Source of the DNA: Sphingobacteriales bacterium
GTDB lineage: Bacteria; Bacteroidota; Bacteroidia; Chitinophagales; Chitinophagaceae
Reading direction: 5' to 3'
DNA length: 64,000 nucleotides
NCBI GenBank assembly: GCA_004144175.1
Contig: SEFT01000008.1
Location: forward strand, 62,001-126,000
The notes under the pieces were generated by a model. It saw only the letters and a program-made list of their open reading frames with translations, was not told the DNA's origin and did not search any database. The translations under genes and the position numbers were made by a program. Of the stretch, positions 1-64,000 are shown piece by piece. Each line of letters begins with the position of its first letter. Position 1 is the first letter of the stretch.

Positions 1-72
1 AGATCCTTATCGCTAATTACAATCCCGGATTTGTAAAAAGATCACACCTCCTAATGTTGAGATACTATAAAG

Positions 73-97
73 AAGGCCCGGCGTTTTGCCGGGCCTT
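73..97 (-). terminator. Rho-independent terminator after tRNA-Ser
   Basis: A GC-rich hairpin with a 10 bp stem (AAGGCCCGGC / GCCGGGCCTT) and a 4-5 nt loop. Read on the minus strand it is followed by a T-rich stretch (CTTTATAG), so it most likely ends the tRNA-Ser transcript. It could also serve a plus-strand gene ending left of the window; the first 15 bases would read as a tail ending DPYR-stop, which is too short to support a call. Confidence 0.75.
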
Positions 98-114
98 AAG
101 CTTGTAACGTTTGC

Positions 115-202
115 GGAGAGAAAGGGATTCGAACCCTTGATACCCTTTGACAGGTATACACACTTTCCAGGCGTGCCTCTTCAACCACTCGAGCATCTCT
201 CC
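115..202 (-). tRNA. tRNA-Ser (anticodon GGA)
   Basis: The reverse strand folds as an 88-nt class II tRNA. The acceptor pair is GGAGAGA with TCTCTCC, there is a long variable arm as expected for serine, and the T-loop is GGTTCGAATCC. The anticodon loop CTGGAAA gives GGA, which reads UCC/UCU serine codons. CCA is not encoded. A TAACTTTG promoter element lies just upstream and a hairpin terminator downstream, so it appears to be a single-gene unit. Confidence 0.95.
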
Positions 203-215
203 GGTTGAGGGGAGG

Positions 216-223
216 CAAAGTTA
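216..223 (-). promoter_or_regulatory. Bacteroidota -7 element (TAACTTTG) for tRNA-Ser
   Basis: On the minus strand TAACTTTG matches the Bacteroidota consensus TAnnTTTG and ends 13 nt before the tRNA. About 19 bp further upstream is TTTTCG, an imperfect -33 box. The element lies in the 31 bp between the tatD stop codon and the tRNA. Confidence 0.6.
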
Positions 224-233
224 ATCATTACAA

Positions 234-998
234 TCAGTTAGCGAAAATTTTTTCTGCATTCTTGCTGGTGATTGCAACCACTTCCGCTACCTCTATTTCC
301 TTTAGCTCGGCCACTTTTGCAGCAATTAACGGTATATAGCTGCTCTCATTTCGCTTGCCCCGGTATGGAGTGGGAGCGAGGTATGGAGCATCGGTTTCTA
401 GTACAATATGATCGAGCAAGACTTCTTTTACAATATTCTGCAGACTGCTTTTTTTAAATGTAACTACACCACCAATGCCGAGGTAAAATCCCAGATCAAC
501 GATTTGTTTTGCTTCTTCAAGTGTACCGCTGAAGCAATGAAAAATACCATTGAGTTTTCCATTTTGCTTTGCTCTTACTACATCAATACAATCTTGCGTC
601 GATTCGCGGCTATGGATGACGATGGGCAGGTCGTATTGCAGCGCCCAGTCTGTCTGTTGTTCAAATGCCTGTTTTTGTTGGGCAACATGTGTTTTATCCC
701 AGTAGTAGTCCAGGCCTATTTCGCCAATGGCCGAAAACTTTCGCTTACCTAGCCAGTCTTCCACTATCGCTAGCTCGTCTTTATAGTTATCATTTACATA
801 GCAAGGATGTAAGCCCATCATAGGGTAGCAGTTGTCCGGCCATTTATCGGCCAGTGTCATCATGCCTGCAATGGTCCTGCTGTCACAGTTAGGCATATAC
901 ATCTTGGTGACCCCAGCATAGATAGCCCGCTGTATGTTTATATCTCCTTCTGCAATCAGTTGCTCGTCGTAAAGGTGTGTATGCGTGTCTATATACAT
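234..998 (-). CDS. tatD: TatD family metal-dependent hydrolase
   Basis: A TatD-type deoxyribonuclease of 254 aa, the usual family length. TatD proteins are cytoplasmic TIM-barrel metal-dependent nucleases linked to DNA repair and quality control. Visible metal-site motifs run in order: THTHLYD at the N-terminus, AIGEIGLDYYW (the conserved Glu), VIHSRE, GIFHCFSG and LETDAPYL (the conserved Asp). Its ATG overlaps the stop codon of the upstream polysaccharide deacetylase by one base (TAATG), so the two are probably translationally coupled. Family assignment is secure; the physiological substrate is not established by sequence. Confidence 0.93.
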   Translation of the reverse strand: MYIDTHTHLYDEQLIAEGDINIQRAIYAGVTKMYMPNCDSRTIAGMMTLADKWPDNCYPMMGLHPCYVNDNYKDELAIVEDWLGKRKFSAIGEIGLDYYWDKTHVAQQKQAFEQQTDWALQYDLPIVIHSRESTQDCIDVVRAKQNGKLNGIFHCFSGTLEEAKQIVDLGFYLGIGGVVTFKKSSLQNIVKEVLLDHIVLETDAPYLAPTPYRGKRNESSYIPLIAAKVAELKEIEVAEVVAITSKNAEKIFAN

Positions 999-1627
999 TA
1001 GTACTTAGGTAATGCTTTCAGCATCCAGTTTTTGTTCTTACAATAGGCTAATACCTGTGGTAGCGCGTAGCTCATCCGCTCCCATGCCTTCTCGCTATCG
1101 TGAAAGACGATGATGGAACCAGGCTGTATGTTCTTCAAAACATTTTCGGCGCATTGCTGTCCGGTTATATTCCGGTCAAAGTCGCCGCTCAGTACATCCC
1201 ACATATATATCTTCCAAGAGGCTTTCAGTAGCCTGCTCGCTTGTCCCCTGCGTATCTTACCATAGGGAGGACGAAAGATGCGGCTGTTGATATGTGAAGA
1301 AGCCTGATGGATATTTTCCAGATAGGTCTTCGTTTTACTCTTCCAGCCATTCAGGTGGTTATAGGTATGGTTGCCTGTTGTATGACCTTTTGCTAATAGT
1401 TCACTGTATAGTTCAGGGTGTGCCACTACATTCTTACCAATGCAGAAAAATGTGGCTTTCGCATGGTACTGCTCCATCATATCCAAAGCATATCTCGTAG
1501 CTATCGGGTGCGGACCGTCGTCGAATGTGATGTACACTGTGGGTTCATCACTTGCAGGCATCTTCCAGATAAGACGCGGATAGACTAAATGGCTCAGCCA
1601 CCATGGTGTTTTTACCTGATATGCCAT
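998..1627 (-). CDS. Polysaccharide deacetylase family protein (NodB homology)
   Basis: A carbohydrate esterase family 4 protein of 209 aa. TFDDGPHP near residues 34-41 carries the catalytic and metal Asp, NHTYNHL gives the two metal-binding His, RPPYGK is motif 3 and VFHDS is the C-terminal His motif. Members remove N-acetyl groups from peptidoglycan or other polysaccharides. No clear cleavable signal peptide is seen, although the N-terminus (WWLSHLVYP) is moderately hydrophobic. The ATG lies four bases after a TAATTTTG promoter-like element, so the transcript may be leaderless; it starts 14 bp after batE and overlaps tatD by one base. The substrate is unknown. Confidence 0.88.
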   Translation of the reverse strand: MAYQVKTPWWLSHLVYPRLIWKMPASDEPTVYITFDDGPHPIATRYALDMMEQYHAKATFFCIGKNVVAHPELYSELLAKGHTTGNHTYNHLNGWKSKTKTYLENIHQASSHINSRIFRPPYGKIRRGQASRLLKASWKIYMWDVLSGDFDRNITGQQCAENVLKNIQPGSIIVFHDSEKAWERMSYALPQVLAYCKNKNWMLKALPKY

Positions 1628-1631
1628 AGTG

Positions 1632-1639
1632 CAAAATTA
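1632..1639 (-). promoter_or_regulatory. -7 element (TAATTTTG) directly before the deacetylase start
   Basis: The minus strand reads GCTAATTTTGCACTATG, placing the element 4 nt before the ATG. The same arrangement, with one base changed, precedes pcm at 17276. A -33 box is not obvious because the upstream sequence is the batE 3' end. If active, transcription would begin at or next to the start codon. Confidence 0.4.
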
Positions 1640-1641
1640 GC

Positions 1642-2391
1642 TTAGATTTTGGTGAGCTTGTCTTTTTGTATCCAACCGGTGCGGCCATCAGGTAGCTGTA
1701 TTTCTACCCAGTTGTTTTCGGCCTGCTCTATCCTTACGGTAGTGCCCTCCGGTAACAGGCTTTGGTATTTGCTTTCCCTGGGGGCGTTCATCAATTCTGC
1801 ATCCGGCTCCATTATTACCGCATGACCGCTATCTGCTCTCCGCATCGATGCGGTGTAGGAGAATATTAACAGCAATGCCAGGCCGGTACCCAAGGCTATC
1901 TGGATCCTCACATCGGGTCGCCGTGCTTTACCGAGCCTCGATGCGATGAGCCAGCCTATCCATGAAAGGAATACAAGAAGGCTGATGACAGCCCATATGT
2001 TTGCTTTGTCGGCGCCTGTAATAGTCTTCCACCAGCGTACGAAAAAAATGTCCTCAGCGCCTTGTATGCGGTTGCCTATGCGGCTTTGAGTAAGGGAAAG
2101 ATTGTCTTTCGCTTGCTTATTGCCTGGATCGAGGTGCAGGGCACGCTCATAGTTAAGCACCGCAGGGCCTATTGCATTTAGCCTGTAGTATGCATTGCCC
2201 AGATTATAATATACCACAGCGTCGTCCGGATTTTGCGAGGCTATCTTCTCGTAATAGGCAGCGGCGCTATCGTATTGCTGTTTCTGGTAATGGTTGTTTG
2301 CCTGTTGCCACCAGTTGCTATAAGGTGCATCGGCAGCAAAAAGCGAGAAAGAAGCAAATAACAATATTATAAAGACTTGTAACTTTCTCAT
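1642..2391 (-). CDS. batE: BatE-like TPR and SH3 domain protein
   Basis: 249 aa. Order of parts: signal peptide (LLFASFSLFAADA), tetratricopeptide repeats around residues 28-105 (AAAYYEKIASQNPDDAVVYYN then AVLNYERALHLDPGN), one or two membrane segments around 130-180, and a C-terminal bacterial SH3-like domain (ending DGRTGWIQKDKL). This is the architecture of BatE of the Bacteroides aerotolerance locus, an envelope system associated with MoxR/VWA proteins. The start codon overlaps the batD stop (ATGA), so the two are coupled. BatA, BatB, BatC and MoxR are not adjacent, so this is a detached batDE pair. Confidence 0.85.
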   Translation of the reverse strand: MRKLQVFIILLFASFSLFAADAPYSNWWQQANNHYQKQQYDSAAAYYEKIASQNPDDAVVYYNLGNAYYRLNAIGPAVLNYERALHLDPGNKQAKDNLSLTQSRIGNRIQGAEDIFFVRWWKTITGADKANIWAVISLLVFLSWIGWLIASRLGKARRPDVRIQIALGTGLALLLIFSYTASMRRADSGHAVIMEPDAELMNAPRESKYQSLLPEGTTVRIEQAENNWVEIQLPDGRTGWIQKDKLTKI

Positions 2392-4376
2392 TTCTTATTA
2401 AACGATTCTTCCAGTTTACTGATTACATCTATTGCCTCCTCATACACATGATTCATCTGCTGCGAACCGCCCGATGGTGCATATAGCGCAGCTTCGCACT
2501 CATTGGTGATATTATACACCTGCCTTTGCAAGTCCATTGGGATGTCTCTTCTTGCCATTGCTTCCTCGGCACGCTCGCGCGATAACGAGGATAGTGGAAT
2601 GTCCAGTTTATCACTCAGGTATAGCCATATAGCCTTCGATACCTCTTCGTAAAATGGTTTACGCTGGTTTTGTTGCAACAGCTTCTGTGCTGTCACCAGG
2701 CGTTTAAGCGCCACTTTATTAGCGCGTCTATGGCGAAGCATTACCACGTCTTTGGATAGCTCGTCCTCTCGTCTCCTCCATACAGCGATACCAATAAATG
2801 CCATCAGCGGTAGCGCATACATGCTCCAGTATCCTGCGGTAAGAAACAATGGGCGGCTATTGAATGTAAAATCATTTACCGGTGCAGGACTGATGTTGTG
2901 GATATCCGTAAGCCGTGTTTGCGCGAGGTTGCCGGCCGACTTGTTTCCTTTGCCTTGCTTCACTAACAGTTTGGTAGGTGTGGTATGCACGGTAACATAC
3001 GAGCCGGATTGCAAGTCGAAATAAGTGAATGGTATGGCAGGTATATCATAAACACCCGCTGTGCTGGGGGTGATAGAATAGGTAAGCATGCGTGAACCGC
3101 TAATGGTAGTAGTGCGACCGGTAATGGTATCCGTGATAATCGGGTCGAACGTGCTCAGTCCATTAGGCAATTTCAGCCTTGGTGACTGTATCAGCTTAAG
3201 GTTGCCACTACCGGTAATGGTGAGTGTAAGGTTGGCAATATCGTCAGTAGTCAGTTCCGTTTTGTCGATCTTACTGCTTACAGTGAATTTCCCAACAGCT
3301 CCACCATAATCAGCAGGCTTGTTCGCTTCGGGCAGCTGCGTCACATTGATCTTCACCGGCAGGCTTTTTAGTTTCACCTTCACATCCTTATAGGCCATAG
3401 TGCTGAAGAATCGATCGTCGAAGAAAGGGTCGCTCATCATCATGCTGCTAAAGAACGGGTCGTCATCAAACATGTCGGCGAATGGATTACGCTGCTTTAC
3501 TTTTTGTATGATGCGCGCTACACCTTCTGCTTCGGCAGGGTCAAGTTCCAGCGTTCCGGTCTGCTGCGGAAACAGCGCCGATTTTTTCAAAACGAATACC
3601 TGATATTTTTTACCATTTACAGTCTCTTCTACAGGCTTGATGTTCGTTTTGGGTATGTCGAAATCCTGCGTCCAGAAGCCATTAAGCGATGGAAGCTTAG
3701 AGATACTTACATTCATAGGTACGCGCGCATACAGCTTGTAATAGGCTGTTATTTGCTCGCCCACATGCACCTTGGTTTTATCTACATTCACACGTATAAA
3801 GAGGTCTTTACTTAAATCACTCTCACTGATTACCTCAGGCTCTTCCTTAGGCTGCGCCTGTTGATGGCGTTGCATGGCGCGCTGACGCTGTTGGCGCATC
3901 ATATTGGCAAAGGGATCAGAATCCCAATTTGGGTCGCCGCGCTGCTGTTGCTGGGCTAAACTACCCTGTACTACCTCTATGGTAAGCGTATTCGAACGGT
4001 ATGTTTGCCCATCCGCATCCTTGGCAGTTGCAGGTAGCAGGGTTATCATACCGGTACGCTTCGGCTGAAAAATATAGGTAAGTGTAATGCTTGTCGATTG
4101 CACCATCCGGTTACCCGTGACAGATACATTCGTGCTGCGTGATTCGAACGGGCCGCCTACCAGGTGAAAATCTTTTGTAACCTGCGGTGCCGGGGAGATA
4201 GACTGTAAGTTATTGCCATTCTGTATGGTCAGGATAACCTGTACTTGGTCTTTAAGGCCGATCTTAGTAGCACTTGCCGATTGAGAAAAAACTAAATTTT
4301 GGGCAAGAGCATTGCCACCTGCCAGTAACAGCAGAAGCAAGATACTGAAGCTCCAAATATTCTTCATATACACCAT
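2388..4376 (-). CDS. batD: BatD family protein (oxygen tolerance)
   Basis: 662 aa. A signal peptide (LLLLLLAGGNALA) is followed by long beta-rich repeats typical of BatD and a QRQRAMQRHQQAQ low-complexity patch near residues 160-175. A single membrane anchor lies near 520-540 (SMYALPLMAFIGIAVWRRR), and a cytoplasmic helical tail of about 120 residues follows. BatD is thought to be a membrane-anchored periplasmic scaffold of the Bat system; its mechanism is not known. It overlaps batE by 4 bp. An alternative ATG three codons inside (MKNIW) would be equally compatible with the signal peptide. Confidence 0.88.
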   Translation of the reverse strand: MVYMKNIWSFSILLLLLLAGGNALAQNLVFSQSASATKIGLKDQVQVILTIQNGNNLQSISPAPQVTKDFHLVGGPFESRSTNVSVTGNRMVQSTSITLTYIFQPKRTGMITLLPATAKDADGQTYRSNTLTIEVVQGSLAQQQQRGDPNWDSDPFANMMRQQRQRAMQRHQQAQPKEEPEVISESDLSKDLFIRVNVDKTKVHVGEQITAYYKLYARVPMNVSISKLPSLNGFWTQDFDIPKTNIKPVEETVNGKKYQVFVLKKSALFPQQTGTLELDPAEAEGVARIIQKVKQRNPFADMFDDDPFFSSMMMSDPFFDDRFFSTMAYKDVKVKLKSLPVKINVTQLPEANKPADYGGAVGKFTVSSKIDKTELTTDDIANLTLTITGSGNLKLIQSPRLKLPNGLSTFDPIITDTITGRTTTISGSRMLTYSITPSTAGVYDIPAIPFTYFDLQSGSYVTVHTTPTKLLVKQGKGNKSAGNLAQTRLTDIHNISPAPVNDFTFNSRPLFLTAGYWSMYALPLMAFIGIAVWRRREDELSKDVVMLRHRRANKVALKRLVTAQKLLQQNQRKPFYEEVSKAIWLYLSDKLDIPLSSLSRERAEEAMARRDIPMDLQRQVYNITNECEAALYAPSGGSQQMNHVYEEAIDVISKLEESFNKK

Positions 4377-4455
4377 TGAGATAGCTACAAATATATAATA
4401 CTGCTACCACACTGTACGGGCGACAGGCGGTTAAAACATAGTTTAAAAATAATCT

Positions 4456-5160
4456 CTATAAGTCGCCCTGTAGTGGACGAAGCACAATGTTGTCGACGTT
4501 GGCACGTGGTGATAGCTCATATGCCGACCAAATCATCGTTGCAATATCAGCGCTTTCCATAATCCGTTCCGGGTCTATGCCACTGCTTGCCCAGGAACGA
4601 CTGTAAGTAGCGCCGGGGCACACTGCTGTTACCTTTATTCTGTCGGGCATCAATTCATGGCGCAGATTGTCTGAAAAGCCGAGCAAAGCGTATTTGCTGA
4701 TGCTGTAGGCTCCGCCATTGTCGTAAGCTTTCAGGCTAGCTACCGAGCACATATTGAATATATGTCCGCTCCGCCGTTCCTTCATTCCCGGCAAAAAGCA
4801 ACGGGTGAGATGATAAGCGCTATAAAGATTTGTAGCCATCAGTTTTTCCAGTTGGCCGTCCGGTTCTTCGCCCAGCTTGCCGGGGAAGAATGCGCCGGCA
4901 TTATTTACCAACACATCCACATGCGGAAAGTTAGCCAATACATAGGTTGAAAAGGCTACCACATCTTCTTTTATACTAAGGTCAGCAGGGTATTTGGCAA
5001 TTGACCCTGCGGGATATTTATTGTTCCATTCGCTTTCTACAGCAGTCAGGTCATCTTTACTACGGGAGCATACTGCTATATTGAATCCTTCGGATAAGAA
5101 TTTCTCTGCAACGGCTTTTCCTATGCCTTGTGTGGCCCCGGTTATAACTGCGTATCTCAT
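4456..5160 (-). CDS. SDR family NAD(P)-dependent oxidoreductase
   Basis: A classical short-chain dehydrogenase of 234 aa. The Rossmann nucleotide loop is TGATQGIGKA, NNAGAF is the structural motif, the catalytic Ser lies in MCSVASL and the YxxxK pair is YSISK. CSRSKDD after strand 2 favours NADP. The substrate cannot be read from the sequence; the family includes 3-oxoacyl-ACP reductase-like and sepiapterin reductase-like enzymes, and the C-terminus (RANVDNIVLRP) resembles the latter group in Bacteroidota. It is divergent from the Dph6-like gene with a 68 bp spacer. Confidence 0.88.
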   Translation of the reverse strand: MRYAVITGATQGIGKAVAEKFLSEGFNIAVCSRSKDDLTAVESEWNNKYPAGSIAKYPADLSIKEDVVAFSTYVLANFPHVDVLVNNAGAFFPGKLGEEPDGQLEKLMATNLYSAYHLTRCFLPGMKERRSGHIFNMCSVASLKAYDNGGAYSISKYALLGFSDNLRHELMPDRIKVTAVCPGATYSRSWASSGIDPERIMESADIATMIWSAYELSPRANVDNIVLRPLQGDL

Positions 5161-5228
5161 AGAAGTTGTTTTTTAACCGTAAATGCAAAAGATTTGCACC
5201 AACAGACCAGCAATTATACAACAACCTG

Positions 5229-5927
5229 ATGAAAACAGTATTGAATTGGAGTTCGGGTAAGGACGCAGCATTGGCGTACAATATGTTACTGAAGCAAACG
5301 CAGTACCAGGTAACACATCTGCTGACTACTATAAGTTCCGAGCAAGACAGAATTGTGATGCATGGTGTAAGGGAACGATTGCTGGATGTGCAGGCAGAAC
5401 GTATGGGACTGCCTGTGAAGAAGATCATGCTGCCTGCTTCTCCCGATGATGCTATCTATAAACGATTGATGCTGGATTCGCTTTCCACGCTGAAAGACGA
5501 AGGGGTAGTTGCATCTGCATTCGGAGATATATTTCTCGAAGACCTGAAAAATTATAGAGAGGAGCAGCTAGCTACAATAGGTATGCAAGCCGTATTCCCG
5601 TTATGGAAAAAAGATACAAGGTCGTTGATCGCTACACTTGAGGATGAAGGAATAGAAGCAATGACGGTGTGTGTAAATGAAAATTATTTGGGTAAAGAAT
5701 TTCTTGGACGGAAGATAGATAGGCGCTTCCTCAATGACTTGCCCGATGATGTTGACCCTTGCGGCGAAAACGGTGAGTTCCACACCTTTGTTTATAATGC
5801 ATCTTATTTCAATGCGCCTATCCCAATAGTACAGAAGGAAGGTGTCTATAAAAAATACCCATCACCCGATGGTGATAATAAATGGGATACCGGTTTTTAT
5901 TTTCTTGATATTGATGTTGCAGGCTAG
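5229..5927 (+). CDS. Dph6-related ATP pyrophosphatase (PP-loop / ATP_bind_4 family)
   Basis: 232 aa from the chosen start. The PP-loop ATP-binding motif WSSGKDAALA is at the N-terminus, and the family C-terminal motif GENGEFHTFVY follows near residue 180. Eukaryotic Dph6 amidates diphthine on EF-2, but bacteria lack diphthamide, so the bacterial substrate is unknown. The ORF track starts 21 codons upstream (5166) in sequence antisense to the SDR promoter; ATG 5229 places the PP-loop at the usual distance from the N-terminus. Its stop overlaps the stop of the convergent peroxidase gene through a shared CTAG. Confidence 0.85.
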   Translation: MKTVLNWSSGKDAALAYNMLLKQTQYQVTHLLTTISSEQDRIVMHGVRERLLDVQAERMGLPVKKIMLPASPDDAIYKRLMLDSLSTLKDEGVVASAFGDIFLEDLKNYREEQLATIGMQAVFPLWKKDTRSLIATLEDEGIEAMTVCVNENYLGKEFLGRKIDRRFLNDLPDDVDPCGENGEFHTFVYNASYFNAPIPIVQKEGVYKKYPSPDGDNKWDTGFYFLDIDVAG

Positions 5928-6874
5928 TTGCTGCTGCGTTTGATGAACCTATCGTCTGTAAGGGAATGAAGAAAGGCCTCCAGGTCCTGTTTCTCTTGTT
6001 CAGTTAGGCCAAGCGGCTGTAGCAGTACACTATCGCGATTCAGCGCGTCCGGTACCAGTGTATGTGGATTGTCGTAGTAGTCAATAACTTCTCTCAATGT
6101 CTTAAATCGGCCATCGTGCATGTAGGGCGCGGTCATTGCCACATTGCGCAGGCCCGGCACCTTCATTTTGCCAATGTCTGCCGGGTCTTTCGTTACCTTA
6201 TACCTGCCACTGTCGTTTAATGTAGTTCCGTTGAACAGCCCGATATTTCTAAAGTCATCAATAGTAAAGTCAGGTGAGAAGTGGCATTCAAAACATTTAG
6301 CTTTTACGCGGAATATATCACGGCCCCGTTCCTGTTGCGCTGTCAGTCCCGCTGGTTCATCATTCAGCCATCGGTCGTTAGGTGTATTGCTGGTCTCCAA
6401 GGTTTCCTGAAATGCCGCCAACGCAACGCCCAGATTTTTAGCCGAGGGGTTTTGTTTAAAAACTTTTACAAATAGCTGTTTGTATTTGCTGCTGTTGTTC
6501 AATCGTTTTACGGCTTCTGTCACAGGCAGGTTCATTTCATTAGCATCGGCAATCGGGAATAGCGCCTGCTCTGCAAGCGTACCTGCACGGCCATCCCAAA
6601 AGAAAGCCGTACGGCTGGCCATGTTCATTACCGACGGTGCATTGCGGGCACCCAACCTGCCATGCACGCCCTTGCTAAATGGCAGTGTGTCGGCAAAGGC
6701 AAATTCCGGCTTGTGGCAGGATGCACAGCTGATGCTGCTGTCCTCCGACAGGATAGGGTCAAAGAACAGCATTTCTCCCAGTTCAGCTTTAGTGACACGC
6801 GTAGGCGTATTGCTGAACGAACTAGCAACGATGACAAGACCAAATAAAGAAAAAAGGATATACAGCCGATTCAC
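5924..6874 (-). CDS. Di-haem cytochrome c peroxidase family protein
   Basis: 316 aa, exported (signal peptide ILFSLFGLVIVASSFS). Two CxxCH haem c sites are present: CASCH near residue 50 and CFECH near residue 195, the standard spacing for bacterial di-haem peroxidases/MauG-like proteins. DPILSEDSSISC before the first site and PYMHDGRF near the C-terminus are family hallmarks. It reduces hydrogen peroxide with electrons from periplasmic cytochromes, or performs a MauG-like oxidation. The start appears to be GTG. Maturation would need the cytochrome c system, part of which (ccmBCD) lies at 56-57.5 kb. Convergent with the Dph6-like gene, sharing CTAG. Confidence 0.9.
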   Translation of the reverse strand: MNRLYILFSLFGLVIVASSFSNTPTRVTKAELGEMLFFDPILSEDSSISCASCHKPEFAFADTLPFSKGVHGRLGARNAPSVMNMASRTAFFWDGRAGTLAEQALFPIADANEMNLPVTEAVKRLNNSSKYKQLFVKVFKQNPSAKNLGVALAAFQETLETSNTPNDRWLNDEPAGLTAQQERGRDIFRVKAKCFECHFSPDFTIDDFRNIGLFNGTTLNDSGRYKVTKDPADIGKMKVPGLRNVAMTAPYMHDGRFKTLREVIDYYDNPHTLVPDALNRDSVLLQPLGLTEQEKQDLEAFLHSLTDDRFIKRSSN

Positions 6875-6970
6875 GCCGCAAAATTACGAAGAACAGGCAT
6901 GTATTGATTCACAAGCTATTAGACGAAATGATAAAACGAATTAATGCAGTATGAAAAATTACAAATAATA

Positions 6971-6978
6971 TACCTTTG
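6971..6978 (+). promoter_or_regulatory. -7 element (TACCTTTG) upstream of fumC
   Basis: TACCTTTG fits TAnnTTTG and lies 39 bp before the fumC ATG. A recognisable -33 TTTG is not present at the usual distance. The spacer between it and the gene is very A/T-rich (AATAATAAAAATAAAAAT), consistent with Shine-Dalgarno-independent initiation in Bacteroidota. Confidence 0.5.
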
Positions 6979-7017
6979 CCTAGCTTAATAATATAATTAA
7001 ATAATAAAAATAAAAAT

Positions 7018-8436
7018 ATGGATTTTCGCATTGAGAAAGACACCATGGGCGAGGTAAAAGTACCTGTTAATGCCTACTACGGTGCACAAACACAACGCTC
7101 TATCGAGAACTTTAAGATCGCTCAGGACATCAATAAAATGCCGAAAGAGATCATCCGTGCATTTGCTTTCCTGAAAAAGGCTGCGGCACTTACCAATACT
7201 GATCTGGGCGTGCTTCCTGCCGAAAAATCGAAACTGATAGGACAGGTATGCGATGAGATACTGGAAGGTAAGCTGGATGACGCTTTCCCGCTGGTTGTTT
7301 GGCAAACAGGTTCGGGTACGCAATCGAACATGAATGTGAATGAAGTGGTTGCATACCGTGCACACGTGGTAAACGGTGGCCAGCTTTCTGACAAAGAAAA
7401 ATTCGTTCACCCAAATGATGATGTGAATAAATCACAATCTTCAAACGATACGTTCCCTACCGCTATGCACATTGCTGCATACAAAATGCTGGTAGATGTA
7501 ACTATACCGGGCATTAAAAAACTTCGCGATACGCTGAATAAAAAAGCGAAGGAGTATATGCACATCGTGAAGATAGGCCGTACCCACTTTATGGATGCTA
7601 CGCCACTTACGCTTGGTCAGGAGATTAGTGGGTATGTTTCTCAGCTCGATCATGGTCTTCGCGCTATCAACAATACACTGGCTCACTTGAGCGAGCTTGC
7701 ACTGGGTGGTACCGCGGTTGGTACAGGTATCAATACACCTAAAGGATACTCTGAGCACGTAGCACAAAAGATAGCTGAGCTTACTGGCTTGCCATTTGTT
7801 ACTGCCGAGAACAAATTTGAAAGCCTTGCAGCACACGATGCAATCGTAGAAGCACACGGCGCACTGAAGACGGTTGCCGTAAGCCTGATGAAAATAGCAA
7901 ACGATATACGTATGCTGAGCTCCGGCCCTCGTTGCGGTATCGGTGAGATATTCATACCTGATAACGAGCCGGGTTCTTCTATCATGCCGGGTAAAGTGAA
8001 TCCTACACAGTGCGAAGCGCTGACGATGATAGCTGCGCAAGTGATGGGTAATGATGTTACCATCAACATTGGTGGTTCTAACGGTCACTTTGAGCTAAAC
8101 GTGTTTAAGCCGGTAATGATCTACAACTTCCTGCACAGCGCCCGCCTGATAGGTGACGGTTGCGTGTCTTTCAACGACAAATGTGCGGAAGGCATCGAGC
8201 CGATACAGGCGAACATTAATGAAAACCTGCACAACTCACTGATGCTGGTTACGTCGCTGAATACTAAGATAGGATATTATAAAGCAGCCGAGATAGCGCA
8301 GACTGCGCACAAGCAAGGTAAAACACTGAAGCAAACAGCAATAGACCTTGGTTACGTAACTGCAGAAGAGTTTGATGCGTGGGTTGACCCTTCAACCATG
8401 GTAGGTGAGCTGCCTAAGCAGGAAGTATTGAACTAG
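7018..8436 (+). CDS. fumC: Fumarate hydratase class II
   Basis: 472 aa, a typical length for the homotetrameric iron-independent fumarase of the TCA cycle (fumarate to L-malate, cytoplasm). The fumarase/aspartase signature [13 protein letters not shown] is present near residues 320-332. [12 protein letters not shown] near residue 101 and [10 protein letters not shown] near 182 are the other active-site blocks. It appears monocistronic: a promoter element lies upstream, and a strong terminator starts 19 bp after the stop. Class I fumarase is not in the window. Aspartase and argininosuccinate lyase relatives are less likely given the overall fit. Confidence 0.96.
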
Positions 8437-8454
8437 AAAAACAGATTTATATGC

Positions 8455-8488
8455 GTTAGCCACTAGCTAGTAGTGGCTAACTTTTTTT
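8455..8488 (+). terminator. Rho-independent terminator of fumC
   Basis: A perfect 11 bp stem (GTTAGCCACTA / TAGTGGCTAAC) with a 5 nt loop, followed by seven T residues. The ORF-track start of the next gene (GTG at 8473) falls inside the 3' arm, which argues against that start. Confidence 0.92.
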
Positions 8489-8511
8489 ATCACCCTGTTT
8501 CTACCGAGAAT

Positions 8512-9771
8512 ATGACCACAAATACTTCTGGGCATGGTGTAATAAAAGGTATTGTCGTACTGCTGTTTGTATGTATGATAATAACTACGCGCATGATGCA
8601 CGGGTTTGACTGGGATGTGTATCTGTTTACAGAATGGGCGGTCCATATTTTCAAGCATGGCTTACCGCAAGCTTACGATGCAGAGATCAATACCTACATG
8701 CCCTTATATCAGTATGTGTTATACGGCTTTGGAAAGCTATGTGGCTCAGAGGAAGCTATAAGGCAAAACTTCAACTACTCGCGCATCGTAACCTTGTTCT
8801 TCGATTTTGCAGGTCTTTGGTACGTATACAAATGGATCGATAAAAGGGTCGGCTATCATTTCCTGGTGCTCCTCGGCATGCTCAATGTTGCTTATTCTTA
8901 CAACACGGTAATATGGGGACAGGTAGACGCGGTATCTTCAGGATTGGCGTTTATTTCGATTTACTACGGCTTTAATAAAAAGCCGCTTGCCAGTGCACTG
9001 TTCCTATTGCTCGCCCTGAATATGAAGCTGCAAATGATCGTGTTTGTTCCGATTTGGGGGCTGCTTTATTTATACAACATTATTGAGACGCGTTCATGGA
9101 AAACATTCCTGTTTCCACTCCTGGTATTAGCCATTGGGCAAGTGATATTGCTTACACCATTCATGTTTTATGAGAAAGGACTCGAACAAGTCTACAATGC
9201 CGTATTCACATCGGTGGGGCAGTTTCCCAAGGTGTCCGCTTTTGCCTTTAATATGTGGTACTGGATATGTCCACAGGGTCCGGTCAATGTTCTGGACAGC
9301 GAGATATTTATAATGGGATTATCCTATAAGCATGTAGGGTTGTTGCTATTTTTTTGCAGTTCATTTTTGGTAATGCTCCCACTTATCACTGGAGTTTTAA
9401 AACGACTGTCTGGTAAAAGCCATCTATGGCCATTAAAGCAACACCTATGGTTGGTTTGTGCGCTCATTCCACTCTTTTTCTTTTTCTTTAATACGCAAAT
9501 GCACGAGCGCTATTGCCATCCGGCATTTATCTTCATTACGGCAAGCGCGTTTTTTACAGGATATTGGCTGCCATATATCTTTTTTTCAGTGGCATACTTG
9601 CTCAATCTCGAGCGGGTTATGATGTCATTGGGCCTTAATAATTACAGCGTATTTGTTTTCGATGGAAGGTTTGTAGCGGCACTTTATGCGATTGCGATAG
9701 TGCTATTACTGGCTAAGTTTGTACGTACTAAGGTCGATGCCGAGTCAAATGTCGGCCTACGTACTATATAA
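8512..9771 (+). CDS. Polytopic membrane protein, GT-C-type glycosyltransferase-like
   Basis: 419 aa from ATG 8512, with about ten hydrophobic segments. The early loop GFDWDVYLFTEWA followed by TYMPLYQYVLY is the acidic-plus-YxP pattern seen in polyprenyl-phosphate-sugar-dependent GT-C mannosyl/glucosyltransferases, and AYSYNTVIWGQVDA resembles the WGQxD loop of that group. A role in transferring a sugar from a lipid carrier outside the membrane is inferred; donor and acceptor are unknown. The tracked start (GTG 8473) lies inside the fumC terminator, so ATG 8512 is preferred. It converges on the MaoC gene with a shared bidirectional hairpin. Confidence 0.7.
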   Translation: MTTNTSGHGVIKGIVVLLFVCMIITTRMMHGFDWDVYLFTEWAVHIFKHGLPQAYDAEINTYMPLYQYVLYGFGKLCGSEEAIRQNFNYSRIVTLFFDFAGLWYVYKWIDKRVGYHFLVLLGMLNVAYSYNTVIWGQVDAVSSGLAFISIYYGFNKKPLASALFLLLALNMKLQMIVFVPIWGLLYLYNIIETRSWKTFLFPLLVLAIGQVILLTPFMFYEKGLEQVYNAVFTSVGQFPKVSAFAFNMWYWICPQGPVNVLDSEIFIMGLSYKHVGLLLFFCSSFLVMLPLITGVLKRLSGKSHLWPLKQHLWLVCALIPLFFFFFNTQMHERYCHPAFIFITASAFFTGYWLPYIFFSVAYLLNLERVMMSLGLNNYSVFVFDGRFVAALYAIAIVLLLAKFVRTKVDAESNVGLRTI

Positions 9772-9794
9772 TGCGCTTGTATTAGACATAAATA

Positions 9795-9824
9795 GAAAAT
9801 GCCCGGAATTTTCCGGGCATTTTC
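9795..9824. terminator. Bidirectional terminator between the GT-C-like and MaoC genes
   Basis: A self-complementary hairpin, GAAAATGCCCGGAA paired with TTCCGGGCATTTTC, with A/T runs on both sides. It can end both converging transcripts. Confidence 0.88.
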
Positions 9825-9844
9825 TATTCGATTATTTTTATCGC

Positions 9845-10258
9845 TTAGCTCCAAACGTATTGCTTCTTATTAAGCAGCAGCGCATCGCCGGCTATTGTTT
9901 TGTCGCCTGTGCTTACTTCGTACACTGCGCAGTCGTAAAGGATACGGTTCTTATCGGCATAGATCTCTTTTACCGTCACAACGGCCTCATACTCTGTATC
10001 TACAAACATGGGCTTCATCCACTTCATGCTTTGGCTCATGTAAACATGTCCATCAGCATACCAAAGCGCACCGAATATTTTAGTAAAAACACTTGCACCC
10101 AGGAAGCCGTGAATTATGTTGCGGCCAAACATGCTGGCCTTTCCTGCCTCTGCGTCTATATGCAATGGGTTAACATCTCCGCTTACGCGTGCATAGGTGT
10201 CAACATCTTCTTGCGTGTAACTGAACTTATGACGAAACTCGTCTCCTACTTTAAGCAT
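9845..10258 (-). CDS. MaoC family (R)-specific enoyl-CoA hydratase-like protein
   Basis: A single hot-dog domain of 137 aa. The MaoC/PhaJ motif is visible around residues 25-60: YARVSGDVNPLHIDAE, then IIHGFLGASVF, giving the catalytic Asp and His of (R)-hydratase 2 enzymes. Such proteins hydrate trans-2-enoyl-CoA to (R)-3-hydroxyacyl-CoA, a monomer source for polyhydroxyalkanoate. This fits the divergent neighbour, a PhaE-like protein 357 bp away. Activity on other CoA thioesters cannot be excluded, because MaoC-like domains are functionally broad. Confidence 0.82.
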   Translation of the reverse strand: MLKVGDEFRHKFSYTQEDVDTYARVSGDVNPLHIDAEAGKASMFGRNIIHGFLGASVFTKIFGALWYADGHVYMSQSMKWMKPMFVDTEYEAVVTVKEIYADKNRILYDCAVYEVSTGDKTIAGDALLLNKKQYVWS

Positions 10259-10615
10259 AAAAAATTTCTTCGGTTTTGATTACACTGATAAAGTAGTAAC
10301 ATTATTTAGAAAAACAAAAAACACCGGAGCCGTAGGGGCATTCTATAACACCATTATTTATGACAATATTGAAGGTGGATAGAAGTGTAGCAAGACATAC
10401 ATGCCTCATTTTCAGCTAGAAGCTGGAAAGTCAAATAAAAAATATTTTTATTAGAAAAACTCCCGTACCTTTGCGGCGCCTTAAGGACGTATAGACGATT
10501 CTGCGACGAATAGATGATAATTGATTAACAAAGAGGAAATACTTAGCTAATATAGAAAAAGTTTCTTTGGCGCAACATACGATAACAGATTTATTTAATT
10601 ATAAAACCATTTCAA
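10259..10615 (+). promoter_or_regulatory. 357 bp divergent intergenic region with TACCTTTG promoter
   Basis: The longest gene-free stretch in the window. TACCTTTG at 10466-10473 fits the Bacteroidota -7 consensus on the plus strand, giving a 5' leader of about 135 nt for the PhaE-like gene. AAAGAGGAAA at 10529-10538 is purine-rich but far from the start. No RNA-gene fold, riboswitch or ORF could be recognised in the rest. Confidence 0.5.
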
Positions 10616-12127
10616 ATGGCTAATCAAGACAACAATTTTGTGGACACACTGGTGAACGCACAAAAGCAGGTAGTAGATACCGTGGTGGAGAACACAAAGA
10701 AATTTGCTAACGGCAATGCTGCTGTTAACGAAGTGGTAGATAAAAGCAGCGATTGGTATAAAAACTGGCTGAACACACAGAAGAACTTCTTCGGCCAAAC
10801 TACGCAGCAAACTGAAAAAGCAACAGATACTGCAAAAGACAACATGTCGAAAATGAACGAGTTCTATCAGAACTGGTACAATAGCCAGGTAAACTGGGCA
10901 AAACAAATGTGGGAAATGAGCAGCAACTATATGAAGCAAGCAACTAACGGTGCCGCTGCTAATACTGCTGACCCAATGAGCAACATGACCAACATGTGGA
11001 GCAACTGGAGCAACAACATGAACAACTGGATGACCGGTATGAACAATACCAACAACTGGATGAACATGATGAACCAGTGGCAGAACTCAAATCCATTTAA
11101 CATGGATGCATGGAAGAAAGCTAACGAAAGCTGGACAGGTATCTTCAACCAATACTACAGCATACTGAATAGCAACGTAACCGAAATGCAGAAGAACATG
11201 CAGAACGGTACTACACAGGATGCTTACAAGAACATGGTAAATGTTTCTGAAGCTTTCACCCGCTTTAGCGAGATGTGGATGCCTTTATGGAAATCCATCC
11301 AGGATAAGACTTTTAATACAGAAATGTACAAGCAATGGATGAACCCTGCGATGTACAAAGATGTAATGGATAAGTATTTCGGTTTTATGCCTGAGCAAAG
11401 CCGCCAATACTTCCAGAACATGAGCAACATGATGCAACAAAACATGGGCCAGATGAGCAGCATGGGCATGGACCAGTATCAGCAGATGCGTGGTGCTATG
11501 AACAACATGATGCCTAATATGTCTGATATGTTTGGCAGCATGCTGAGCAACTACAACACATGGTTTGGCCAGATGAGCAATGCGGTAACTCCTTTTACTA
11601 AGATGATGCCTGCTAACCAGCAGACTAAGACTATGATGGAGTGGAGCGACATCGCAAATCGTATGGCTGTTTACAACATCAAAAATGCAGAAATGCAATA
11701 CATGATGTACAGCCAGGGCGCTAAGGTGATGGACCAGGTAGCTGAAAACATCGCTGCTAAGATCCAGAAAGGTGAAGAGATCAACAGCATCATGAATGTT
11801 TACCAGGAGTGGATGAACATCAGCGACAAAACTTATGTTGCACTGTTTGAAAGCGAAGACTATAGCAAGCTGATGGCCGAGGTAAGCGCTATGCAACTGA
11901 AACTGCGTAAAGACGTAGAAGGTCAGATGGAAAAATTTATGACCGGTATTCCGGTAGCTACACGCAGCGAAATGGATGAACTGTACAAAACCATCTATGA
12001 GCTGAAAAAAGAAGTACGTGAGCTGAGCAGGGCAAATGGATCGGTAGAAGCTATAACTGCTACTGCCACCGCTACAGAAGAAAGTGCTGATGACAAAGCC
12101 GGTCGTCGCAATACTGCTAAAAAATAA
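10616..12127 (+). CDS. PhaE-like protein (class III PHA synthase subunit family)
   Basis: 503 aa, soluble, no signal peptide. The C-terminal third matches the PhaE pattern: YQEWMNISDKTYVALFESED, KLRKDVEGQ, then GIPVATRSEMDELYKTIYEL and a short coiled coil. PhaE binds PhaC and activates it for polymerisation of (R)-3-hydroxyacyl-CoA. The N-terminal and middle regions (about residues 45-345) are unusually rich in Met, Asn, Trp and Gln, with many NNW/NMM clusters, and the protein is longer than the usual 350-400 aa. No phaC follows; the next gene is prmC on the opposite strand. A phasin-like granule protein is the alternative. Confidence 0.72.
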   Translation: MANQDNNFVDTLVNAQKQVVDTVVENTKKFANGNAAVNEVVDKSSDWYKNWLNTQKNFFGQTTQQTEKATDTAKDNMSKMNEFYQNWYNSQVNWAKQMWEMSSNYMKQATNGAAANTADPMSNMTNMWSNWSNNMNNWMTGMNNTNNWMNMMNQWQNSNPFNMDAWKKANESWTGIFNQYYSILNSNVTEMQKNMQNGTTQDAYKNMVNVSEAFTRFSEMWMPLWKSIQDKTFNTEMYKQWMNPAMYKDVMDKYFGFMPEQSRQYFQNMSNMMQQNMGQMSSMGMDQYQQMRGAMNNMMPNMSDMFGSMLSNYNTWFGQMSNAVTPFTKMMPANQQTKTMMEWSDIANRMAVYNIKNAEMQYMMYSQGAKVMDQVAENIAAKIQKGEEINSIMNVYQEWMNISDKTYVALFESEDYSKLMAEVSAMQLKLRKDVEGQMEKFMTGIPVATRSEMDELYKTIYELKKEVRELSRANGSVEAITATATATEESADDKAGRRNTAKK

Positions 12128-12144
12128 TTGAATTCTTATAGCAT

Positions 12145-12180
12145 ATTGAAAAGGGACAGCAATTGCTGTCCCTTTTCAAT
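12145..12180. terminator. Perfect 36-nt palindromic bidirectional terminator
   Basis: Thirty-six bases that are exactly self-complementary (ATTGAAAAGGGACAGCA on one arm), with T runs on both strands. It lies between the PhaE-like gene and prmC, and its last base is the first of the prmC stop codon on the plus strand. Confidence 0.9.
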
Positions 12181-13034
12181 TATAGCAATGCTTTCAGCAT
12201 CCGCGGGTTACCATGCATGTCTGTTCTTAAGGTGACGTCACCATAGCCTTTGCTTCTAAACAGTTCTTCTGTTTCTTTAGCATGGTCGGCATGCAGTTCG
12301 CAATAGATAGCTCCGCCGGACTTTAGATGAGTCTTTCCGAATGATGCTATGGCACGATAGAACAATAGCGGATCATCGTTCGGGACAAATAGAGCAAGAT
12401 GCGGCTCATGGTCTTTTACGTTGGTATGTATATTGGCTGCTTCGCTTTGCGGTATATAGGGTGGGTTAGATACAATAACATCAAACGCAGATAATACTTC
12501 GCGCTGCGCTTCATTCAGGAAGTCGAGCTGAAACAGTTCTACTTCTACTTCAAGCCGACCAGCATTTTCTTCTGCTATTGCCAATGCATCGGCACTTACA
12601 TCGCAGCTATATATAATGCTATCAGGCAATGCCAGCTTTAAGGATATAGGTATGCAGCCGCTACCGGTACCAATATCTAACAGCTCGGGCGATTGCTTGA
12701 AGTAGTCGCCGGCTATCCACGATACCAGCTCTTCTGTTTCAGGGCGGGGTATCAGCACATTGCTATCTACTTTAAATGGCCTGCCCATAAACCAGGCCGT
12801 ACCCGTTACATATTGTAGCGGCTTACCTGCTGCCAGGTCTGTTTTCATAATCTCATATTGGAGTTGTTGCTTGTCGCTCAGTTGCTCATCTTTTTTTATG
12901 ATTCGGTCCAGCTTTTTTAATCCGGTCAGATGCTCCAGCGCTTCGTGTGCAATGGCCGCCGCTTCACGTTCGTCATACACTAGCTTAAGGGGTGCTAACA
13001 ATTGGTAAAAGGCATCGTTGTATGTAATTGGCAT
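12180..13034 (-). CDS. prmC: Peptide chain release factor N5-glutamine methyltransferase
   Basis: 284 aa. An N-terminal helical domain of about 80 residues recognises the release factor. It is followed by a Rossmann methyltransferase domain with the SAM loop LLDIGTGSGCIPIS and the catalytic VSNPPYIP motif that grips the glutamine side chain. RPETEELV before the SAM loop is also conserved in PrmC. The enzyme methylates the GGQ glutamine of RF1/RF2 and improves termination. It diverges from ribD with a 65 bp spacer. Confidence 0.95.
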   Translation of the reverse strand: MPITYNDAFYQLLAPLKLVYDEREAAAIAHEALEHLTGLKKLDRIIKKDEQLSDKQQLQYEIMKTDLAAGKPLQYVTGTAWFMGRPFKVDSNVLIPRPETEELVSWIAGDYFKQSPELLDIGTGSGCIPISLKLALPDSIIYSCDVSADALAIAEENAGRLEVEVELFQLDFLNEAQREVLSAFDVIVSNPPYIPQSEAANIHTNVKDHEPHLALFVPNDDPLLFYRAIASFGKTHLKSGGAIYCELHADHAKETEELFRSKGYGDVTLRTDMHGNPRMLKALL

Positions 13035-13099
13035 AATAGCTATATCCTAATACTGCAATATTAATTAAAGAATACCTGCTCTTCAGTATCTTTAAGCCT

Positions 13100-14167
13100 A
13101 TGCACGAGCATTACATGAGACGCTGTCTGGAACTGGCACAAAGGGCAAAAGGAAATGTAGCTCCCAACCCGATGGTTGGTGCTGTGTTGGTACATGATGG
13201 GCGCATTATAGGCGAGGGGTGGCATAAAGAATTTGGGCAGTCACATGCTGAAGTAAACTGCTTCGAAAGCGTGCAAAATTCAGACCGGCATTTGATCGCT
13301 GAAAGTACTATGTATGTAAGCCTCGAACCTTGCGCACATCATGGCAAAACCCCTCCATGCGCATTACGGCTTATTGATGAAAAGGTAAAGGAAGTGATTG
13401 TATCCAATGTGGACCCCTTTGCAGCCGTAGCAGGTAGGGGAATACAGCTGCTACAGCAGCATGATATAGCGGTAAAGACCGATGTATTAAATGCTGAAGG
13501 ACTTTGGTTGAACCGGAGATTTTTCTGCTTTCATACAGAGAAGCGGCCGTATATCATTTTGAAATGGGCGCAAACGCAGGAGGGCTTATTTGCCCCATTA
13601 AACCGCACACGCTACCAGATGAGCAATGAGCATACCAAGCAACTATTGCACAAGTGGCGTACTGAGGAGGCTGCTATCATGGTAGGCCATGTAACCGCTG
13701 CTGCTGACGATCCGCAGCTCACAGCAAGACAATGGAGCGGTAAGCAACCGCTCCGGATCGTACTCGATAGAAAGCTGGCGTTGCCGGATAGTCTCCGGTT
13801 ATTTGACAGTGAGGCCAATACCTGGATCATCAATGAACAAAAGGAAGTCACAGAAGGCAATCGCACCTATGTGCAGCTAGCGTTTGACGAGATATTACTT
13901 ACGCGCATACTGGAGCGCCTTTATACAGCCAACATCCAGTCGCTGATAGTGGAGGGTGGGGCGTCATTATTGCAAAGCTTCATGAATGCAGGCCTATGGG
14001 ATGAGGCAAGGGTATTTGTAACAGAAACGATGCTGTCAGAGGGTCTGCAAGCGCCTGCTATACGCAATGCCGATAAAGCCTTTATTACCCCACTGGATGG
14101 TGATGAGTTGCACATGTACGTAAATGAGACAAGCGAATATAAGTATGTAACTGGCATGGAATTGTAA
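13100..14167 (+). CDS. ribD: Bifunctional riboflavin deaminase/reductase RibD
   Basis: 355 aa. The N-terminal cytidine-deaminase-like domain (1-145) has the zinc motif SHAEVNCFE and the second zinc block PCAHHGKTPPC. The C-terminal reductase domain (about 150-355) has ILKWAQTQEG and LIVEGGASLLQSF. It performs steps 2 and 3 of riboflavin synthesis (deamination then NADPH reduction of the pyrimidinone). No FMN riboswitch could be recognised in the short 65 bp leader, and no other rib genes are next to it. It heads a run ribD, DMT transporter, IMPACT, queG with spacings from 13 bp to overlap. Confidence 0.95.
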   Translation: MHEHYMRRCLELAQRAKGNVAPNPMVGAVLVHDGRIIGEGWHKEFGQSHAEVNCFESVQNSDRHLIAESTMYVSLEPCAHHGKTPPCALRLIDEKVKEVIVSNVDPFAAVAGRGIQLLQQHDIAVKTDVLNAEGLWLNRRFFCFHTEKRPYIILKWAQTQEGLFAPLNRTRYQMSNEHTKQLLHKWRTEEAAIMVGHVTAAADDPQLTARQWSGKQPLRIVLDRKLALPDSLRLFDSEANTWIINEQKEVTEGNRTYVQLAFDEILLTRILERLYTANIQSLIVEGGASLLQSFMNAGLWDEARVFVTETMLSEGLQAPAIRNADKAFITPLDGDELHMYVNETSEYKYVTGMEL

Positions 14168-14180
14168 CCCTGATATTGGT

Positions 14181-15065
14181 ATGTTATACCTCATACTCAC
14201 CATTGCGCTCAATGTTGTCTTGTTCGTTCTGTTCAAGCTGTTTTCTAAATACAGTATAGACAGCCTGCAGGCCATAGTATTCAATTACCTCACTTGTGTA
14301 GTGACAGGTAGCATGTTGCTGGGCAAGTTTCCGGTTTCGGCAGCAAGCCCTTCGCAGCCATGGTTTTGGTGGGCGGTAGCAATGGGCGCCATGTTTATTT
14401 CTTTATTCAACCTCATTGGCCGGCGTACCCGCGAAGACGGTATTACTACTACCACTATAGCCAACAAACTTTCGCTGGTAATACCCGTGATATTTTCGGT
14501 GTGGCTGTATCATGAGGAGATGAACGCAATGAAAATTGCAGGTATACTGCTGGCGCTACCTGCGGTATATTTTACGGCTCACGTAAAGGGCGAAGATGCA
14601 AAACCTAAAAGCATACTTTGGCCGGCTCTACTGTTCGTCGGTAGTGGCTTGCTCGATACGTTGGTGAAGTATGTAGAGCAATCATACCTGGCTACCAATG
14701 AAGCACAAACCGCATACACTGTACATGTTTTCCTGAGCGCGTTTATTATTGGATTTATTTTACTGGTTGTGTTGAAGCTGATGGGTCGCCCCGAGTTTGC
14801 ATTTCGAAATATCGTGGCGGGTGTGATCCTTGGTGTACCCAATTACTTCTCCATATATTTCTTTATCAAATTCCTGCATAGCGGTTTCCTCGATAGCTCT
14901 GCTGCTATACCTGTCAACAACATCGGCATTGTGTTACTCTCTACAGTTGTCGCCATACTGTTTTTCAAAGAGAAAGAGACCCCGCAGCGTATCTTTGGGC
15001 TGGTATTGTCTATTATAGCCATATTGCTCATTGCCTTCGCCGATATACATGCAGGAAGTAACTAA
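14181..15065 (+). CDS. DMT superfamily (EamA-like) transporter
   Basis: 294 aa with about ten predicted transmembrane helices in two homologous halves, the EamA/drug-metabolite transporter layout. The first half ends near the cytoplasmic hydrophilic HVKGEDAKPKS (about residue 135), and the second includes a typical VPNYFSIYF helix start. The substrate is unknown; co-location with ribD might suggest a metabolite exporter, but this is only context. It begins 13 bp after ribD and its 3' end overlaps the IMPACT gene by 17 bp, so it is probably in the same operon. Confidence 0.8.
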   Translation: MLYLILTIALNVVLFVLFKLFSKYSIDSLQAIVFNYLTCVVTGSMLLGKFPVSAASPSQPWFWWAVAMGAMFISLFNLIGRRTREDGITTTTIANKLSLVIPVIFSVWLYHEEMNAMKIAGILLALPAVYFTAHVKGEDAKPKSILWPALLFVGSGLLDTLVKYVEQSYLATNEAQTAYTVHVFLSAFIIGFILLVVLKLMGRPEFAFRNIVAGVILGVPNYFSIYFFIKFLHSGFLDSSAAIPVNNIGIVLLSTVVAILFFKEKETPQRIFGLVLSIIAILLIAFADIHAGSN

Positions 15066-15666
15066 ATACAAGACGCTCGCAGAACCTACTACAGCAGAAT
15101 TTAAAGACCGCGGAAGCAAATTCATTGCCTATGCCTATCCCATACAGGATATAGATGATGTAAAGGCAAAACTGCAAAACCTGAAGAAAGAACACCCTAA
15201 AGCCGTACACCATTGCTATGCCTATAGAATAGGTACCACCGGCGCCATATTCCGCGCCAATGATGATGGCGAGCCGTCTGGTAGTGCCGGGCGCCCTATC
15301 TTGGGGCAGATAGACAGCTCGGGCCTTACGAATACACTCGTGGTGGTAGTACGTTACTTTGGCGGTACGCTACTGGGCGTGCCGGGGTTGATCAATGCCT
15401 ATAAAACGGTAACTGCTGATGCTTTGGCTAATGCGCCTACTACCGAGCGCTGGATAGAGGAACTATATGAGCTGAGCTTTGACTATTCGGTAATGAGCGA
15501 AGTGCTGTACCTGCTGAAGCAGGCGGAGGCTACCATTTACAAACAAGAACTGCAACTTTTCTGCTCTGTTAAAACAGGCATCCCGCGCGTACATGCGGCG
15601 CAATATGTGCAAAGACTTTCGGAACTTCGCGGATTGACAGTGAAGGAACTAAAAGAAGGTCAGTAA
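15049..15666 (+). CDS. IMPACT family protein (YigZ-like)
   Basis: 205 aa from ATG 15049. The N-terminal UPF0029/IMPACT domain is clear: KDRGSKFIAYAYPI, AVHHCYAYRIG, NDDGEPSGSAGRPIL and VVVVRYFGGTLLGVPGL. A C-terminal ferredoxin-like domain follows (about 135-205). Bacterial members such as YigZ are of uncertain function, possibly linked to translation. The ORF track begins six codons earlier at a TTG (15031); ATG 15049 is preferred, and it leaves a 17 bp overlap with the transporter gene. The stop codon abuts the queG start. Confidence 0.9.
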   Translation: MQEVTKYKTLAEPTTAEFKDRGSKFIAYAYPIQDIDDVKAKLQNLKKEHPKAVHHCYAYRIGTTGAIFRANDDGEPSGSAGRPILGQIDSSGLTNTLVVVVRYFGGTLLGVPGLINAYKTVTADALANAPTTERWIEELYELSFDYSVMSEVLYLLKQAEATIYKQELQLFCSVKTGIPRVHAAQYVQRLSELRGLTVKELKEGQ

Positions 15667-16605
15667 TTGTTTTCCAACGATAGAAATACGGCATTAATAA
15701 AACAAAAGGCATCGGAGCTGGGCTTTATGAGCTGCGGTATAGCCAAAGCTGTGCATCTGGATGATGATGCCCGCAGGCTGGAGCAATGGCTTACTAAAGG
15801 GCATCATGGCGGTATGCAGTACATGGAGCGTCACTTCGATCTGCGCACTGACCCGCGCAAACTGGTGCCAGGTGCTAAGTCTGTCATCACATTATTGCTT
15901 AATTATTATCCATCTGCACAGCAAAAGCACGATGCACCTAAGATAGCTAAGTACGCCTGGGGCACCGATTATCACTATGTGATAAGAGATAAGCTGAATG
16001 AGTTATTGGCATTTATCAAAGAAAATATTGGTACAGTGGATGGCCGCGGATTCGTAGATAGTGCACCTGTATTAGAGCGTAGCTGGGCAGTCAATAGCGG
16101 GCTTGGTTGGATTGGCAAGAACGGCAATCTGCTTACACGGAGCAATGGGTCTTTCTTCTTTATAGCCACACTGATAACCGATTTGGAATTGGTTGCTGAT
16201 GCGCCGTTTGCTACCGACCATTGCGGTACCTGCACCCGCTGTGTGGATGCCTGCCCTACACAGGCTATTGTATCACCGGGCGAGGTAGACGGAAGTAAGT
16301 GCATTTCATACCTTACCATCGAGCTAAAAGACGCAATGATACCAGGCGAACTTCAGCCTAAAATGGAGGGCTGGATGTTTGGCTGCGATGTGTGTCAGGA
16401 TGTATGTCCATGGAACAGGTTTTCGAAACCCCACAGCGAAGAATACCTTACTCCGATACCCGAAATACTCAACTTGTCGTTAAGTGAATGGGAAAATATG
16501 TCTGAAGAAAACTTCAGAAAAGCATTCAAATCTTCACCGCTCAAGCGTTCGAAATTTGCAGGTATCCAGCGGAACCTGAAAGCCATAAAAACGGGGAATA
16601 CTTGA
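15667..16605 (+). CDS. queG: Epoxyqueuosine reductase QueG (TTG start)
   Basis: 312 aa. QueG reduces epoxyqueuosine to queuosine in tRNA anticodons using cobalamin and two 4Fe-4S clusters. Both ferredoxin-like clusters are visible: CGTCTRCVDACPTQAI near residues 188-203 and CDVCQDVCPWN near 238-248. The N-terminal RRLEQWLTKGHHGGMQYME and ERSWAVNSGLGWIGKN are typical of the family. An in-frame TAA immediately precedes codon 1 and no early ATG exists, so TTG 15667 is the only plausible start. AGAAGG lies 7 bp upstream as a Shine-Dalgarno. The stop abuts that of convergent pcm. Confidence 0.94.
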   Translation: MFSNDRNTALIKQKASELGFMSCGIAKAVHLDDDARRLEQWLTKGHHGGMQYMERHFDLRTDPRKLVPGAKSVITLLLNYYPSAQQKHDAPKIAKYAWGTDYHYVIRDKLNELLAFIKENIGTVDGRGFVDSAPVLERSWAVNSGLGWIGKNGNLLTRSNGSFFFIATLITDLELVADAPFATDHCGTCTRCVDACPTQAIVSPGEVDGSKCISYLTIELKDAMIPGELQPKMEGWMFGCDVCQDVCPWNRFSKPHSEEYLTPIPEILNLSLSEWENMSEENFRKAFKSSPLKRSKFAGIQRNLKAIKTGNT

Positions 16606-17271
16606 TTATTTGTTTTTGCCCTCCAGCATCGGTACAAAGCTAAAATCGCCAAGCACTTCTTCCTTCGTGCTGCCGTCGGCCTGTTTGGTTATTTTCATCA
16701 TCTTTTGGCCTTCGCCTTCGCCCACGGGTATTACCAATATGCCACCCGGTTTCATCTGCTCTATAAGCTTAGGCGGTATGTTAGGTGCGGCCGCCGTTAC
16801 TATCACTTTGTCAAAAGGAGCAAAAGAAGGGAGCCCTTCGTAGCCATCGCCGTAGAAGCGTTTGATGTTCGGGTAGTTCCTCAGGAAGAAGAACTGTCCA
16901 ACAAAATCATACAATGTCTTTTGGCGCTCGATAGAATATACCATAGCGCCCATTTCGGCCAGTACGCACGATTGGTAGGCGCTGCCCGTACCGATCTCCA
17001 GTACTTTGTCAAACTTCTTTATTTGTAAAAGCTGGGTTTGATAGGCTACTGTATATGGCTGAGAAATAGTTTGCCCAGCCGATATTGGGAATGCACGGTC
17101 TTCATAAGCAATGCGCTCGAAAGCAGGGTCGAGGAAGAAGTGGCGGGGAATAGCTTCAACAGCAGCCAATACCTTATCATCGGTAATGCCTTTTTCGCGC
17201 AGTATTTGTACCAGTTGTTTCCTTAATCCCTTGTGTAGATAATTGTCTTCTTTCGGCTTGCTATGGAGCAT
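16606..17271 (-). CDS. pcm: Protein-L-isoaspartate O-methyltransferase
   Basis: 221 aa. The SAM-binding motif VLEIGTGSAYQSCVLAEMG is near residues 90-108. IPRHFFLDPAF and ISQPYTVAYQTQLLQI precede it as in other PCMTs, and DKVIVTAAAPNIPPKLIEQMKPGGILVIPVG is the motif II/III block. It methylates isoaspartyl residues in aged proteins to start their repair. The family tail is complete. A TAATTTTG element ends 4 nt before the ATG, hinting at a leaderless transcript. The stop codon directly abuts queG. Confidence 0.93.
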   Translation of the reverse strand: MLHSKPKEDNYLHKGLRKQLVQILREKGITDDKVLAAVEAIPRHFFLDPAFERIAYEDRAFPISAGQTISQPYTVAYQTQLLQIKKFDKVLEIGTGSAYQSCVLAEMGAMVYSIERQKTLYDFVGQFFFLRNYPNIKRFYGDGYEGLPSFAPFDKVIVTAAAPNIPPKLIEQMKPGGILVIPVGEGEGQKMMKITKQADGSTKEEVLGDFSFVPMLEGKNK

Positions 17272-17275
17272 GGTG

Positions 17276-17283
17276 CAAAATTA
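17276..17283 (-). promoter_or_regulatory. -7 element (TAATTTTG) directly before pcm
   Basis: The minus strand reads GCTAATTTTGCACCATG, which differs by one base from the sequence before the deacetylase start at 1627. The predicted transcription start would be at or beside the ATG. The -33 region is T-rich but lacks a clean TTTG. Confidence 0.45.
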
Positions 17284-17358
17284 GCTTTGTCGGCTCTTAA
17301 ATAAAAATTGCAAAAACGGATTTTGCTGCTAGTACTTGGAAAAATATTGTGCCGAAGT

Positions 17359-17982
17359 TCATTTGAAATTCATCACCAGTCCAAACCCAATGCCATTAGG
17401 GCTGGCTACAGGGCTCATATTCATAGATATATCCCGCGATACATCGAAGTTCTTGAGGTGTGCTGCCGCCACGGCATCTAGTATTTGCGCAGCATACCCC
17501 AATACGCCAAAAAGTACGGTCATATCCATGTTTTGGCGGTAGTTGTTCTGCAGTTGTTTTAGTTGCTCCTTTTCATACCTCGGGTATAGTGTCCGGTTAT
17601 TGGGATCTTGCTCCCTTTGAAGGTATGCCTTGCGGTATGATTGGTAGAACTGAAGGTTGTCCTGAAAAAAGTAAACTGCGGTGCCGAGGCCGGCTATCAC
17701 TATCGGTATCTTCCAGTATTGCCGGTTGTACAGTTGCCCTGCACCCGGTATTATGGCTGCATACAAACCTGCTCTTTTAGGTATCGGCTCGAAGGGAAGG
17801 TGCGGAGGCGCAATTTCCAGCACCGAATCCATATTGATAGATGTATCAGCCTTTATCTCAGCAGCAAGCGGTATGGGATCAGTAAGGGCTGTATCAGGCA
17901 CTATTTGCGCAAAACTATCGGTCGACAGCAGATCTGCACAGAGCAGGGCAACAAAAAAAGCGATATACTTTATATACTTCAC
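17359..17982 (-). CDS. DUF5683 domain-containing protein
   Basis: 207 aa. A signal peptide (IAFFVALLCADLLSTDSFA) is followed by a short linker and a conserved region starting PKRAGLYAAIIPGAGQLYNRQYWKIPIVIAGLGTA. A second hydrophobic stretch (MTVLFGVLGYAAQILDAVAAAHLKNFDVS) and a beta-like tail (SPNGIGFGLVMNFK) complete it. This is the Bacteroidota DUF5683 family, exported or membrane-associated and of unknown function. A TAATTTTG element (18001-18008) lies 18 nt before the ATG on the minus strand. It is not obviously linked to either neighbour. Confidence 0.82.
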   Translation of the reverse strand: MKYIKYIAFFVALLCADLLSTDSFAQIVPDTALTDPIPLAAEIKADTSINMDSVLEIAPPHLPFEPIPKRAGLYAAIIPGAGQLYNRQYWKIPIVIAGLGTAVYFFQDNLQFYQSYRKAYLQREQDPNNRTLYPRYEKEQLKQLQNNYRQNMDMTVLFGVLGYAAQILDAVAAAHLKNFDVSRDISMNMSPVASPNGIGFGLVMNFK

Positions 17983-18000
17983 CTATAGCGTTTAGCGCCT

Positions 18001-18008
18001 CAAAATTA
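18001..18008 (-). promoter_or_regulatory. -7 element (TAATTTTG) upstream of the DUF5683 gene
   Basis: On the minus strand TAATTTTG lies 18 nt before the ATG at 17982 and fits TAnnTTTG. It sits between the terminator of the porin-like gene and the DUF5683 start, so the gene probably has its own transcript. Confidence 0.45.
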
Positions 18009-18051
18009 GTGAAGTGCGTTGCTGTTACCAAACTTCGTCAATAAAGAAAAG

Positions 18052-18070
18052 GCTCCGGAATCACCGGAGC
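18052..18070 (-). terminator. Terminator of the beta-barrel gene
   Basis: A 7 bp stem (GCTCCGG / CCGGAGC) with a 5 nt loop. On the minus strand it is followed by CTTTTCTTTATT. Confidence 0.85.
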
Positions 18071-18092
18071 TTTAAAATTATGCAATGCGAAT

Positions 18093-18755
18093 CTACTTGA
18101 TTGTGTACCCAACACCCAATTTAAAATCCAATCCATTTGTATTGCCATTAAATCTATACCGGACTGACTGGTTCAATTGCCATTTTTTATTTATTTGCCA
18201 GGTGACACCCTGTGTTACAAATGCCTGGCCTGACTTGTAGTTATCATAGTACACATCAGTTTTGCTAAACCCTGACTCAGTGCTGGTAGTTCTGACCCGG
18301 TCGCGATGTGCATTTACAACAAGACCTGCACCGAAGTATGGACGTATCTTACTTTCCTTGCTCAATAAATGGTACTGTACCTGCACCGGCACCTCTATCG
18401 AGAATTCGGTCCTCCGCTGGTCTATCAACCACTGCCTGCCAGTATAATCGCTACCATAGCCGCGTATGGTTACGCCATCTGTCATATTATAGTTTATTCC
18501 TGACTCCAGCGCCCAATGCTCGCTGATAAAGTACCTGGCATATAGTCCGATACCGGACCCTGATTTGCCGGGCTGGTATCTGTGAGATTGATAAAAAGCG
18601 TCACGGCCATAGTTGCGCGAGATGCCTGATTGAAGGCCGATGACAAACTTTGGGGATTGAACTTTCGTTTCTTTTGGTTCTGTACTTTGGGCAAACGAAA
18701 TTGCTGGTAGCGCAGTAAGGCAGCAAAGGCTGGCAGAGGCAAGAATAGCTTTCAT
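18093..18755 (-). CDS. Outer membrane beta-barrel protein (porin-family fold)
   Basis: 220 aa. A signal peptide (ASASLCCLTALPAISFAQ) is followed by alternating strands with the OmpA/OmpW-like pattern: KFVIGLQSGIS, GIGLYARYFISEHWALESGINYNM, VPVQVQYHLL, RPYFGAGLVVNA, QAFVTQGVTWQINKKWQLNQSVRYRF and a terminal strand FKLGVGYTIK. The final aromatic/hydrophobic strand is typical of outer-membrane insertion. It resembles small barrel proteins found throughout Bacteroidota whose ligands are unknown. It lies 82 bp downstream of the sigma-factor operon on the same strand and might belong to its regulon. Confidence 0.8.
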   Translation of the reverse strand: MKAILASASLCCLTALPAISFAQSTEPKETKVQSPKFVIGLQSGISRNYGRDAFYQSHRYQPGKSGSGIGLYARYFISEHWALESGINYNMTDGVTIRGYGSDYTGRQWLIDQRRTEFSIEVPVQVQYHLLSKESKIRPYFGAGLVVNAHRDRVRTTSTESGFSKTDVYYDNYKSGQAFVTQGVTWQINKKWQLNQSVRYRFNGNTNGLDFKLGVGYTIK

Positions 18756-18837
18756 ATAGTTTGATTTTGAGCGAAGCTATCTCTGCCATTCTTAATGAAA
18801 TGATAAAGCCTGCTATATGAAATGTTAAATGAAACGC

Positions 18838-19320
18838 TTACCTGTCGCGGCCTGGAGGCAATGGTGCTAGCAATCTACGGCTCAATTCTTCTACGAAATC
18901 ATCAAAATTAGATTGTTGGTTTGGCGCCAGAATACCTCTTAGTTTTTGAAAGTGGTCGAATGTTGCCAGCTCCTTTTCCTTATCCAGGAGTTGCAGTCTA
19001 TGCAGTATACTATCTCTGTAAACTGTGTCTACATGGTCTGTTTTTAATAGCTGAAACAAGGCATTATGTAACGATCCGGACTGCCGTTGTATCTCTACCA
19101 TTTGGCTATGGTGTTCATGCTTTAGTTCTTCAAATTGTTCTATTTGTTTGTCATCCAGCTTCAGACGCTCAATGATCATTTCGTCTACATGTGGCGGGCC
19201 TATATGATGCATTTGTGGTTTTGCGCCGTCATTACGGTCCATCCACACAAAGGCTAATGTACCGATGTTGATCAGCAGCAGCAATGTGATAACTATCCTA
19301 TAGAAATTATCCTTTGTCAT
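18838..19320 (-). CDS. Spy/CpxP-like periplasmic protein (heavy-metal-resistance family)
   Basis: 160 aa. An N-terminal membrane anchor (IVITLLLLINIGTLAFVW) precedes a His- and Met-containing linker and a helical domain. That domain has LKLDDKQIEQFEELKHEHHSQM and a second repeat LRGILAPNQQSNFDDF, matching the LTxxQ-type motifs of Spy/CpxP/CnrX proteins. Such proteins sense envelope stress or metals, or act as chaperones. Its start overlaps the upstream short membrane gene by 4 bp (ATGA), making it the last member of the ECF sigma operon. CnrX-like sensing by this protein is an inference from that context. Confidence 0.78.
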   Translation of the reverse strand: MTKDNFYRIVITLLLLINIGTLAFVWMDRNDGAKPQMHHIGPPHVDEMIIERLKLDDKQIEQFEELKHEHHSQMVEIQRQSGSLHNALFQLLKTDHVDTVYRDSILHRLQLLDKEKELATFDHFQKLRGILAPNQQSNFDDFVEELSRRLLAPLPPGRDR

Positions 19321-19622
19321 AATCCCAGAATAGTACCTTGTTCTGAAAGTCCGTAATAGCTGATAACTGATTGCATAGCGTCTTCGTGCTGCAAAGCTAC
19401 AGGAGCTTTTTTGTCTTGCACAACAAAATAGATATTGGCCAGTATCAGCAATAGTATACTCGCTGCCGCCATCGATACGGTACGCATCGGCATCAGCTCA
19501 ATTGCTCTTTTGCCGGTCTTTATGCGCATCATTATTTCATCCAGAACACGGTCGCGTGGCTGCACGGGGTCAATGCTGTTTATACTATCAATTATTTCAT
19601 CTATCTGCTTCTTCCGGTTCAT
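19317..19622 (-). CDS. Short single-pass membrane protein, putative anti-sigma factor
   Basis: 101 aa. A cytoplasmic helical segment of about 45 residues (DPVQPRDRVLDEIMMRIKTGKR) is followed by one transmembrane helix (VSMAAASILLLILANIYFVV) and a short periplasmic tail ending ISYYGLSEQGTILGL. No zinc anti-sigma HxxxCxxC motif is present. Its position, 19 bp after an ECF sigma gene and overlapping a Spy-like gene, is the main reason to call it an anti-sigma factor. Homologues in Bacteroidota are usually annotated as hypothetical. Confidence 0.6.
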   Translation of the reverse strand: MNRKKQIDEIIDSINSIDPVQPRDRVLDEIMMRIKTGKRAIELMPMRTVSMAAASILLLILANIYFVVQDKKAPVALQHEDAMQSVISYYGLSEQGTILGL

Positions 19623-19641
19623 GTTTATTAAGACGTTTTTG

Positions 19642-20223
19642 TCAGTTTAATCCTTCGGTGTGGGTAAAGAAGTCGTTCAAAAGCTTTCTCAGGTTATACT
19701 TGGCCCGCGACAGCAGCGACTCTACCGCTTTTTCTGTTATGTTCATGATCTGGGCTATCTCTTTCTGCGATAGTCCTTCTATATGTTTTAGCAAAAAAGC
19801 TGTGTGTTGGTTTTCTGGCAATTCCTTCATTGCCTTGAACAGGAATACTGCATTCTCACGCTGCTCTATCAATACGCCAGGGTGTATAAAGTCGGGTGCA
19901 TCATGTTGCAGACTTCCTTGCTGGTTGAAAAGGCTGGAGATGAATGCGAATCTCTTCTTCCTGTTCTTATGCCTTAGCCTGTCCAGGCTTTTATTGATCG
20001 TTATGCGGTATATCCACGTAGATGCTGAGGACCGCGCCTGAAAGTTCTTTGCATTATGGTACACTTCTACAAATACATCCTGTGTTACTTCTTCGGCCTC
20101 TGACTGGTCTTGCAGATAAGACAGGCTGGTATTATACACGCGCCCTTTAAACAACTCATAGAACTGCCTGAAGGCGGCCTGGTCGCCGGCAGCAATATGT
20201 TGTAGTAGTTGTTCGGGTAACAT
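19642..20223 (-). CDS. ECF RNA polymerase sigma factor
   Basis: 193 aa. Region 2 contains EAEEVTQDVFVEVYHNAKNFQARSSASTWIYRITINKSLDRLR. Region 4 contains LPENQHTAFLLKHIEGLSQKEIAQIMNITEKAVESLLSRAKYNLRKLL, a clean helix-turn-helix. The protein lacks sigma-70 regions 1 and 3, as expected for extracytoplasmic function sigma factors. It heads the operon sigma, putative anti-sigma, Spy-like. The control target is probably envelope homeostasis, possibly including the downstream beta-barrel gene; autoregulation is likely, but no promoter motif could be confirmed. Confidence 0.93.
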   Translation of the reverse strand: MLPEQLLQHIAAGDQAAFRQFYELFKGRVYNTSLSYLQDQSEAEEVTQDVFVEVYHNAKNFQARSSASTWIYRITINKSLDRLRHKNRKKRFAFISSLFNQQGSLQHDAPDFIHPGVLIEQRENAVFLFKAMKELPENQHTAFLLKHIEGLSQKEIAQIMNITEKAVESLLSRAKYNLRKLLNDFFTHTEGLN

Positions 20224-20367
20224 TTGGTATCAGTATCGTGGAAGGAACCCAATATATAAATAAAAGTTGGCTGCTTGTTTATGAATCTGTTATATATTAT
20301 AAATTGTCCTTTGGTTGTGCTTTTTGTGCTTCGGAAGTCCTAACTTTATATTGGTTATTAATGAATT

Positions 20368-21429
20368 ATGCGAAGAATTGTTTGTCTGTTGATCTTGCTG
20401 TTGATAACTGTATCGGCAATGGCGCAGACGGTGAAGGGCATCAGTATAAAAAATGTAGCGCCACGCTATCTGCCAAAACATTTTTGTGTAGTATCGGTAG
20501 CTGATGAGCGGCATGACAAAAGCAATATAGGGACAGTACGTACCGGTAGCAATAAAAAGGCAAGCATAAACCTGGAAGGTGGCGCAGAGCAGAGCTTAGG
20601 CAGATACCTAAGTAAATTTATCAAGGCGAATGATAAACTGGAACCGATAACATTAGCCATTACCCGGCTGGAGGTGACAGAAACATATAAAGACGGAAAG
20701 GAGCAGGCAAACCTTACATACAGCTATGCGTTTTATCATGGCAATGCAAGGCTGATCGATTATGAGGGCACAGCTTATGCACAATCGATCGGCGATGCAA
20801 CGGGGTACATCGAGATGCTGATAAGGCAGGGGGTGGAGCGAAGCCTCAAGGAATTCGACATGTGGCTGGCAGCTAACCCCGATAGTGTCATTGCAGCTGT
20901 CACGGTCGATGCGCAGATAAGTGCGAGCCCGGATAATCCTGACCTGATAGCATACGAATCGAATAAGATTCTTAGATACGAAGATTTCGCAGGCGAAGAA
21001 GATGATATGAGTATGGCGGCTGCTGTTACATTTAGTGGCTTCAATATGCGCTATGCTACCGAAACCAGCGGACGTAATGTGAAGATCAAAGTATTTGTGC
21101 TTCCATTCTTTGACAAAACCAAATCGTGGTTTAGAGAAGACTCGAAAGTGCCGGAAGTACTGGCGCATGAACAGGTACATTTCGACATTACAGCAGCCAT
21201 AGCGCAGCAGTTGGTCAAGGCAATCAGCGCTCATACATTCACTGCCGAAAATTATGAAAGCGAGTTACTGAAGTTGCAGCGTACATACGAGAAAGAAATG
21301 ATGCGCCGCCAGCGTGCTTACGACAAGGAAACAAAACATGGTACAATTGCCGCAACGCAGCAGAAGTGGGAGCAGGAACTGCAACAGGAGTTGAAGTATT
21401 TTAATGCAACAGCACTGAACAGTCAATAA
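20368..21429 (+). CDS. DUF922 domain protein, predicted zinc protease
   Basis: 353 aa. A signal peptide (LLILLLITVSAMAQ) is followed by a beta-rich N-terminal domain of about 180 residues that resembles envelope proteins of unknown role. The DUF922 region follows at about 195-340. It holds HEQVH at residues 267-271, a HExxH zinc-site pattern, and a Gln/Glu/Lys-rich coiled helix (LKLQRTYEKEMMRRQRAYDKETKHG) ending the domain. DUF922 proteins are predicted metallopeptidases; activity is unproven. It is transcribed alone, divergent from the ECF sigma gene, with a strong hairpin downstream. Confidence 0.78.
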   Translation: MRRIVCLLILLLITVSAMAQTVKGISIKNVAPRYLPKHFCVVSVADERHDKSNIGTVRTGSNKKASINLEGGAEQSLGRYLSKFIKANDKLEPITLAITRLEVTETYKDGKEQANLTYSYAFYHGNARLIDYEGTAYAQSIGDATGYIEMLIRQGVERSLKEFDMWLAANPDSVIAAVTVDAQISASPDNPDLIAYESNKILRYEDFAGEEDDMSMAAAVTFSGFNMRYATETSGRNVKIKVFVLPFFDKTKSWFREDSKVPEVLAHEQVHFDITAAIAQQLVKAISAHTFTAENYESELLKLQRTYEKEMMRRQRAYDKETKHGTIAATQQKWEQELQQELKYFNATALNSQ

Positions 21430-21431
21430 AT

Positions 21432-21465
21432 GCAAACGGCTGCTGCATACGCAGCAGCCGTTTGC
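21432..21465. terminator. Terminator between DUF922 and disordered-protein genes
   Basis: A perfect 15 bp stem (GCAAACGGCTGCTGC) with a 4 nt loop. T runs are modest on both sides (CTTTT on plus, TTTATT on minus), so it could serve both converging units. Confidence 0.82.
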
Positions 21466-21479
21466 AAGCTTTTCCAATG

Positions 21480-21722
21480 TTATATGCCATTGCCTTCCAA
21501 AGGTCTCATGATGGGTTTGTCATCTTGAGATGTCCCGTTTTTATCGTCCGACCCGAAGCGGACTTTGTCCGTATCATCTTCACCAATATTGGCAGTCCTT
21601 TCAATATCCTGGCCAGAATAACTGGCTGAAGTTGCTGCACTGAATGCTGAAGTAACGCCATCTTTCTTTTTTGTTGTATCCGGCATTTCCTTTCTATCGT
21701 TAGTTTGTTCTCTATTTTCCAT
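21480..21722 (-). CDS. Small hydrophilic, probably disordered protein (80 aa)
   Basis: No family recognised. 80 aa with no hydrophobic core, dominated by D, T, K, S, N and E (NREQTNDRKEMPDTTKKKDG at the start) and a Pro-containing tail MRPLEGNGI. The middle has a mild Ser/Ala stretch (TSAFSAATSASYSG). It follows the 65-aa gene by 11 bp on the same strand and probably shares its transcript. The composition suggests an intrinsically disordered, possibly stress-related protein, but that is inference. It is a real-gene candidate because the frame is tightly packed between its neighbour and a terminator and the composition matches two other genes nearby. Confidence 0.6.
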   Translation of the reverse strand: MENREQTNDRKEMPDTTKKKDGVTSAFSAATSASYSGQDIERTANIGEDDTDKVRFGSDDKNGTSQDDKPIMRPLEGNGI

Positions 21723-21733
21723 GATTATTTAAA

Positions 21734-21931
21734 TTAAGGATTGCCCATTGTATCGGTATCTGTATCACGTGTACCCGTGCTCTTTATCTTGCTATTATCT
21801 GAAGCGTTGCGCCTATCCGAATTAGCGTCATTGTCTCTCTTTTTTAGAGTTTCACCTGTCTTAGATTTTGTATTTTTCTTATTTGGCTCATCCTTTCTTG
21901 GCAGGTTGCCCTTGTTACCCTGATATCCCAT
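21734..21931 (-). CDS. Small hydrophilic, probably disordered protein (65 aa)
   Basis: No family recognised. 65 aa with K, N, D, T, R and G making up most residues (GNLPRKDEPNKKNTKSKTGE) and no predicted hydrophobic helix. The C-terminus has a T/D run (STGTRDTDTDTMGNP). It is the first gene of a two-gene unit with the 80-aa protein and is divergent from the AIM24-family gene across 153 bp. An imperfectly matching TATCAAATGATA palindrome lies 22 bp before its start. Function unknown. Confidence 0.58.
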   Translation of the reverse strand: MGYQGNKGNLPRKDEPNKKNTKSKTGETLKKRDNDANSDRRNASDNSKIKSTGTRDTDTDTMGNP

Positions 21932-21952
21932 GGTCTTTCAGTTTCAATTCGC

Positions 21953-21964
21953 TATCAAATGATA
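21953..21964. promoter_or_regulatory. Palindrome TATCAAATGATA, possible operator
   Basis: TATCA-AA-TGATA lies in the divergent spacer between the disordered-protein pair and the AIM24 gene. A near copy, TATCAAATTATA, is at 22059-22070, 15 bp before the AIM24 ATG. Two half-matching sites flanking a divergent promoter region are compatible with shared control, but A/T-rich palindromes of this size occur by chance. Confidence 0.25.
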
Positions 21965-22084
21965 AAGACCGTACCTATTTCACTGCGTTTCAGATAGCTT
22001 ACAACAGTTTTAACATTCAGATTATTGAAATTGAATTCTGATATTCTATAGATTTGACTATCAAATTATAACACGACGAAAACT

Positions 22085-22876
22085 ATGCGTAGTAATCACG
22101 AAATAGACTACCGCATCTTTGGCGAAGAGATGCAATATGTAGAAGTAGAGCTAGATCCACAAGAGACAGCCGTGGCCGAGTCGGGCAGCTTTATGATGAT
22201 GGATGATGGAATACAAATGGAAACCATCTTTGGCGACGGCAGCCAGCAACAAAGCGGACTGCTCGGAAAATTATTTTCGGCAGGCAAGCGCCTACTGGTA
22301 GGTGAGAGCCTGTTTATGACTGCATTTACGAATGTTGGCCAGGGAAAAAAGCGCGTATCATTTGCTTCTCCTTATCCTGGTAAGATCATTCCGCTGGATC
22401 TGCAAGTGCTGGGGGGAAAAGTAGTCTGCCAGAAGGATGCCTTTCTTTGTGCCGCAAAGGGCGTGTCGGTAGGTATTGAGTTTCAGAAAAAGCTGGGAAC
22501 CGGCCTGTTTGGCGGAGAAGGTTTCATCATGGAAAAGCTGGAAGGCGACGGACTGGCGTTCGTACACGCTGGCGGTCACGTATTGCAGCGCGAACTACAG
22601 CCCGGCGAATTGGTAAAGATAGATACAGGTTGCGTCGTAGCATTTACCAACACCGTAAACTATGACATACAATTTGTAGGCGGTATCAAGAATACCATCT
22701 TCGGCGGTGAGGGTGTATTCTTCGCTACATTGCGCGGCCCCGGTACTGTATGGATACAAACACTGCCCATAAGCAGGCTGGCAAGCCGCATTATCTCTTA
22801 CGGAGGTTCTAAACGCAAAGAAGAGGGTAGTGTACTTGGTGGCCTCGGCAACATGCTGGATGGCGATGGCTGGTAG
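22085..22876 (+). CDS. AIM24 / TIGR00266 family protein
   Basis: 263 aa. The pattern is that of the AIM24-like beta-roll family: [81 protein letters not shown] and [23 protein letters not shown]. Bacterial members have no settled function; the mitochondrial homologue Aim24 affects cristae and membrane organisation. The C-terminal 30 residues are Gly/Ser-rich ([22 protein letters not shown]). It is a single-gene unit with its own downstream hairpin. Confidence 0.9.
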
Positions 22877-22898
22877 TACGTACAAGAGTTTATTTTAT

Positions 22899-22931
22899 AA
22901 AGGACAAGCAACATGATTGCTTGTCCTTTTT
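22899..22931. terminator. Bidirectional terminator between AIM24 and thioesterase genes
   Basis: A 13 bp stem (AAAGGACAAGCAA / TTGCTTGTCCTTT) with a 5 nt loop, plus extra T residues on the plus strand and A/T-rich sequence on the other side. It separates converging genes. Confidence 0.9.
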
Positions 22932-22933
22932 CG

Positions 22934-23347
22934 TTATCCGATACTGTTCTTCAACAGCATATTGCTTTCATGCTTCTTACGCACACTATCGCCTATGGGT
23001 GTAGGATTACCATCGTCATCAATGCGTACGAAGGCTATGTTTGTCGTACATACTACCGTTTCTTCGGCGCTGTACAGGTTGTATTTACGTACCTCTATAT
23101 GCAGGGTGATTGATGTGTTGCCTAGGTGTGCTACATCTCCATATACACGTATGTGGTTGCCTGCCTTGATAGGCTTTTTGAATAGCAGTTCTCCCACTTT
23201 CAGTGTTACCATATTAGGAGTGAAGCAATATTCAGTGGCAAATGCCGCTGCCGCTTCGTCTATCCATGCCATCAGTATACCGCCAAACAGGTTGCCGTGT
23301 ATACCGATGTCCTTACTCATACAGATCTTTTTATTGATCAGTTTCAT
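22934..23347 (-). CDS. Acyl-CoA thioesterase, hot-dog fold (YciA/ACOT-like)
   Basis: 137 aa. GNLFGGILMAWIDEAAAAFATEY carries the characteristic hot-dog active-site helix with the Asp, and VGELLFKKPIKAGNHIRVYGDVAHLGNTSITLHIEVRKYN is the following sheet. VVCTTNIAFVRIDDDGNPTPI is typical of YciA-like acyl-CoA hydrolases. It hydrolyses acyl-CoA to free acid and CoA in the cytoplasm; chain-length preference is not readable. A terminator-like hairpin ends about 24 nt before its ATG on the same strand. Confidence 0.88.
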   Translation of the reverse strand: MKLINKKICMSKDIGIHGNLFGGILMAWIDEAAAAFATEYCFTPNMVTLKVGELLFKKPIKAGNHIRVYGDVAHLGNTSITLHIEVRKYNLYSAEETVVCTTNIAFVRIDDDGNPTPIGDSVRKKHESNMLLKNSIG

Positions 23348-23370
23348 CTCGTGTTGTTTTATAATGAAAA

Positions 23371-23395
23371 AGCCCTCCGGAATATCCGAAGGGCT
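23371..23395 (-). terminator. Terminator hairpin just upstream of the thioesterase gene
   Basis: Stem AGCCCT-TCGGA with one mismatch against its partner, a 3 nt loop, and TTTTT on the minus strand. It lies downstream of the possible 23-codon gene and 24 nt before the thioesterase ATG. It could end that small transcript or act as an attenuator for the thioesterase gene. Confidence 0.7.
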
Positions 23396-23424
23396 GTTAT
23401 TTAAAATAAGTTGCGTACTTGTTT

Positions 23425-23496
23425 TTAAATGATATACATACCCTTCGCATGAAGTGTCTTATGACAACGACAGATATGTTTTATCATTTGGCTCAT
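23425..23496 (-). CDS. Possible small protein, 23 aa, Cys/His-rich
   Basis: A 24-codon frame (including stop) too short for the ORF track. It starts ATG-AGC-CAA and contains KHICRCHKTLH, with a hydrophobic C-terminal end (GMYII). A terminator hairpin follows the stop by about 30 bp, and another terminator isolates it from the gene upstream, so a short separate transcript is plausible. No Shine-Dalgarno is seen, as is common here. The closely spaced Cys and His residues could bind a metal. Chance occurrence is possible in a sequence this short. Confidence 0.3.
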   Translation of the reverse strand: MSQMIKHICRCHKTLHAKGMYII

Positions 23497-23521
23497 ATTG
23501 CAATATTAGGAAGAAAATATT

Positions 23522-23547
23522 AAAGCCACTGAATTTTCAGTGGCTTT
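23522..23547. terminator. Terminator after the 145-aa hydrophilic protein gene
   Basis: A near-perfect palindrome, AAAGCCACTGAA paired with TTCAGTGGCTTT, lying 6 bp past the stop codon of the 145-aa gene on the minus strand, with A/T-rich sequence after it. Confidence 0.82.
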
Positions 23548-23553
23548 GTGTCG

Positions 23554-23991
23554 TTAGATAATATCCCGTTCTTGCTGGTTGTTCTTGTTAGGATCGCGCT
23601 CAGGGGTGTCGTTTTGACCATCTTCTTCCTTTTTGTTTGGCTGGCTCACCCTCGCCTGGTCATAATCAGAAGTTGTGCTGATACGCGCACCTACACCAGA
23701 TTGGCCTGAGGTCTGTCCTGTACCTACCGAACCGCCGCCTAATGTATTGCTGTTACCTTCGTACGAAGTATTAGTACCGGTGTTCGACAATGTGCTGCTA
23801 CTGCGACGCGAGCGTACACTATCTGTCGGGCTGCTTATGATGCTATCAATGTTGGCGGCACTGCTGCCTTTGCGTTCATTGTTTTCTTTACGTTCATTAT
23901 TTTCCGACGAGGTGTTTTGCTTCTGACCGTCCTGTAGTTCGTCGTTACGGTCATTTTGCTGATCTTTTTTCCATTCTCTATTCCTTTCCAT
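23554..23991 (-). CDS. Hydrophilic, probably disordered protein (145 aa)
   Basis: No family recognised. 145 aa with almost no hydrophobic residues. An N-terminal third is rich in N, E, D, K, Q and R (repeats of NNERK), a Ser/Thr/Gly middle follows (SLSSTLSN-like and GGGSVGTGQTSGQSG), and a charged tail ends NKNNQQERDII. Composition is like the 65- and 80-aa proteins 2 kb away. No signal peptide or membrane segment. Small disordered proteins of this type are often desiccation or stress proteins, but nothing here proves it. It has its own terminator and is preceded by a gene with a frameshift. Confidence 0.6.
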   Translation of the reverse strand: MERNREWKKDQQNDRNDELQDGQKQNTSSENNERKENNERKGSSAANIDSIISSPTDSVRSRRSSSTLSNTGTNTSYEGNSNTLGGGSVGTGQTSGQSGVGARISTTSDYDQARVSQPNKKEEDGQNDTPERDPNKNNQQERDII

Positions 23992-24080
23992 AGTTACATC
24001 GTTTTTGTCATAGAAATCGGGAAAAGACTATGCCTGCGACAAGAGAAATCAAGTGCATTTGTGTTATAGTTTGGTTATAG

Positions 24081-24924
24081 TTATTCAAGAACCAACTTCT
24101 GTTTCAGGAATGTAAGCGTATGCTGTTCTGCTTGTTGTGATGCTTCTTTGTCAAATTTAGGATTGCTCGGGTTCGCAAACGCATGGTCGGCATCGAAAGT
24201 GTATATCGTAAACTGCTTTTCCATTTGCGGTTACTTGTCGTCCAAAAGCTTCCACTACATCACGGGTAATAAACTTGTCGCGCGATGCCCAAACATAAAG
24301 TACATCGGCACTCAAGCCTTTTATTTTCTTTTCCTCTTTTTCAGGAAAGCCATAATACATCACACAACCGGCTGCTCTCTTCTCTGCCAGCATTGTAGCT
24401 TTGAACGACCATGTGCCACCCATGCACCAGCCCAGCGTTGCTATCATTTTATCCTTGCCCACGGTACTCAGCAGGCCTTTTACAATATTTTCTCCTCTCT
24501 TCTGATCAAGTCCGCCCGATAGCTTACCGGCTTCTTCTGATGTCGCAGCAACTTTCCCATCATAAAGGTCCACCGCATAGATGTCAACATTACCCAGTAG
24601 TGCTTGCCAGCGTTCGGCCTCTCGTTTTATATAGTCATTCAGTCCCCACCATTCGTGGAATATCAATAGCACTTTATTGGTTGGCTGGTCGGATGGTACA
24701 TAAAATGCCTTACCATCTTTGCCATCCAATGTTTTGAAAGTGATCATCGACCCTGCCTGAGGCGTATAGTTCAGTGGTTCCGGTGCCAGGTGTGCGGCTT
24801 TAAAGTCGGCATTCATAGCCAATAGCTTAAAATCTGCGCCTTCGGGTATACAACAAGTCTGTGCTTGTACATTGCCGGTTAGCAATGCCAATACAAGCAG
24901 AAACAAAGAGAAAAACTGTTTCAT
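24081..24924 (-). pseudogene. Dienelactone hydrolase family protein, frameshifted near the C-terminus
   Basis: Signal peptide (FSLFLLVLALLTGNVQA) then an alpha/beta hydrolase of the DLH family: VLLIFHEWWGLNDYIKREAERW, the nucleophile elbow TLGWCMGGTW (catalytic Cys) and the Asp strand YVWASRDKFI. After GRQVTA the tracked frame becomes nonsense and stops at 24157. Removing one base near 24224-24226 restores MEKQFTIYTFDADHAFANPSNP (catalytic His) and a normal tail ending KQKLVLE at 24081. So one extra base separates the catalytic His from the rest. It could be a true mutation, a sequencing or assembly error in a 3-base run, or recoding. The start ATG 24924 is chosen for the signal peptide; the tracked start overlaps the SET gene. 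Confidence 0.85.
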
Positions 24925-24958
24925 AAAAAGAATTTGTGAATGTTGGTTAAGTGATCGA

Positions 24959-25570
24959 TTATGCAGCAATATTTCGACTGCCCGAAGTATTATAATAGCA
25001 ATTCAATATAGAGTCCATCTCTGCTTTGCCTTCTGCTATCAGCTGGACCTTCTGTCTGTATTTCCGCTCTACAAGTGGTGCCAGTGGTTGCGATACTTTA
25101 TTGTAATACTTAAATGCTTCCAGCAATTTAGCGTCCCATTCGGCATAGAAATATAAGAGGTCGTCGGGCATTACCTTTGTACGCGTGGTGCCTGCTTCCG
25201 GCAGGCACTCAAATGGTTCTGCCACATTCAGGTAGCCATAATCGTCCGTCAGTTCTTCACCGGGGTATATGTCGCGTATAGCAAGTTCAAAATTATAAGC
25301 CGTCGAGATGCAGTTAGAGTTAAAGCTGTGGTTTACAAAACGGGAGTGGTCCCAACAAAGTATATGATTACCCTCATGGTCGCGATAGCTATATCTATCC
25401 ACCACCTGTTGAAATACCGATGGTAGTCTGGCTATGTCATCATTTGTAAATATCCTGTCGAGCGGATCAAAAGCCCACGTGATGGTGCCTTTAGGTATAA
25501 AAGCCGTAGCCACTACGCCGTACCCTACTTCAGGGCTGATAAACCTTAACTCTGTATCCGGATGTATCAT
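24959..25570 (-). CDS. SET domain-containing methyltransferase
   Basis: 203 aa, no signal peptide. The SET fold is clear: GYGVVATAFIPKGTITWAFDP at the start, HSRFVNHSFNSNC (the pseudoknot NHS/C motif) near residues 82-94 and DIYPGEELTDDYGYLN near 105-120. The Cys-containing post-SET-like segment FECLPEAGT follows. SET proteins are lysine methyltransferases in eukaryotes; free-living bacteria carry related genes whose protein targets are mostly unknown. It sits between the lipid kinase and the dienelactone hydrolase genes on the same strand with a 46 bp spacer to the kinase. The GC and codon usage do not look foreign. Confidence 0.85.
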   Translation of the reverse strand: MIHPDTELRFISPEVGYGVVATAFIPKGTITWAFDPLDRIFTNDDIARLPSVFQQVVDRYSYRDHEGNHILCWDHSRFVNHSFNSNCISTAYNFELAIRDIYPGEELTDDYGYLNVAEPFECLPEAGTTRTKVMPDDLLYFYAEWDAKLLEAFKYYNKVSQPLAPLVERKYRQKVQLIAEGKAEMDSILNCYYNTSGSRNIAA

Positions 25571-25616
25571 ACGAATACAAGAAAAATATTATACCACGAC
25601 AATAAGTGCCTTAAGG

Positions 25617-26510
25617 CTAGGTGGTTGTGACTGGAAGCATAATGGGGAGTACTTGCTTTTGTACCTCAGCTTTTATCGCTTTGGTTTGCCCTTTATACTC
25701 ACCATCTATCTGGAAATACGCTTTCTTCTTTACCTCTATTACCACTGACTTCGCAGGCAGTATCTCTATCTTATCCGGATTAAAGTTCCTTGTGCGGAAC
25801 AGTATCTTCATAAAAGCGCTGATGGATAACTTCCTGATAATGATCACTTCAAACACACCATCTTCCAGGTTTCCTTTGGGGTTGATCATAGCTCCTGTCC
25901 CATACATACGCGCGTTGGCCAGCACCACCATAAATGCATCCCGTATCAACGACTCCTGTTCGGTCTCGATACGTACATGCAGCACTTTTTTATTGATCAA
26001 TACCCGGAGCAGTCCGCGAGCGTATCCAAGCTTTCCGCGCCAGCCATTTTCTTCAAAGTATTTTACGAGTTGTGCATTAAGTCCTATATCGCTCAGGTGC
26101 AGGCAGGTGTCTTTGCCATTTATTTTTATCGTGTCTATCTTACGTATGTTGTCACCCATAATAATATCCAGGCAGGCTTCCAGCGAGGCCGGTAATCCCA
26201 GTTCGCGCGCCATACCATTTGCCGACCCCGCAGGTAATATGCCGAGCGGAATTTCGTTGCTGGCTAGTATCTCGGCTACCAGTTTCAACGTACCATCCCC
26301 GCCAACTGCCACTACACGGTCAGGTTTCCAGCTCTCTATCCAGTGCGTTAGCGACGACCGGTCGTTCTGTCCATTCGTAAGGTATAGCTCATAGGTATGC
26401 TCTGTATCCTTGTAATAGTTTTTGATACCGCTTTCCCATTCCGCTTTCGAACGGCCACCCGATACCGGGTTTAAAACAAACAGAATTCTCAGTTGATGAT
26501 TGGCTGGCAC
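25617..26510 (-). CDS. Diacylglycerol kinase family lipid kinase (YegS/DagK-like)
   Basis: 297 aa. The kinase N-domain has LFVLNPVSGGRSK near residues 10-22 and VAVGGDGTLKLVAEILA near 70-86, then LGILPAGSANGMARELGLP. The C-domain carries VLANARMYGTGAMINPKGNLEDGVFEVIII, where the Asp-containing loop is conserved. It transfers phosphate from ATP to diacylglycerol or a related lipid at the inner membrane. It is divergent from an App1-type phosphatase 65 bp away, which would catalyse the reverse step on phosphatidate. Confidence 0.92.
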   Translation of the reverse strand: MPANHQLRILFVLNPVSGGRSKAEWESGIKNYYKDTEHTYELYLTNGQNDRSSLTHWIESWKPDRVVAVGGDGTLKLVAEILASNEIPLGILPAGSANGMARELGLPASLEACLDIIMGDNIRKIDTIKINGKDTCLHLSDIGLNAQLVKYFEENGWRGKLGYARGLLRVLINKKVLHVRIETEQESLIRDAFMVVLANARMYGTGAMINPKGNLEDGVFEVIIIRKLSISAFMKILFRTRNFNPDKIEILPAKSVVIEVKKKAYFQIDGEYKGQTKAIKAEVQKQVLPIMLPVTTT

Positions 26511-26575
26511 ATTATTATTTTAGGTGTAAAATACGATTAAATGCATACGCAAGTCGGATAGTTAAGCACTAACTT

Positions 26576-27586
26576 ATGCAACCATTTGGATGGGTATTAG
26601 ATAAACTGCACATAACAAGGAAACCAATAGTAAAAGTGTACCATGGGTATGGCGATGTAGACGCATTGCTGGTTTATGGTCATGTATTTATGCAGTCGCC
26701 GTTGCCACGGGTAACCTATAGGAACAACCTCCTGATCAATAGTTTTGCCATGGCGCGTATGTTCATGGCAAAGCCTTATCCTAACATACGGGTAAGGTTA
26801 AAATGGGGAAGCCAGGTCGTTGAGACTACTGCCGACAAAGACGGTTTCTTCAAGCTGGAATGGAAATCGGAATTGCCGCTTGAAAAAGGATGGCATCCGA
26901 TAAAAGTCGAGGCAATCATAAAAAAAGGTAAGGTAGTAACGGGCGAGGGAAAGATACTGATACCGCACGCCAGCCAATATGCCTTCATATCAGATATAGA
27001 CGATACCTTCCTCATCTCACATTCCACGGACATTCGCAAACGTATGTATGTGTTGCTTACCAAAAATGCACGTACGCGGAAGCCGTTTGATGGAGTGGTG
27101 CATCATTATCAGAAACTGGCTACAAGCAATACTAACGGCGATCTTCCCAATCCGTTCTTCTTTGTTTCAAGTAGCGAATGGAACCTGTATGACTATGTAA
27201 AGGATTTCTGTCAGAACAACTCTTTACCCGAAGGGGTATTTCTTTTGAACCAGCTGAAGCAGTGGCATCAGTTCCTGAAGACAGGACAGGGCAAGCATAC
27301 GGGTAAGTTTATGCGTATAGCCCGCCTGATGAAGGAATTCCCAAGCCAGAAGTTTGTATTGCTGGGCGATGACACCCAGGAAGATCCGGTGATTTATACA
27401 GCCATCGTTGAGTCATTCCCCAACCAGATAATAGCGGTGTACTGGCGTAATGTGCGTGCCGACAGAAGGGCGATGGTACAGGAACTTGTGGATAGGGTAG
27501 TAAAACAAGGGGTGCATGTTTGTTACTTTAGCAAGAGCTCCGACGCGATCGAGCATTCGCGAAGTATTGGTCTCATCAACGAATAG
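26576..27586 (+). CDS. App1-type phosphatidate phosphatase domain protein (DUF2183)
   Basis: 336 aa, no signal peptide. The N-terminal half (1-130) is a beta-rich domain. From about residue 135 comes the HAD-like catalytic domain: AFISDIDDTFLISHS gives the DxDxT nucleophile motif, FFVSSSEWNLYDYV is motif II and KFVLLGDDTQEDPVIY is the motif III/IV region. Yeast App1 hydrolyses phosphatidate to diacylglycerol. The gene diverges from a diacylglycerol kinase-like gene, so the two could set a phosphatidate/diacylglycerol balance. Bacterial members are poorly characterised. Confidence 0.87.
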   Translation: MQPFGWVLDKLHITRKPIVKVYHGYGDVDALLVYGHVFMQSPLPRVTYRNNLLINSFAMARMFMAKPYPNIRVRLKWGSQVVETTADKDGFFKLEWKSELPLEKGWHPIKVEAIIKKGKVVTGEGKILIPHASQYAFISDIDDTFLISHSTDIRKRMYVLLTKNARTRKPFDGVVHHYQKLATSNTNGDLPNPFFFVSSSEWNLYDYVKDFCQNNSLPEGVFLLNQLKQWHQFLKTGQGKHTGKFMRIARLMKEFPSQKFVLLGDDTQEDPVIYTAIVESFPNQIIAVYWRNVRADRRAMVQELVDRVVKQGVHVCYFSKSSDAIEHSRSIGLINE

Positions 27587-27634
27587 GCACGGATTTTAAG
27601 CCTTAATCCTTAAAGGCGAGAACTGTTTTGTACT

Positions 27635-28126
27635 ATGGAAGTGGAAAAGTTTATGCAGGAGGCTGTAGACCTCAGCAAGCAGGCAATAGATCAGTATGAT
27701 GGCGGGCCTTTCGGCTGTGTTATCGTAAAGGATGGGAAAGTCATTGGCCGTGGCTGGAACCATGTACTGGCTACCTGCGACCCCACCGCCCATGCCGAAG
27801 TAATGGCAATAAGAGACGCCTGCAAAAACCTGAAAAGCCCCGAACTGGTAGGCTGCGAAATGTACACCTCCAGCGAGCCTTGCCCGCTATGCCTTGCAGC
27901 TGCCTATTGGGCCTGCATCGGCAAAATATACTACGCTAATACGGTTGCTGATAGCACAGCAGTAGGCTACGAAGATGCGATCATCTACGAAGAGTTCCGC
28001 AAGCCGATGGAAGAGCGAAAAATAGAAATGGTGCACCTGCGCAATGCCGACGCTATAAAAGTATTTGACTACTGGAGAGAGAAGAATTCCGGTAACGCAG
28101 ATGAAAGCAGCGCAACCAACAGTTAA
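27635..28126 (+). CDS. Nucleoside deaminase, guanine deaminase-like
   Basis: 163 aa, cytidine deaminase fold. The zinc site is formed by HAEVMAIRDAC (His, catalytic Glu) near residues 52-62 and SSEPCPLCLAAAYWA (two Cys) near 81-95. ANTVADSTAVGYEDAIIYEEF follows as in GuaD-type guanine deaminases. It would convert guanine to xanthine, but tRNA adenosine deaminase-like or pterin deaminase activity cannot be excluded by eye. It is downstream of the App1 gene by 48 bp. Its stop codon is 3 bp from that of the convergent desaturase gene. Confidence 0.85.
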   Translation: MEVEKFMQEAVDLSKQAIDQYDGGPFGCVIVKDGKVIGRGWNHVLATCDPTAHAEVMAIRDACKNLKSPELVGCEMYTSSEPCPLCLAAAYWACIGKIYYANTVADSTAVGYEDAIIYEEFRKPMEERKIEMVHLRNADAIKVFDYWREKNSGNADESSATNS

Positions 28127-28129
28127 TGC

Positions 28130-29236
28130 TTAGCGTCTGCCCAATTCACGCAGCATCTTACCATGCAATACCAGCGCCCTGAATACCGTTGGCTGTACAT
28201 TATAAGCTATACCATATTGCTCTGCAACGCTTTTTATGATCTTCGACATTGCAGGATAATGCACATGGCAGATATGAGGGAACAAGTGGTGCTCTATCTG
28301 GAAGTTTAGCCCGCCAATGAACCAGGACGTTATTCTGCTGTTTGGTGCAAAATTGGTGGTATTATTAAGCTGGTGCGTCGCCCAGTTATCCTCAATTTTT
28401 CGGCTCTCGTTCGGCACCGGGAAGCCGGAAGTTTCCATTACATGCGCCGGTTGAAAGATACAGGCAAGCGATAGTCCGGCGATCATCTGCATAATAATGT
28501 ACCCAAATATAACATGATACCATGCAAAGCCGGAAAACAACATAGGAACAACGAATAAGTACGCGATATAGAACACCTTGAGCAAAGTAAGCTCTGTAAA
28601 AGCCTTGCGCAGGGTCACCTTTTCCTTTTGCAGCAATCCTTCTTTTTCATACCTGAATATCTGCTTATAATCTTTCACGGTTGCCCAGTAGAGGTTCATA
28701 AGCGAATACAGGAACCAGGCATATATATGCTGATAGCGGTGGATACCCATCAACGGTTTATGTGGCGACATGCGTATCAGCTTCGTACCTTCAATGTCTT
28801 CGTCCAGGCCATCCAGATTAGTATAGGTGTGGTGCAGTATATTGTGCTGTATACGCCAGTTGCGCGAATACCCGCCCAGTAGATTTAGTACATTCCCCAG
28901 AAAGCTATTTACCGTATTGTTAGTAGAATAAGAGCCATGATTGGAATCGTGCATCACCGATGCACCTATACCTACTGTACCTATACCCATAGTGACCCAC
29001 GCGGCATAGAACAGCCAGGGACTTGCAGCCGTAAGCCCCGTTGCGATTAGCAAAAACGGTACGAAGTAAAGAGAAAGCATCACTATGGTTTTTATACGCA
29101 TAGTGTTATTGGCATTGGTGGTAATATTGTTGTTTTGGAAGTATTCATCCACCCTTTGTTTCATCACATTGTAAAAACTCTCCTGTCCGCCGGGGGCAAA
29201 TTTCACTATCTTTTTTCTCTCTATAACTTTCGACAC
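28130..29236 (-). CDS. Fatty acid desaturase (front-end/acyl-lipid type)
   Basis: 368 aa integral membrane di-iron enzyme. The three histidine boxes are present: HDSNHGS, HNILHHTYTN and QIEHHLFPHICHVHYP, with Gln in box 3 as in delta-6/delta-5 front-end desaturases. Hydrophobic pairs lie around 50-95, 180-200 and 225-265. No N-terminal cytochrome b5 domain is seen, so an external electron donor is needed. It introduces a cis double bond into acyl chains and may adjust membrane fluidity; cold control is plausible but not visible. Convergent with the nucleoside deaminase gene with 3 bp between stops. Confidence 0.92.
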   Translation of the reverse strand: MSKVIERKKIVKFAPGGQESFYNVMKQRVDEYFQNNNITTNANNTMRIKTIVMLSLYFVPFLLIATGLTAASPWLFYAAWVTMGIGTVGIGASVMHDSNHGSYSTNNTVNSFLGNVLNLLGGYSRNWRIQHNILHHTYTNLDGLDEDIEGTKLIRMSPHKPLMGIHRYQHIYAWFLYSLMNLYWATVKDYKQIFRYEKEGLLQKEKVTLRKAFTELTLLKVFYIAYLFVVPMLFSGFAWYHVIFGYIIMQMIAGLSLACIFQPAHVMETSGFPVPNESRKIEDNWATHQLNNTTNFAPNSRITSWFIGGLNFQIEHHLFPHICHVHYPAMSKIIKSVAEQYGIAYNVQPTVFRALVLHGKMLRELGRR

Positions 29237-29358
29237 TAACTGTATTTAAGAATGGTAGGTAGTGAAGGTAGGCTTTTATTATGCTAAAACAGGATAATAT
29301 AAATAATGTAACTAATAATTACCAAATGGAAGGTAGCTTATATAACAGCAACAAAAAA

Positions 29359-29381
29359 ATGGCCACCCAAAGGTGGCCATT
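29359..29381 (-). terminator. Terminator of lpdA
   Basis: A 9-10 bp stem (AATGGCCACC / GGTGGCCATT) with a short loop, followed on the minus strand by TTTTTTTGTTG. Confidence 0.9.
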
Positions 29382-29404
29382 ACTGTATAAGCTAAATGTA
29401 GTTA

Positions 29405-30811
29405 TTAAAGGTGTATTGCTTCGCCCAGCGCTACTTCTATAGCGTCTTTTACGGCTTCGCTCATAGTTGGGTGCGGGAAGATCGTATCCAGCTGCTCCTG
29501 CCATGTAGTCTCCAACTTGCGCGATGCTACTGTTTGTGCAATGATCTCGGTAACGTTTGCGCCGATCATGTGCGTCCCTAGCCACTCACCGTACTTCGCA
29601 TCAAAGATCACCTTTACAAAACCTTCGTTAGCACCAGCAGCGCTGGCTTTACCTGAAGCCGAGAATGGGAACTTACCCACTTTTATCTCGTAACCGGCTT
29701 CCTTCGCTTGCTTTTCCGTAAGGCCTACTGACGCTATTTCAGGCACGCAGTAAGTACATCCTGGTACGTTGCCGTAATCCAGTGGTTCCGGATTGTGGTG
29801 GTGCTTGCCTTCTTTATGTGCTATTGCTTCAACGCATATCACAGCCTCTTTCATGGCTACGTGCGCCAGCGCCTGGCCCATTACGATGTCGCCGATAGCA
29901 TATACGCCATCAACGTTTGTTTTGTACATTTTATCAACCGTTACGCGGCCTTTGTCAGTAGCGATCTTCAGGTCTTCAAGGCCAATGTTTTCGATGTTGG
30001 TAGATACACCTACTGCACTCAGTAGGATGTCTGCTTCCAGCACTTCTTCGCCATTAGCAGTTTTCACGTATGCTTTTACACCGTTTCCGCTCGTATCTAC
30101 GCGCTCTACCGAAGAATTGGTCATTACAGTAATGCCTTTCTTCTTGTAGCTCTTCTCCAGTTCTTTAGAGATATCCTCATCTTCAACCGGCACAATACGC
30201 GGCATGAACTCGACGATAGTAACCTTAGTGCCAATGCTGTGATAGAAATATGCAAACTCAACGCCTATAGCGCCCGAACCCACTACGATCATTGATTTAG
30301 GCTGCGTTGGCAGGCTCATAGCCTCGCGGTAGCCAATGATCTTTTTGCCATCGATAGGCAGGTTAGGCAGTTGGCGCGAACGGCCACCTGTTGCCACGAT
30401 GATATGTTTTGCCTGGTGAGTGGCTGTTTTGCCATCAGCAGCTTTTACTTCTACTTCTTTTTTACCGGTCAGCTTTCCGAAGCCCATCAGCACCTCTATC
30501 TTGTTCTTCTTCATCAGGAACTGGATGCCCTTGCTCATCTTGTCGGCTACACCGCGGCTGCGTTTGATGATCTTTTCAAAATCAGCTTTTGCTTCGCCTA
30601 CGGTAATGCCATAGTCCTGCGAATGGCTGATGTACTCAAACACCTGTGCCGATTTCAACAATGCCTTGGTAGGGATACATCCCCAGTTGAGGCAAATACC
30701 ACCCAAGCTTTCGCGCTCTACTATTGCTGTCTTGAATCCCAATTGTGCTGCACGGATAGCTGCTACATATCCGCCAGGGCCGCTACCGATTACGATTACA
30801 TCGTATGCCAT
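29405..30811 (-). CDS. lpdA: Dihydrolipoyl dehydrogenase
   Basis: 468 aa flavoprotein. The FAD loop is VIGSGPGGYVAA at residues 7-18. The redox disulfide is GGICLNWGCIPTKAL with Cys40 and Cys45, and the NAD-binding loop is VVGSGAIGVEFAYF. YAIGDIVMGQALAHVA precedes the dimerisation domain, which ends with the active-site HPTMSEAVKDAI. It reoxidises dihydrolipoamide in pyruvate and 2-oxoglutarate dehydrogenases and the glycine cleavage system. The E1/E2 partners are not in the window; lipB, which makes the lipoyl group, is 4 kb away. A possible TACATTTG promoter element lies 38 nt before the ATG. Confidence 0.96.
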   Translation of the reverse strand: MAYDVIVIGSGPGGYVAAIRAAQLGFKTAIVERESLGGICLNWGCIPTKALLKSAQVFEYISHSQDYGITVGEAKADFEKIIKRSRGVADKMSKGIQFLMKKNKIEVLMGFGKLTGKKEVEVKAADGKTATHQAKHIIVATGGRSRQLPNLPIDGKKIIGYREAMSLPTQPKSMIVVGSGAIGVEFAYFYHSIGTKVTIVEFMPRIVPVEDEDISKELEKSYKKKGITVMTNSSVERVDTSGNGVKAYVKTANGEEVLEADILLSAVGVSTNIENIGLEDLKIATDKGRVTVDKMYKTNVDGVYAIGDIVMGQALAHVAMKEAVICVEAIAHKEGKHHHNPEPLDYGNVPGCTYCVPEIASVGLTEKQAKEAGYEIKVGKFPFSASGKASAAGANEGFVKVIFDAKYGEWLGTHMIGANVTEIIAQTVASRKLETTWQEQLDTIFPHPTMSEAVKDAIEVALGEAIHL

Positions 30812-30849
30812 ATGAAAGAAATAAAGATTGTTTGATGAATTAAACCGGA

Positions 30850-30857
30850 CAAATGTA
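30850..30857 (-). promoter_or_regulatory. -7 element (TACATTTG) upstream of lpdA
   Basis: TACATTTG on the minus strand fits TAnnTTTG and lies 38 nt before the lpdA ATG. No good -33 box is visible at 17-23 bp. Confidence 0.42.
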
Positions 30858-30915
30858 GCTAATATTTTTTCAGTACGAAATAGTAAGGTGCAAGCACTTT
30901 CCCAAATGCAAAAAC

Positions 30916-30940
30916 GAATGCTCCCGTTTTAGGAGCATTC
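30916..30940 (-). terminator. Terminator of the 94-aa membrane protein gene
   Basis: A 9 bp stem (GAATGCTCC / GGAGCATTC) with a 7 nt loop, followed on the minus strand by GTTTTTGC. Confidence 0.85.
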
Positions 30941-30992
30941 ATTCGATTATAGGCGAAAACCTATATTACCTTGGTTGTATTTGTTCCCTGCG

Positions 30993-31277
30993 TTATTCGT
31001 TTACATCACCTGTTTCCGCCAGTTTACGACGGTGTGGTTTCAGGTGGGCACGGTACGTTGGGCTGAATGCTTTAAATTTCTTTTGGCCATGTTCATCTAC
31101 CGAATCTTCCTGCCTTTTGCTCATTATAAAGCTGTAAAGGCGCATCGCCGGGTAGAAGAGTGCTGCTGCGGCTACTACAGTCAGGCCCACCATTTTCCAG
31201 GTGTAGTCTATTGAATTCCATGTCCTGTTTATCGATCTTGTGTTCAGCGCTTTCATATTCACGTTCATAACATTCAT
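30993..31277 (-). CDS. Small single-pass membrane protein of unknown function
   Basis: 94 aa from the ATG at 31277. A short N-terminal segment rich in Asn/Met precedes one membrane helix (MVGLTVVAAAALFYPAMRLYSFIM) and a charged cytoplasmic tail with FKAFSPTYRAHLKPHRRKLAETG. The ORF track starts 12 codons earlier, but an AGAGGA Shine-Dalgarno sits just before ATG 31277, one of the clearer ones in this window. No family could be named. It has its own terminator and lies between lpdA and an amino-acid permease on the same strand. Confidence 0.65.
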   Translation of the reverse strand: MNVMNVNMKALNTRSINRTWNSIDYTWKMVGLTVVAAAALFYPAMRLYSFIMSKRQEDSVDEHGQKKFKAFSPTYRAHLKPHRRKLAETGDVNE

Positions 31278-31343
31278 CTTTAGTCCTCTAGTAGTTTTAA
31301 AAACCCGCGCCACTGATGCCTTGATATTCTTGTGTAAATGTTA

Positions 31344-31369
31344 AAAGCACCCATTTGCATGGGTGCTTT
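31344..31369 (-). terminator. Terminator of the amino-acid permease gene
   Basis: An 11 bp stem (AAAGCACCCAT / ATGGGTGCTTT) with a 4 nt loop and a TTTTAA tail on the minus strand. Confidence 0.88.
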
Positions 31370-31393
31370 AGTTTGTCTTATCGCAGAGTTAGT

Positions 31394-33043
31394 TTAGCCG
31401 AGCGCTTTTCTTCCCCTGTTCATGGAGAGCAGATACAGCAGCAGGTGCACACCTGCAAAGCCCAGAGAAAAGTAGTAAAGAATAGTATCGTCCGCTTCTG
31501 CATATTTGTGGTGTATCATAGCTACGATCACCAACAGCACGGTCATTGCCAGGCCGGTAAAAGAGACGATACGGTAGCTGCTGTTATTGAAGACCCCAGC
31601 ATTTAATCTGCTGCGGCTCATGCCATAGTACAAGTATATGTCAAAACCGATCATCATCCACACTATAAGGCGTATCCAGGTATCCGAAGGAAGGAATACC
31701 ATCATGAACAGGCATACGGCAACACCCAATAGCGGCACCAAAGGCACCAGCGGTGTACTAAAGGCACGCGGTGCATCGGGCATCTTTTTTCGCATCACCA
31801 ACACGCCTATGCAAACCAATATGAACGCAAACAAGGTTCCGATGCTGGTCATTTCTCCCACTATATCTGCGGGTACAAATGCGGCAAACAGGCTCACGAA
31901 CAGCATAAACAGGAAGTTGTTTCTGGCCGGTGTTCTGTATTTAGGATGTACTTCAGAGAATACTTTAGGGATAAGTCCATCGCGGCTCATCGAGAAGAAC
32001 ACGCGCGATTGCCCCATCAGCATCACCATAATAACAGAAGCATATCCTGCAAGGATGGCAATGATAATAGCCTGGTTGAGCCATGGGTAGTCTGGTTTCA
32101 TTACACCATCAGCACCGGGCTGCCCCATATGGTCAATAGCTACTACTACAGGTGCTATACCATCACTGCCTTTAAACATTTCATAGCTCACTACGCCGGT
32201 CATTACGTGTGCAAACAAGATGTATAATACAGTACATATACCCAGCGAGAGCAGGATACCTATGGGCATATCGCGCTTCGGGTTCTTAGCTTCCTGTGCT
32301 GCTGTCGACACGGCATCAAAGCCAATGTAGGCAAAGAACACGATAGCCGCTGCGCGGATGATACCGCTAAAGCCAAACTCACCAAACGTACCGGTATTCT
32401 CGGGTATGTATGGCTGATAATTTTCCGGACGGATATACTGCCAGCCGAGCGCGATAAATATGAGTACTACGCAAACCTTTAGTGTTACGATGATACCGTT
32501 GAATAGCGCGGATTCTTTAGTTCCTTTCATCAGCAGCAGCGACATAAGGATAACGATGAATACTGCAGGTATATTCATAATGCCGCCTTGCGCCGGGGAG
32601 GATGTCCAGGCGGGGTCGATATGTATATTATAATAGTCGAGGAATTTTACCAGGTAGCGCGACCAGCTGATAGATACCGTCGCGGCGCCCACTGCATATT
32701 CCAGCACCAGGTCCCAACCGATTATCCAGGCTATGAACTCGCCCATCGTAGCAAAAGAGTAGGTATAGGCACTACCAGCTATCGGTATCATCGACGCAAA
32801 TTCGGCATAGCACAAACCCGCAAATGCACAACCAAGCGCCGCAACAATAAAAGAAATGGTAATGGCGGGTCCCGCATTATTAGCTGCTGCAAGACCTGTA
32901 ATAGAAAATAAACCTGCACCAATAATAGCTCCAATCCCTAATGCCACCAATGCAGCAGCCGAAAGTGTTTTCTTGAGTCCTTTGTCTTCTTCTGATGCCT
33001 CCGCCATTAAAAGATTTAGCGGCTTCCGGATGAATAATCCCAT
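31394..33043 (-). CDS. APC-family amino acid permease (cationic amino acid transporter-like)
   Basis: 549 aa with about 14 hydrophobic helices. The APC consensus GIGAIIGAGLFSITGLAA is at helix 1, and AFAGLCYAEFASMIPIAGSAYTYSFATMGEFIAWIIGWDLVLEYAVG covers helices 2-3. FFAYIGFDAVSTAAQEAKNPKRDMPIGI marks helix 6. The length and the extra C-terminal helices match the CAT/YfnA-type subgroup, which imports amino acids by proton symport or facilitation. The exact substrate is unknown. The gene is single and divergent from the Fn3-like secreted-protein gene. Confidence 0.9.
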   Translation of the reverse strand: MGLFIRKPLNLLMAEASEEDKGLKKTLSAAALVALGIGAIIGAGLFSITGLAAANNAGPAITISFIVAALGCAFAGLCYAEFASMIPIAGSAYTYSFATMGEFIAWIIGWDLVLEYAVGAATVSISWSRYLVKFLDYYNIHIDPAWTSSPAQGGIMNIPAVFIVILMSLLLMKGTKESALFNGIIVTLKVCVVLIFIALGWQYIRPENYQPYIPENTGTFGEFGFSGIIRAAAIVFFAYIGFDAVSTAAQEAKNPKRDMPIGILLSLGICTVLYILFAHVMTGVVSYEMFKGSDGIAPVVVAIDHMGQPGADGVMKPDYPWLNQAIIIAILAGYASVIMVMLMGQSRVFFSMSRDGLIPKVFSEVHPKYRTPARNNFLFMLFVSLFAAFVPADIVGEMTSIGTLFAFILVCIGVLVMRKKMPDAPRAFSTPLVPLVPLLGVAVCLFMMVFLPSDTWIRLIVWMMIGFDIYLYYGMSRSRLNAGVFNNSSYRIVSFTGLAMTVLLVIVAMIHHKYAEADDTILYYFSLGFAGVHLLLYLLSMNRGRKALG

Positions 33044-33182
33044 AGATTATAATGATATAAGTTGTCAAACCTAAAGATAAAACGCGGTACATACAAACCA
33101 CAGCATGGAAATATGACAGAGGTTAAACAGCTTAATATCATAAGTAGGCTGTTATAGAAATGAAAATCTTGTTATGAGACCA

Positions 33183-33213
33183 TTTCTGCGCTATGTTTTT
33201 TACATTAGTTTTG
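33183..33213 (+). promoter_or_regulatory. Promoter TTTC-N19-TAGTTTTG before the Fn3-like secreted protein
   Basis: TAGTTTTG at 33206-33213 fits TAnnTTTG, and TTTC lies 19 bp upstream as a near-consensus -33 box. It falls inside the first codons of the ORF-track start (33193), so the true start should be downstream, at 33220 or 33232. Confidence 0.5.
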
Positions 33214-33219
33214 GGGTCG

Positions 33220-34002
33220 ATGATCCGGAAGATGATTACAAGAGCGCTGTTTTTTATACTTATTGCTTTCTCCATTACCGCAAGTGCCCAGCCAATGCTG
33301 CCAGACATGGCCGCGGCCAGCGAGAAGGGTATTAACGTGCTGAGCTGGATGAGCCAGTTTGACGGTGTAAAGTCGATTGCCGTACAGCGCTCGTCTGACA
33401 GTGCACATAACTATACTACCGTTGGCTTTGTAAAAAACATCAAGAAAGGACGCCAGGCATTCATCGATGGCCATCCGCTGCCGGGTAACAACTGGTATCA
33501 ATTGTACATCGTTTTTAGCTCTGACCTTACCTGGTTCAGTAATCGGGTGAAGCTTGTTGTAGATAGCAATACCATTGCAAACAAAGGCGTACTGCCGCCA
33601 AACGATTCGCTTCAAAAACTGGCATCGAAAATAAAAATAGATACCGCGGCTGGGGGAGTAGTCTCGGGGAATCCTGCAGATACGTTACAAGGTCTTATTG
33701 ACAAACTGGTGATTGCCATACCCGACCCGGGCGAGATAAATGCGTATTCTTATGTCAAATCTCAATACGTATTCACGAATCCATTTACCGGCCATGTTAA
33801 TATGGAATTGCCTGAGGTAAAAGATTATCGGTACTCTATTCGCTTTTACGATGATAAGGACAAAAGGGTAATGGAAATACCACGCGTAGCAGAATCACCG
33901 ATCATTATCGATAAAAGGAATTTTAAGAAAAAAGGCCTTTACAAGTTCGACCTGATAAGGGATAACGAGAAAATGGAGACTGGTTACATAACCATCTACT
34001 AG
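33220..34002 (+). CDS. Secreted protein with Fn3-like region and sorting-domain-like C-terminus
   Basis: 260 aa from ATG 33220 (ATG 33232 also fits). A signal peptide (ITRALFFILIAFSITASAQ) precedes a fibronectin-III-like region, INVLSWMSQFDGVKSIAVQRSSDSAHNYTTVG. The end of the protein, YSIRFYDDKDKRVMEIPRV then IIIDKRNFKKKGLYKFDLIRDNEKMETGYITI, follows the layout of T9SS type A sorting domains, though the match is loose. Function unknown; surface attachment or adhesion is possible. Its stop overlaps that of the convergent gene through a shared CTAG. Confidence 0.68.
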   Translation: MIRKMITRALFFILIAFSITASAQPMLPDMAAASEKGINVLSWMSQFDGVKSIAVQRSSDSAHNYTTVGFVKNIKKGRQAFIDGHPLPGNNWYQLYIVFSSDLTWFSNRVKLVVDSNTIANKGVLPPNDSLQKLASKIKIDTAAGGVVSGNPADTLQGLIDKLVIAIPDPGEINAYSYVKSQYVFTNPFTGHVNMELPEVKDYRYSIRFYDDKDKRVMEIPRVAESPIIIDKRNFKKKGLYKFDLIRDNEKMETGYITIY

Positions 34003-34658
34003 AAGCTATCGTCCCACTGGTGCGGTTGCTGCATTTGTGCCCATTCAGGGCCCAGGCGGAAACGGCCGCCTGCATATAGCTTCATCATGCTCACCATCTC
34101 TTCTGCATCCCACGAATACACATTACGTGCAAACTTTACCGTATCGCCGGCGTAGTTAAAGAACAGGTTACCATCTTCGTGAATATTCTGAATAAGGTGC
34201 TCCTGTGTCTCAAAACCAAAATAGTCGAAGCAGCCACCTTTCAGCGGATGGTCGGTTTTGGAAGCCTTGCCGCCATAGTGCAGTGGCCCCGCTTTTTTCC
34301 ATTCATAACTACTGGTTACCTGGTTGAAAAGCGTGCGATGTATGAGCGTAAAATTTTGATTGTCCAGCAGTAGTGTCTCGGTAGAGAATATGCGCGAAAG
34401 CAGGCGATAGGCTGCCAACATATATAGTATAGCAGATCCCGACATCGATATCAGGCTCATGACAGCGCTCTCGGCTGGCAACAGGTATATCAGCAGCAAC
34501 GTGGTCATCCCGCAGGTAAACAGGAATTCGGTCCAGAACAGCATCTTTATCCGCACGGGCATGTTATTGCCGATAGTTATAGCCAGATGGTCTTCCCCCC
34601 AGTTATAAGATATCTTATTGGGTTTGGCTTTAGGTGTAGATGGCGCTGATATAACCAT
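33999..34658 (-). CDS. Two-helix membrane protein of unknown function
   Basis: 219 aa. An N-terminal cytoplasmic stretch of about 40 residues precedes two adjacent membrane helices (FLFTCGMTTLLLIYLLPAES and VMSLISMSGSAILYMLAAYRLL). A C-terminal soluble domain rich in aromatic residues follows, with YEWKKAGPLHYGG, GCFDYFGFETQEHL and WDAEEMVSMMKLYAGGRF. The layout of two helices then a beta-rich region resembles bacterial PH-domain-like membrane proteins, but no family can be named. It lies 11 bp after lipB and may be co-transcribed with it. It shares CTAG with the convergent gene's stop. Confidence 0.65.
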   Translation of the reverse strand: MVISAPSTPKAKPNKISYNWGEDHLAITIGNNMPVRIKMLFWTEFLFTCGMTTLLLIYLLPAESAVMSLISMSGSAILYMLAAYRLLSRIFSTETLLLDNQNFTLIHRTLFNQVTSSYEWKKAGPLHYGGKASKTDHPLKGGCFDYFGFETQEHLIQNIHEDGNLFFNYAGDTVKFARNVYSWDAEEMVSMMKLYAGGRFRLGPEWAQMQQPHQWDDSF

Positions 34659-34669
34659 ATTCTAAGATA

Positions 34670-35410
34670 TTAACTACCGACGATATTGTGGAGCTTCGAT
34701 TGTAATATATCTGCAATAAATACTTTGCCAAACTCGTCTTTGAGTATCTCCTTTACTTCCGCTTCGTCTACTTGCCTACCTAGTTCCTGCTGTAGGGAAG
34801 TCACTTTTTTGTCGGTAATGCCACAGGGCACTATATGCCCGAAGTAGCTCAGGTCTGCATTTACATTAAAGGCAAATCCGTGTATGGTTATCCACCTGCT
34901 GCACCTTACGCCCATAGCGCATATCTTACGCGCCTTATTAGGGTCTTCGGGGTCCAGCCATACGCCTGTAGCGCCTTTCAGCCGGTCGGCGGCTATACCA
35001 TAATGCGCCAGCGTATTGATTATCACCTCTTCCAGGCTGCGCATATACTTACCAAGGTCGGTAAAGAAATGCTCGAGGTCCAGCACGGGATAGCCAACGA
35101 TCTGGCCCGGGCCATGGTAGGTAATGTCACCGCCGCGGTTTGTTTTATAGAACGATACATTCAGTTCCTTTAAACGGTTATCCCCAATCAGCAGGTTTTC
35201 CATGTGACCGCTTTTCCCCAAAGTGTAGACGTGCGGATGCTCACAGAAGAACAGATGGTTTTCGGTACGCGCATCTTCCGGCCATTCCGCTTCGGGCAGG
35301 TTATGTCGCAGGGCTTTAGCCTTCAGGCCCCTTTGTAAAATAGCCTCCTGCATATCCCATGCTGCGCCATATTCTATCAAGCCCAAATCTTCAAAATGGA
35401 TGGTTCGCAT
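34670..35410 (-). CDS. lipB: Octanoyltransferase LipB
   Basis: 246 aa. Transfers octanoyl from acyl carrier protein to the lipoyl domains of 2-oxoacid dehydrogenases, the first step of lipoate synthesis. The family motif RGGDITYHGPGQIVGYPVLDL is near residue 90, KICAMGVRCSRWITIHGFAFNVN holds the active-site Lys and Cys region, and FGHIVPCGI follows. ATG 35410 is preferred over the TTG three codons earlier; a TAATTTTG element lies 17 nt before it. lpdA, a user of the product, is about 4 kb away. lipA is not in the window. Confidence 0.94.
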   Translation of the reverse strand: MRTIHFEDLGLIEYGAAWDMQEAILQRGLKAKALRHNLPEAEWPEDARTENHLFFCEHPHVYTLGKSGHMENLLIGDNRLKELNVSFYKTNRGGDITYHGPGQIVGYPVLDLEHFFTDLGKYMRSLEEVIINTLAHYGIAADRLKGATGVWLDPEDPNKARKICAMGVRCSRWITIHGFAFNVNADLSYFGHIVPCGITDKKVTSLQQELGRQVDEAEVKEILKDEFGKVFIADILQSKLHNIVGS

Positions 35411-35427
35411 ACGTCTCAAATGAGCTA

Positions 35428-35435
35428 CAAAATTA
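35428..35435 (-). promoter_or_regulatory. -7 element (TAATTTTG) upstream of lipB
   Basis: TAATTTTG on the minus strand ends 17 nt before the lipB ATG and fits TAnnTTTG. Confidence 0.45.
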
Positions 35436-35555
35436 ACGATTTCCTACCCCTAAAAATCACGCTGGCACTATGGTTATATAGAATATTGGATTATCGTTTT
35501 ATTAACACTAATTCAATTACATTTGTTATAATACTTTACTAACTATTAGACGATT

Positions 35556-37751
35556 ATGCTGAGATTCATGAAGAATAAGATTCTCATACCGCTATTGATC
35601 CTTGGTGCGTTGGCTACCTTTTTTTCTTTCAAATATAGCGGAGGTGAGCAGAACGATGATCAAAGAAAAACACTTGTATTACAGACGGTTGTAAAAGCAA
35701 TAAATCAGGGCCATTTCAGCCCTCAAAAAATAAACGATTCATTTTCCACAAGGGTTTATAACAAGCTACTTAACACGCTTGACTATGAGAAGAAATTCTT
35801 TACGCAAGCCGATATCAACCAACTAAAGCAATATCAGTTTCAGATAGATGACCAGATCAACAATGGTTCGGTCGAGTTCTTTACAAAGCTGGACGCTATT
35901 TTCCAAAAACGCATCAGTGATGGAGAAGCTTACTATAAGGATATGCTGAGCCGTCCGTTTTCTTTTACCGGTAATGAGCAGGTAGAACTGAATGGCGAAA
36001 AAATTGACTGGGCTGCTGGTGATGAGGCACTGAAAGACCGCTGGAATAAAGTACTGAAGTATCGTGTACTGGCCCGGTATGTGGATGCCAAGAAAGCGCA
36101 GGAAAAATCAAAAGACAGCCTGACTGCTGCCGGTAAATTTAAAACCGATGCGGAACTGGAGCAGGAAGCACGCGATGCAGTCCGCAAGAATCAGGACCTG
36201 TATTTCAAACGCCTTCGTAAGATAGATGATAAGGAACGTTTCACGCTTTATGTAAATTCCATTACCAATAGCCAAGACCCGCATACCGACTATCTACCGC
36301 CAATTGATAAGCAACGCTTTGATGAGTCGATGTCCGGAACATTCTTCGGTATTGGTGCACAGCTAAAAGACGAGGATGGCAAGATCAAGATAGCATCGGT
36401 AATAGCCGGTAGCCCGAGCTGGAAACAAGGCCGACTGAAAGCTGGCGACGAGATACAAAAAGTGGCACAAGGAGCAGACGAGCCTGTAGACATACAGGGT
36501 TACGATATAGAAGATGCAGTAAAATTGATACGCGGTAAGAAGGGTACAGAAGTACGCCTTACTGTAAAGAAGGTAAACGGTGCTACAGAAGTTATTCCCA
36601 TCATACGTGGCGAAGTGCTGCTGGACGATGTGTTCGCAAAATCGGCGCTTATACAAGGCCCTACCGGCCCGATAGGCTACATATACCTGCCGGAGTTCTA
36701 CTCTGACTTCCAGAACATCAACGGCCGCCGCAGCGCCGAAGATGTGGGCAAAGAAGTTGCCAAGTTGAAAAATGCAGGTGTAACAGGTATCATCCTCGAC
36801 CTGCGTAATAACGGTGGTGGTTCGCTGAGCGATGTGGTAGATATGTCTGGCTTGTTCATCGACCAGGGACCTATTGTACAGGTGAAGAGCAGCAATGCAT
36901 CTCCAATGACCCTGCGCGACCAGAATAAGGGTATTCAGTACGACGGCCCGCTGGTAGTGATGGTAAACCAGAACAGCGCATCAGCATCTGAGATACTGGC
37001 TGCTGCCATGCAGGATTATAAGCGCGCTGTAATTGTCGGCTCTACTACTTATGGCAAGGGTACCGTGCAAAAGCTTATTTCGCTTGACGACTTTATGAGC
37101 ATGAGCGATCGTTTGGGCGGCCTTGTACAAAACCGGGAATCCGGTAAAGCCGGCGAAAGCGAAGATGCCATCGGTTCATTGAAGTTGACTGTACAGAAGT
37201 TCTATCGTGTAAATGGTGGCTCTACGCAGCTAAAAGGTGTGGTGCCGGATATCGACCTTCCGGATCCTTATCAGCATATAGATATGGGTGAGCGTCGCGA
37301 TAAGGCTGCATTGAAATGGGATGAGATACCTGCTGCTAACTATAATATCGTTTCTAACCCTGTGAACGTAGCTCAGATAGCTGCCGCAAGCAAAAAGCGT
37401 GTATCTAACAATGCTACATTCGATCTGATAAAGGAAAGTGCAAAACGCATGAAGCAGCAGCAGGACGATAACCAGTATGCGCTGAATGAAAATGGCTATC
37501 GTAAACAACTGGAAGAAGCGAATGCTACTTCTAAGAAGATGGAAGAACTGGAGAAGAAGGTAACTCCGCTCAACATCACCAACCTTCAGGAAGATATGGC
37601 CCGTATCAACATGGATAGCTCAACCATCCAGAAGAATAGTGAGTGGCTTAAGAACATGAAGAAAGACATTTACCTGGCCGAAACGATCAACATTATCGCC
37701 GATATCGCCAAGCAAAATGTGAAAGTTAGCATGGGTGAGAATAAGAGATAA
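35556..37751 (+). CDS. Carboxy-terminal processing protease (S41A, Prc/Tsp-like)
   Basis: 731 aa. A signal anchor (ILIPLLILGALATFFSF) precedes a long helical N-domain (about 40-230), a PDZ domain (about 245-335, with GTFFGIGAQLKDEDGKIKIASVIAGSPSW) and the S41 protease core. The catalytic Ser lies in NQNSASASEILAAAMQ around residue 475, and the catalytic Lys in STTYGKGTVQ. A C-terminal helical domain like that of Prc finishes the protein. It degrades or trims envelope proteins by their C-termini in the periplasm. Length and layout match the Prc/Tsp subgroup rather than short CtpA forms. A strong terminator follows. Confidence 0.93.
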   Translation: MLRFMKNKILIPLLILGALATFFSFKYSGGEQNDDQRKTLVLQTVVKAINQGHFSPQKINDSFSTRVYNKLLNTLDYEKKFFTQADINQLKQYQFQIDDQINNGSVEFFTKLDAIFQKRISDGEAYYKDMLSRPFSFTGNEQVELNGEKIDWAAGDEALKDRWNKVLKYRVLARYVDAKKAQEKSKDSLTAAGKFKTDAELEQEARDAVRKNQDLYFKRLRKIDDKERFTLYVNSITNSQDPHTDYLPPIDKQRFDESMSGTFFGIGAQLKDEDGKIKIASVIAGSPSWKQGRLKAGDEIQKVAQGADEPVDIQGYDIEDAVKLIRGKKGTEVRLTVKKVNGATEVIPIIRGEVLLDDVFAKSALIQGPTGPIGYIYLPEFYSDFQNINGRRSAEDVGKEVAKLKNAGVTGIILDLRNNGGGSLSDVVDMSGLFIDQGPIVQVKSSNASPMTLRDQNKGIQYDGPLVVMVNQNSASASEILAAAMQDYKRAVIVGSTTYGKGTVQKLISLDDFMSMSDRLGGLVQNRESGKAGESEDAIGSLKLTVQKFYRVNGGSTQLKGVVPDIDLPDPYQHIDMGERRDKAALKWDEIPAANYNIVSNPVNVAQIAAASKKRVSNNATFDLIKESAKRMKQQQDDNQYALNENGYRKQLEEANATSKKMEELEKKVTPLNITNLQEDMARINMDSSTIQKNSEWLKNMKKDIYLAETINIIADIAKQNVKVSMGENKR

Positions 37752-37773
37752 GTTTAAGCTGATATCATAATAC

Positions 37774-37804
37774 AAGCCGCTCAATTTCGTTGAGCGGCTT
37801 TTTT
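37774..37804 (+). terminator. Terminator of the processing protease gene
   Basis: An 11 bp stem (AAGCCGCTCAA / TTGAGCGGCTT) with a short loop and six T residues on the plus strand. The tracked start of the next gene (37790) lies inside it. Confidence 0.93.
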
Positions 37805-37810
37805 GCGTCT

Positions 37811-38692
37811 ATGAAATATTACAGACACTTTCTTCGTTCTTGGATTATGAACCGTATCAAAAAGTATATCTTTCATAAGAACGTACGAATAAGGGCTGCA
37901 ATATCCACGCTATACATCCTTGCCGGCATTATTGTTAACTTCTTTCTGTTGCAAGTATATTGTATGCCTGTATGGTGGGCAGCAATATGCTTTATACTCT
38001 GCAGCATTGCCAGCATTTGGTTCCCTTTTTTGAGGAACAAGTTTCTTGTTGCTGTCGCCTCTTTTCTATTGGGCGTCGCAGTTCTGGTCTTTACTTATTG
38101 CCATCTTTTTTTGTGGGGCGTACCACATTCGCTATGGTCGTTATTTACCTCAGTTTTTGGGTCATTACTTGGTTATTTATTAGGTATTCTTGTATTCGGA
38201 GGCGGACTGCTGGCATTTATTCCCCTTTATTTTTTATACCATATTTATAAATATTACCGTTCAGGCAACGTCAATAAACGTTCATTCCGGGCGGGGTTGT
38301 TGTTGCCCCTATTGCCTCTGTGTATCTATTGTTACGGCTTCAAGAATAGTTTTGAACAGTTTAAGTCGGCATACATGGCATATCCCAAACCTCATCTTAA
38401 TCTCTCTAAATTTAAACCCGACTTTTATACAGAAAGGGTCCTCGGTATCGGAATAAAGTACCATATACTACTCGAATTTATATACGACGGATGGCGCCCT
38501 CCCATGCACGACCCTTTTCTAAATATCAGCATTTGGTTTTACTCACTTAAGGGTTATCCTCTTATCGGTTTATCAGACCAGGTAAAGTATTATCAACTAC
38601 TGTTTCCGGATAAGCCGGTTTTAGTTTGGTGTCCGTGTTCTTATTCGTATGATGGTCTTGGCTATTTCAGGCAGCCTCCCACAAGCGATTGA
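37811..38692 (+). CDS. Membrane protein of unknown function
   Basis: 293 aa from ATG 37811; ATG 37847 is an alternative. The tracked start (37790) is inside a terminator and is rejected. Four or five hydrophobic segments lie in the first 170 residues (for example TLYILAGIIVNFFLLQVY, AICFILCSIASIWF and FGSLLGYLLGILVFGGGLLAFIPLYFLYHIY). A soluble C-terminal domain with many aromatic residues and GIKYHILLEFIYDGWRP, SIWFYSLKG and VWCPCSYSYDG follows. A/T content is higher than in neighbours (Phe/Tyr/Ile-rich). No family recognised; transcription may depend on read-through. Confidence 0.6.
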   Translation: MKYYRHFLRSWIMNRIKKYIFHKNVRIRAAISTLYILAGIIVNFFLLQVYCMPVWWAAICFILCSIASIWFPFLRNKFLVAVASFLLGVAVLVFTYCHLFLWGVPHSLWSLFTSVFGSLLGYLLGILVFGGGLLAFIPLYFLYHIYKYYRSGNVNKRSFRAGLLLPLLPLCIYCYGFKNSFEQFKSAYMAYPKPHLNLSKFKPDFYTERVLGIGIKYHILLEFIYDGWRPPMHDPFLNISIWFYSLKGYPLIGLSDQVKYYQLLFPDKPVLVWCPCSYSYDGLGYFRQPPTSD

Positions 38693-38715
38693 TGGTTTAT
38701 TTGTAGGTTTGCGTC

Positions 38716-39129
38716 ATGTCAACCCCCAAGTTCACATCTGCTCTCGGTATACAGTTCATGGTACAGGAAGACCCCAATAAACCACATGTGGTATTGCTGC
38801 TCGTTGAAGACCGCGAAAGCTCGATAGAGGCTTACGATCATCTGAAGCAAAACTATCCGCTGGGCAGCCTGCGTATGGATATGATGGAAACAGGTGACGG
38901 AACAATCATCGTGCGGCTCAGCGAAATGAAGACCGGCGATGCCATTGCCAATATGGAGCTTTCTTACAATCAGCCACAGTTGCTGTCGTTTGCAGAGAAA
39001 GCGCATAAGGAAACGCCGTTCGTGCTGATACCTGCATTATATACTTCGCCGGATGCTCCGTTACAACCCCTGCTGGGTAGTGATAGTAAAACAGTATTGA
39101 CGGTGAGCGGATATAACCTTATTTCATAG
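38716..39129 (+). CDS. Conserved-looking protein of unknown function (137 aa)
   Basis: No family recognised. 137 aa, soluble, no signal peptide or membrane segment. It begins TPKFTSALGIQFMVQEDPNKPHVVLLLVED, continues with LKQNYPLGSLRMDMMETGDGTIIVRLSEMKTGDAIANMELSYNQ, and ends LTVSGYNLIS. The alternating beta/alpha pattern looks like a compact domain. It lies 23 bp after a membrane-protein gene on the same strand and is closed by a hairpin shared with lepA. Confidence 0.6.
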   Translation: MSTPKFTSALGIQFMVQEDPNKPHVVLLLVEDRESSIEAYDHLKQNYPLGSLRMDMMETGDGTIIVRLSEMKTGDAIANMELSYNQPQLLSFAEKAHKETPFVLIPALYTSPDAPLQPLLGSDSKTVLTVSGYNLIS

Positions 39130-39143
39130 CACAGTAAACGAAA

Positions 39144-39166
39144 AAAGCAGGCATAAAGCCTGCTTT
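39144..39166. terminator. Bidirectional terminator between the 137-aa gene and lepA
   Basis: A 9 bp stem (AAAGCAGGC / GCCTGCTTT) with a 5 nt loop, and TTTTTTCG on the minus strand, fitting the end of the lepA transcript. The plus-strand tail is weaker. Confidence 0.87.
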
Positions 39167-39187
39167 CAATATATTAATAAGACCAGA

Positions 39188-40984
39188 TCAATCATCCAGT
39201 TTCAACACCGCCAGGAATGCTTCCTGAGGCACATCTACACTGCCTATCTGGCGCATACGTTTCTTACCTTCTTTCTGCTTCTCCAGTAGCTTGCGCTTAC
39301 GGCTGATGTCACCACCATAACACTTAGCCGTAACGTCCTTACGCATAGCCGATATGGTCTCGCGGGCTACTATCTTGGCACCAACTGCAGCCTGTATAGC
39401 AATCATAAATTGCTGGCGCGGCAGCAGTTCTTTCAGTTTTGAGCAAAGCTTACGGCCAAAGTCCTGTGCACGGCTGCGGTGTATCAGGGCGCTCAAGGCG
39501 TCTACTTTATCGCCGTTCAGCAGAATATCCATCTTGGCGATATCGCTCTCACGATAGTCAAGCGGATGGTAATCGAACGATGCATAGCCACGGGTCGACG
39601 ATTTCAGCTTATCATAAAAGTCGAATACGATCTCGGTAAGTGGCATTTCAAATATTAGCTCCACACGGGTAGGGGTCAGGTAATGCTGATTTATCAGCAG
39701 GCCACGCTTACCCAGGCACAGGCTCATGATATTGCCTATATAGTCGGGCTTGGTAATGATCTGTGCACGGATGAAAGGCTCCTCGATACGGTCGAGGCGG
39801 CTCGGGTCCGGCATTTCGCTCGGGTTATTTACAATGATTTTCTTCTCCTTATCAGCTGTGAGATAAGCGTAAAAGCTAACGTTCGGTACCGTCGTGATCA
39901 CCGTCTGGTTGAACTCGCGCTCTAACCGCTCCTGGATGATCTCCATGTGTAGCATACCCAGGAAGCCACAACGGAAACCAAAGCCTAGTGCCTGCGATGT
40001 CTCCGGCTCAAAGCTCAGCGAAGCATCGTTCAACTGTAGCTTTTCCATACAATCGCGAAGCTCTTCAAAGTCATCGGTCTCTACCGGGAAGATACCGGCA
40101 AATACCATTGGCTTTACTTCCTCAAATCCCTTTACACCTTCTGTTATTGGGTTGTTGGCAAGTGTAATGGTATCACCCACTTTTACATCTTTGGCATTTT
40201 TGATACCGGTAATGATATAGCCAACATCGCCGGTATGTACTACTTGCTTTGGAGCAAGCCCCATCTTCAGGATGCCCACTTCATCGGCATTGTAGTCATT
40301 ACCTGTATGGAAGAATTGGATTTTATCATTCTTTCTTAGCGTACCGTTGAATATGCGGTAGTAAGCTATGATACCACGGAACGAGTTGAACACACTATCG
40401 AAGATAAGCGCTTGTAAAGGAGCTTCCGGGTCACCCTTTGGTGCCGGTATGCGCTCGATGATAGCAGTCATAATATCTTCAATACCAATACCGCTTTTGC
40501 CCGATGCCAATATGATCTCCTCCGGCTTGCAGCCTATCAGGTCAACAATCTGGTCCGTCACTTCCGGTATCATGGCACCATCCATGTCTATCTTATTGAT
40601 GACAGGGACAATTTCAAGGTCGTTCTCAAGCGCCAGGTAAAGGTTAGATATAGTTTGCGCCTGAATACCCTGCGACGCATCTACCAGCAGTAGTGCGCCT
40701 TCGCAGGCAGCCAGTGCGCGGCTCACTTCATACGAAAAGTCGACGTGGCCGGGAGTGTCTATGAGGTTCAGAGTGTATTTCTGTCCCTTAAACTCATAGT
40801 CCATCTGTATGGCATGGCTCTTAATAGTAATACCCTTCTCACGTTCCAGGTCCATGTCGTCCAGTACCTGCGCCTGCATATCTCTGTCCGATATAGTCTT
40901 GGTAAACTCCAGCAATCGGTCGGCAAGTGTACTCTTACCGTGGTCGATATGGGCTATGATACAGAAATTCCGAATGTTTTGCAT
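39188..40984 (-). CDS. lepA: Elongation factor 4 (LepA GTPase)
   Basis: 598 aa, the standard length. GTPase motifs are AHIDHGKST (G1), [18 protein letters not shown] (G3) and INKIDMDG (G4). Domain II, the EF-G-like domains and the LepA-specific C-terminal domain (ending in [24 protein letters not shown]) follow. LepA acts on ribosomes, in back-translocation or 30S biogenesis according to different studies. A TACCTTTG element lies 16 nt before the ATG. Single-gene unit. Confidence 0.97.
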
Positions 40985-41000
40985 ATAAATAAAAGAGTTG

Positions 41001-41008
41001 CAAAGGTA
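41001..41008 (-). promoter_or_regulatory. -7 element (TACCTTTG) of lepA
   Basis: TACCTTTG on the minus strand fits the consensus and ends 16 nt before the lepA ATG. A TTTTCC box lies about 16-19 bp further upstream. Confidence 0.5.
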
Positions 41009-41175
41009 AGCTTTTTTAAGGCGGAAAACGTTGTGTCCTGGTAGCTTTTTAAGATATGCCGACGTTCAGCGGGCGTATGGAATAAGCGATTAACGTAGCT
41101 CTGCAATGGCATGGTTTTAATCATTTCTTACCTGAGACATTGTCTTATAAAGGACCAATTAAATTGCAACTTATT

Positions 41176-41334
41176 ATGAAAAAATATCAGTTATTAACGT
41201 TGTTTGTTTTCCTTTTGGGGCTTAGCAGCTGCGAGCTTATAGGGGACATTTTTCAGGCAGGTATGGTAGTGGGCGTGCTGGCAGTAGTGCTGGTTATAGC
41301 GCTGATACTCTTTATACTGCGAAAAATATTCTAA
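41176..41334 (+). CDS. Small lipoprotein with a membrane helix
   Basis: 52 aa from ATG 41176; the tracked start adds 12 residues with no signal character. A lipoprotein signal (LLTLFVFLLGLSSC) with the lipobox Cys is followed only by ELIGDIFQAGM and one more hydrophobic helix, VVGVLAVVLVIALILFIL, ending RKIF. Such tiny proteins occur widely in Bacteroidota and are often misannotated as phosphatidate cytidylyltransferase; no enzyme domain is present here. Its role is unknown. It lies 40 bp before the YtxH-like gene on the same strand. Confidence 0.65.
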   Translation: MKKYQLLTLFVFLLGLSSCELIGDIFQAGMVVGVLAVVLVIALILFILRKIF

Positions 41335-41374
41335 ACATAAAATCTACATTTCACAAACCTAAAATACAACAACT

Positions 41375-41671
41375 ATGGCTTCTAAATTTTTAGCAGGTGC
41401 ATTGCTGGGCCTTGTAGCGGGACTGCTGCTGGCACCCGATAAAGGCGAAAATACACGTGCAACCCTGGCTGATACTGCCGGTAAATGGAGAGATAAGTTT
41501 AATCACCTGACAGGTGCCAGCGAACTTGGTCTGGATGACCTGCGCGAATACCTCGACCGTAACATTGGCGGCCTTAGTAACGATGTGAAACATAGGATAC
41601 TGACGATACTCGATGAGCATACAGATAATGTATACACACCAAAATCGCATGTTGGCGACGGCATTGGTTAA
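41375..41671 (+). CDS. YtxH domain-containing protein
   Basis: 98 aa. It opens with the YtxH pattern: a Gly/Ala/Leu-rich helix (KFLAGALLGLVAGLLLAPDKGENTR) and then a charged amphipathic region (ATLADTAGKWRDKFNHLTG), ending with an additional helical segment (LDDLREYLDRNIGGLSNDVKHRIL). YtxH proteins are small membrane-associated stress proteins of Gram-positive and Bacteroidota species; function is not well defined. It probably shares a transcript with the small lipoprotein upstream. Confidence 0.8.
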   Translation: MASKFLAGALLGLVAGLLLAPDKGENTRATLADTAGKWRDKFNHLTGASELGLDDLREYLDRNIGGLSNDVKHRILTILDEHTDNVYTPKSHVGDGIG

Positions 41672-41690
41672 TAAGCGTATTTGAATAAAT

Positions 41691-41719
41691 AAGCGGGATA
41701 GTGTCATACTATCCCGCTT
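41691..41719. terminator. Bidirectional terminator between YtxH and the lipoprotein genes
   Basis: A 12 bp stem (AAGCGGGATAGT / ACTATCCCGCTT) with a 5 nt loop. It separates two converging transcripts. Confidence 0.87.
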
Positions 41720-41725
41720 GTTACT

Positions 41726-42199
41726 TTAGTTGATCAGTACTGCAAACTCGCCTTCCGTCAGCTTCATGTTGATGTTATTGAAGGTGCTTTGCAAGGAAAA
41801 CTCAAACCGGCCAATCACTGCTTTTTCAGTGACCTCCGTAAGTTTTACCCACCCATAACTGTCCCGGTACTCAACACCATCTTGTATAAATGTAACCTTT
41901 GAAGCACCGTTCAGTTGATAAGTTTGTGCACCCCTGAATGGTGTCAGTTCGATTGTCATCTTATTATTTCCCTCTTTGAAGAAATAGATAGCCAGGTCGC
42001 CGTTTTTCTTGCGTGTAGCATATCCGCTTGCGAGGCTCCATCCATAGGTGTCATCTCTTATAGCCGTTACAACATCTACCGCTTGCTGTGATGTCATTCC
42101 GCCGCCACCGGTATTGTTATAAAAATTACTTTTTTCGCAAGAAGAGCATAGGGCTAGTGCCGCAAAAAGATAGATAGATAGTTTTTTTAGGTTGTTCAT
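41726..42199 (-). CDS. Lipoprotein of unknown function, paralogue of the next gene
   Basis: 157 aa. The lipoprotein signal is LSIYLFAALALCSSC. The mature part is beta-rich with WSLASGYATRKKNGDLAIYF, TIELTPFRGAQTYQLNGASKVTFIQDGVEYRDSYGWVKLTEVTEKAVIGRFEFSLQ and an end TEGEFAVLIN. The segments FxGxQTYxLxG, a following Ile/Val-x-x-x-D-x-V-x-Y strand, GRF and TEGEF-x-V are shared with the adjacent gene. No family could be named with confidence; small beta-sandwich lipoproteins of this general shape are common in Bacteroidota. Confidence 0.68.
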   Translation of the reverse strand: MNNLKKLSIYLFAALALCSSCEKSNFYNNTGGGGMTSQQAVDVVTAIRDDTYGWSLASGYATRKKNGDLAIYFFKEGNNKMTIELTPFRGAQTYQLNGASKVTFIQDGVEYRDSYGWVKLTEVTEKAVIGRFEFSLQSTFNNINMKLTEGEFAVLIN

Positions 42200-42224
42200 A
42201 GGATGTATAGTTTGTTATACTAAG

Positions 42225-42689
42225 TTACTGCTTTGGTACCGAAAACTCGCCTTCGGTAAAAACCACGCTGGTACTTCCGGTGGTGCTTATTAGCTCACAA
42301 TTGAACCTGCCGGATACAGAACCTGGGGCATTTTCTGTTATCTGTATTTGCCCGCGTATAGAATTGTATTGTACGTTATCTTCCAGATACACGATCTTAG
42401 TAAACCCATCCAATGCATAGGTTTGCACTCCATTAAAGGGCGATACCGTAATATTGATGCTGCCGTACGACCCCGAGCAATTGATACGCATATTGGCAGT
42501 AGGCTGTAGTTCAGCATATCCGCTAGAAAGGCTCCAGTATTCACCGTTTATAAGCGCTGATATCATTGCCGGGCCGGATGGCTGCGGTGTTACACCTGTG
42601 TTATTATCGTCTTTATTACAAGATGAAAAGAAGCCTGTAGTTAATACCAGGAGCAAACTCAATAAACGCCAATATCGTATCGAAGCCAT
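42225..42689 (-). CDS. Lipoprotein of unknown function, tandem paralogue
   Basis: 154 aa. The lipoprotein signal is RLLSLLLVLTTGFFSSC, followed by an Asn/Asp linker. The mature domain mirrors its neighbour: WSLSSGYAELQPTANMRINCSGS, VSPFNGVQTYALDGFTKIVYLEDNVQYNSIRGQIQITENAPGSVSGRFNCELI and an end TEGEFSVPKQ. The two lie 25 bp apart on one strand and appear to be an old tandem duplication. Function unknown. Confidence 0.68.
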   Translation of the reverse strand: MASIRYWRLLSLLLVLTTGFFSSCNKDDNNTGVTPQPSGPAMISALINGEYWSLSSGYAELQPTANMRINCSGSYGSINITVSPFNGVQTYALDGFTKIVYLEDNVQYNSIRGQIQITENAPGSVSGRFNCELISTTGSTSVVFTEGEFSVPKQ

Positions 42690-42701
42690 GCTTAAAATTA
42701 C

Positions 42702-43178
42702 TTAATATTTCTGCAACATAACATTGGCCATCGCCACAACGCCCTCTTCGCGGCCTACAAAGCTAAGGTGCTCAGTGGTAGTAGCCTTAATAGATACATC
42801 ATCTGCCGACACGTGCAGCAGGTTGGCTATAGTTGTGCGCATTTGCTCTACATACGGCGCTATCTTAGGTGCTTGCAGCATCAGCGTACTATCGATGTTC
42901 ACCAGCCAGAAGCCTTTTTCGCGTACCAATGCATAGCTGCGCTTGAGCAGTATTTTGCTGTCGATGCCTTTATAAACCAGGTCTGTATCTGGGAAGTGCA
43001 TCCCTATATCGCCCAGACTAAGGGCCCCAAGCAGCGCATCGCATATAGCATGCAGCAGTACATCGGCATCCGAATGGCCTACTGCACCTTTGGTATGAGG
43101 TATCTTTATGCCGCCCAGCCACAAATCTCTTCCTTCCTCCAGCCTGTGAAAATCTATTCCTTGTCCTATTCTGTACAT
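42702..43178 (-). CDS. ispF: 2-C-methyl-D-erythritol 2,4-cyclodiphosphate synthase
   Basis: 158 aa from ATG 43178, the normal size. Catalyses the fifth step of the MEP isoprenoid pathway. RIGQGIDFHRL, GHSDADVLLHAICDALLGA (zinc ligands) and NIDSTLMLQAPKI are characteristic, and the C-terminal KATTTEHLSFVGREEGVVAMA block is complete. The tracked start (43220) would add 14 residues that lie in a terminator hairpin, so ATG 43178 is used. No other MEP genes are nearby. Confidence 0.95.
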   Translation of the reverse strand: MYRIGQGIDFHRLEEGRDLWLGGIKIPHTKGAVGHSDADVLLHAICDALLGALSLGDIGMHFPDTDLVYKGIDSKILLKRSYALVREKGFWLVNIDSTLMLQAPKIAPYVEQMRTTIANLLHVSADDVSIKATTTEHLSFVGREEGVVAMANVMLQKY

Positions 43179-43207
43179 AATAGTGTGTTTACCAAATGAA
43201 TATAGTA

Positions 43208-43244
43208 AAAATAGCGTCATGGCAGTAAACCATGACGCTATTTT
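43208..43244 (-). terminator. Terminator between hutU and ispF
   Basis: A perfect 15 bp stem (AAAATAGCGTCATGG / CCATGACGCTATTTT) with a 7 nt loop and a T-rich tail on the minus strand. It ends the hutU transcript and overlaps the ORF-track start of ispF. Confidence 0.9.
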
Positions 43245-43262
43245 GTTTTTAAGAAAGTTGTA

Positions 43263-44924
43263 TTACCAGATATTCAGTCCGTGCTCTTCGCCTGTTTCTT
43301 CTGCCAGGTCGTAGCCGGCATCTGTATGGCGAAGCACGCCCATTGCAGGATCATTATACAGTACACGGCGCAGGCGCTCATCAGCTTCGGCAGTGCCGTC
43401 TGCAACAATGACCATACCTGCGTGCAGCGAGTAGCCCATACCTACGCCACCACCATGATGGAACGATACCCAGCTAGCCCCGCCTGCGGTGTTGATGAGC
43501 GCATTCAGTATCGGCCAGTCGGCAACTGCATCGCTGCCATCTTTCATCGCTTCCGTTTCACGGTTAGGCGACGCTACAGAGCCGCAGTCGAGGTGGTCGC
43601 GGCCTATCACGATCGGCGCTTTTACTTTTCCTTCCCTTACAAGTTGATTGAACAGCAGCCCCGCTTTTTCACGCTCACCCATGCCCAGCCAGCAGATACG
43701 TGCCGGTAGCCCCTGGAATGCGATCTTTTCTTTCGCCATAGTCAGCCAGCGTTGAAGGCCTTTGTTCTCCGGGAATAGCTCCATAAGCGCCTTATCTGTT
43801 ACCGCAATATCCTCAGGATCGCCACTCAAGGCTACCCAACGGAATGGACCTTTACCCTCGCAGAACAGCGGACGGATATACGCAGGCACGAAGCCCGGGA
43901 AGTCAAATGCGTTCTTCACACCGCGCTTGTCATGCGCCTGTCCGCGCAGATTGTTACCGTAGTCGAAGGTAATAGCGCCCAGCTTCTGTAGCTCCAACAT
44001 CTGGCGTACTTGTTTTGCCATCGTATCCAGCGAGCGGCTTTGATATTCTTCAGGGTTGCTGCTGCGCAGTGCATTTGCCTCAGCCACGCTTAGTCCTTCA
44101 GGAAAGTAGCCGATCAGTTCATCGTGTGCCGATGTCTGGTCGGTAAGGGTATCTGGTATGATGTTGCGGTCTATCAGGCGTTGCAGCAGATCTACCACGT
44201 TGCAGCATACACCTATCGATATCGCTTCTTTATTTTCTTTAGCTTTTAATGACCAATGGATGGCTTCATCTATATCGCTGGTCCATTTATCGAGGTAGCG
44301 GGTTTCAATACGCTTCTTAATGCGCCATTCTTCCATTTCAGCAGCAAGGCATACACCTTCGTTCATGGTGATGGCCAGCGGCTGAGCACCACCCATACCG
44401 CCAAGACCAGCGGTAACGTTCAGAGTGCCCTTCAGCGAGCCATTATAATGCTGATTAGCCAGCGACAGGTAAGTCTCATAAGTACCTTGTACGATACCTT
44501 GTGTGCCGATGTATATCCAGCTACCGGCGGTCATCTGGCCGTACATCATCAGGCCTTTGGCTTCCAACTCGCGGAAGTGTTCCCAGGTGGCCCAGCGGCC
44601 TACCAAGTTCGAGTTGGCGATGATAACGCGCGGTGCATCTTTATGCGAACGCAATACACCCACAGGCTTGCCCGACTGTACCAGCAGTGTTTCGTCCTCG
44701 TTCAGGTCTTTCAGGCACTCCAGTATTTTGTCGAAGCTTTTCCAGTCGCGGGCAGCTTTACCAATACCACCGTACACAACAAGGTCCTCAGGGCGTTCCG
44801 CCACCTCGGGGTCCAGGTTGTTCTGTATCATACGGAAGGCAGCTTCTGCTACCCAGTTCTTACAATTCAGTTCGCTGCCACGTGGCGAGCGTATAATGCG
44901 ATGTGTTGCTTCGATGCCTGACAT
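43263..44924 (-). CDS. hutU: Urocanate hydratase
   Basis: 553 aa, the normal length. Converts urocanate to 4-imidazolone-5-propionate in histidine degradation, using a tightly bound NAD. Visible landmarks are [25 protein letters not shown] in the first third, [24 protein letters not shown] in the NAD region, [13 protein letters not shown], then [18 protein letters not shown] and [21 protein letters not shown]. The other hut genes (hutH, hutI, hutG) are not in the window. Single-gene unit with its own terminator. Confidence 0.96.
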
Positions 44925-44928
44925 ATTA

Positions 44929-44951
44929 AGTCAAAAGTTAAAAGTCAAAAG
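44929..44951. repeat. Short A-rich direct repeat (AGTCAAAAG ... AGTCAAAAG)
   Basis: AGTCAAAAG-TTAAA-AGTCAAAAG in the 44 bp between hutU and purC. Similar short A-rich runs are common in Bacteroidota intergenic regions. Two copies only; not a CRISPR or terminator. Confidence 0.35.
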
Positions 44952-44968
44952 ATTAAAGTGTGTGGTGA

Positions 44969-45922
44969 TTAAAGGGTTCCTATCTGATCAGGAATCGGTG
45001 GCAAATGATCCAGTTCTGCGTTCAGTTTTGCGATCATCTCTGCTTCGCTCACATCCTCTTTCACAAATTTCTTCCCGGTAACATGCTCGTACAGCTCTAT
45101 GTACCGTTCAGAGATGCGGCTTACTACCTCGTCGGTCATTTCGGGAACTTGTTGCCCATCCTTACCCTGGAAACCGTTTTCCATAAGCCATTCGCGAACG
45201 AACTCTTTAGATAATTGCTTCTGTGGCTCGCCTGCCTTTTGGCGCTCTTCAAATCCATCGAGGTAGAAGTAGCGTGAAGAATCCGGTGTATGTATCTCGT
45301 CTATCAGGTAAATGGTGTCACCTATTTTTCCAAATTCGTATTTGGTGTCTACCAGTATCAACCCGCGCTCATTGGCCATCTTACGTCCGCGCTCAAATAC
45401 GGCAAGTGTCAGTTGCTCCAGTTGCTCGTATTCTTTCTCCGGTACTATCCCTTTTTTTATGATCTCTTCGCGCGATATGTCTTCATCATGCCCCTCGTGC
45501 GCTTTGGTCGTTGGCGTGATGATCGGCTGCTCGAACGGATCATTTTCCCTCATGCCTTCCGGCAGCGCTACGCCGCAAAGCTCGCGTTTGCCGCTTTTGT
45601 AAGTACGCCATGCGTGGCCGGTAAGGTTGCCTCGTACTACCATCTCTACGGGGTAGGTCTCGCATTTATAGCCTATGGCAGCATTTGGCAGTGGCACTTT
45701 TATCAGCCAGTTAGGTACTATGTCCTTAGTAGCTTCGAGGAACTGCGCAGCGATCTGGTTCAGCACCTGCCCCTTATAAGGTATAGGGCGGGGGAGCACC
45801 ACATCGAAGGCCGATATACGGTCGCTTACTACCATTACCATGTACTTGTCTGCAATGGTGTATACATCCCGTACCTTACCCTTGTAAAAATTAGTCTGAT
45901 GTGGAAGCTGTAGTTGCTGCAT
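44969..45922 (-). CDS. purC: Phosphoribosylaminoimidazole-succinocarboxamide synthase
   Basis: 317 aa. Joins aspartate to CAIR in purine synthesis. [12 protein letters not shown] near the start is the ATP loop, [28 protein letters not shown] follows, and [26 protein letters not shown] and [32 protein letters not shown] complete the SAICAR synthetase fold. The C-terminal extension (about 60 residues) is typical of the longer bacterial/yeast subgroup. A TAATTTTG element lies 43 nt upstream, next to the terminator of the leucine dehydrogenase gene. Confidence 0.95.
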
Positions 45923-45965
45923 AGTATCTTATTATCGGCCCGACCGCTTCGGCGGCTAGCCGGGG

Positions 45966-45973
45966 CAAAATTA
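45966..45973 (-). promoter_or_regulatory. -7 element (TAATTTTG) of purC fused to a terminator tail
   Basis: TAATTTTG on the minus strand comes directly after the T-run of the leucine dehydrogenase terminator (CTTTTTTAATTTTG). The 43 nt leader contains a small GC-rich hairpin (CCGCTTCGGCGG region). One gene's terminator tail thus forms part of the next gene's promoter. Confidence 0.5.
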
Positions 45974-45979
45974 AAAAAG

Positions 45980-46004
45980 AATTGCCTCCTTTTGGGAGGC
46001 AATT
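45980..46004 (-). terminator. Terminator of the leucine dehydrogenase gene
   Basis: A 10 bp stem (AATTGCCTCC / GGAGGCAATT) with a short loop and CTTTTTTAA on the minus strand. Confidence 0.9.
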
Positions 46005-46026
46005 TCGGGCTATGATTAAGATTTTT

Positions 46027-47100
46027 TTATAATCTCGATTTAACGCTGGCAATTGCCTGTATGCGTTTTTCGGCCATGTGCATGGCAGCCAGCTGGGTAT
46101 GCACCTTTTCTTTTTCAGAAGTAGCATAGATTTCCAGTGTGCGCTCGTATATTTTTTCTACGTTGCTCATCACGCGTTCGCGGTTGTAGCCTTCCAGCTC
46201 AGCGCTCACGTTTACCAGTCCGCCTGCATTTATGAGGAAGTCCGGTGCGTAGAGTATGCCTTTTTCTATCAACATAGGTCCGTGTACGGTTTCATCAGCA
46301 AGTTGGTTGTTGGCCGCACCTGCTATGATCGCGCATTTCATTTTTGAGATGCTCTCTGAATTAACGGTAGCACCCAATGCGCATGGAGCATAAATATCCA
46401 TTTCCATATCGAATATCTTGCTGCCTCCTACTACCTCTACTGCACGGTATTTTTCCAGCGTCTCTTTTATCTTCGTTTCGTTGATGTCAGAGATATACAC
46501 TTTAGCTCCTTCTTCTACCAGGTGGCCTACCAGGTATTGGCCCACATGGCCCACGCCCTGTACCAGCACTTTCTTACCCGAAAGGTTGTCGCTACCCCAC
46601 ATTTTCTTTGCAGATGCCTTCATACCCATGAACACACCATAAGCTGTAAATGGCGAGGGGTCGCCGCTACCGCCCATATACTCAGGAACACCGGTTACGA
46701 AGTCTGTCTCCAGCGAAATATATTCCATATCGCGCGCTGAAGTATTTACGTCTTCAGCGGTAATGTATTTACCATTCAGACTGTTAACGAACTTACCGTA
46801 GCGGCGCCACAGGCCTTCCGATTTGATATCTGCAGCATTGCCGATGATCACTGCTTTACCGCCGCCCAGGTTAAGGCCGCTGATAGCTGCTTTGTAAGTC
46901 ATGCCGCGGCTCAGGCGCAGGGAGTCGATCACTGCTTCCTCGTGGCTGTTATAGTTCCACAGGCGCGTACCACCGAGGGCCGGACCAAGGGTAGTATTAT
47001 GAATAGCGATGATCGCATTCAGTCCTGAATATGGGTCGTGGCAGAATACGAGCTGTTCGTGGCCCATTTGCTGCATATGCTCAAATACAGATTGCTGCAT
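46027..47100 (-). CDS. Glu/Leu/Phe/Val dehydrogenase, leucine dehydrogenase-like
   Basis: 357 aa, the length of leucine/valine dehydrogenases. The catalytic Lys block is TYKAAISGLNLGGGKAVIIGNA (GGGK in place of the GGAKGG of glutamate dehydrogenase). TAEDVNTSARDMEYI and the Rossmann loop VLVQGVGHVGQYLVGHLVEEGAKV follow. It interconverts branched-chain amino acids with their 2-oxoacids using NAD, and so is linked to iso-branched fatty-acid precursors typical of Bacteroidota. A TAGGTTTG element lies 20 nt before the ATG. It is distinct from the glutamate dehydrogenase at 54-56 kb. Confidence 0.88.
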   Translation of the reverse strand: MQQSVFEHMQQMGHEQLVFCHDPYSGLNAIIAIHNTTLGPALGGTRLWNYNSHEEAVIDSLRLSRGMTYKAAISGLNLGGGKAVIIGNAADIKSEGLWRRYGKFVNSLNGKYITAEDVNTSARDMEYISLETDFVTGVPEYMGGSGDPSPFTAYGVFMGMKASAKKMWGSDNLSGKKVLVQGVGHVGQYLVGHLVEEGAKVYISDINETKIKETLEKYRAVEVVGGSKIFDMEMDIYAPCALGATVNSESISKMKCAIIAGAANNQLADETVHGPMLIEKGILYAPDFLINAGGLVNVSAELEGYNRERVMSNVEKIYERTLEIYATSEKEKVHTQLAAMHMAEKRIQAIASVKSRL

Positions 47101-47120
47101 AAGAATTTCTAATTTGGCTG

Positions 47121-47128
47121 CAAACCTA
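47121..47128 (-). promoter_or_regulatory. -7 element (TAGGTTTG) of the leucine dehydrogenase gene
   Basis: TAGGTTTG on the minus strand fits TAnnTTTG and ends 20 nt before the ATG. Confidence 0.45.
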
Positions 47129-47180
47129 AGCCTTTATTTGCCAAATTAATAACGGAGATATATTATTTGCATATAGCTCA

Positions 47181-47819
47181 CTACTTCCATTTTAGCACCT
47201 GTGTTTCGGCTATTACGTAGATGTGTTTATGTTCCGAAGGTTCCAGTACAAGATTACCGGTGAACTGACCAAAAGCGGGAAGTATAAACCGGTGCGTGTC
47301 CTCGCAAAAGCAGTTCAGCTTAATAGCGGTATGCCCCCGCCTCGAGATGCGGATGGCCGGATGCAGGTGACCATGTATGCAAAAGGTATCGCAGTCCTCA
47401 GGTGCATCATGTGCTATGTAGTAGGGGCCTATATGCAGGCCGTCGGTATGGAGCTCCATATTCCAGTCCAGGTACTTTTCCTTCGGTAGTATATCGTGGT
47501 TGCCGGTCACAAAGTCGATATGCAGCGACGCATGCCCGCTACGCCAGTGGGTGAATGCTTCGACCTCATTATTATGCTTGCTATGGAAAAGATCCCCTGC
47601 AATGATCAGCCGTTCTACCTGGTTGTTGTATATCAGGTTGGCCAACCGGGTCTCGTCTTGCTGTTGCGCATTCATGGGTATAGCTATACCGTTCTTACGG
47701 AAGTGAGCGCCCTTTCCCCAGTGTAAGTCCGAAACAATAAGTGTTTTTTGAGATGGCCATAATAAGGCCCTTTCTGCCAGCAGTTTTACCTGCTCTCCCT
47801 GCAATACAATATCGAGCAT
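47181..47819 (-). CDS. pdeM: PdeM-type metallophosphoesterase (ligase-associated DNA damage response endonuclease)
   Basis: 212 aa calcineurin-like phosphoesterase. Metal motifs in order: LIVSDLHWGKGAHFRKNGI, LIIAGDLFHSKHNNEVEAF, FVTGNHDIL, then YYIAHDAP and FCIHGHLHPAIRI. The HWGKGAHFR and FHSKHN features are typical of the PdeM subgroup, which in other bacteria sits with an ATP-dependent ligase and an Lhr-like helicase. Neither partner is adjacent here; neighbours are leucine dehydrogenase and tonB. A TAACTTTG element lies 10 nt before the ATG. Confidence 0.87.
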   Translation of the reverse strand: MLDIVLQGEQVKLLAERALLWPSQKTLIVSDLHWGKGAHFRKNGIAIPMNAQQQDETRLANLIYNNQVERLIIAGDLFHSKHNNEVEAFTHWRSGHASLHIDFVTGNHDILPKEKYLDWNMELHTDGLHIGPYYIAHDAPEDCDTFCIHGHLHPAIRISRRGHTAIKLNCFCEDTHRFILPAFGQFTGNLVLEPSEHKHIYVIAETQVLKWK

Positions 47820-47829
47820 AGCACTATTG

Positions 47830-47837
47830 CAAAGTTA
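47830..47837 (-). promoter_or_regulatory. -7 element (TAACTTTG) of pdeM
   Basis: TAACTTTG on the minus strand fits the consensus and ends 10 nt before the ATG, which predicts a 5' leader of only a few bases. The same octamer is used before tRNA-Ser. Confidence 0.48.
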
Positions 47838-47878
47838 CGAAAGCTGCACGTTTTTCATGCAGCTTTCGCAGGCAATTG

Positions 47879-48691
47879 CTACTGCAGTACGAAGCGTATT
47901 GGCAATGTATAAAATACCTTTACTGCACGGCCATTTTGTTTGCCGGGTTTCCACTTCGGCATACTGCGCACTACACGCAGCGCTTCGTCATTGCACCCGC
48001 CGCCGATGCCACGTATTACTTTTGCATCAGTAACGCTGCCATCTTCATTCACTACAAATTGTATGACCACACTTCCTTCAATACCGCTTTCCCTGGCAGC
48101 ATGAGGATAGTTCAGGCTGCGCTGCATAAATGCACTGATGTCTCCGTTGAATTGTGGCATTTCTTCTGCCCACTTCACCGGTGCAGGTGGCGGTGTAGCC
48201 GGGAGGGTGGGGATAGTTTCAGAGCCGGGTCCTATGCCGGTTTGGTTAGGCGTTGTAGCAGTTGCTGTACCATTAGCGTCCCCTTTTGCGTCCACCGGTC
48301 CGGGATCTTTACCGTTTAGATCGTCCATTGTTTTGGGTGGGTCGGTTACAAGGCTGTTATCTACTATTTTGGGTATAGTATAAGAAACGGTAGGCTTTAC
48401 GGCTGGTTGTGTAGTTGCGGGCTTAGGTGGTTCAATCTTTACAGGCTCAATGATTGGACAGATCGTTATCGTAACTGGTTTGTTTATAGCTATAGGCACC
48501 ACAAGGTCCGCATGTTTCTTAGGCCATAGCGCATAAGAGCAAAGCAGGGTACAAAGCAGCGCAACAGATAGTCCTGCTTTCTTCATGCGCAGGTGGTAAT
48601 TCTTCCTCAGTTCGTAGCCTCCGTATTGCTTGTTGCGGTTGTCAAAGACGATGTCGAGATAGTCAGCATGGGCAAGTGTTTGAAGTTCCAT
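47879..48691 (-). CDS. Energy transducer TonB
   Basis: 270 aa. A cytoplasmic N-terminus (LDIVFDNRNKQYGGYELRKNYHLRM) typical of Bacteroidota TonB precedes one membrane helix (GLSVALLCTLLCSYALWPK). A Pro/Lys/Thr-rich periplasmic spacer (IEPVKIEPPKPATTQPAVKPT and PPAPVKWAE) follows, and then the TonB C-terminal domain with ARESGIEGSVVIQFVVNEDGSVTDAKVIRGIGGGCNDEALRVVRSMPKWKPGKQNGRAVKV. It couples the proton motive force to TonB-dependent outer-membrane transporters. exbD is the upstream neighbour on the same strand, 49 bp away; exbB is not in the window. Confidence 0.92.
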   Translation of the reverse strand: MELQTLAHADYLDIVFDNRNKQYGGYELRKNYHLRMKKAGLSVALLCTLLCSYALWPKKHADLVVPIAINKPVTITICPIIEPVKIEPPKPATTQPAVKPTVSYTIPKIVDNSLVTDPPKTMDDLNGKDPGPVDAKGDANGTATATTPNQTGIGPGSETIPTLPATPPPAPVKWAEEMPQFNGDISAFMQRSLNYPHAARESGIEGSVVIQFVVNEDGSVTDAKVIRGIGGGCNDEALRVVRSMPKWKPGKQNGRAVKVFYTLPIRFVLQ

Positions 48692-48740
48692 AGTAGTGCG
48701 TTTATTAGATAGAAACGTTGAGTGGTTCTTTCCACAAATA

Positions 48741-49265
48741 CTATTGTAATCTTTTTGTCACCCATTGTTGTTCTTCATCGGTCAGGTCGGCTATAGCGTA
48801 GTAGGGTATCGCATTAATAGTCATCTCATCGAGTATGCTAATTACATCTTCGTACTTGCTGTGGTCATCAGGCTTGATGATGACGTGAAGTTTCCTTGCT
48901 TCTTCTGTACGTTCAGCAGTGGTTGTGTTTAACACTTTCTGCTTATTTAGTATCGTGTTTCTTAGTTCTGCTAATGATAGCTTGCGAAGATCTGTCTCAC
49001 TCTTTGCTGTTCCCTCGTAATAAAAGAACCGGTGTGCATCTGACGGAATAATGGTAACAGTTGCGCTCTCTATGAAAGCTGTTGTGGTACCGGGTGGCGG
49101 TGGATTGAAGGGCATATTGATGTCCATCATCTTAGATTCTGTCATGGTGGTGGTGTACATGAAGAAGGTAATGAGGAGAAAGCCCAGGTCAACCATAGGT
49201 GTGAGATCGATACGCGGCGCTGCAAGCCTGCCTTTTCTGCCGGAGGATAGTTGTATGTCTGCCAT
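48741..49265 (-). CDS. ExbD/TolR family biopolymer transport protein
   Basis: 174 aa from ATG 49265; the tracked start adds 19 residues within a terminator. One N-terminal membrane helix is preceded by the conserved PRIDLTPMVDLGFLLITFFMYTT, where the Asp of DLTPMVDL is the proton-carrying residue of ExbD/TolR. A periplasmic domain of about 130 residues follows (VIIKPDDHSKYEDVISILDEMT). It works with ExbB and TonB (or TolQ/TolA) to energise outer-membrane transport. It is immediately upstream of tonB. The motor partner exbB must be elsewhere. Confidence 0.9.
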   Translation of the reverse strand: MADIQLSSGRKGRLAAPRIDLTPMVDLGFLLITFFMYTTTMTESKMMDINMPFNPPPPGTTTAFIESATVTIIPSDAHRFFYYEGTAKSETDLRKLSLAELRNTILNKQKVLNTTTAERTEEARKLHVIIKPDDHSKYEDVISILDEMTINAIPYYAIADLTDEEQQWVTKRLQ

Positions 49266-49316
49266 AACAATAGGTTTATTACTAAGACTATTGCCGTGCA
49301 GATTTCCATAAAAGCA

Positions 49317-49342
49317 AACCACCCTGCTTTAGCAGGGCGGTT
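49317..49342 (-). terminator. Terminator between trhO and exbD
   Basis: An 11 bp stem with one mismatch (AACCACCCTGC / GCAGGGCGGTT) and a 4 nt loop on the minus strand; its T-tail is weak. It supports the downstream start of exbD. Confidence 0.7.
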
Positions 49343-49349
49343 AAACTAT

Positions 49350-50438
49350 CTAGCTGTTAGGCTGATGTATCTTTATGTTCGCGAACCGTTCTTGTTTCCA
49401 TTGGTCGCGGTGCTTGCGTAATGGGTGGTCTTTCGATTTGTTGAAGATCATCATGCCGTTCTCGCGGCCTGCACGGCGCTCTCTTTGTTCTTCGGCCGAC
49501 AGGTTCTTTTCTTCGTTACATACTATGCTGCAACAACCTTGCAATTCGGCAGCACAAGACTCACATTGTATGAACAGCAGGTGACAACCATCGTTCTTGC
49601 AGTTGGTGTGCGTATCGCAGGGCTTTCCGCATACATGGCATTGGGCTATAATGTCGTCGGTAATGCGCTCGCCCAGGCGCTCGTCAAATACAAAGTTCTT
49701 ACCGATAAATTTCAACGGCAGTTCCTGCTCTTTAGCCTTGCGTGCATATTCTATAATGCCGCCCTCTAGTTGGAAGATATTAGTAAAGCCATTGTGCAGC
49801 ATATATGCACTGGCTTTCTCGCAGCGGATGCCGCCCGTGCAGTACATGATGATGTTTTTATCCTTCTGGTCTTTCAACATCTCCACTGCCATAGGCAACT
49901 GATCGCGGAAGGTATCGGAAGGCACTTCTATTGCATTCTGAAAATGGCCCACTTCATATTCGTAGTGGTTGCGCATGTCCACAATGATGGTATCCGGGTT
50001 ATCGGCCAGCTCATTGAATTCTTTAGCCTTCAGATGCGTACCCATTTTCGAAGGGTCGAAGGTAGGGTCATCTATACCATCGGCTACTATCTTGGGCCTT
50101 ACTTTCATACGCAGTACCCAGAAAGACTTTCCATCATCATCCACAGCAATGTTCATACGAATGCCGTTCAGTGCATCATCGGCAGCATAGAGGGCATCGC
50201 GGAATGCCTCGAAATTGCTATCCGGTACACTTATTTGCCCGTTGATGCCTTCCTGTGCAATGTAGATGCGGCCGAAGACCTTTAGCTCGTAGAATTTAAT
50301 GTACAGCTCATCGCGAAACTTCTGCGTGTCGGCAATGTTGAAGTACTTATAAAAGGAAACTGTTTTGCGGTGCTCTGTCTCAGCAAGCATACGCGCCTTC
50401 AGTTCCTCGTTCGAGATGCGGTTGTGTAACACTGGCAT
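49350..50438 (-). CDS. trhO: tRNA uridine 34 hydroxylase, rhodanese-type (TrhO/YceA)
   Basis: 362 aa from ATG 50438; GGAAGG lies 6 bp upstream as a Shine-Dalgarno, and the tracked start 65 codons earlier has no support. The N-terminal UPF0176 domain has [23 protein letters not shown]. The rhodanese domain follows with [31 protein letters not shown] and the active-site loop [16 protein letters not shown] Cys-rich C-terminal domain ([30 protein letters not shown]) is likely a metal site. It forms 5-hydroxyuridine at the wobble position of tRNAs. A TATCTTTG element is 52 nt upstream. Confidence 0.92.
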
Positions 50439-50490
50439 GGTGTACCTTCCTTTTCTTTTATGAGGTAAAGACAATAAATAAATACGGGCG

Positions 50491-50498
50491 CAAAGATA
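50491..50498 (-). promoter_or_regulatory. -7 element (TATCTTTG) of trhO
   Basis: TATCTTTG on the minus strand fits TAnnTTTG and lies 52 nt before ATG 50438. It is inside the ORF-track version of the gene, which supports the downstream start. Confidence 0.5.
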
Positions 50499-50545
50499 CA
50501 AAAACGCCTCTATCAACGGTGATTTGGAGCTGTGCAAAAGTGCGA

Positions 50546-50569
50546 AAAGCCTGAGTGCACTCAGGCTTT
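50546..50569 (-). terminator. Terminator of the 112-aa secreted protein gene
   Basis: A 24-nt perfect palindrome (arm AAAGCCTGAGTG) between the 112-aa gene and trhO, with TTTTCG following on the minus strand. Confidence 0.82.
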
Positions 50570-50583
50570 GATCGGCATTCAGC

Positions 50584-50922
50584 TTATTGTTTTTTCCGAA
50601 GCGTGTAGATGATAATAGCACCGTTATTTCCATTCGGTGCTCCGGTGCTGCTTACCACTTCCCATCCGTTACGGGCCAGCAGGTTTATGGCATCGGTAAG
50701 CGAATTAAAGTCTTTGACTTCTTCTATCATTTTTTGTTCCGCTTCTGTAGGCCTATACTTATCGCCCATGTCAAGCTCTATCTGCATCTTTCGGCTCATC
50801 ACTTTTCTTTCGGCAGTTATTTGGCAATATTGTGCAGGTGCATTTGTAACAGTGCTGCTTTGGGCAAATGAAAACTGGGTTGTCAGTGCCACTGTGCAGC
50901 AGATTAGGAAAAGTCTTTTCAT
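50584..50922 (-). CDS. Secreted DUF4177-like small protein
   Basis: 112 aa. A signal peptide ([18 protein letters not shown]) precedes a mature part with [23 protein letters not shown], then [37 protein letters not shown]. The helix-then-NGWEVV-then-strand pattern resembles DUF4177-type domains, which usually begin with a strand, then a helix and the WEL/WEVV motif. Function unknown; no close operon partner. Confidence 0.65.
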
Positions 50923-51041
50923 AATTATTCTATTTGTGCCTAATATAGCGCACAGGGAGCTATGTTTTTAGAAGAGTCTTAAAATATGGATATTTTGGAA
51001 GCGGCCAGAATGTTTTAGCTTTACTCTAAAGGTTTTAACCC

Positions 51042-51512
51042 ATGCGCGCTATACTTTCTCTGGCTTTCATCATGCTACTTGTCAACACTACTAAGGCGCA
51101 GCCTGTGCCTGTGAAGATGAGGCAGCTAGGTAGTTACTTTTATATAGACAAGGGTGGGGCGCAGAAGCTGAAGAATGGCGTAAACTATTTCGTCATCTCC
51201 GACCGTAAATCGTTTGAAAAACTGTTTGGCAGGATGAGCCGCGCTGATACGCCGCAGTTCAGCAAGGAGTTAGTTGTGATGATGGTAATGCCTGCCAGCA
51301 AAAGAGAATCGACCCTGAAGTTTGAGCGGGTATCGATGAAGGCAGGAGACTATCTTGAAGTGTATTGCGGCCAGGACCTATATCACCACAAAGTAAACTA
51401 TGAAATGAATGCTGTTGCTGTAGCAGCAATACCGAGAGCCGCCGGAACTAAAAAGGTGATCTTCTACGACCAGTATATGCGGAAGCTGGAGACTTTGGAG
51501 ATAGACGACTAG
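51042..51512 (+). CDS. Secreted protein of unknown function (156 aa)
   Basis: No family recognised. 156 aa. A signal peptide (AILSLAFIMLLVNTTKA) precedes a mature domain of alternating strands: LGSYFYIDKGG, VNYFVISDRKSFEKLFG, LVVMMVMPASKRESTLKFERVSMKAGDYLEVYC, then VAVAAIPRAAGTKKVIFYD. It resembles a small soluble periplasmic domain. The stop codon directly abuts that of the convergent pspC gene, with no hairpin between them. Confidence 0.62.
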   Translation: MRAILSLAFIMLLVNTTKAQPVPVKMRQLGSYFYIDKGGAQKLKNGVNYFVISDRKSFEKLFGRMSRADTPQFSKELVVMMVMPASKRESTLKFERVSMKAGDYLEVYCGQDLYHHKVNYEMNAVAVAAIPRAAGTKKVIFYDQYMRKLETLEIDD

Positions 51513-51746
51513 TTACAGCCATCTTAGCGGATTTCTCCTGCGCATACCTATGTAGCGCTTCATATTCATCCAGAACGCCAGTATCATATACACGATAACG
51601 GGGGAGCCAAGTGTAAGGAATGATATGTAAATAAACCAAAGGCGGATACGAGAGGTGGCCACACCTATTTTATCACCAATGGCGGCACATACGCCAAAGG
51701 CCTTCCATTCGATAAAATTTTTGATATCCGTCAGTTGATTGTTCAT
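51513..51746 (-). CDS. PspC domain-containing protein
   Basis: 77 aa. The PspC fold is seen as a short cytoplasmic segment, FGVCAAIGDKIGVATSRIRLWFIYISFLTLGSPVIVYMILAFWMN, and a basic tail (MKRYIGMRRRNP). PspC proteins are membrane stress-response factors acting with PspA in phage-shock systems, though many Bacteroidota copies are orphans. pspA, pspB and pspF are not in the window. Its stop codon touches the stop of the convergent secreted-protein gene. Confidence 0.85.
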   Translation of the reverse strand: MNNQLTDIKNFIEWKAFGVCAAIGDKIGVATSRIRLWFIYISFLTLGSPVIVYMILAFWMNMKRYIGMRRRNPLRWL

Positions 51747-51838
51747 AGTGGTATGCCTGTAAAGCTAGTAAACGCGGATTGCTCCAACAAGATTATATAA
51801 AATTCTATGCCAATTTTTTACAAATAGCAGAAAAAAGG

Positions 51839-51867
51839 AAGGCCTGCGGTATTTATCCGCAGGCCTT
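51839..51867 (-). terminator. Terminator of the aconitase gene
   Basis: An 11 bp stem (AAGGCCTGCGG / CCGCAGGCCTT) with a 7 nt loop and CTTTTTTC on the minus strand. Confidence 0.92.
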
Positions 51868-51888
51868 TATTAATCAATAGCTTAAAAA

Positions 51889-54153
51889 TTATTTAGCAAA
51901 CTCCTGGCGGATCACGTTCAGTGCGCCACCGGCTTTGAACCACTCTATCTGCTGAGAGTTGTAGGTATGGTTCAGGGTTACTTCGTCAGAACTGCCGTCT
52001 TTGTGGTGTATCACCATCGTAAGCGGTGTATTCGGAGAGAAGCTCATCAGGCCAACGATATCGATCGTATCGTCTTCCTGTACTTTTTCGTAGTCTTCTT
52101 TGTTGGCAAATGTAAGTGCCAGCATACCCTGCTTTTTCAGGTTGGTTTCGTGGATACGTGCAAAGCTCTTCACCACAATAGCGCGAACGCCCAGGTGGCG
52201 CGGCTCCATAGCTGCGTGCTCACGCGAGCTACCTTCACCATAGTTCTCATCACCTACCACTACGCTGCCGATACCCGATGCTTTGTAAGCACGCTGTACC
52301 TGCGGTACTTCGCCAAACTCGCCTGTAAGCTGGTTCTTTACTTTATTGGTCTCCATGTTGAAGGCATTGATAGCGCCTATCAGCATGTTGTTAGAGATAT
52401 TGTCGAGATGACCACGGTACTTCAGCCATGGACCCGCCATAGAGATGTGGTCCGTAGTGCACTTACCAAAAGCTTTGATCAACAGCTTCATGTTGTGCAA
52501 GTCAACACCTTCCCATGCACTGAATGGCTCCAGCAGTTGCAGGCGTGTACTTTCCGGCTGTACAATCACCTCTACACGGCTACCATCGGCAGCAGGTGCC
52601 TGGTATCCCGCATCTTCTACCGCAAAGCCTTTTGCAGGCAGTTCAAAGCCTTTAGGCTCTTCCAGCTTCACTTGCTCACCTTTGTCGTTAGTCAGGGTAT
52701 CTTTCAATGGGTTGAAAGACAGGCTGCCCGATATAGCAAAAGCAGTAACGATCTCAGGAGAAGCTACGAATGCGTGTGTAGAAGAAAGTCCGTCATTACG
52801 TTTCGCAAAGTTGCGGTTGAATGAAGTAACGATGGTGTTCTTGCGGGTAGGGTCGTCTATATGACGCGCCCACTGGCCTATGCAAGGTCCGCAGGCATTT
52901 GCCAGTACTACACCGCCCATTTCGGTCAGTGTGTCCATCATGCCATCGCGCTGTACGGTAAAGCGTACCAGCTCAGAGCCCGGTGTGATGGTAAATTCGC
53001 TCTTCGGCTTCAGGCCTTTAGCCATCGCATCTTTAGCAATGCTGGCTGAGCGTGATATGTCTTCATAAGAAGAGTTGGTGCAAGAGCCGATCAGGGCTAC
53101 TTCTACCGCGTCAGGCCATCCATGCTGCTTTACTGCTTCAGCCATTTGGCTGATTGGTGTAGCAAGGTCCGGAGTAAAAGGGCCGTTCACGTATGGTTCC
53201 AGCTCGTCCAGGTTTATCTCGATCAGCTGATCGTAGAATACTTCCGGATTAGCGTATACTTCATTATCAGAGCGCAGGTCTGCCTTTACTGCATCAGCCA
53301 GTTTGGCTACATCAGCACGCTCAGTTGAGCGCAGGTAGTCTGCCATCTTCTCGTCATAAGCAAACAGCGAACAGGTAGCGCCTATTTCAGCACCCATGTT
53401 ACAGATCGTTGCTTTACCTGTTGCGCTAAGGCTTTCAGCACCTTCGCCAAAGTATTCAACGATAGCGCCTGTACCACCTTTTACAGTAAGGATACCTGCT
53501 ACTTTCAATATCACATCTTTTGCTGAAGTCCAACCGTTCATTTTGCCGGTCAGCTTCACGCCTATGAGTTTAGGCATTTTCAGCTCCCATGCAAGGCCCG
53601 CCATTACGTCCACCGCATCGGCACCACCTACACCTATGGCAATCATACCCAGGCCACCCGCGTTTGGTGTGTGGCTGTCGGTACCTATCATCATACCACC
53701 GGGAAATGCATAGTTCTCAACCACTACCTGGTGGATGATACCTGCACCAGGCTTCCAGAAGCCGATACCGTATTTATTAGATATAGAAGCAAGGAAGTCA
53801 TATACTTCTTTGTTCACTTCATTGGCAGTCGCCAGATCTTCTATTGCACCTGTTTTGGCTTGTATCAGGTGGTCGCAGTGTACCGAGCTTGGTACTGCTA
53901 CCTGGCTACGGCCGCAGGTCATAAACTGCAACAGAGCCATTTGGGCAGTCGCATCCTGCATCGCTACGCGGTCTGGCGCAAAGTTTACGTAGTCTCTGCC
54001 ACGCTCAAATGCGCGTGCAGCTGTTTCGTACGTATGGGAATAAAGAATTTTTTCAGCCTGTGTAAGCGGACGACCGATCAGCGTACGTGCAGCATTTACC
54101 TTTCCGGGTAGTTGCTCGTAAACCTTCTGGATGAGATCTAAATCAAATGCCAT
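51889..54153 (-). CDS. Aconitate hydratase
   Basis: 754 aa, mitochondrial-type length. Interconverts citrate and isocitrate in the TCA cycle through a 4Fe-4S cluster. The cluster Cys residues are in [18 protein letters not shown] and [26 protein letters not shown] and [33 protein letters not shown] are in the first third, and the swivel domain holds [22 protein letters not shown]. fumC of the same cycle is at 7 kb. It is transcribed alone with its own terminator. Confidence 0.95.
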
Positions 54154-54328
54154 TGCAAGGAAATTTGAGGTTTTTATTATTAAAAGTGACTTCGCGAAAT
54201 TATTTAAAATGCAACAGAAAAGAAAATGTATTGACGCCTAATGTAATAATCGGGGCATTTTTCTTATTTATATAGGTAAGTATACAATATCAGCGATAGA
54301 CGATTACGGCTATAAGGCACCAAAAAAC

Positions 54329-54355
54329 AAGAGGCTGCGAACATCGCAGCCTCTT
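54329..54355 (-). terminator. Terminator of the glutamate dehydrogenase gene
   Basis: A perfect 12 bp stem (AAGAGGCTGCGA / TCGCAGCCTCTT) with a 3 nt loop and GTTTTTTGG on the minus strand. Confidence 0.92.
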
Positions 54356-54385
54356 GACATATAAAGATATAAGATTGAATACCTA

Positions 54386-55825
54386 CTATGGGAAGATACC
54401 CAGCTCTTCGTAAGATACACCTACTTTGTTGATAGCAACAGTGAAGGCAGCAGTACGCATATCGGTCATGTTGAGGCTCAGCATAGCTTCGCGGATCTCG
54501 TGGTAAGAACCGATCATTGTGTCTTCAAGACCAGAGTAAACCAGGTCAACCTCGTCCGGTCCGTGCATGATCTGACGACGTTCAATGTCCGTTACACGCT
54601 TACCGGTCAGGCTTTCTACAGTCTGCAGGATGTTCGTGTTCTGGTTTTCGCTGAAGCGTTTGTCCATACGGCCAAAACGTACGTGGCTCAGGTTTTTCAA
54701 CCACTCGAAGTAAGATACGGTAACACCACCAGCGTTCAGGTACATATCCGGAACGATGATAGCGCCTTTTTGCAGCAGTATTTCGTCTGCTTCAGGAGTC
54801 AGAGGGCCGTTAGCACCTTCACCTATGATCTTAGCTTTAATGCGCGCAGCGTTAGAAGCATTGATAACATTCTCAAGAGCAGCTGGTATCAGGATATCGC
54901 ACTCTTGCTCCAGTGTTTCCAGGCTGTTTGCTATGTTGGTAGCGCCAGGGAAATCAAGGATAGAACCGGTAGCCTTACGGTGAGCAACTACTTTTTCCAG
55001 GTCAAGACCTTTCTCATTGTAGATACCGCCTTCGTATTCTGCCAGACCAACGATGATAGCACCGCCTTCGTAGAAGAATTTAGCAGCATGGTAACCTACG
55101 TTACCCAGACCTTGTACCACTACTTTTTTACCTTCGATACCGGTAGAAAGACCCAGTCTCTTCATGTCTTCAGCTACGTTACAAAGCTCACGTACACCGT
55201 AGAATACACCAAGACCTGTAGCCTCAGTACGGCCGCGAACACCACCTTGTGTTACAGGCTTACCTGTAACGCAACCCAGTGCATCTATTTCACCTGGTTT
55301 CAAAGAAGCATAAGTATCAGCTATCCAGCTCATTTCGCGTGCGCCTGTACCGTAGTCAGGTGCAGGTACGTCGATACCAGGGCCTATGAAGTTTTTCTTC
55401 ACCAGCTCTGATGCATAACGGCGAGTGATCTTTTCGAGCTCGAAAGTTGTATAATTCTTAGGATTGATACGGATACCACCTTTAGCACCGCCAAAAGGCA
55501 CGTTCACGATCGCACACTTGTACGTCATAAGTGCAGCCAGGGCCATTACTTCGTCCTGGTTTACATCCATGCTGTAGCGGATACCACCTTTACAAGGCAG
55601 TTTGTGATGCGAGTGCTGTACACGGTAAGCTTCAACTACCTCGATTTTGTCGCCGATGCGCACCGGGAACTTCATCTGGTAAACTGAGTTACACGCTTTG
55701 ATCTGCTCAAGGATACCTTTTTCAAATCTTGTAAAACCTGCGGCTTTATCAAAGTTGCGCTCTACGCCCTGGAAAAAGCTGTAGTGTTGCGCTTTTGCAG
55801 CCTTGGCAGTTGCTGTTTCTACCAT
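54386..55825 (-). CDS. Glutamate dehydrogenase (Glu/Leu/Phe/Val dehydrogenase family)
   Basis: 479 aa. The glutamate-binding Lys block is [23 protein letters not shown]. Further markers are [41 protein letters not shown] and the Rossmann loop [70 protein letters not shown] is the conserved C-terminal block. It interconverts glutamate and 2-oxoglutarate plus ammonia; NAD or NADP use is not decided by eye. It follows ccmD by 30 bp on the same strand and may share its transcript. Confidence 0.93.
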
Positions 55826-55855
55826 ATCGTTTTTAGTTAAAAATTGGGTTGGATA

Positions 55856-56071
55856 TTATTTACTGTTTTTTTCTAATCTGCTGATTTTGCGATCGAGACT
55901 TATCAGATACACAACAATCCCCGCAAAGATAGTGGCTAATACTAAAACCACAACGTAAATTTTGCCATTTGTTCGCATCACATCGGCCATCTCCGGCTCG
56001 CTCGATTGTGCAAAGGCACTGATGCTTGCAAAAAGGATATATATGAATGATAAAAAATATGCTTTGCGCAT
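55856..56071 (-). CDS. ccmD: CcmD family protein
   Basis: 71 aa. A signal-like first helix (AYFLSFIYILFASISAFA), a short periplasmic segment, one membrane helix (KIYVVVLVLATIFAGIVVYLISL) and a short basic cytoplasmic tail (DRKISRLEKNSK). This matches the CcmD-family proteins of Bacteroidota, which are longer than the E. coli protein and start with an additional N-terminal segment. CcmD assists release of holo-CcmE from the CcmABC haem-handling complex. It follows ccmC by 4 bp. Confidence 0.87.
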   Translation of the reverse strand: MRKAYFLSFIYILFASISAFAQSSEPEMADVMRTNGKIYVVVLVLATIFAGIVVYLISLDRKISRLEKNSK

Positions 56072-56075
56072 CTGT

Positions 56076-56759
56076 TTATTTTTCTATACCGGTTAAGAAA
56101 TCATTGTCGCGCCTGTGCTCTATAAGACCAAGGCGTATGTAAAGAGTAGATATCCATACGCCCAGCAGGAACCAGCCAATAACGGCTGGGTAAAAGACCA
56201 TGCGCATTTTGCTATCAAGGTCGTAGCTGTTGAAGCCCGGGTTGCCGCCATTGCCGGGGTGCAATGAATCGACCATGCGGGGTAATACCCATAGCAAGGG
56301 TATCATCAGTGCAAACGCAAATACATTATATACAGAGCTGATCTTAGCTCTTTTTTCTTCGTCCTTGATGCCGCTGCGTAGTATGAGGTAAGAAAAGTAG
56401 ATAAGCATAGAGATAGCGGTGCCGAGTTGTTTGGGGTCGTTGCTCCATGGCTCGCCCCAGCTATAGTTGGCCCACTCCATACCCGTAAGCATACCGAGGA
56501 TGCTGAACACAATACCTGTATTGGTATATTGCGCAGCATATATATCATGCTCCAGCTTGCCCGAACGCAGATATTTTATCGAATAAGTAAATGCAATAGC
56601 AAAGAGGAGGATCATCGCAAACCACATAGGTACGTGGAAGTACAGGTTGCGGATGGTTTCGTTGATGATATGCTGCCTGGGGACCGGTAGTAAGAAGCCG
56701 CCAGCTATAGCATAGGCAACTAACAGTACGCAGAGTATTTTCCACCAGCTTTTGCGCAT
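56076..56759 (-). CDS. ccmC: Cytochrome c biogenesis protein CcmC
   Basis: 227 aa with six membrane helices. The periplasmic tryptophan-rich haem-binding loop is seen as WANYSWGEPWSNDPKQ, a variant of the WGxxWxWD signature of the CcmC/CcsA family. His residues in INETIRNLYFHVPMWF and DSLHPGN are candidate haem ligands. It attaches haem to CcmE. It lies upstream of ccmD and downstream of ccmB on the same strand. A TAGCTTTG element in the 93 bp spacer suggests a second promoter. The di-haem peroxidase at 5.9 kb is one possible client. Confidence 0.9.
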   Translation of the reverse strand: MRKSWWKILCVLLVAYAIAGGFLLPVPRQHIINETIRNLYFHVPMWFAMILLFAIAFTYSIKYLRSGKLEHDIYAAQYTNTGIVFSILGMLTGMEWANYSWGEPWSNDPKQLGTAISMLIYFSYLILRSGIKDEEKRAKISSVYNVFAFALMIPLLWVLPRMVDSLHPGNGGNPGFNSYDLDSKMRMVFYPAVIGWFLLGVWISTLYIRLGLIEHRRDNDFLTGIEK

Positions 56760-56779
56760 ACGGGAATAAAAAATTTTCG

Positions 56780-56787
56780 CAAAGCTA
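56780..56787 (-). promoter_or_regulatory. -7 element (TAGCTTTG) upstream of ccmC
   Basis: TAGCTTTG on the minus strand fits TAnnTTTG and ends 20 nt before the ccmC ATG. Confidence 0.42.
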
Positions 56788-56852
56788 AATAATTATTCAC
56801 CTCAATCATTCATTTATAAAATGTTTATTGATTAAGGAAAACTGCATGTTTT

Positions 56853-57509
56853 TTACTCCTGCCAGAGGAAAGGGAAAAGTATGATGCCCAATACAACCAC
56901 CAGCACATCCAGCAGCAAAAGCACAAGCGCCAGGTTCCACCAGCCGGGCTGGTATACTGGAGTGATGGCTTTTAGTGCCAGGTTACTTAGTATCATCAGT
57001 ACGGGCGTCACTATAGGGAAGCCCAGTACAGCCATCAACGCAGCGTTTTGCCCAGCACGCGCAGCAATGGCCGACAGAAACGTAAATACCACCGACAAGC
57101 TGATGCTGCCAATGGCAGTGATAGCCACGAACAAACCTGTCTGCACCAAAGGGCTGCCCAGCATTACATTAAAGAGTAGCAGGCTTACAAGGCTCATGGC
57201 AAGTAACAGTACAGTGCTGTATATCATCTTTGCCAGCAAAAACGAAGTAGGCTTTACTAATGTGAAGTAGTAGCGAAAACGATTGCTATGCTCCTGTAAG
57301 AAGCTTTTGGCCACAGAGTTGACCGCCACAAACAATTGTGTAAGCCAGAACAGCGCGTTCCATATTTTCGATTCCGGTTGTCCGCTCATCATGTATACTA
57401 CAAACACGGTAGCGCCTACATACAGCAGCACTCCGAACAGCGTATGCTTTTGACGCCACTCGATGAGCAGGTCTTTGCGTACAAGAGATAATAATGGTCC
57501 TGAAAACAT
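56853..57509 (-). CDS. ccmB: Haem exporter protein CcmB
   Basis: 218 aa with six membrane helices. The start LLSLVRKDLLIEWRQKHTLFGVLLYVGATVFVVYMM is the CcmB pattern, including LIEWRQK. It then runs through WNALFWLTQLFVAVNSVAKSFLQEHSNRFRYYF (the substrate-side segment) and ends with LVLLLLDVLVVVLGIILFPFLWQE. CcmB is the membrane subunit that works with the CcmA ATPase in haem handling for cytochrome c assembly; ccmA is not in the window. A TACTTTTG element lies 8 nt before the ATG. Confidence 0.9.
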   Translation of the reverse strand: MFSGPLLSLVRKDLLIEWRQKHTLFGVLLYVGATVFVVYMMSGQPESKIWNALFWLTQLFVAVNSVAKSFLQEHSNRFRYYFTLVKPTSFLLAKMIYSTVLLLAMSLVSLLLFNVMLGSPLVQTGLFVAITAIGSISLSVVFTFLSAIAARAGQNAALMAVLGFPIVTPVLMILSNLALKAITPVYQPGWWNLALVLLLLDVLVVVLGIILFPFLWQE

Positions 57510-57517
57510 GTTGGCTG

Positions 57518-57525
57518 CAAAAGTA
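57518..57525 (-). promoter_or_regulatory. -7 element (TACTTTTG) just before ccmB
   Basis: TACTTTTG on the minus strand fits TAnnTTTG and ends 8 nt before the ccmB ATG. This predicts a nearly leaderless transcript. Confidence 0.45.
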
Positions 57526-57623
57526 AGTCGGCTGTTTGCAAATGCTCATTCATTAAGATAAAAAAGTTTTGGCTTGATTAGCTAGGGTTTCAGGCGATTT
57601 CTAAAAAAAAATTGCAACAGGGG

Positions 57624-57654
57624 TTTGCGTTTTTACGAAACGTTTCTATCTTTG
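57624..57654 (+). promoter_or_regulatory. Promoter TTTG-N19-TATCTTTG of the tRNA-Gly/tRNA-Leu unit
   Basis: A full match to the Bacteroidota consensus: TTTG at 57624-57627 and TATCTTTG at 57647-57654, with a 19 bp spacer. It lies 25 nt before tRNA-Gly. It is the best promoter in the window. Confidence 0.8.
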
Positions 57655-57679
57655 CATCCTCAAAAGTTCTTAAATACAT

Positions 57680-57752
57680 GCGGAAGTAGCTCAGTTGGTA
57701 GAGCATCACCTTGCCAAGGTGAGGGTCGCGGGTTCGAGTCTCGTCTTCCGCT
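57680..57752 (+). tRNA. tRNA-Gly (anticodon GCC)
   Basis: 73 nt. The acceptor stem is GCGGAAG with CTTCCGC, the D-loop AGCTCAGTTGGTAGAGC is canonical and the anticodon loop TTGCCAA gives GCC, reading GGC/GGU. The T-loop is GGTTCGAGTC. CCA is not encoded. An excellent promoter lies just upstream, and a terminator hairpin separates it from tRNA-Leu. Confidence 0.97.
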
Positions 57753-57759
57753 CTAAAAG

Positions 57760-57788
57760 ATTCCAAGCCCTATGGTTTGGAATTTTTT
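57760..57788 (+). terminator. Terminator between tRNA-Gly and tRNA-Leu
   Basis: A 10 bp stem (ATTCCAAGCC / GGTTTGGAAT, one G-T pair) with a 4 nt loop followed by five T residues. It suggests that tRNA-Gly is a separate transcript or that read-through is controlled. Confidence 0.85.
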
Positions 57789-57821
57789 ATTTGCGCACGT
57801 TTCTATTGCGTATGCAAGGAT

Positions 57822-57910
57822 GCCCTGGTGGCGGAACTGGTAGACGCGCAGGACTTAAAATCCTGTATGCCGAAAGGCGTGTACGGGTTCGATTCCCGTC
57901 TGGGGCACCA
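57822..57910 (+). tRNA. tRNA-Leu (anticodon TAA)
   Basis: 89 nt including an encoded CCA. The acceptor stem GCCCTGG pairs with CTGGGGC (two G-T pairs). The D-loop is TGGCGGAACTGGTAGACGC, the anticodon loop CTTAAAA gives TAA, the variable arm is long as expected for leucine (TGCCGAAAGGCG), and the T-loop is GGTTCGATTCC. The neighbouring tRNA-Gly and tRNA-Ser lack the encoded CCA, so this gene differs. Confidence 0.97.
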
Positions 57911-57919
57911 AAACATTAC

Positions 57920-57945
57920 AGCCGCTAATACTAGCGGCTTTTTTT
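57920..57945 (+). terminator. Terminator after tRNA-Leu
   Basis: A 6-7 bp stem (GCCGCT / AGCGGC) with a 6 nt loop followed by seven T residues on the plus strand. Confidence 0.92.
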
Positions 57946-58078
57946 ATGCTCGTTCGGTACCAAAACCATTGAAAATCCTGCGCAAATCTACATCTGAGCG
58001 GGTCACTTTAAGAATTGTCATAATAATGCAAAACCCCTCTTACACATAGGGAAATATCAAACTACTGTGACAAAAAAC

Positions 58079-58111
58079 TTTGCAAAGTCTTAACAGGAAT
58101 ATCTATCTTTG
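58079..58111 (+). promoter_or_regulatory. Promoter TTTG-N21-TATCTTTG of the M43 protease gene
   Basis: TTTG at 58079-58082 and TATCTTTG at 58104-58111, spaced by 21 bp, fit the Bacteroidota consensus. It lies 46 nt before the ATG. The rest of the 247 bp spacer after tRNA-Leu shows nothing else recognisable. Confidence 0.72.
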
Positions 58112-58157
58112 AAACATCGTTTTGTATTCTGAATAATTTACAATAATTAAAATATAA

Positions 58158-61100
58158 ATGGTGAAAAAAGCTATTTTACTTTTATCTGCGGCATTGAGTT
58201 TGGGAAGTGCGGCGAACGCGCAGTGGTGTATTACAGATGAAATGAACCGGGAGGCGAAAGAACGTCATCCAGAAATAGAGCAATTTGAAAAGAGACTGGA
58301 CCAGGAGTTGTTGAGAATGAAATTGGTACAGTCTAAAACAACTGCTGATGATACGGTAACGCTTCACATTCCGGTAGTTGTACACGTTGTGCACAACTAC
58401 AGTGCATCCAACTATGTTGAAGATAACACGATCTATCAGATGATAGATCAGATCAACGTTGTTTATGCAGGCAAGAACGCCGATCTGGCAGACGTTATAC
58501 CACCGTTCCAAAAATACATTGGTAATCCTAAGATTGTATTTCACTTGGCTACCAAAGATCCATTAGGCCGTCCAAGCAAAGGTATCACCCATCGTTTTTC
58601 TTACCTTACAAATGGTGGAGACGATCAGGCAAAGTTCGACCTGTGGCCTCCGGATTATTATCTTAACATCTGGGTTATCGACAAGATCGGTAGAGGCTTA
58701 GGCGGCGGCGGTGTAGTAGCTGCTTATGCTTATCAGCCTGCTTCAGCTGCGCAAAATCCGTATATCGATGGTATCATGACAGCTGCTCCGTTCCTGCTTG
58801 GTAGCAGCAAAACAATTGAGCACGAATTTGGTCACTATTTTAACCTTGACCACACATGGGGCGGTGGTAACGTGGCAACTGCTTGCGGCGATGACGATGT
58901 AGATGATACCCCTCCTACAAAAGGACACTTTGGCCCTACTGCCAACTGTGATCTTCCTTCTGTTCTTTATGATACTACTTGTACCAATGTATCTAATACC
59001 GCTGCAAAAGTTTTATTGGACAACCCCAATATTCAGGGCAGTAAAGTAAAAGTGAGCAACGAGAACAATCTGAATATCGATTTCGTTTCAAGAACAGGTC
59101 TTACAGTAGATTCTTTGCAGATATATCCTACTACACGTGGCGGTATATTTGATATTGAATTGCAAAAATATAATGGCAGCGGCTTTACTGTTGTAACGAA
59201 AGTTTCTAATAACTCGATCTCTCCTGTTGGTAAACCGGCTTTGTCAGGCACTCCGGTTCTTAACAATGAAACTGCTGATTCCAGCGCTTCTATATCATTT
59301 ACTAATAACAGGCCGATCCGCATCGAGTCTGTAGATATCTATCCAAGCACTATTGGTGATTCTTTCAAGATCATTCTGTACAACAATGCCGACACTATGG
59401 CACTGTACAGAGGCATTACTACTACTAATACGGGTGTTCAGACAGTGCCAGTTGGATTCTTCGTTGCATCTGGTATAAATCAGGGTGCAGGTCGTCCGGC
59501 AAGTAACTACAAGCTTAAAGTTGTTCAGAATCCTGGGTTATACACTGATAACGCAAGTACCCTGGCTAAGGCTGACTCTGCGATAGTGAAACCTGTAATC
59601 GGTAGCGCTATCAGACTCACTAAAGCTACAGACATTACTAACCAGAGGTATAATCTGCTTTACAACTGGCAGGTTCGTTATAGAGGTGTTACTGCTATCG
59701 ATACTGCAGCACAATGGGTACCGCTTATTGATTTTGTATCAGGTACAGATTCTGGCTACAGAATGGTTGTAACGGTTAACCCCGGTCTGAAAACAGACTC
59801 CGTTTCTATTCCTCTTTACACAAAGAATATCCCTTGCGTACTTACAATTAAGGATGACACTACCAAGTCATGGTATAACTTCCTTTACAACTGGCAGGTA
59901 AGATGGGGTTACATTAAGGATTGCATCGACTACCCTGATACTGTAAATACGCAGAACATCATGGACTATGCAAACTGTCCTAAAAACTTCACTAAAGGCC
60001 AGGTTGCACGCATGAGAGCAGCAGCTCAAAGCGCTGTAGCAAACAGAGGTAATCTACTTACAAATGCAACACACTTATTTACAGGTATCCTTGATCCTGC
60101 AACGGGTAAATATGGCGTGAAAGTAGATCTGGCTCCCGTACCTGATTTCTCGGTAGAGAAGGCTTCATCGACTGCATTGAGTGGTTCGCATTATATGTGT
60201 GCTAATGAGGCTGAGTTCAGCTTCCGCAACCGTAGCTGGGGTGATACGATTACTTCCGTTCAATTTGAATTTGCAAATGGTAATCCTGCTACAGCTACAA
60301 GTACAAATGCTGTTGTGAAAACAAAGATCACACAACCGGGATGGGTAAATATTAAACTTACTGCTGTAGGTAACGATCGTAATGCTCCGGGTAAGAGCGC
60401 CCTGATCGAGCGTACTGCTGTATATGCGGCTGATCCTACTAATAAGATCAACCCGATTGCCGGCTACTTCCAGGAGTTTAGCGATGAAAGCGAAAACAAC
60501 AGGTGGCCGATATTTAACTACTACAACAACGCCTTTAAATGGCAGGTTGTAAATAATACAGGTTATTACGATAAATCTGCTATCATGTATTCAGCATATG
60601 ATATTCGTACAGGTCCTTCTGCTATCACTGGTGCTCCAAGTACTTACACTCCGGACCAGGTGCAGCATACTGATGAAGACGACTTCTTTACGCCTCCGTT
60701 CGACCTGAGTGGCATGACCGAAGGTAATTGTAACCTTAACTATATGTACTCTGGTGCTTACCGTTCACAAGATCCAAACGTGATGAAGGATAAGCTGGAG
60801 ATCGCATTCTCTACAGACTGCGGTACTAACTGGAAGGTAATGACTACAAGAGAAAGAGATGGTATTGCTAATAAAGGTAGCTATCCATTGTATCACCTGC
60901 CATCGTGGATGGGAGACTGGGCGCTTGCTAGCATCAATATTCCTGCTGATGCAAGAAAAGAAAAAGTGCTGTTCCGCTTCCGTTATAAGCCAACAGGCGA
61001 CCCTGAATATACTTATACTTCAGGCGGTACCTCTGGCGGATTTACGGTACAGAACTACGGCGTAGGTAACAACTTCTATATCGACCGTATCAACATCAGC

Positions 61101-61391
61101 AACTTCCCGCTGGGTATGAATACAATCGTTGATAACAGTAAGAAAGTGGCTATCGCTCCGAACCCAACTACAGGTAGCTCTTATATCGTGATCCGCAACT
61201 CTGAGAACACAACTGCTCAGGTTCAGGTTACCGATATCACTGGTAAAGTGGTTTATCGTACAGAAGCTAAAATAACTAACGCTGTAGATCGTATCGAAGT
61301 ACCTGCCGCTGTAATTTCAGTAAAAGGTATCTATCTGGTACACATCATCACAGGCAACCAAACATTTACTGAGAAACTGGTTTCTCACTAG
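58158..61391 (+). CDS. T9SS-exported M43 (pappalysin-like) metalloprotease with a split catalytic domain
   Basis: 1077 aa. A signal peptide (ILLLSAALSLGSAANAQ) and pro-like helix precede the M43 domain. Its zinc motif HEFGHYFNLDH is at residues 222-232, and its Met-turn MDY follows only at about residue 602, before CPKNFTKGQVARM. Between Cys275 and Cys589 sits an insert of about 310 residues with duplicated beta-rich units (IYPTTRGG and IYPSTIGD; LLYNWQVRY and FLYNWQVRW). After the protease come a PKD-like domain (about 665-775), a MAM/jelly-roll-like domain (about 785-970) and a T9SS type A sorting domain (PNPTTG, DITGKVVYR, KGIYLVHI, EKLVSH). The product should be secreted or surface-bound. 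An M43 gene without such an insert would be about 60 residues between the two motifs. Confidence 0.9.
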   Translation: MVKKAILLLSAALSLGSAANAQWCITDEMNREAKERHPEIEQFEKRLDQELLRMKLVQSKTTADDTVTLHIPVVVHVVHNYSASNYVEDNTIYQMIDQINVVYAGKNADLADVIPPFQKYIGNPKIVFHLATKDPLGRPSKGITHRFSYLTNGGDDQAKFDLWPPDYYLNIWVIDKIGRGLGGGGVVAAYAYQPASAAQNPYIDGIMTAAPFLLGSSKTIEHEFGHYFNLDHTWGGGNVATACGDDDVDDTPPTKGHFGPTANCDLPSVLYDTTCTNVSNTAAKVLLDNPNIQGSKVKVSNENNLNIDFVSRTGLTVDSLQIYPTTRGGIFDIELQKYNGSGFTVVTKVSNNSISPVGKPALSGTPVLNNETADSSASISFTNNRPIRIESVDIYPSTIGDSFKIILYNNADTMALYRGITTTNTGVQTVPVGFFVASGINQGAGRPASNYKLKVVQNPGLYTDNASTLAKADSAIVKPVIGSAIRLTKATDITNQRYNLLYNWQVRYRGVTAIDTAAQWVPLIDFVSGTDSGYRMVVTVNPGLKTDSVSIPLYTKNIPCVLTIKDDTTKSWYNFLYNWQVRWGYIKDCIDYPDTVNTQNIMDYANCPKNFTKGQVARMRAAAQSAVANRGNLLTNATHLFTGILDPATGKYGVKVDLAPVPDFSVEKASSTALSGSHYMCANEAEFSFRNRSWGDTITSVQFEFANGNPATATSTNAVVKTKITQPGWVNIKLTAVGNDRNAPGKSALIERTAVYAADPTNKINPIAGYFQEFSDESENNRWPIFNYYNNAFKWQVVNNTGYYDKSAIMYSAYDIRTGPSAITGAPSTYTPDQVQHTDEDDFFTPPFDLSGMTEGNCNLNYMYSGAYRSQDPNVMKDKLEIAFSTDCGTNWKVMTTRERDGIANKGSYPLYHLPSWMGDWALASINIPADARKEKVLFRFRYKPTGDPEYTYTSGGTSGGFTVQNYGVGNNFYIDRINISNFPLGMNTIVDNSKKVAIAPNPTTGSSYIVIRNSENTTAQVQVTDITGKVVYRTEAKITNAVDRIEVPAAVISVKGIYLVHIITGNQTFTEKLVSH

Positions 61392-61413
61392 TAGATAATT
61401 GTAAGTATAATGC

Positions 61414-61447
61414 AGATGCCCCGGATATATCCGGGGCATCTTTTTTT
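61414..61447 (+). terminator. Terminator of the M43 protease gene
   Basis: A 12 bp stem (AGATGCCCCGGA / TCCGGGGCATCT) with a short loop and eight T residues on the plus strand. Confidence 0.94.
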
Positions 61448-61533
61448 GTGCTTTTATTAGCGGTCATAAGCTGGCATTCTTATCTGTTTTCCGCAATAAA
61501 GCGTTTATATTTGTTGCAAAGCATCAGCTGTCT

Positions 61534-62220
61534 ATGAACGAAAAGATCGTCTCGATAACCAACGCAAACATCTACCAGGGCAAAAGCCTGATACTGAACA
61601 ATGTGAACTTTGAAGTAGGTAAAGGTGAATTTGTTTACATGATCGGTAAGACGGGTAGTGGTAAGTCTAGCTTGTTGAAGACATTGTACGGCGATCTGTA
61701 TCTGAAAGAAGGTGAGGGCCAGGTGGCGGGCTTCGATCTGAAAGGTCTCAAATGGCAGACGGTCCCTTTGCTCAGACGTAACTTGGGCATCGTATTTCAG
61801 GACTTCAGGCTGCTTACCGACAGAAATGTGCACGACAATCTGGAGTTCGTACTGAAGGCAACCGGCTGGAAGGATAAGAACCTGATGAAGGAAAAGATTG
61901 AGAATGTACTAAGCAAGGTTGGCTTGAAGAACAAAGGATTTAAAATGCCTTACGAGATGTCGGGTGGTGAGCAGCAGCGTGTCGATATTGCTCGTGCTTT
62001 GCTGAATAATCCTAAGCTGATATTGGCCGATGAGCCTACGGGTAACCTCGACCCGGATACTACCGACGAGATCATGCAGCTGCTTTTCGCGATCTGCCGC
62101 GACTATCAGACGGCCTTTATCATGGCTACACACGATTATAGCATTATCCAGAAGTACCCTGCCAGAGTAGTGAGGATAGAGCAAGGCTCAGTAAAAGAAA
62201 TATCGGTGGCTGGTATGTAA
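61534..62220 (+). CDS. ftsE: Cell division ATP-binding protein FtsE
   Basis: 228 aa ABC-type ATPase. Walker A is [13 protein letters not shown], the Q-loop region is [18 protein letters not shown], the signature is [15 protein letters not shown], Walker B is [13 protein letters not shown] and the H-loop is MATHDYS. The [16 protein letters not shown] stretch is characteristic of FtsE, and the length is right. FtsE with FtsX controls peptidoglycan hydrolases at the division site. ftsX is not next to it, so LolD/MacB-type ATPases remain a minor alternative. It converges on a glycosyltransferase gene, with 2 bp between stop codons. Confidence 0.85.
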
Positions 62221-62222
62221 TG

Positions 62223-62984
62223 CTACCGGCTGATGAGCTTTGATATGTGTTTTAGCAAGCTGAATACCCATAAAGCTGGTATTGCTATACTGAATAGGGG
62301 GTTGGTTTTCCAGATAGAGCTATAAGCAGTAAGTTCACCTTTACGCATCTTCCAGAGATTGCCTGATGCACCTCCTTTTGTAAGTTGCGGCCTGCCCAGG
62401 CGTGTAAGCGCTAGTGGCAGCATATAGCAGCCATATTTGTAAGCCATTCTTAGCGAGAACTCCTGGTCCTCACAATACCGCATTTCCGGATCAAAAAGCT
62501 CCTTAGCCTTTTTCCGCACCGAAATACAGGATGATTGAAAAGGGTTGCTCAGCAGGACGGATGTATAAGACTTCTTTTCTAGCAAAAGGTTGCCTGCCTC
62601 CATTTCAAATGAACCTAATGTATACGGATGCCCGAGAAACGCAATTTCTGGATTGCTACTGAATACCTCGCTAATGATCTTCAGCTTCTCACGGTGCCAG
62701 GTATCATCCGCATCGAGGAAAGAGATGATGTCTCCGCTAGCCATACCCCATCCCCCATTACGGGCAGCCGATGGCCCCTGGTTATGGCGAAATGATACAA
62801 GAGTTGTTGAAAGGTCAGGATGCGCTGAAAAATAGGCTTTGACAATCGCTGCTGTATCATCCGTACTACAGTCATCTACTACGATTATTTCATACGGTGC
62901 ATGGCTTTGTTGCAGGCATGAGTCCAGCGTTTGCCTGATGGTATGGGCAGCATTATAAGCCGGTATGACAACACTTATATTCAA
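62223..62984 (-). CDS. Glycosyltransferase family 2
   Basis: 253 aa. The GT-A fold begins with SVVIPAYNAAHTIRQTLDSCLQQSHAPYEIIVVDDCSTDD and continues with GPSAARNGGWGMASGDIISFLDADDTWH, giving the DxD sugar-nucleotide metal motif. CEDQEFSLRMAYKYG near residue 165 supplies the ED acceptor-side motif. A hydrophobic C-terminal segment (LFSIAIPALWVFSLLKHI) suggests membrane association. The sugar and acceptor are unknown. It lies 2 bp after the GT4-like gene on the same strand, so both probably belong to a surface polysaccharide or glycan cluster continuing to the right. Confidence 0.88.
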   Translation of the reverse strand: MNISVVIPAYNAAHTIRQTLDSCLQQSHAPYEIIVVDDCSTDDTAAIVKAYFSAHPDLSTTLVSFRHNQGPSAARNGGWGMASGDIISFLDADDTWHREKLKIISEVFSSNPEIAFLGHPYTLGSFEMEAGNLLLEKKSYTSVLLSNPFQSSCISVRKKAKELFDPEMRYCEDQEFSLRMAYKYGCYMLPLALTRLGRPQLTKGGASGNLWKMRKGELTAYSSIWKTNPLFSIAIPALWVFSLLKHISKLISR

Positions 62985-62986
62985 GG

Positions 62987-64000
62987 CTATCCCAGTAATT
63001 CTTTATAAACGGACAAAAGCGTTTTTTCTTCTTCCTGCCAGCAATACTTTTCTCTTGCCAGCAGGCAATTTTCGCGCATACGGCTATGGTAGGCTATATC
63101 TGTTATCATTTTGTTCAATGCAGCGCCAATATCTTCGGGGCTTGCAGGGTAGTCTATCAGGCAGGCCACTTCATATTCTTTGTTCACGTTCTGATACTCG
63201 GGGAAGTTCATGCATAGCTGTGGCACGCCATGGTGCATGTAGTCGAAAAAGCGGTTTGCCATCGACAGCACATTGCTCTTGCTGGCAGCATCAAACAGCG
63301 TGATGCCTATATAGGCAGTCTTCGTATAGTCTGCCAGCTTATCGGGCGGTACGTAGCCTTTGAAGTCTATCTTATGAGTAACATTATATTGCGCTGCCAG
63401 TTCTTTCGCCTGTTTGTAAAAGTTACCCTCGCCGCATATTACCAAAGGCATATCTACATACTGCATAGCAGGTATTAACTCTTCAAAGCAGCGCCCCTCA
63501 TTTACCCAGCCCTGGTACAGTATATAAGGCGCTGTGCTTTCCGGTTTACTAAATGGCTTTAGTACGGTGGCATTCCTTACTACTTTATAATTCACACCGT
63601 ACTTCTTCCTGAACTCGTCGGCATAACAAGGCCCGATGGTGTATCCTACCGGGAATTTCGGCACAGCGAACCGCTCTATCCAGCTCCACATCTTGTACAC
63701 CGGTGGTCGCGTCACAACTTCCTTCAATTCAGTAAAAAGCTCATGCGCATCATACACCCGTTTCGTCCCCTTTAGCGCCGATGCAAAATATACAGGCATG
63801 ATGGTATCCAGGTCTATCGCGCACATCACATCGTAGCCGCCAGATATAAGTTTGAAGAACAGCTTTCGCCAATAGTCGGCATATAGCAGCTTTCCTTGCT
63901 CGGCTATTATCGGTATGCGTATCTGTTTAAAAGAGCGTTCCGCCAGTGGTTTGCTCGTTTTTCGTTCAAATCCGATCAGCGTCACATCGTAACCCGCATT
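62987..64000 (-). CDS. Glycosyltransferase, GT4-like (5' end outside the window)
   Basis: At least 337 aa are visible; the frame stays open to the right edge, reading NAGYDVTLIGFERKTSK, which is typical of the interior of a GT-B N-domain, so the true start is beyond 64000. The GTG proposed by the ORF track (63985) is not needed. C-domain features are YILYQGWVNEGRCFEELIPAMQYV and LVICGEGNFYKQAKELAAQYNVTHKIDFKGYVPPDKLADY, then ANRFFDYMHHGVPQLCMNFPEY, where the family acidic residue (usually Glu) is less clear. Sugar and acceptor are unknown. It is coupled to the GT2 gene. Confidence 0.82.
   Translation of the reverse strand, partial: NAGYDVTLIGFERKTSKPLAERSFKQIRIPIIAEQGKLLYADYWRKLFFKLISGGYDVMCAIDLDTIMPVYFASALKGTKRVYDAHELFTELKEVVTRPPVYKMWSWIERFAVPKFPVGYTIGPCYADEFRKKYGVNYKVVRNATVLKPFSKPESTAPYILYQGWVNEGRCFEELIPAMQYVDMPLVICGEGNFYKQAKELAAQYNVTHKIDFKGYVPPDKLADYTKTAYIGITLFDAASKSNVLSMANRFFDYMHHGVPQLCMNFPEYQNVNKEYEVACLIDYPASPEDIGAALNKMITDIAYHSRMRENCLLAREKYCWQEEEKTLLSVYKELLG

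Follow-up and report, generated by a model that had tools for sequence, protein, structure and literature searches.

The window analysed here, a stretch of 64,000 nucleotides from a Sphingobacteriales genome (contig SEFT01000008.1), carries on its forward strand the gene for an M43/pappalysin protease (58158-61391), which we assigned from its open reading frame and profile matches. The reading frame is intact and encodes 1077 amino acids, ordered as an N-terminal signal-like stretch, Cys24, the M43 catalytic domain, further segments of the secreted-protein kind and a T9SS type A sorting domain (residues 999-1075, 61152-61382). The latter scored 51.5 bits with TIGR04183 (cut-off 23), which identifies the protein as T9SS cargo, and the segments between it and the catalytic domain gave a weak match to Reelin_subrepeat-B.

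The catalytic domain matched PF05572 with 67.3 bits (cut-off 23) and contains the extended zinc motif HExxHxx(G/N/D)xxH, here HEFGHYFNLDH (residues 222-232, 58821-58853), in an N-terminal part that runs up to Cys275 (residues 57-275, 58326-58982). The Pfam match falls into two stretches, profile positions 4-118 and 120-150, which lie approximately 320 residues apart in the protein. As the two stretches nearly abut in the profile, the MDY of QNIMDY (residues 602-604, 59961-59969) is the real Met-turn by both Pfam and alignment, a point on which the preliminary description had itself raised a doubt; it is followed by Cys607, as expected from ulilysin and mirolysin, and includes the tyrosine-switch residue Tyr604 (PMC6949598). 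We predict an active enzyme, as the catalytic Glu, the three zinc ligands, Met602 and Tyr604 have been retained. Cys24 (58227-58229), directly after the likely signal peptide in a conserved AQ..C.TDE context, is a candidate cysteine switch comparable to Cys23 of mirolysin (PMC6949598), and occupies an invariant column in 27 of 27 aligned orthologues, insert-bearing and insert-free alike. The best explanation for these features is a secreted zymogen of the lower-pappalysin type.

Four cysteines (C243, C264, C275 and C607) are present and kept in relatives, and their positions would match the two M43 disulfides seen in ulilysin (C250-C277 and C269-C297); similarly, a DDVDDTP segment may correspond to the VDDTP of the ulilysin double calcium site. 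The S1' Asp expected at Met+5 is absent: in MDYANC (59961-59978) this position is Cys607, and MDYxxC is also the pattern of the relatives in the orthologue alignment. Because the subfamily lacks this residue, the preference for Lys/Arg seen in known pappalysins cannot be taken for granted, and judging from the sequence the cleavage preference is probably a different one. The change at Met+5 touches specificity, and neither the fold nor the zinc site.

An insert of 308 residues (276-583, 58983-59906) lies between the zinc motif and the Met-turn, in the stretch that has been named the ZnM loop in PAPP-A (PMC9579167). In the alignment of 27 orthologues, everything between Cys275 (in LYDTTC, 58980-58982), the invariant final core residue ahead of the insert, and GYIK..DYPDT (584 onward) is extra with respect to the insert-free forms. 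Since GYIK (584-587) and DYPDT align with insert-free orthologues, the insert proper comprises residues 276-583, so that the insert of about 310 residues reported in the preliminary description holds, with corrected limits. The long gap reported there also stands, as the zinc-to-Met spacing is 380 residues here (72 if the insert is left out). Of 114 distinct M43 relatives, 110 have a spacing of 57-108, and a class-wide sample of 30 M43 domains gave 52-63. Owing to the insert, the protein therefore falls outside the usual M43 spacing, a range of about 50-110 which is not strictly defining.

It had also been proposed that Cys275 and Cys589 flank the insert as a pair, which is probably wrong. The counterparts of Cys275 are C277 in ulilysin and C271 in mirolysin, whose partners are C250 and C243, respectively (PMC11674741, PMC6949598), and by this correspondence the partner of Cys275 in the window protein would be C243. 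Cys589 (59922-59924) occurs solely along with Cys560 (59835-59837), in the window protein and three g84 relatives, so the likely additional disulfide, probably specific to this clade, is C560-C589 rather than C275-C589.

The insert is composed of two copies of one module. A profile built from single (uninterrupted) insert forms matched it at residues 283-345, 364-508 and 511-586, the two half-module matches scoring 15.7 and 31.9 bits. We assign these to the N-terminal half of a module A (residues 283-345, 59004-59192), a complete module B (364-508, 59247-59681) and the C-terminal half of module A (511-583, 59688-59906), which ends in YNWQVRW. The same profile matched five of the five nested inserts tested as N-terminal half, full copy and C-terminal half, an order also observed in genomes G244 and G292. 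Single modules were found in g90, g13 and genome G331, and two modules in g84 and most of g22. The existence of relatives with an uninterrupted A alone at the same site confirms the nested reading and, as far as the sequences tell, module B occupies a hairpin of module A. The duplicated units seen in the preliminary description are therefore real, but are two nested copies and not a tandem pair. Compared with the uninterrupted G331 module, the outer halves in g22 show 49-53% and 51-56% identity and the inner copy 31-41% and 37-49%, which identifies the outer pair as the host.

In the module tree, the A, B and single modules of g22 group together (94/88), apart from A and B of the window protein and g84 (93/81), and these separate groupings indicate that self-insertion took place at least twice. 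The break point is shifted in g22 relative to the window and g84, and the g22 B copies form one clade (100/98). The G331 gene (L184) carries a single module, yet it falls inside the nested g22 clade in the core tree, suggesting that the inner module was cleanly lost. Single and nested M43 inserts together form one clade with the free-standing modules outside (99/98), which would fit a single entry of the module into M43; in that case the core tree, with at least five changes of insert presence, needs several losses or exchanges.

Structure prediction agreed with the domain assignment. An AF2 model of residues 57-652 had a pLDDT of 72.9, low at the insert stem, and its catalytic part matched mirolysin and ulilysin in Foldseek (E about 1e-13). 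The MAFFT alignment of nested and single forms, input to this model only, misplaces the single modules, and confidence in the insert may therefore be understated. Module B alone, modelled with 37 homologues, reached a pLDDT of 81.7 and gave an all-beta, jelly-roll-like model. Its nearest folds in Foldseek were PHR domains (TM 0.54) and CBM35 (0.41), with a best E of 0.004 and no match below 0.001; matches to viral capsids and tail proteins were set aside as generic jelly-roll similarity, and no kinship was read from them.

Within the order, 139 of 249 genomes had matches to the module profile, the matching proteins being about 500-5000 aa long, and large secreted proteins there also contain the module in free-standing form. 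This bears out the earlier suggestion of a beta-sandwich module embedded in a protease domain; in the large secreted proteins of Bacteroidota, modules of this kind normally stand free. The genome of the window itself has a free-standing copy, in an ORF of 2516 aa (G000:C21:1197-1598), and the 1355-aa ORF L074 (G047) has a module (residues 521-645) outside its M43 domain, where zinc-to-Met spacing is normal. When searched against Pfam, DUF4082 (PF13313) included, the window insert gave no match other than one to Nup88, which we rejected as chance. The modules can be related to DUF4082-like modules only through the free-standing homologue L220 (E 2e-6, 28.2 bits, cut-off 28.4), a marginal relation.

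Across 399 family genomes, with the best two candidates per genome considered, the census listed 99 orthologous genes, 79 strong and unbroken and 20 broken. All 20 were broken in the same loop, around profile position 270-305, where some have the module in nested or single form and the others a PCMD-like domain or an unrelated insert of another kind. A search of 299 family genomes with module B turned up further M43 orthologues in which a homologous insert occupies this site; on the question, raised in the preliminary description, of whether a clade shares the insert, such inserts are present in other M43 clades, including g84, g22, g90 and g13. Two genomes of the window's own genus (G009 and G014) have at the loop a domain of ~200 aa that is weakly PCMD-like (PF13201, E 2.4e-4, 21.3 bits versus a cut-off of 28), and in G026 a domain of ~150 aa that fits no clear family sits in this loop a few residues further on; none of these three inserts matched the module profile. 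The nesting, the homologous inserts in other M43 clades and the unrelated domains in sister species had not been foreseen. Among 198 genomes searched across the class, every one of the strongest M43 domains listed was unbroken, in a list that is biased against split genes. Two M43 relatives (G398:C49:32761-37292 and G440:C1:2265159-2267231) contain in-frame stop codons and are possible pseudogenes.

The window gene and those of 13 compared species from genera g1, g13 and g22, with and without inserts, share a neighbourhood in which ftsE lies downstream of the protease gene, while ccmB/ccmC and glutamate dehydrogenase lie upstream of it, within the reach of the compared flanks; these neighbours were not found beside the g84 and g90 genes compared. 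As the neighbourhood is shared whatever the insert, we regard this as one locus which holds none, a single, a nested, a PCMD-like or another module. Finding a different domain or none at the same spot in relatives suggests that the loop is a socket for exchangeable modules, which are probably substrate-gripping.

The inserts are under purifying selection and about as constrained as the catalytic core: in the only two pairs that were unsaturated at synonymous sites, and could thus be read, insert dN/dS was 0.042 (G173/G292) and 0.058 (G009/G014), compared with 0.029-0.065 for the cores, more distant pairs being saturated. Separately, genome G307 has tandem M43 copies (L186 and L232) which are 87-90% identical in the insert and C-terminal core and 68% identical, with saturated dS, in the N-terminal core, a contrast that suggests gene conversion or recombination moving the insert between paralogues.

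In PAPP-A the ZnM loop extends the lower cleft by ~20 Å, and cleavage of IGFBP-4 depends on several residues of the loop (PMC9579167), so by analogy the insert of the window protein would sit beside the active-site cleft. Mutants in the LNR calcium sites of PAPP-A lose IGFBP-4 cleavage and keep IGFBP-5 cleavage (PMC9579167). Given that the ZnM loop and the LNRs are both needed for one protein substrate, targeting appears the likelier half of the "substrate-targeting or inhibitory" role suggested in the preliminary description. We lean towards the view that the insert is an exchangeable exosite presenting substrate to the cleft. A jelly-roll recognition module would have entered the loop that leads from the third zinc ligand to the Met-turn, directly after the C243-C275 disulfide, and a second copy of the same module would then have entered a hairpin of the first, creating an exosite on the lower cleft wall. 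Lineages could exchange the module at this one locus (none, single, nested, PCMD-like or other) and change substrate while keeping the catalytic machinery.

The main rival to this proposal is that a permissive surface loop tolerates the modules as cargo or spacers, which would neither contact the substrate nor influence catalysis and whose sole contribution would be bulk, stability or surface anchoring. The lack of an insert in many close relatives speaks against an exosite, and most listed orthologues have none; the loop accepts unrelated domains and varies in length even when empty (zinc-to-Met 57-108), and large secreted proteins commonly contain these modules as regular components, where they could be spacers rather than binders. 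Against a mere spacer stand a constraint about equal to that of the catalytic core and the repeated gain in one loop, cleft-bordering in PAPP-A, when no listed orthologue is broken elsewhere, and we hold it to be rather unlikely. The insert could instead be a regulatory lid, an auto-inhibitory module that occludes the cleft until bound, cleaved or moved, as its place on the ZnM loop and the probable C560-C589 disulfide, which would fix its stem in the window/g84 clade, might suggest. The retention of the cysteine-switch-like Cys24 in insert-free and insert-bearing orthologues makes this less likely; in addition, we saw no conserved linker or cleavage site, and insert-free orthologues at the same locus manage without a lid, which leaves this an improbable reading.

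The arrangement of the insert might itself have been misread, being a tandem duplication or the result of halves swapped between copies. The half-module scores are modest, and the nested packing rests on sequence, but a tandem repeat was rejected on the N, N-C, C profile order, which recurs in the five nested inserts as well as in G244 and G292, and on the better match of both outer halves than of the inner ones to the single module; the uninterrupted single modules that g22, g90 and g13 have at this site also oppose a misreading, to which we give very little weight. An assembly chimera or frameshift artefact might be suspected in a draft genome of 93 contigs, but the ORF is intact and homologous nested inserts are in frame in other species; as these genomes are independent, an artefact is already refuted.

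Extending the exosite proposal beyond the window protein, we suggest, tentatively, that in an M43 clade the zinc-to-Met loop serves as a socket for recognition modules, that self-insertion occurred there at least twice and that specificity is set by a module-in-module exosite. Sister species with different inserts at one orthologous locus offer a comparative system for how proteases gain exosites. The nested self-insertion, at least twice and with apparently one clean reversal (G331), is relevant to the spread of beta-sandwich modules, and the design of loop-grafted specificity domains could draw on it.

Inserts into metzincin catalytic domains are known, and the LNRs of PAPP-A and the fibronectin repeats of MMP-2/9 lie elsewhere in the fold; in the literature searched, of which coverage was partial, we found no comparable precedent for a nested insert in the ZnM loop. 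The fibronectin type II repeats of MMP-2 and MMP-9 are, like the window modules, substrate-binding modules (putatively so here) that interrupt a metzincin catalytic domain, but they lie ahead of the zinc helix, have another fold and are arranged in tandem and not nested. Cytophagalysin CPL1 is likewise a secreted Bacteroidota pappalysin with beta-sandwich modules, eight Ig-like ones, all of which are downstream of an uninterrupted catalytic domain (PMC11674741). Ulilysin and mirolysin share with the window protein the zinc motif, the Met-turn, the two disulfides, the tyrosine switch and a prosegment resembling a cysteine switch, but have no insert and carry the S1' Asp at Met+5 (D289 in mirolysin) in place of Cys607. 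The closest precedent within the family is PAPP-A (pappalysin-1), an M43 domain with inserted modules (LNR1-2) that affect substrate choice and a ZnM loop below the cleft (PMC9579167), although its LNRs are small, bind calcium and lie above the cleft, and its ZnM loop has 63 residues and no nesting.
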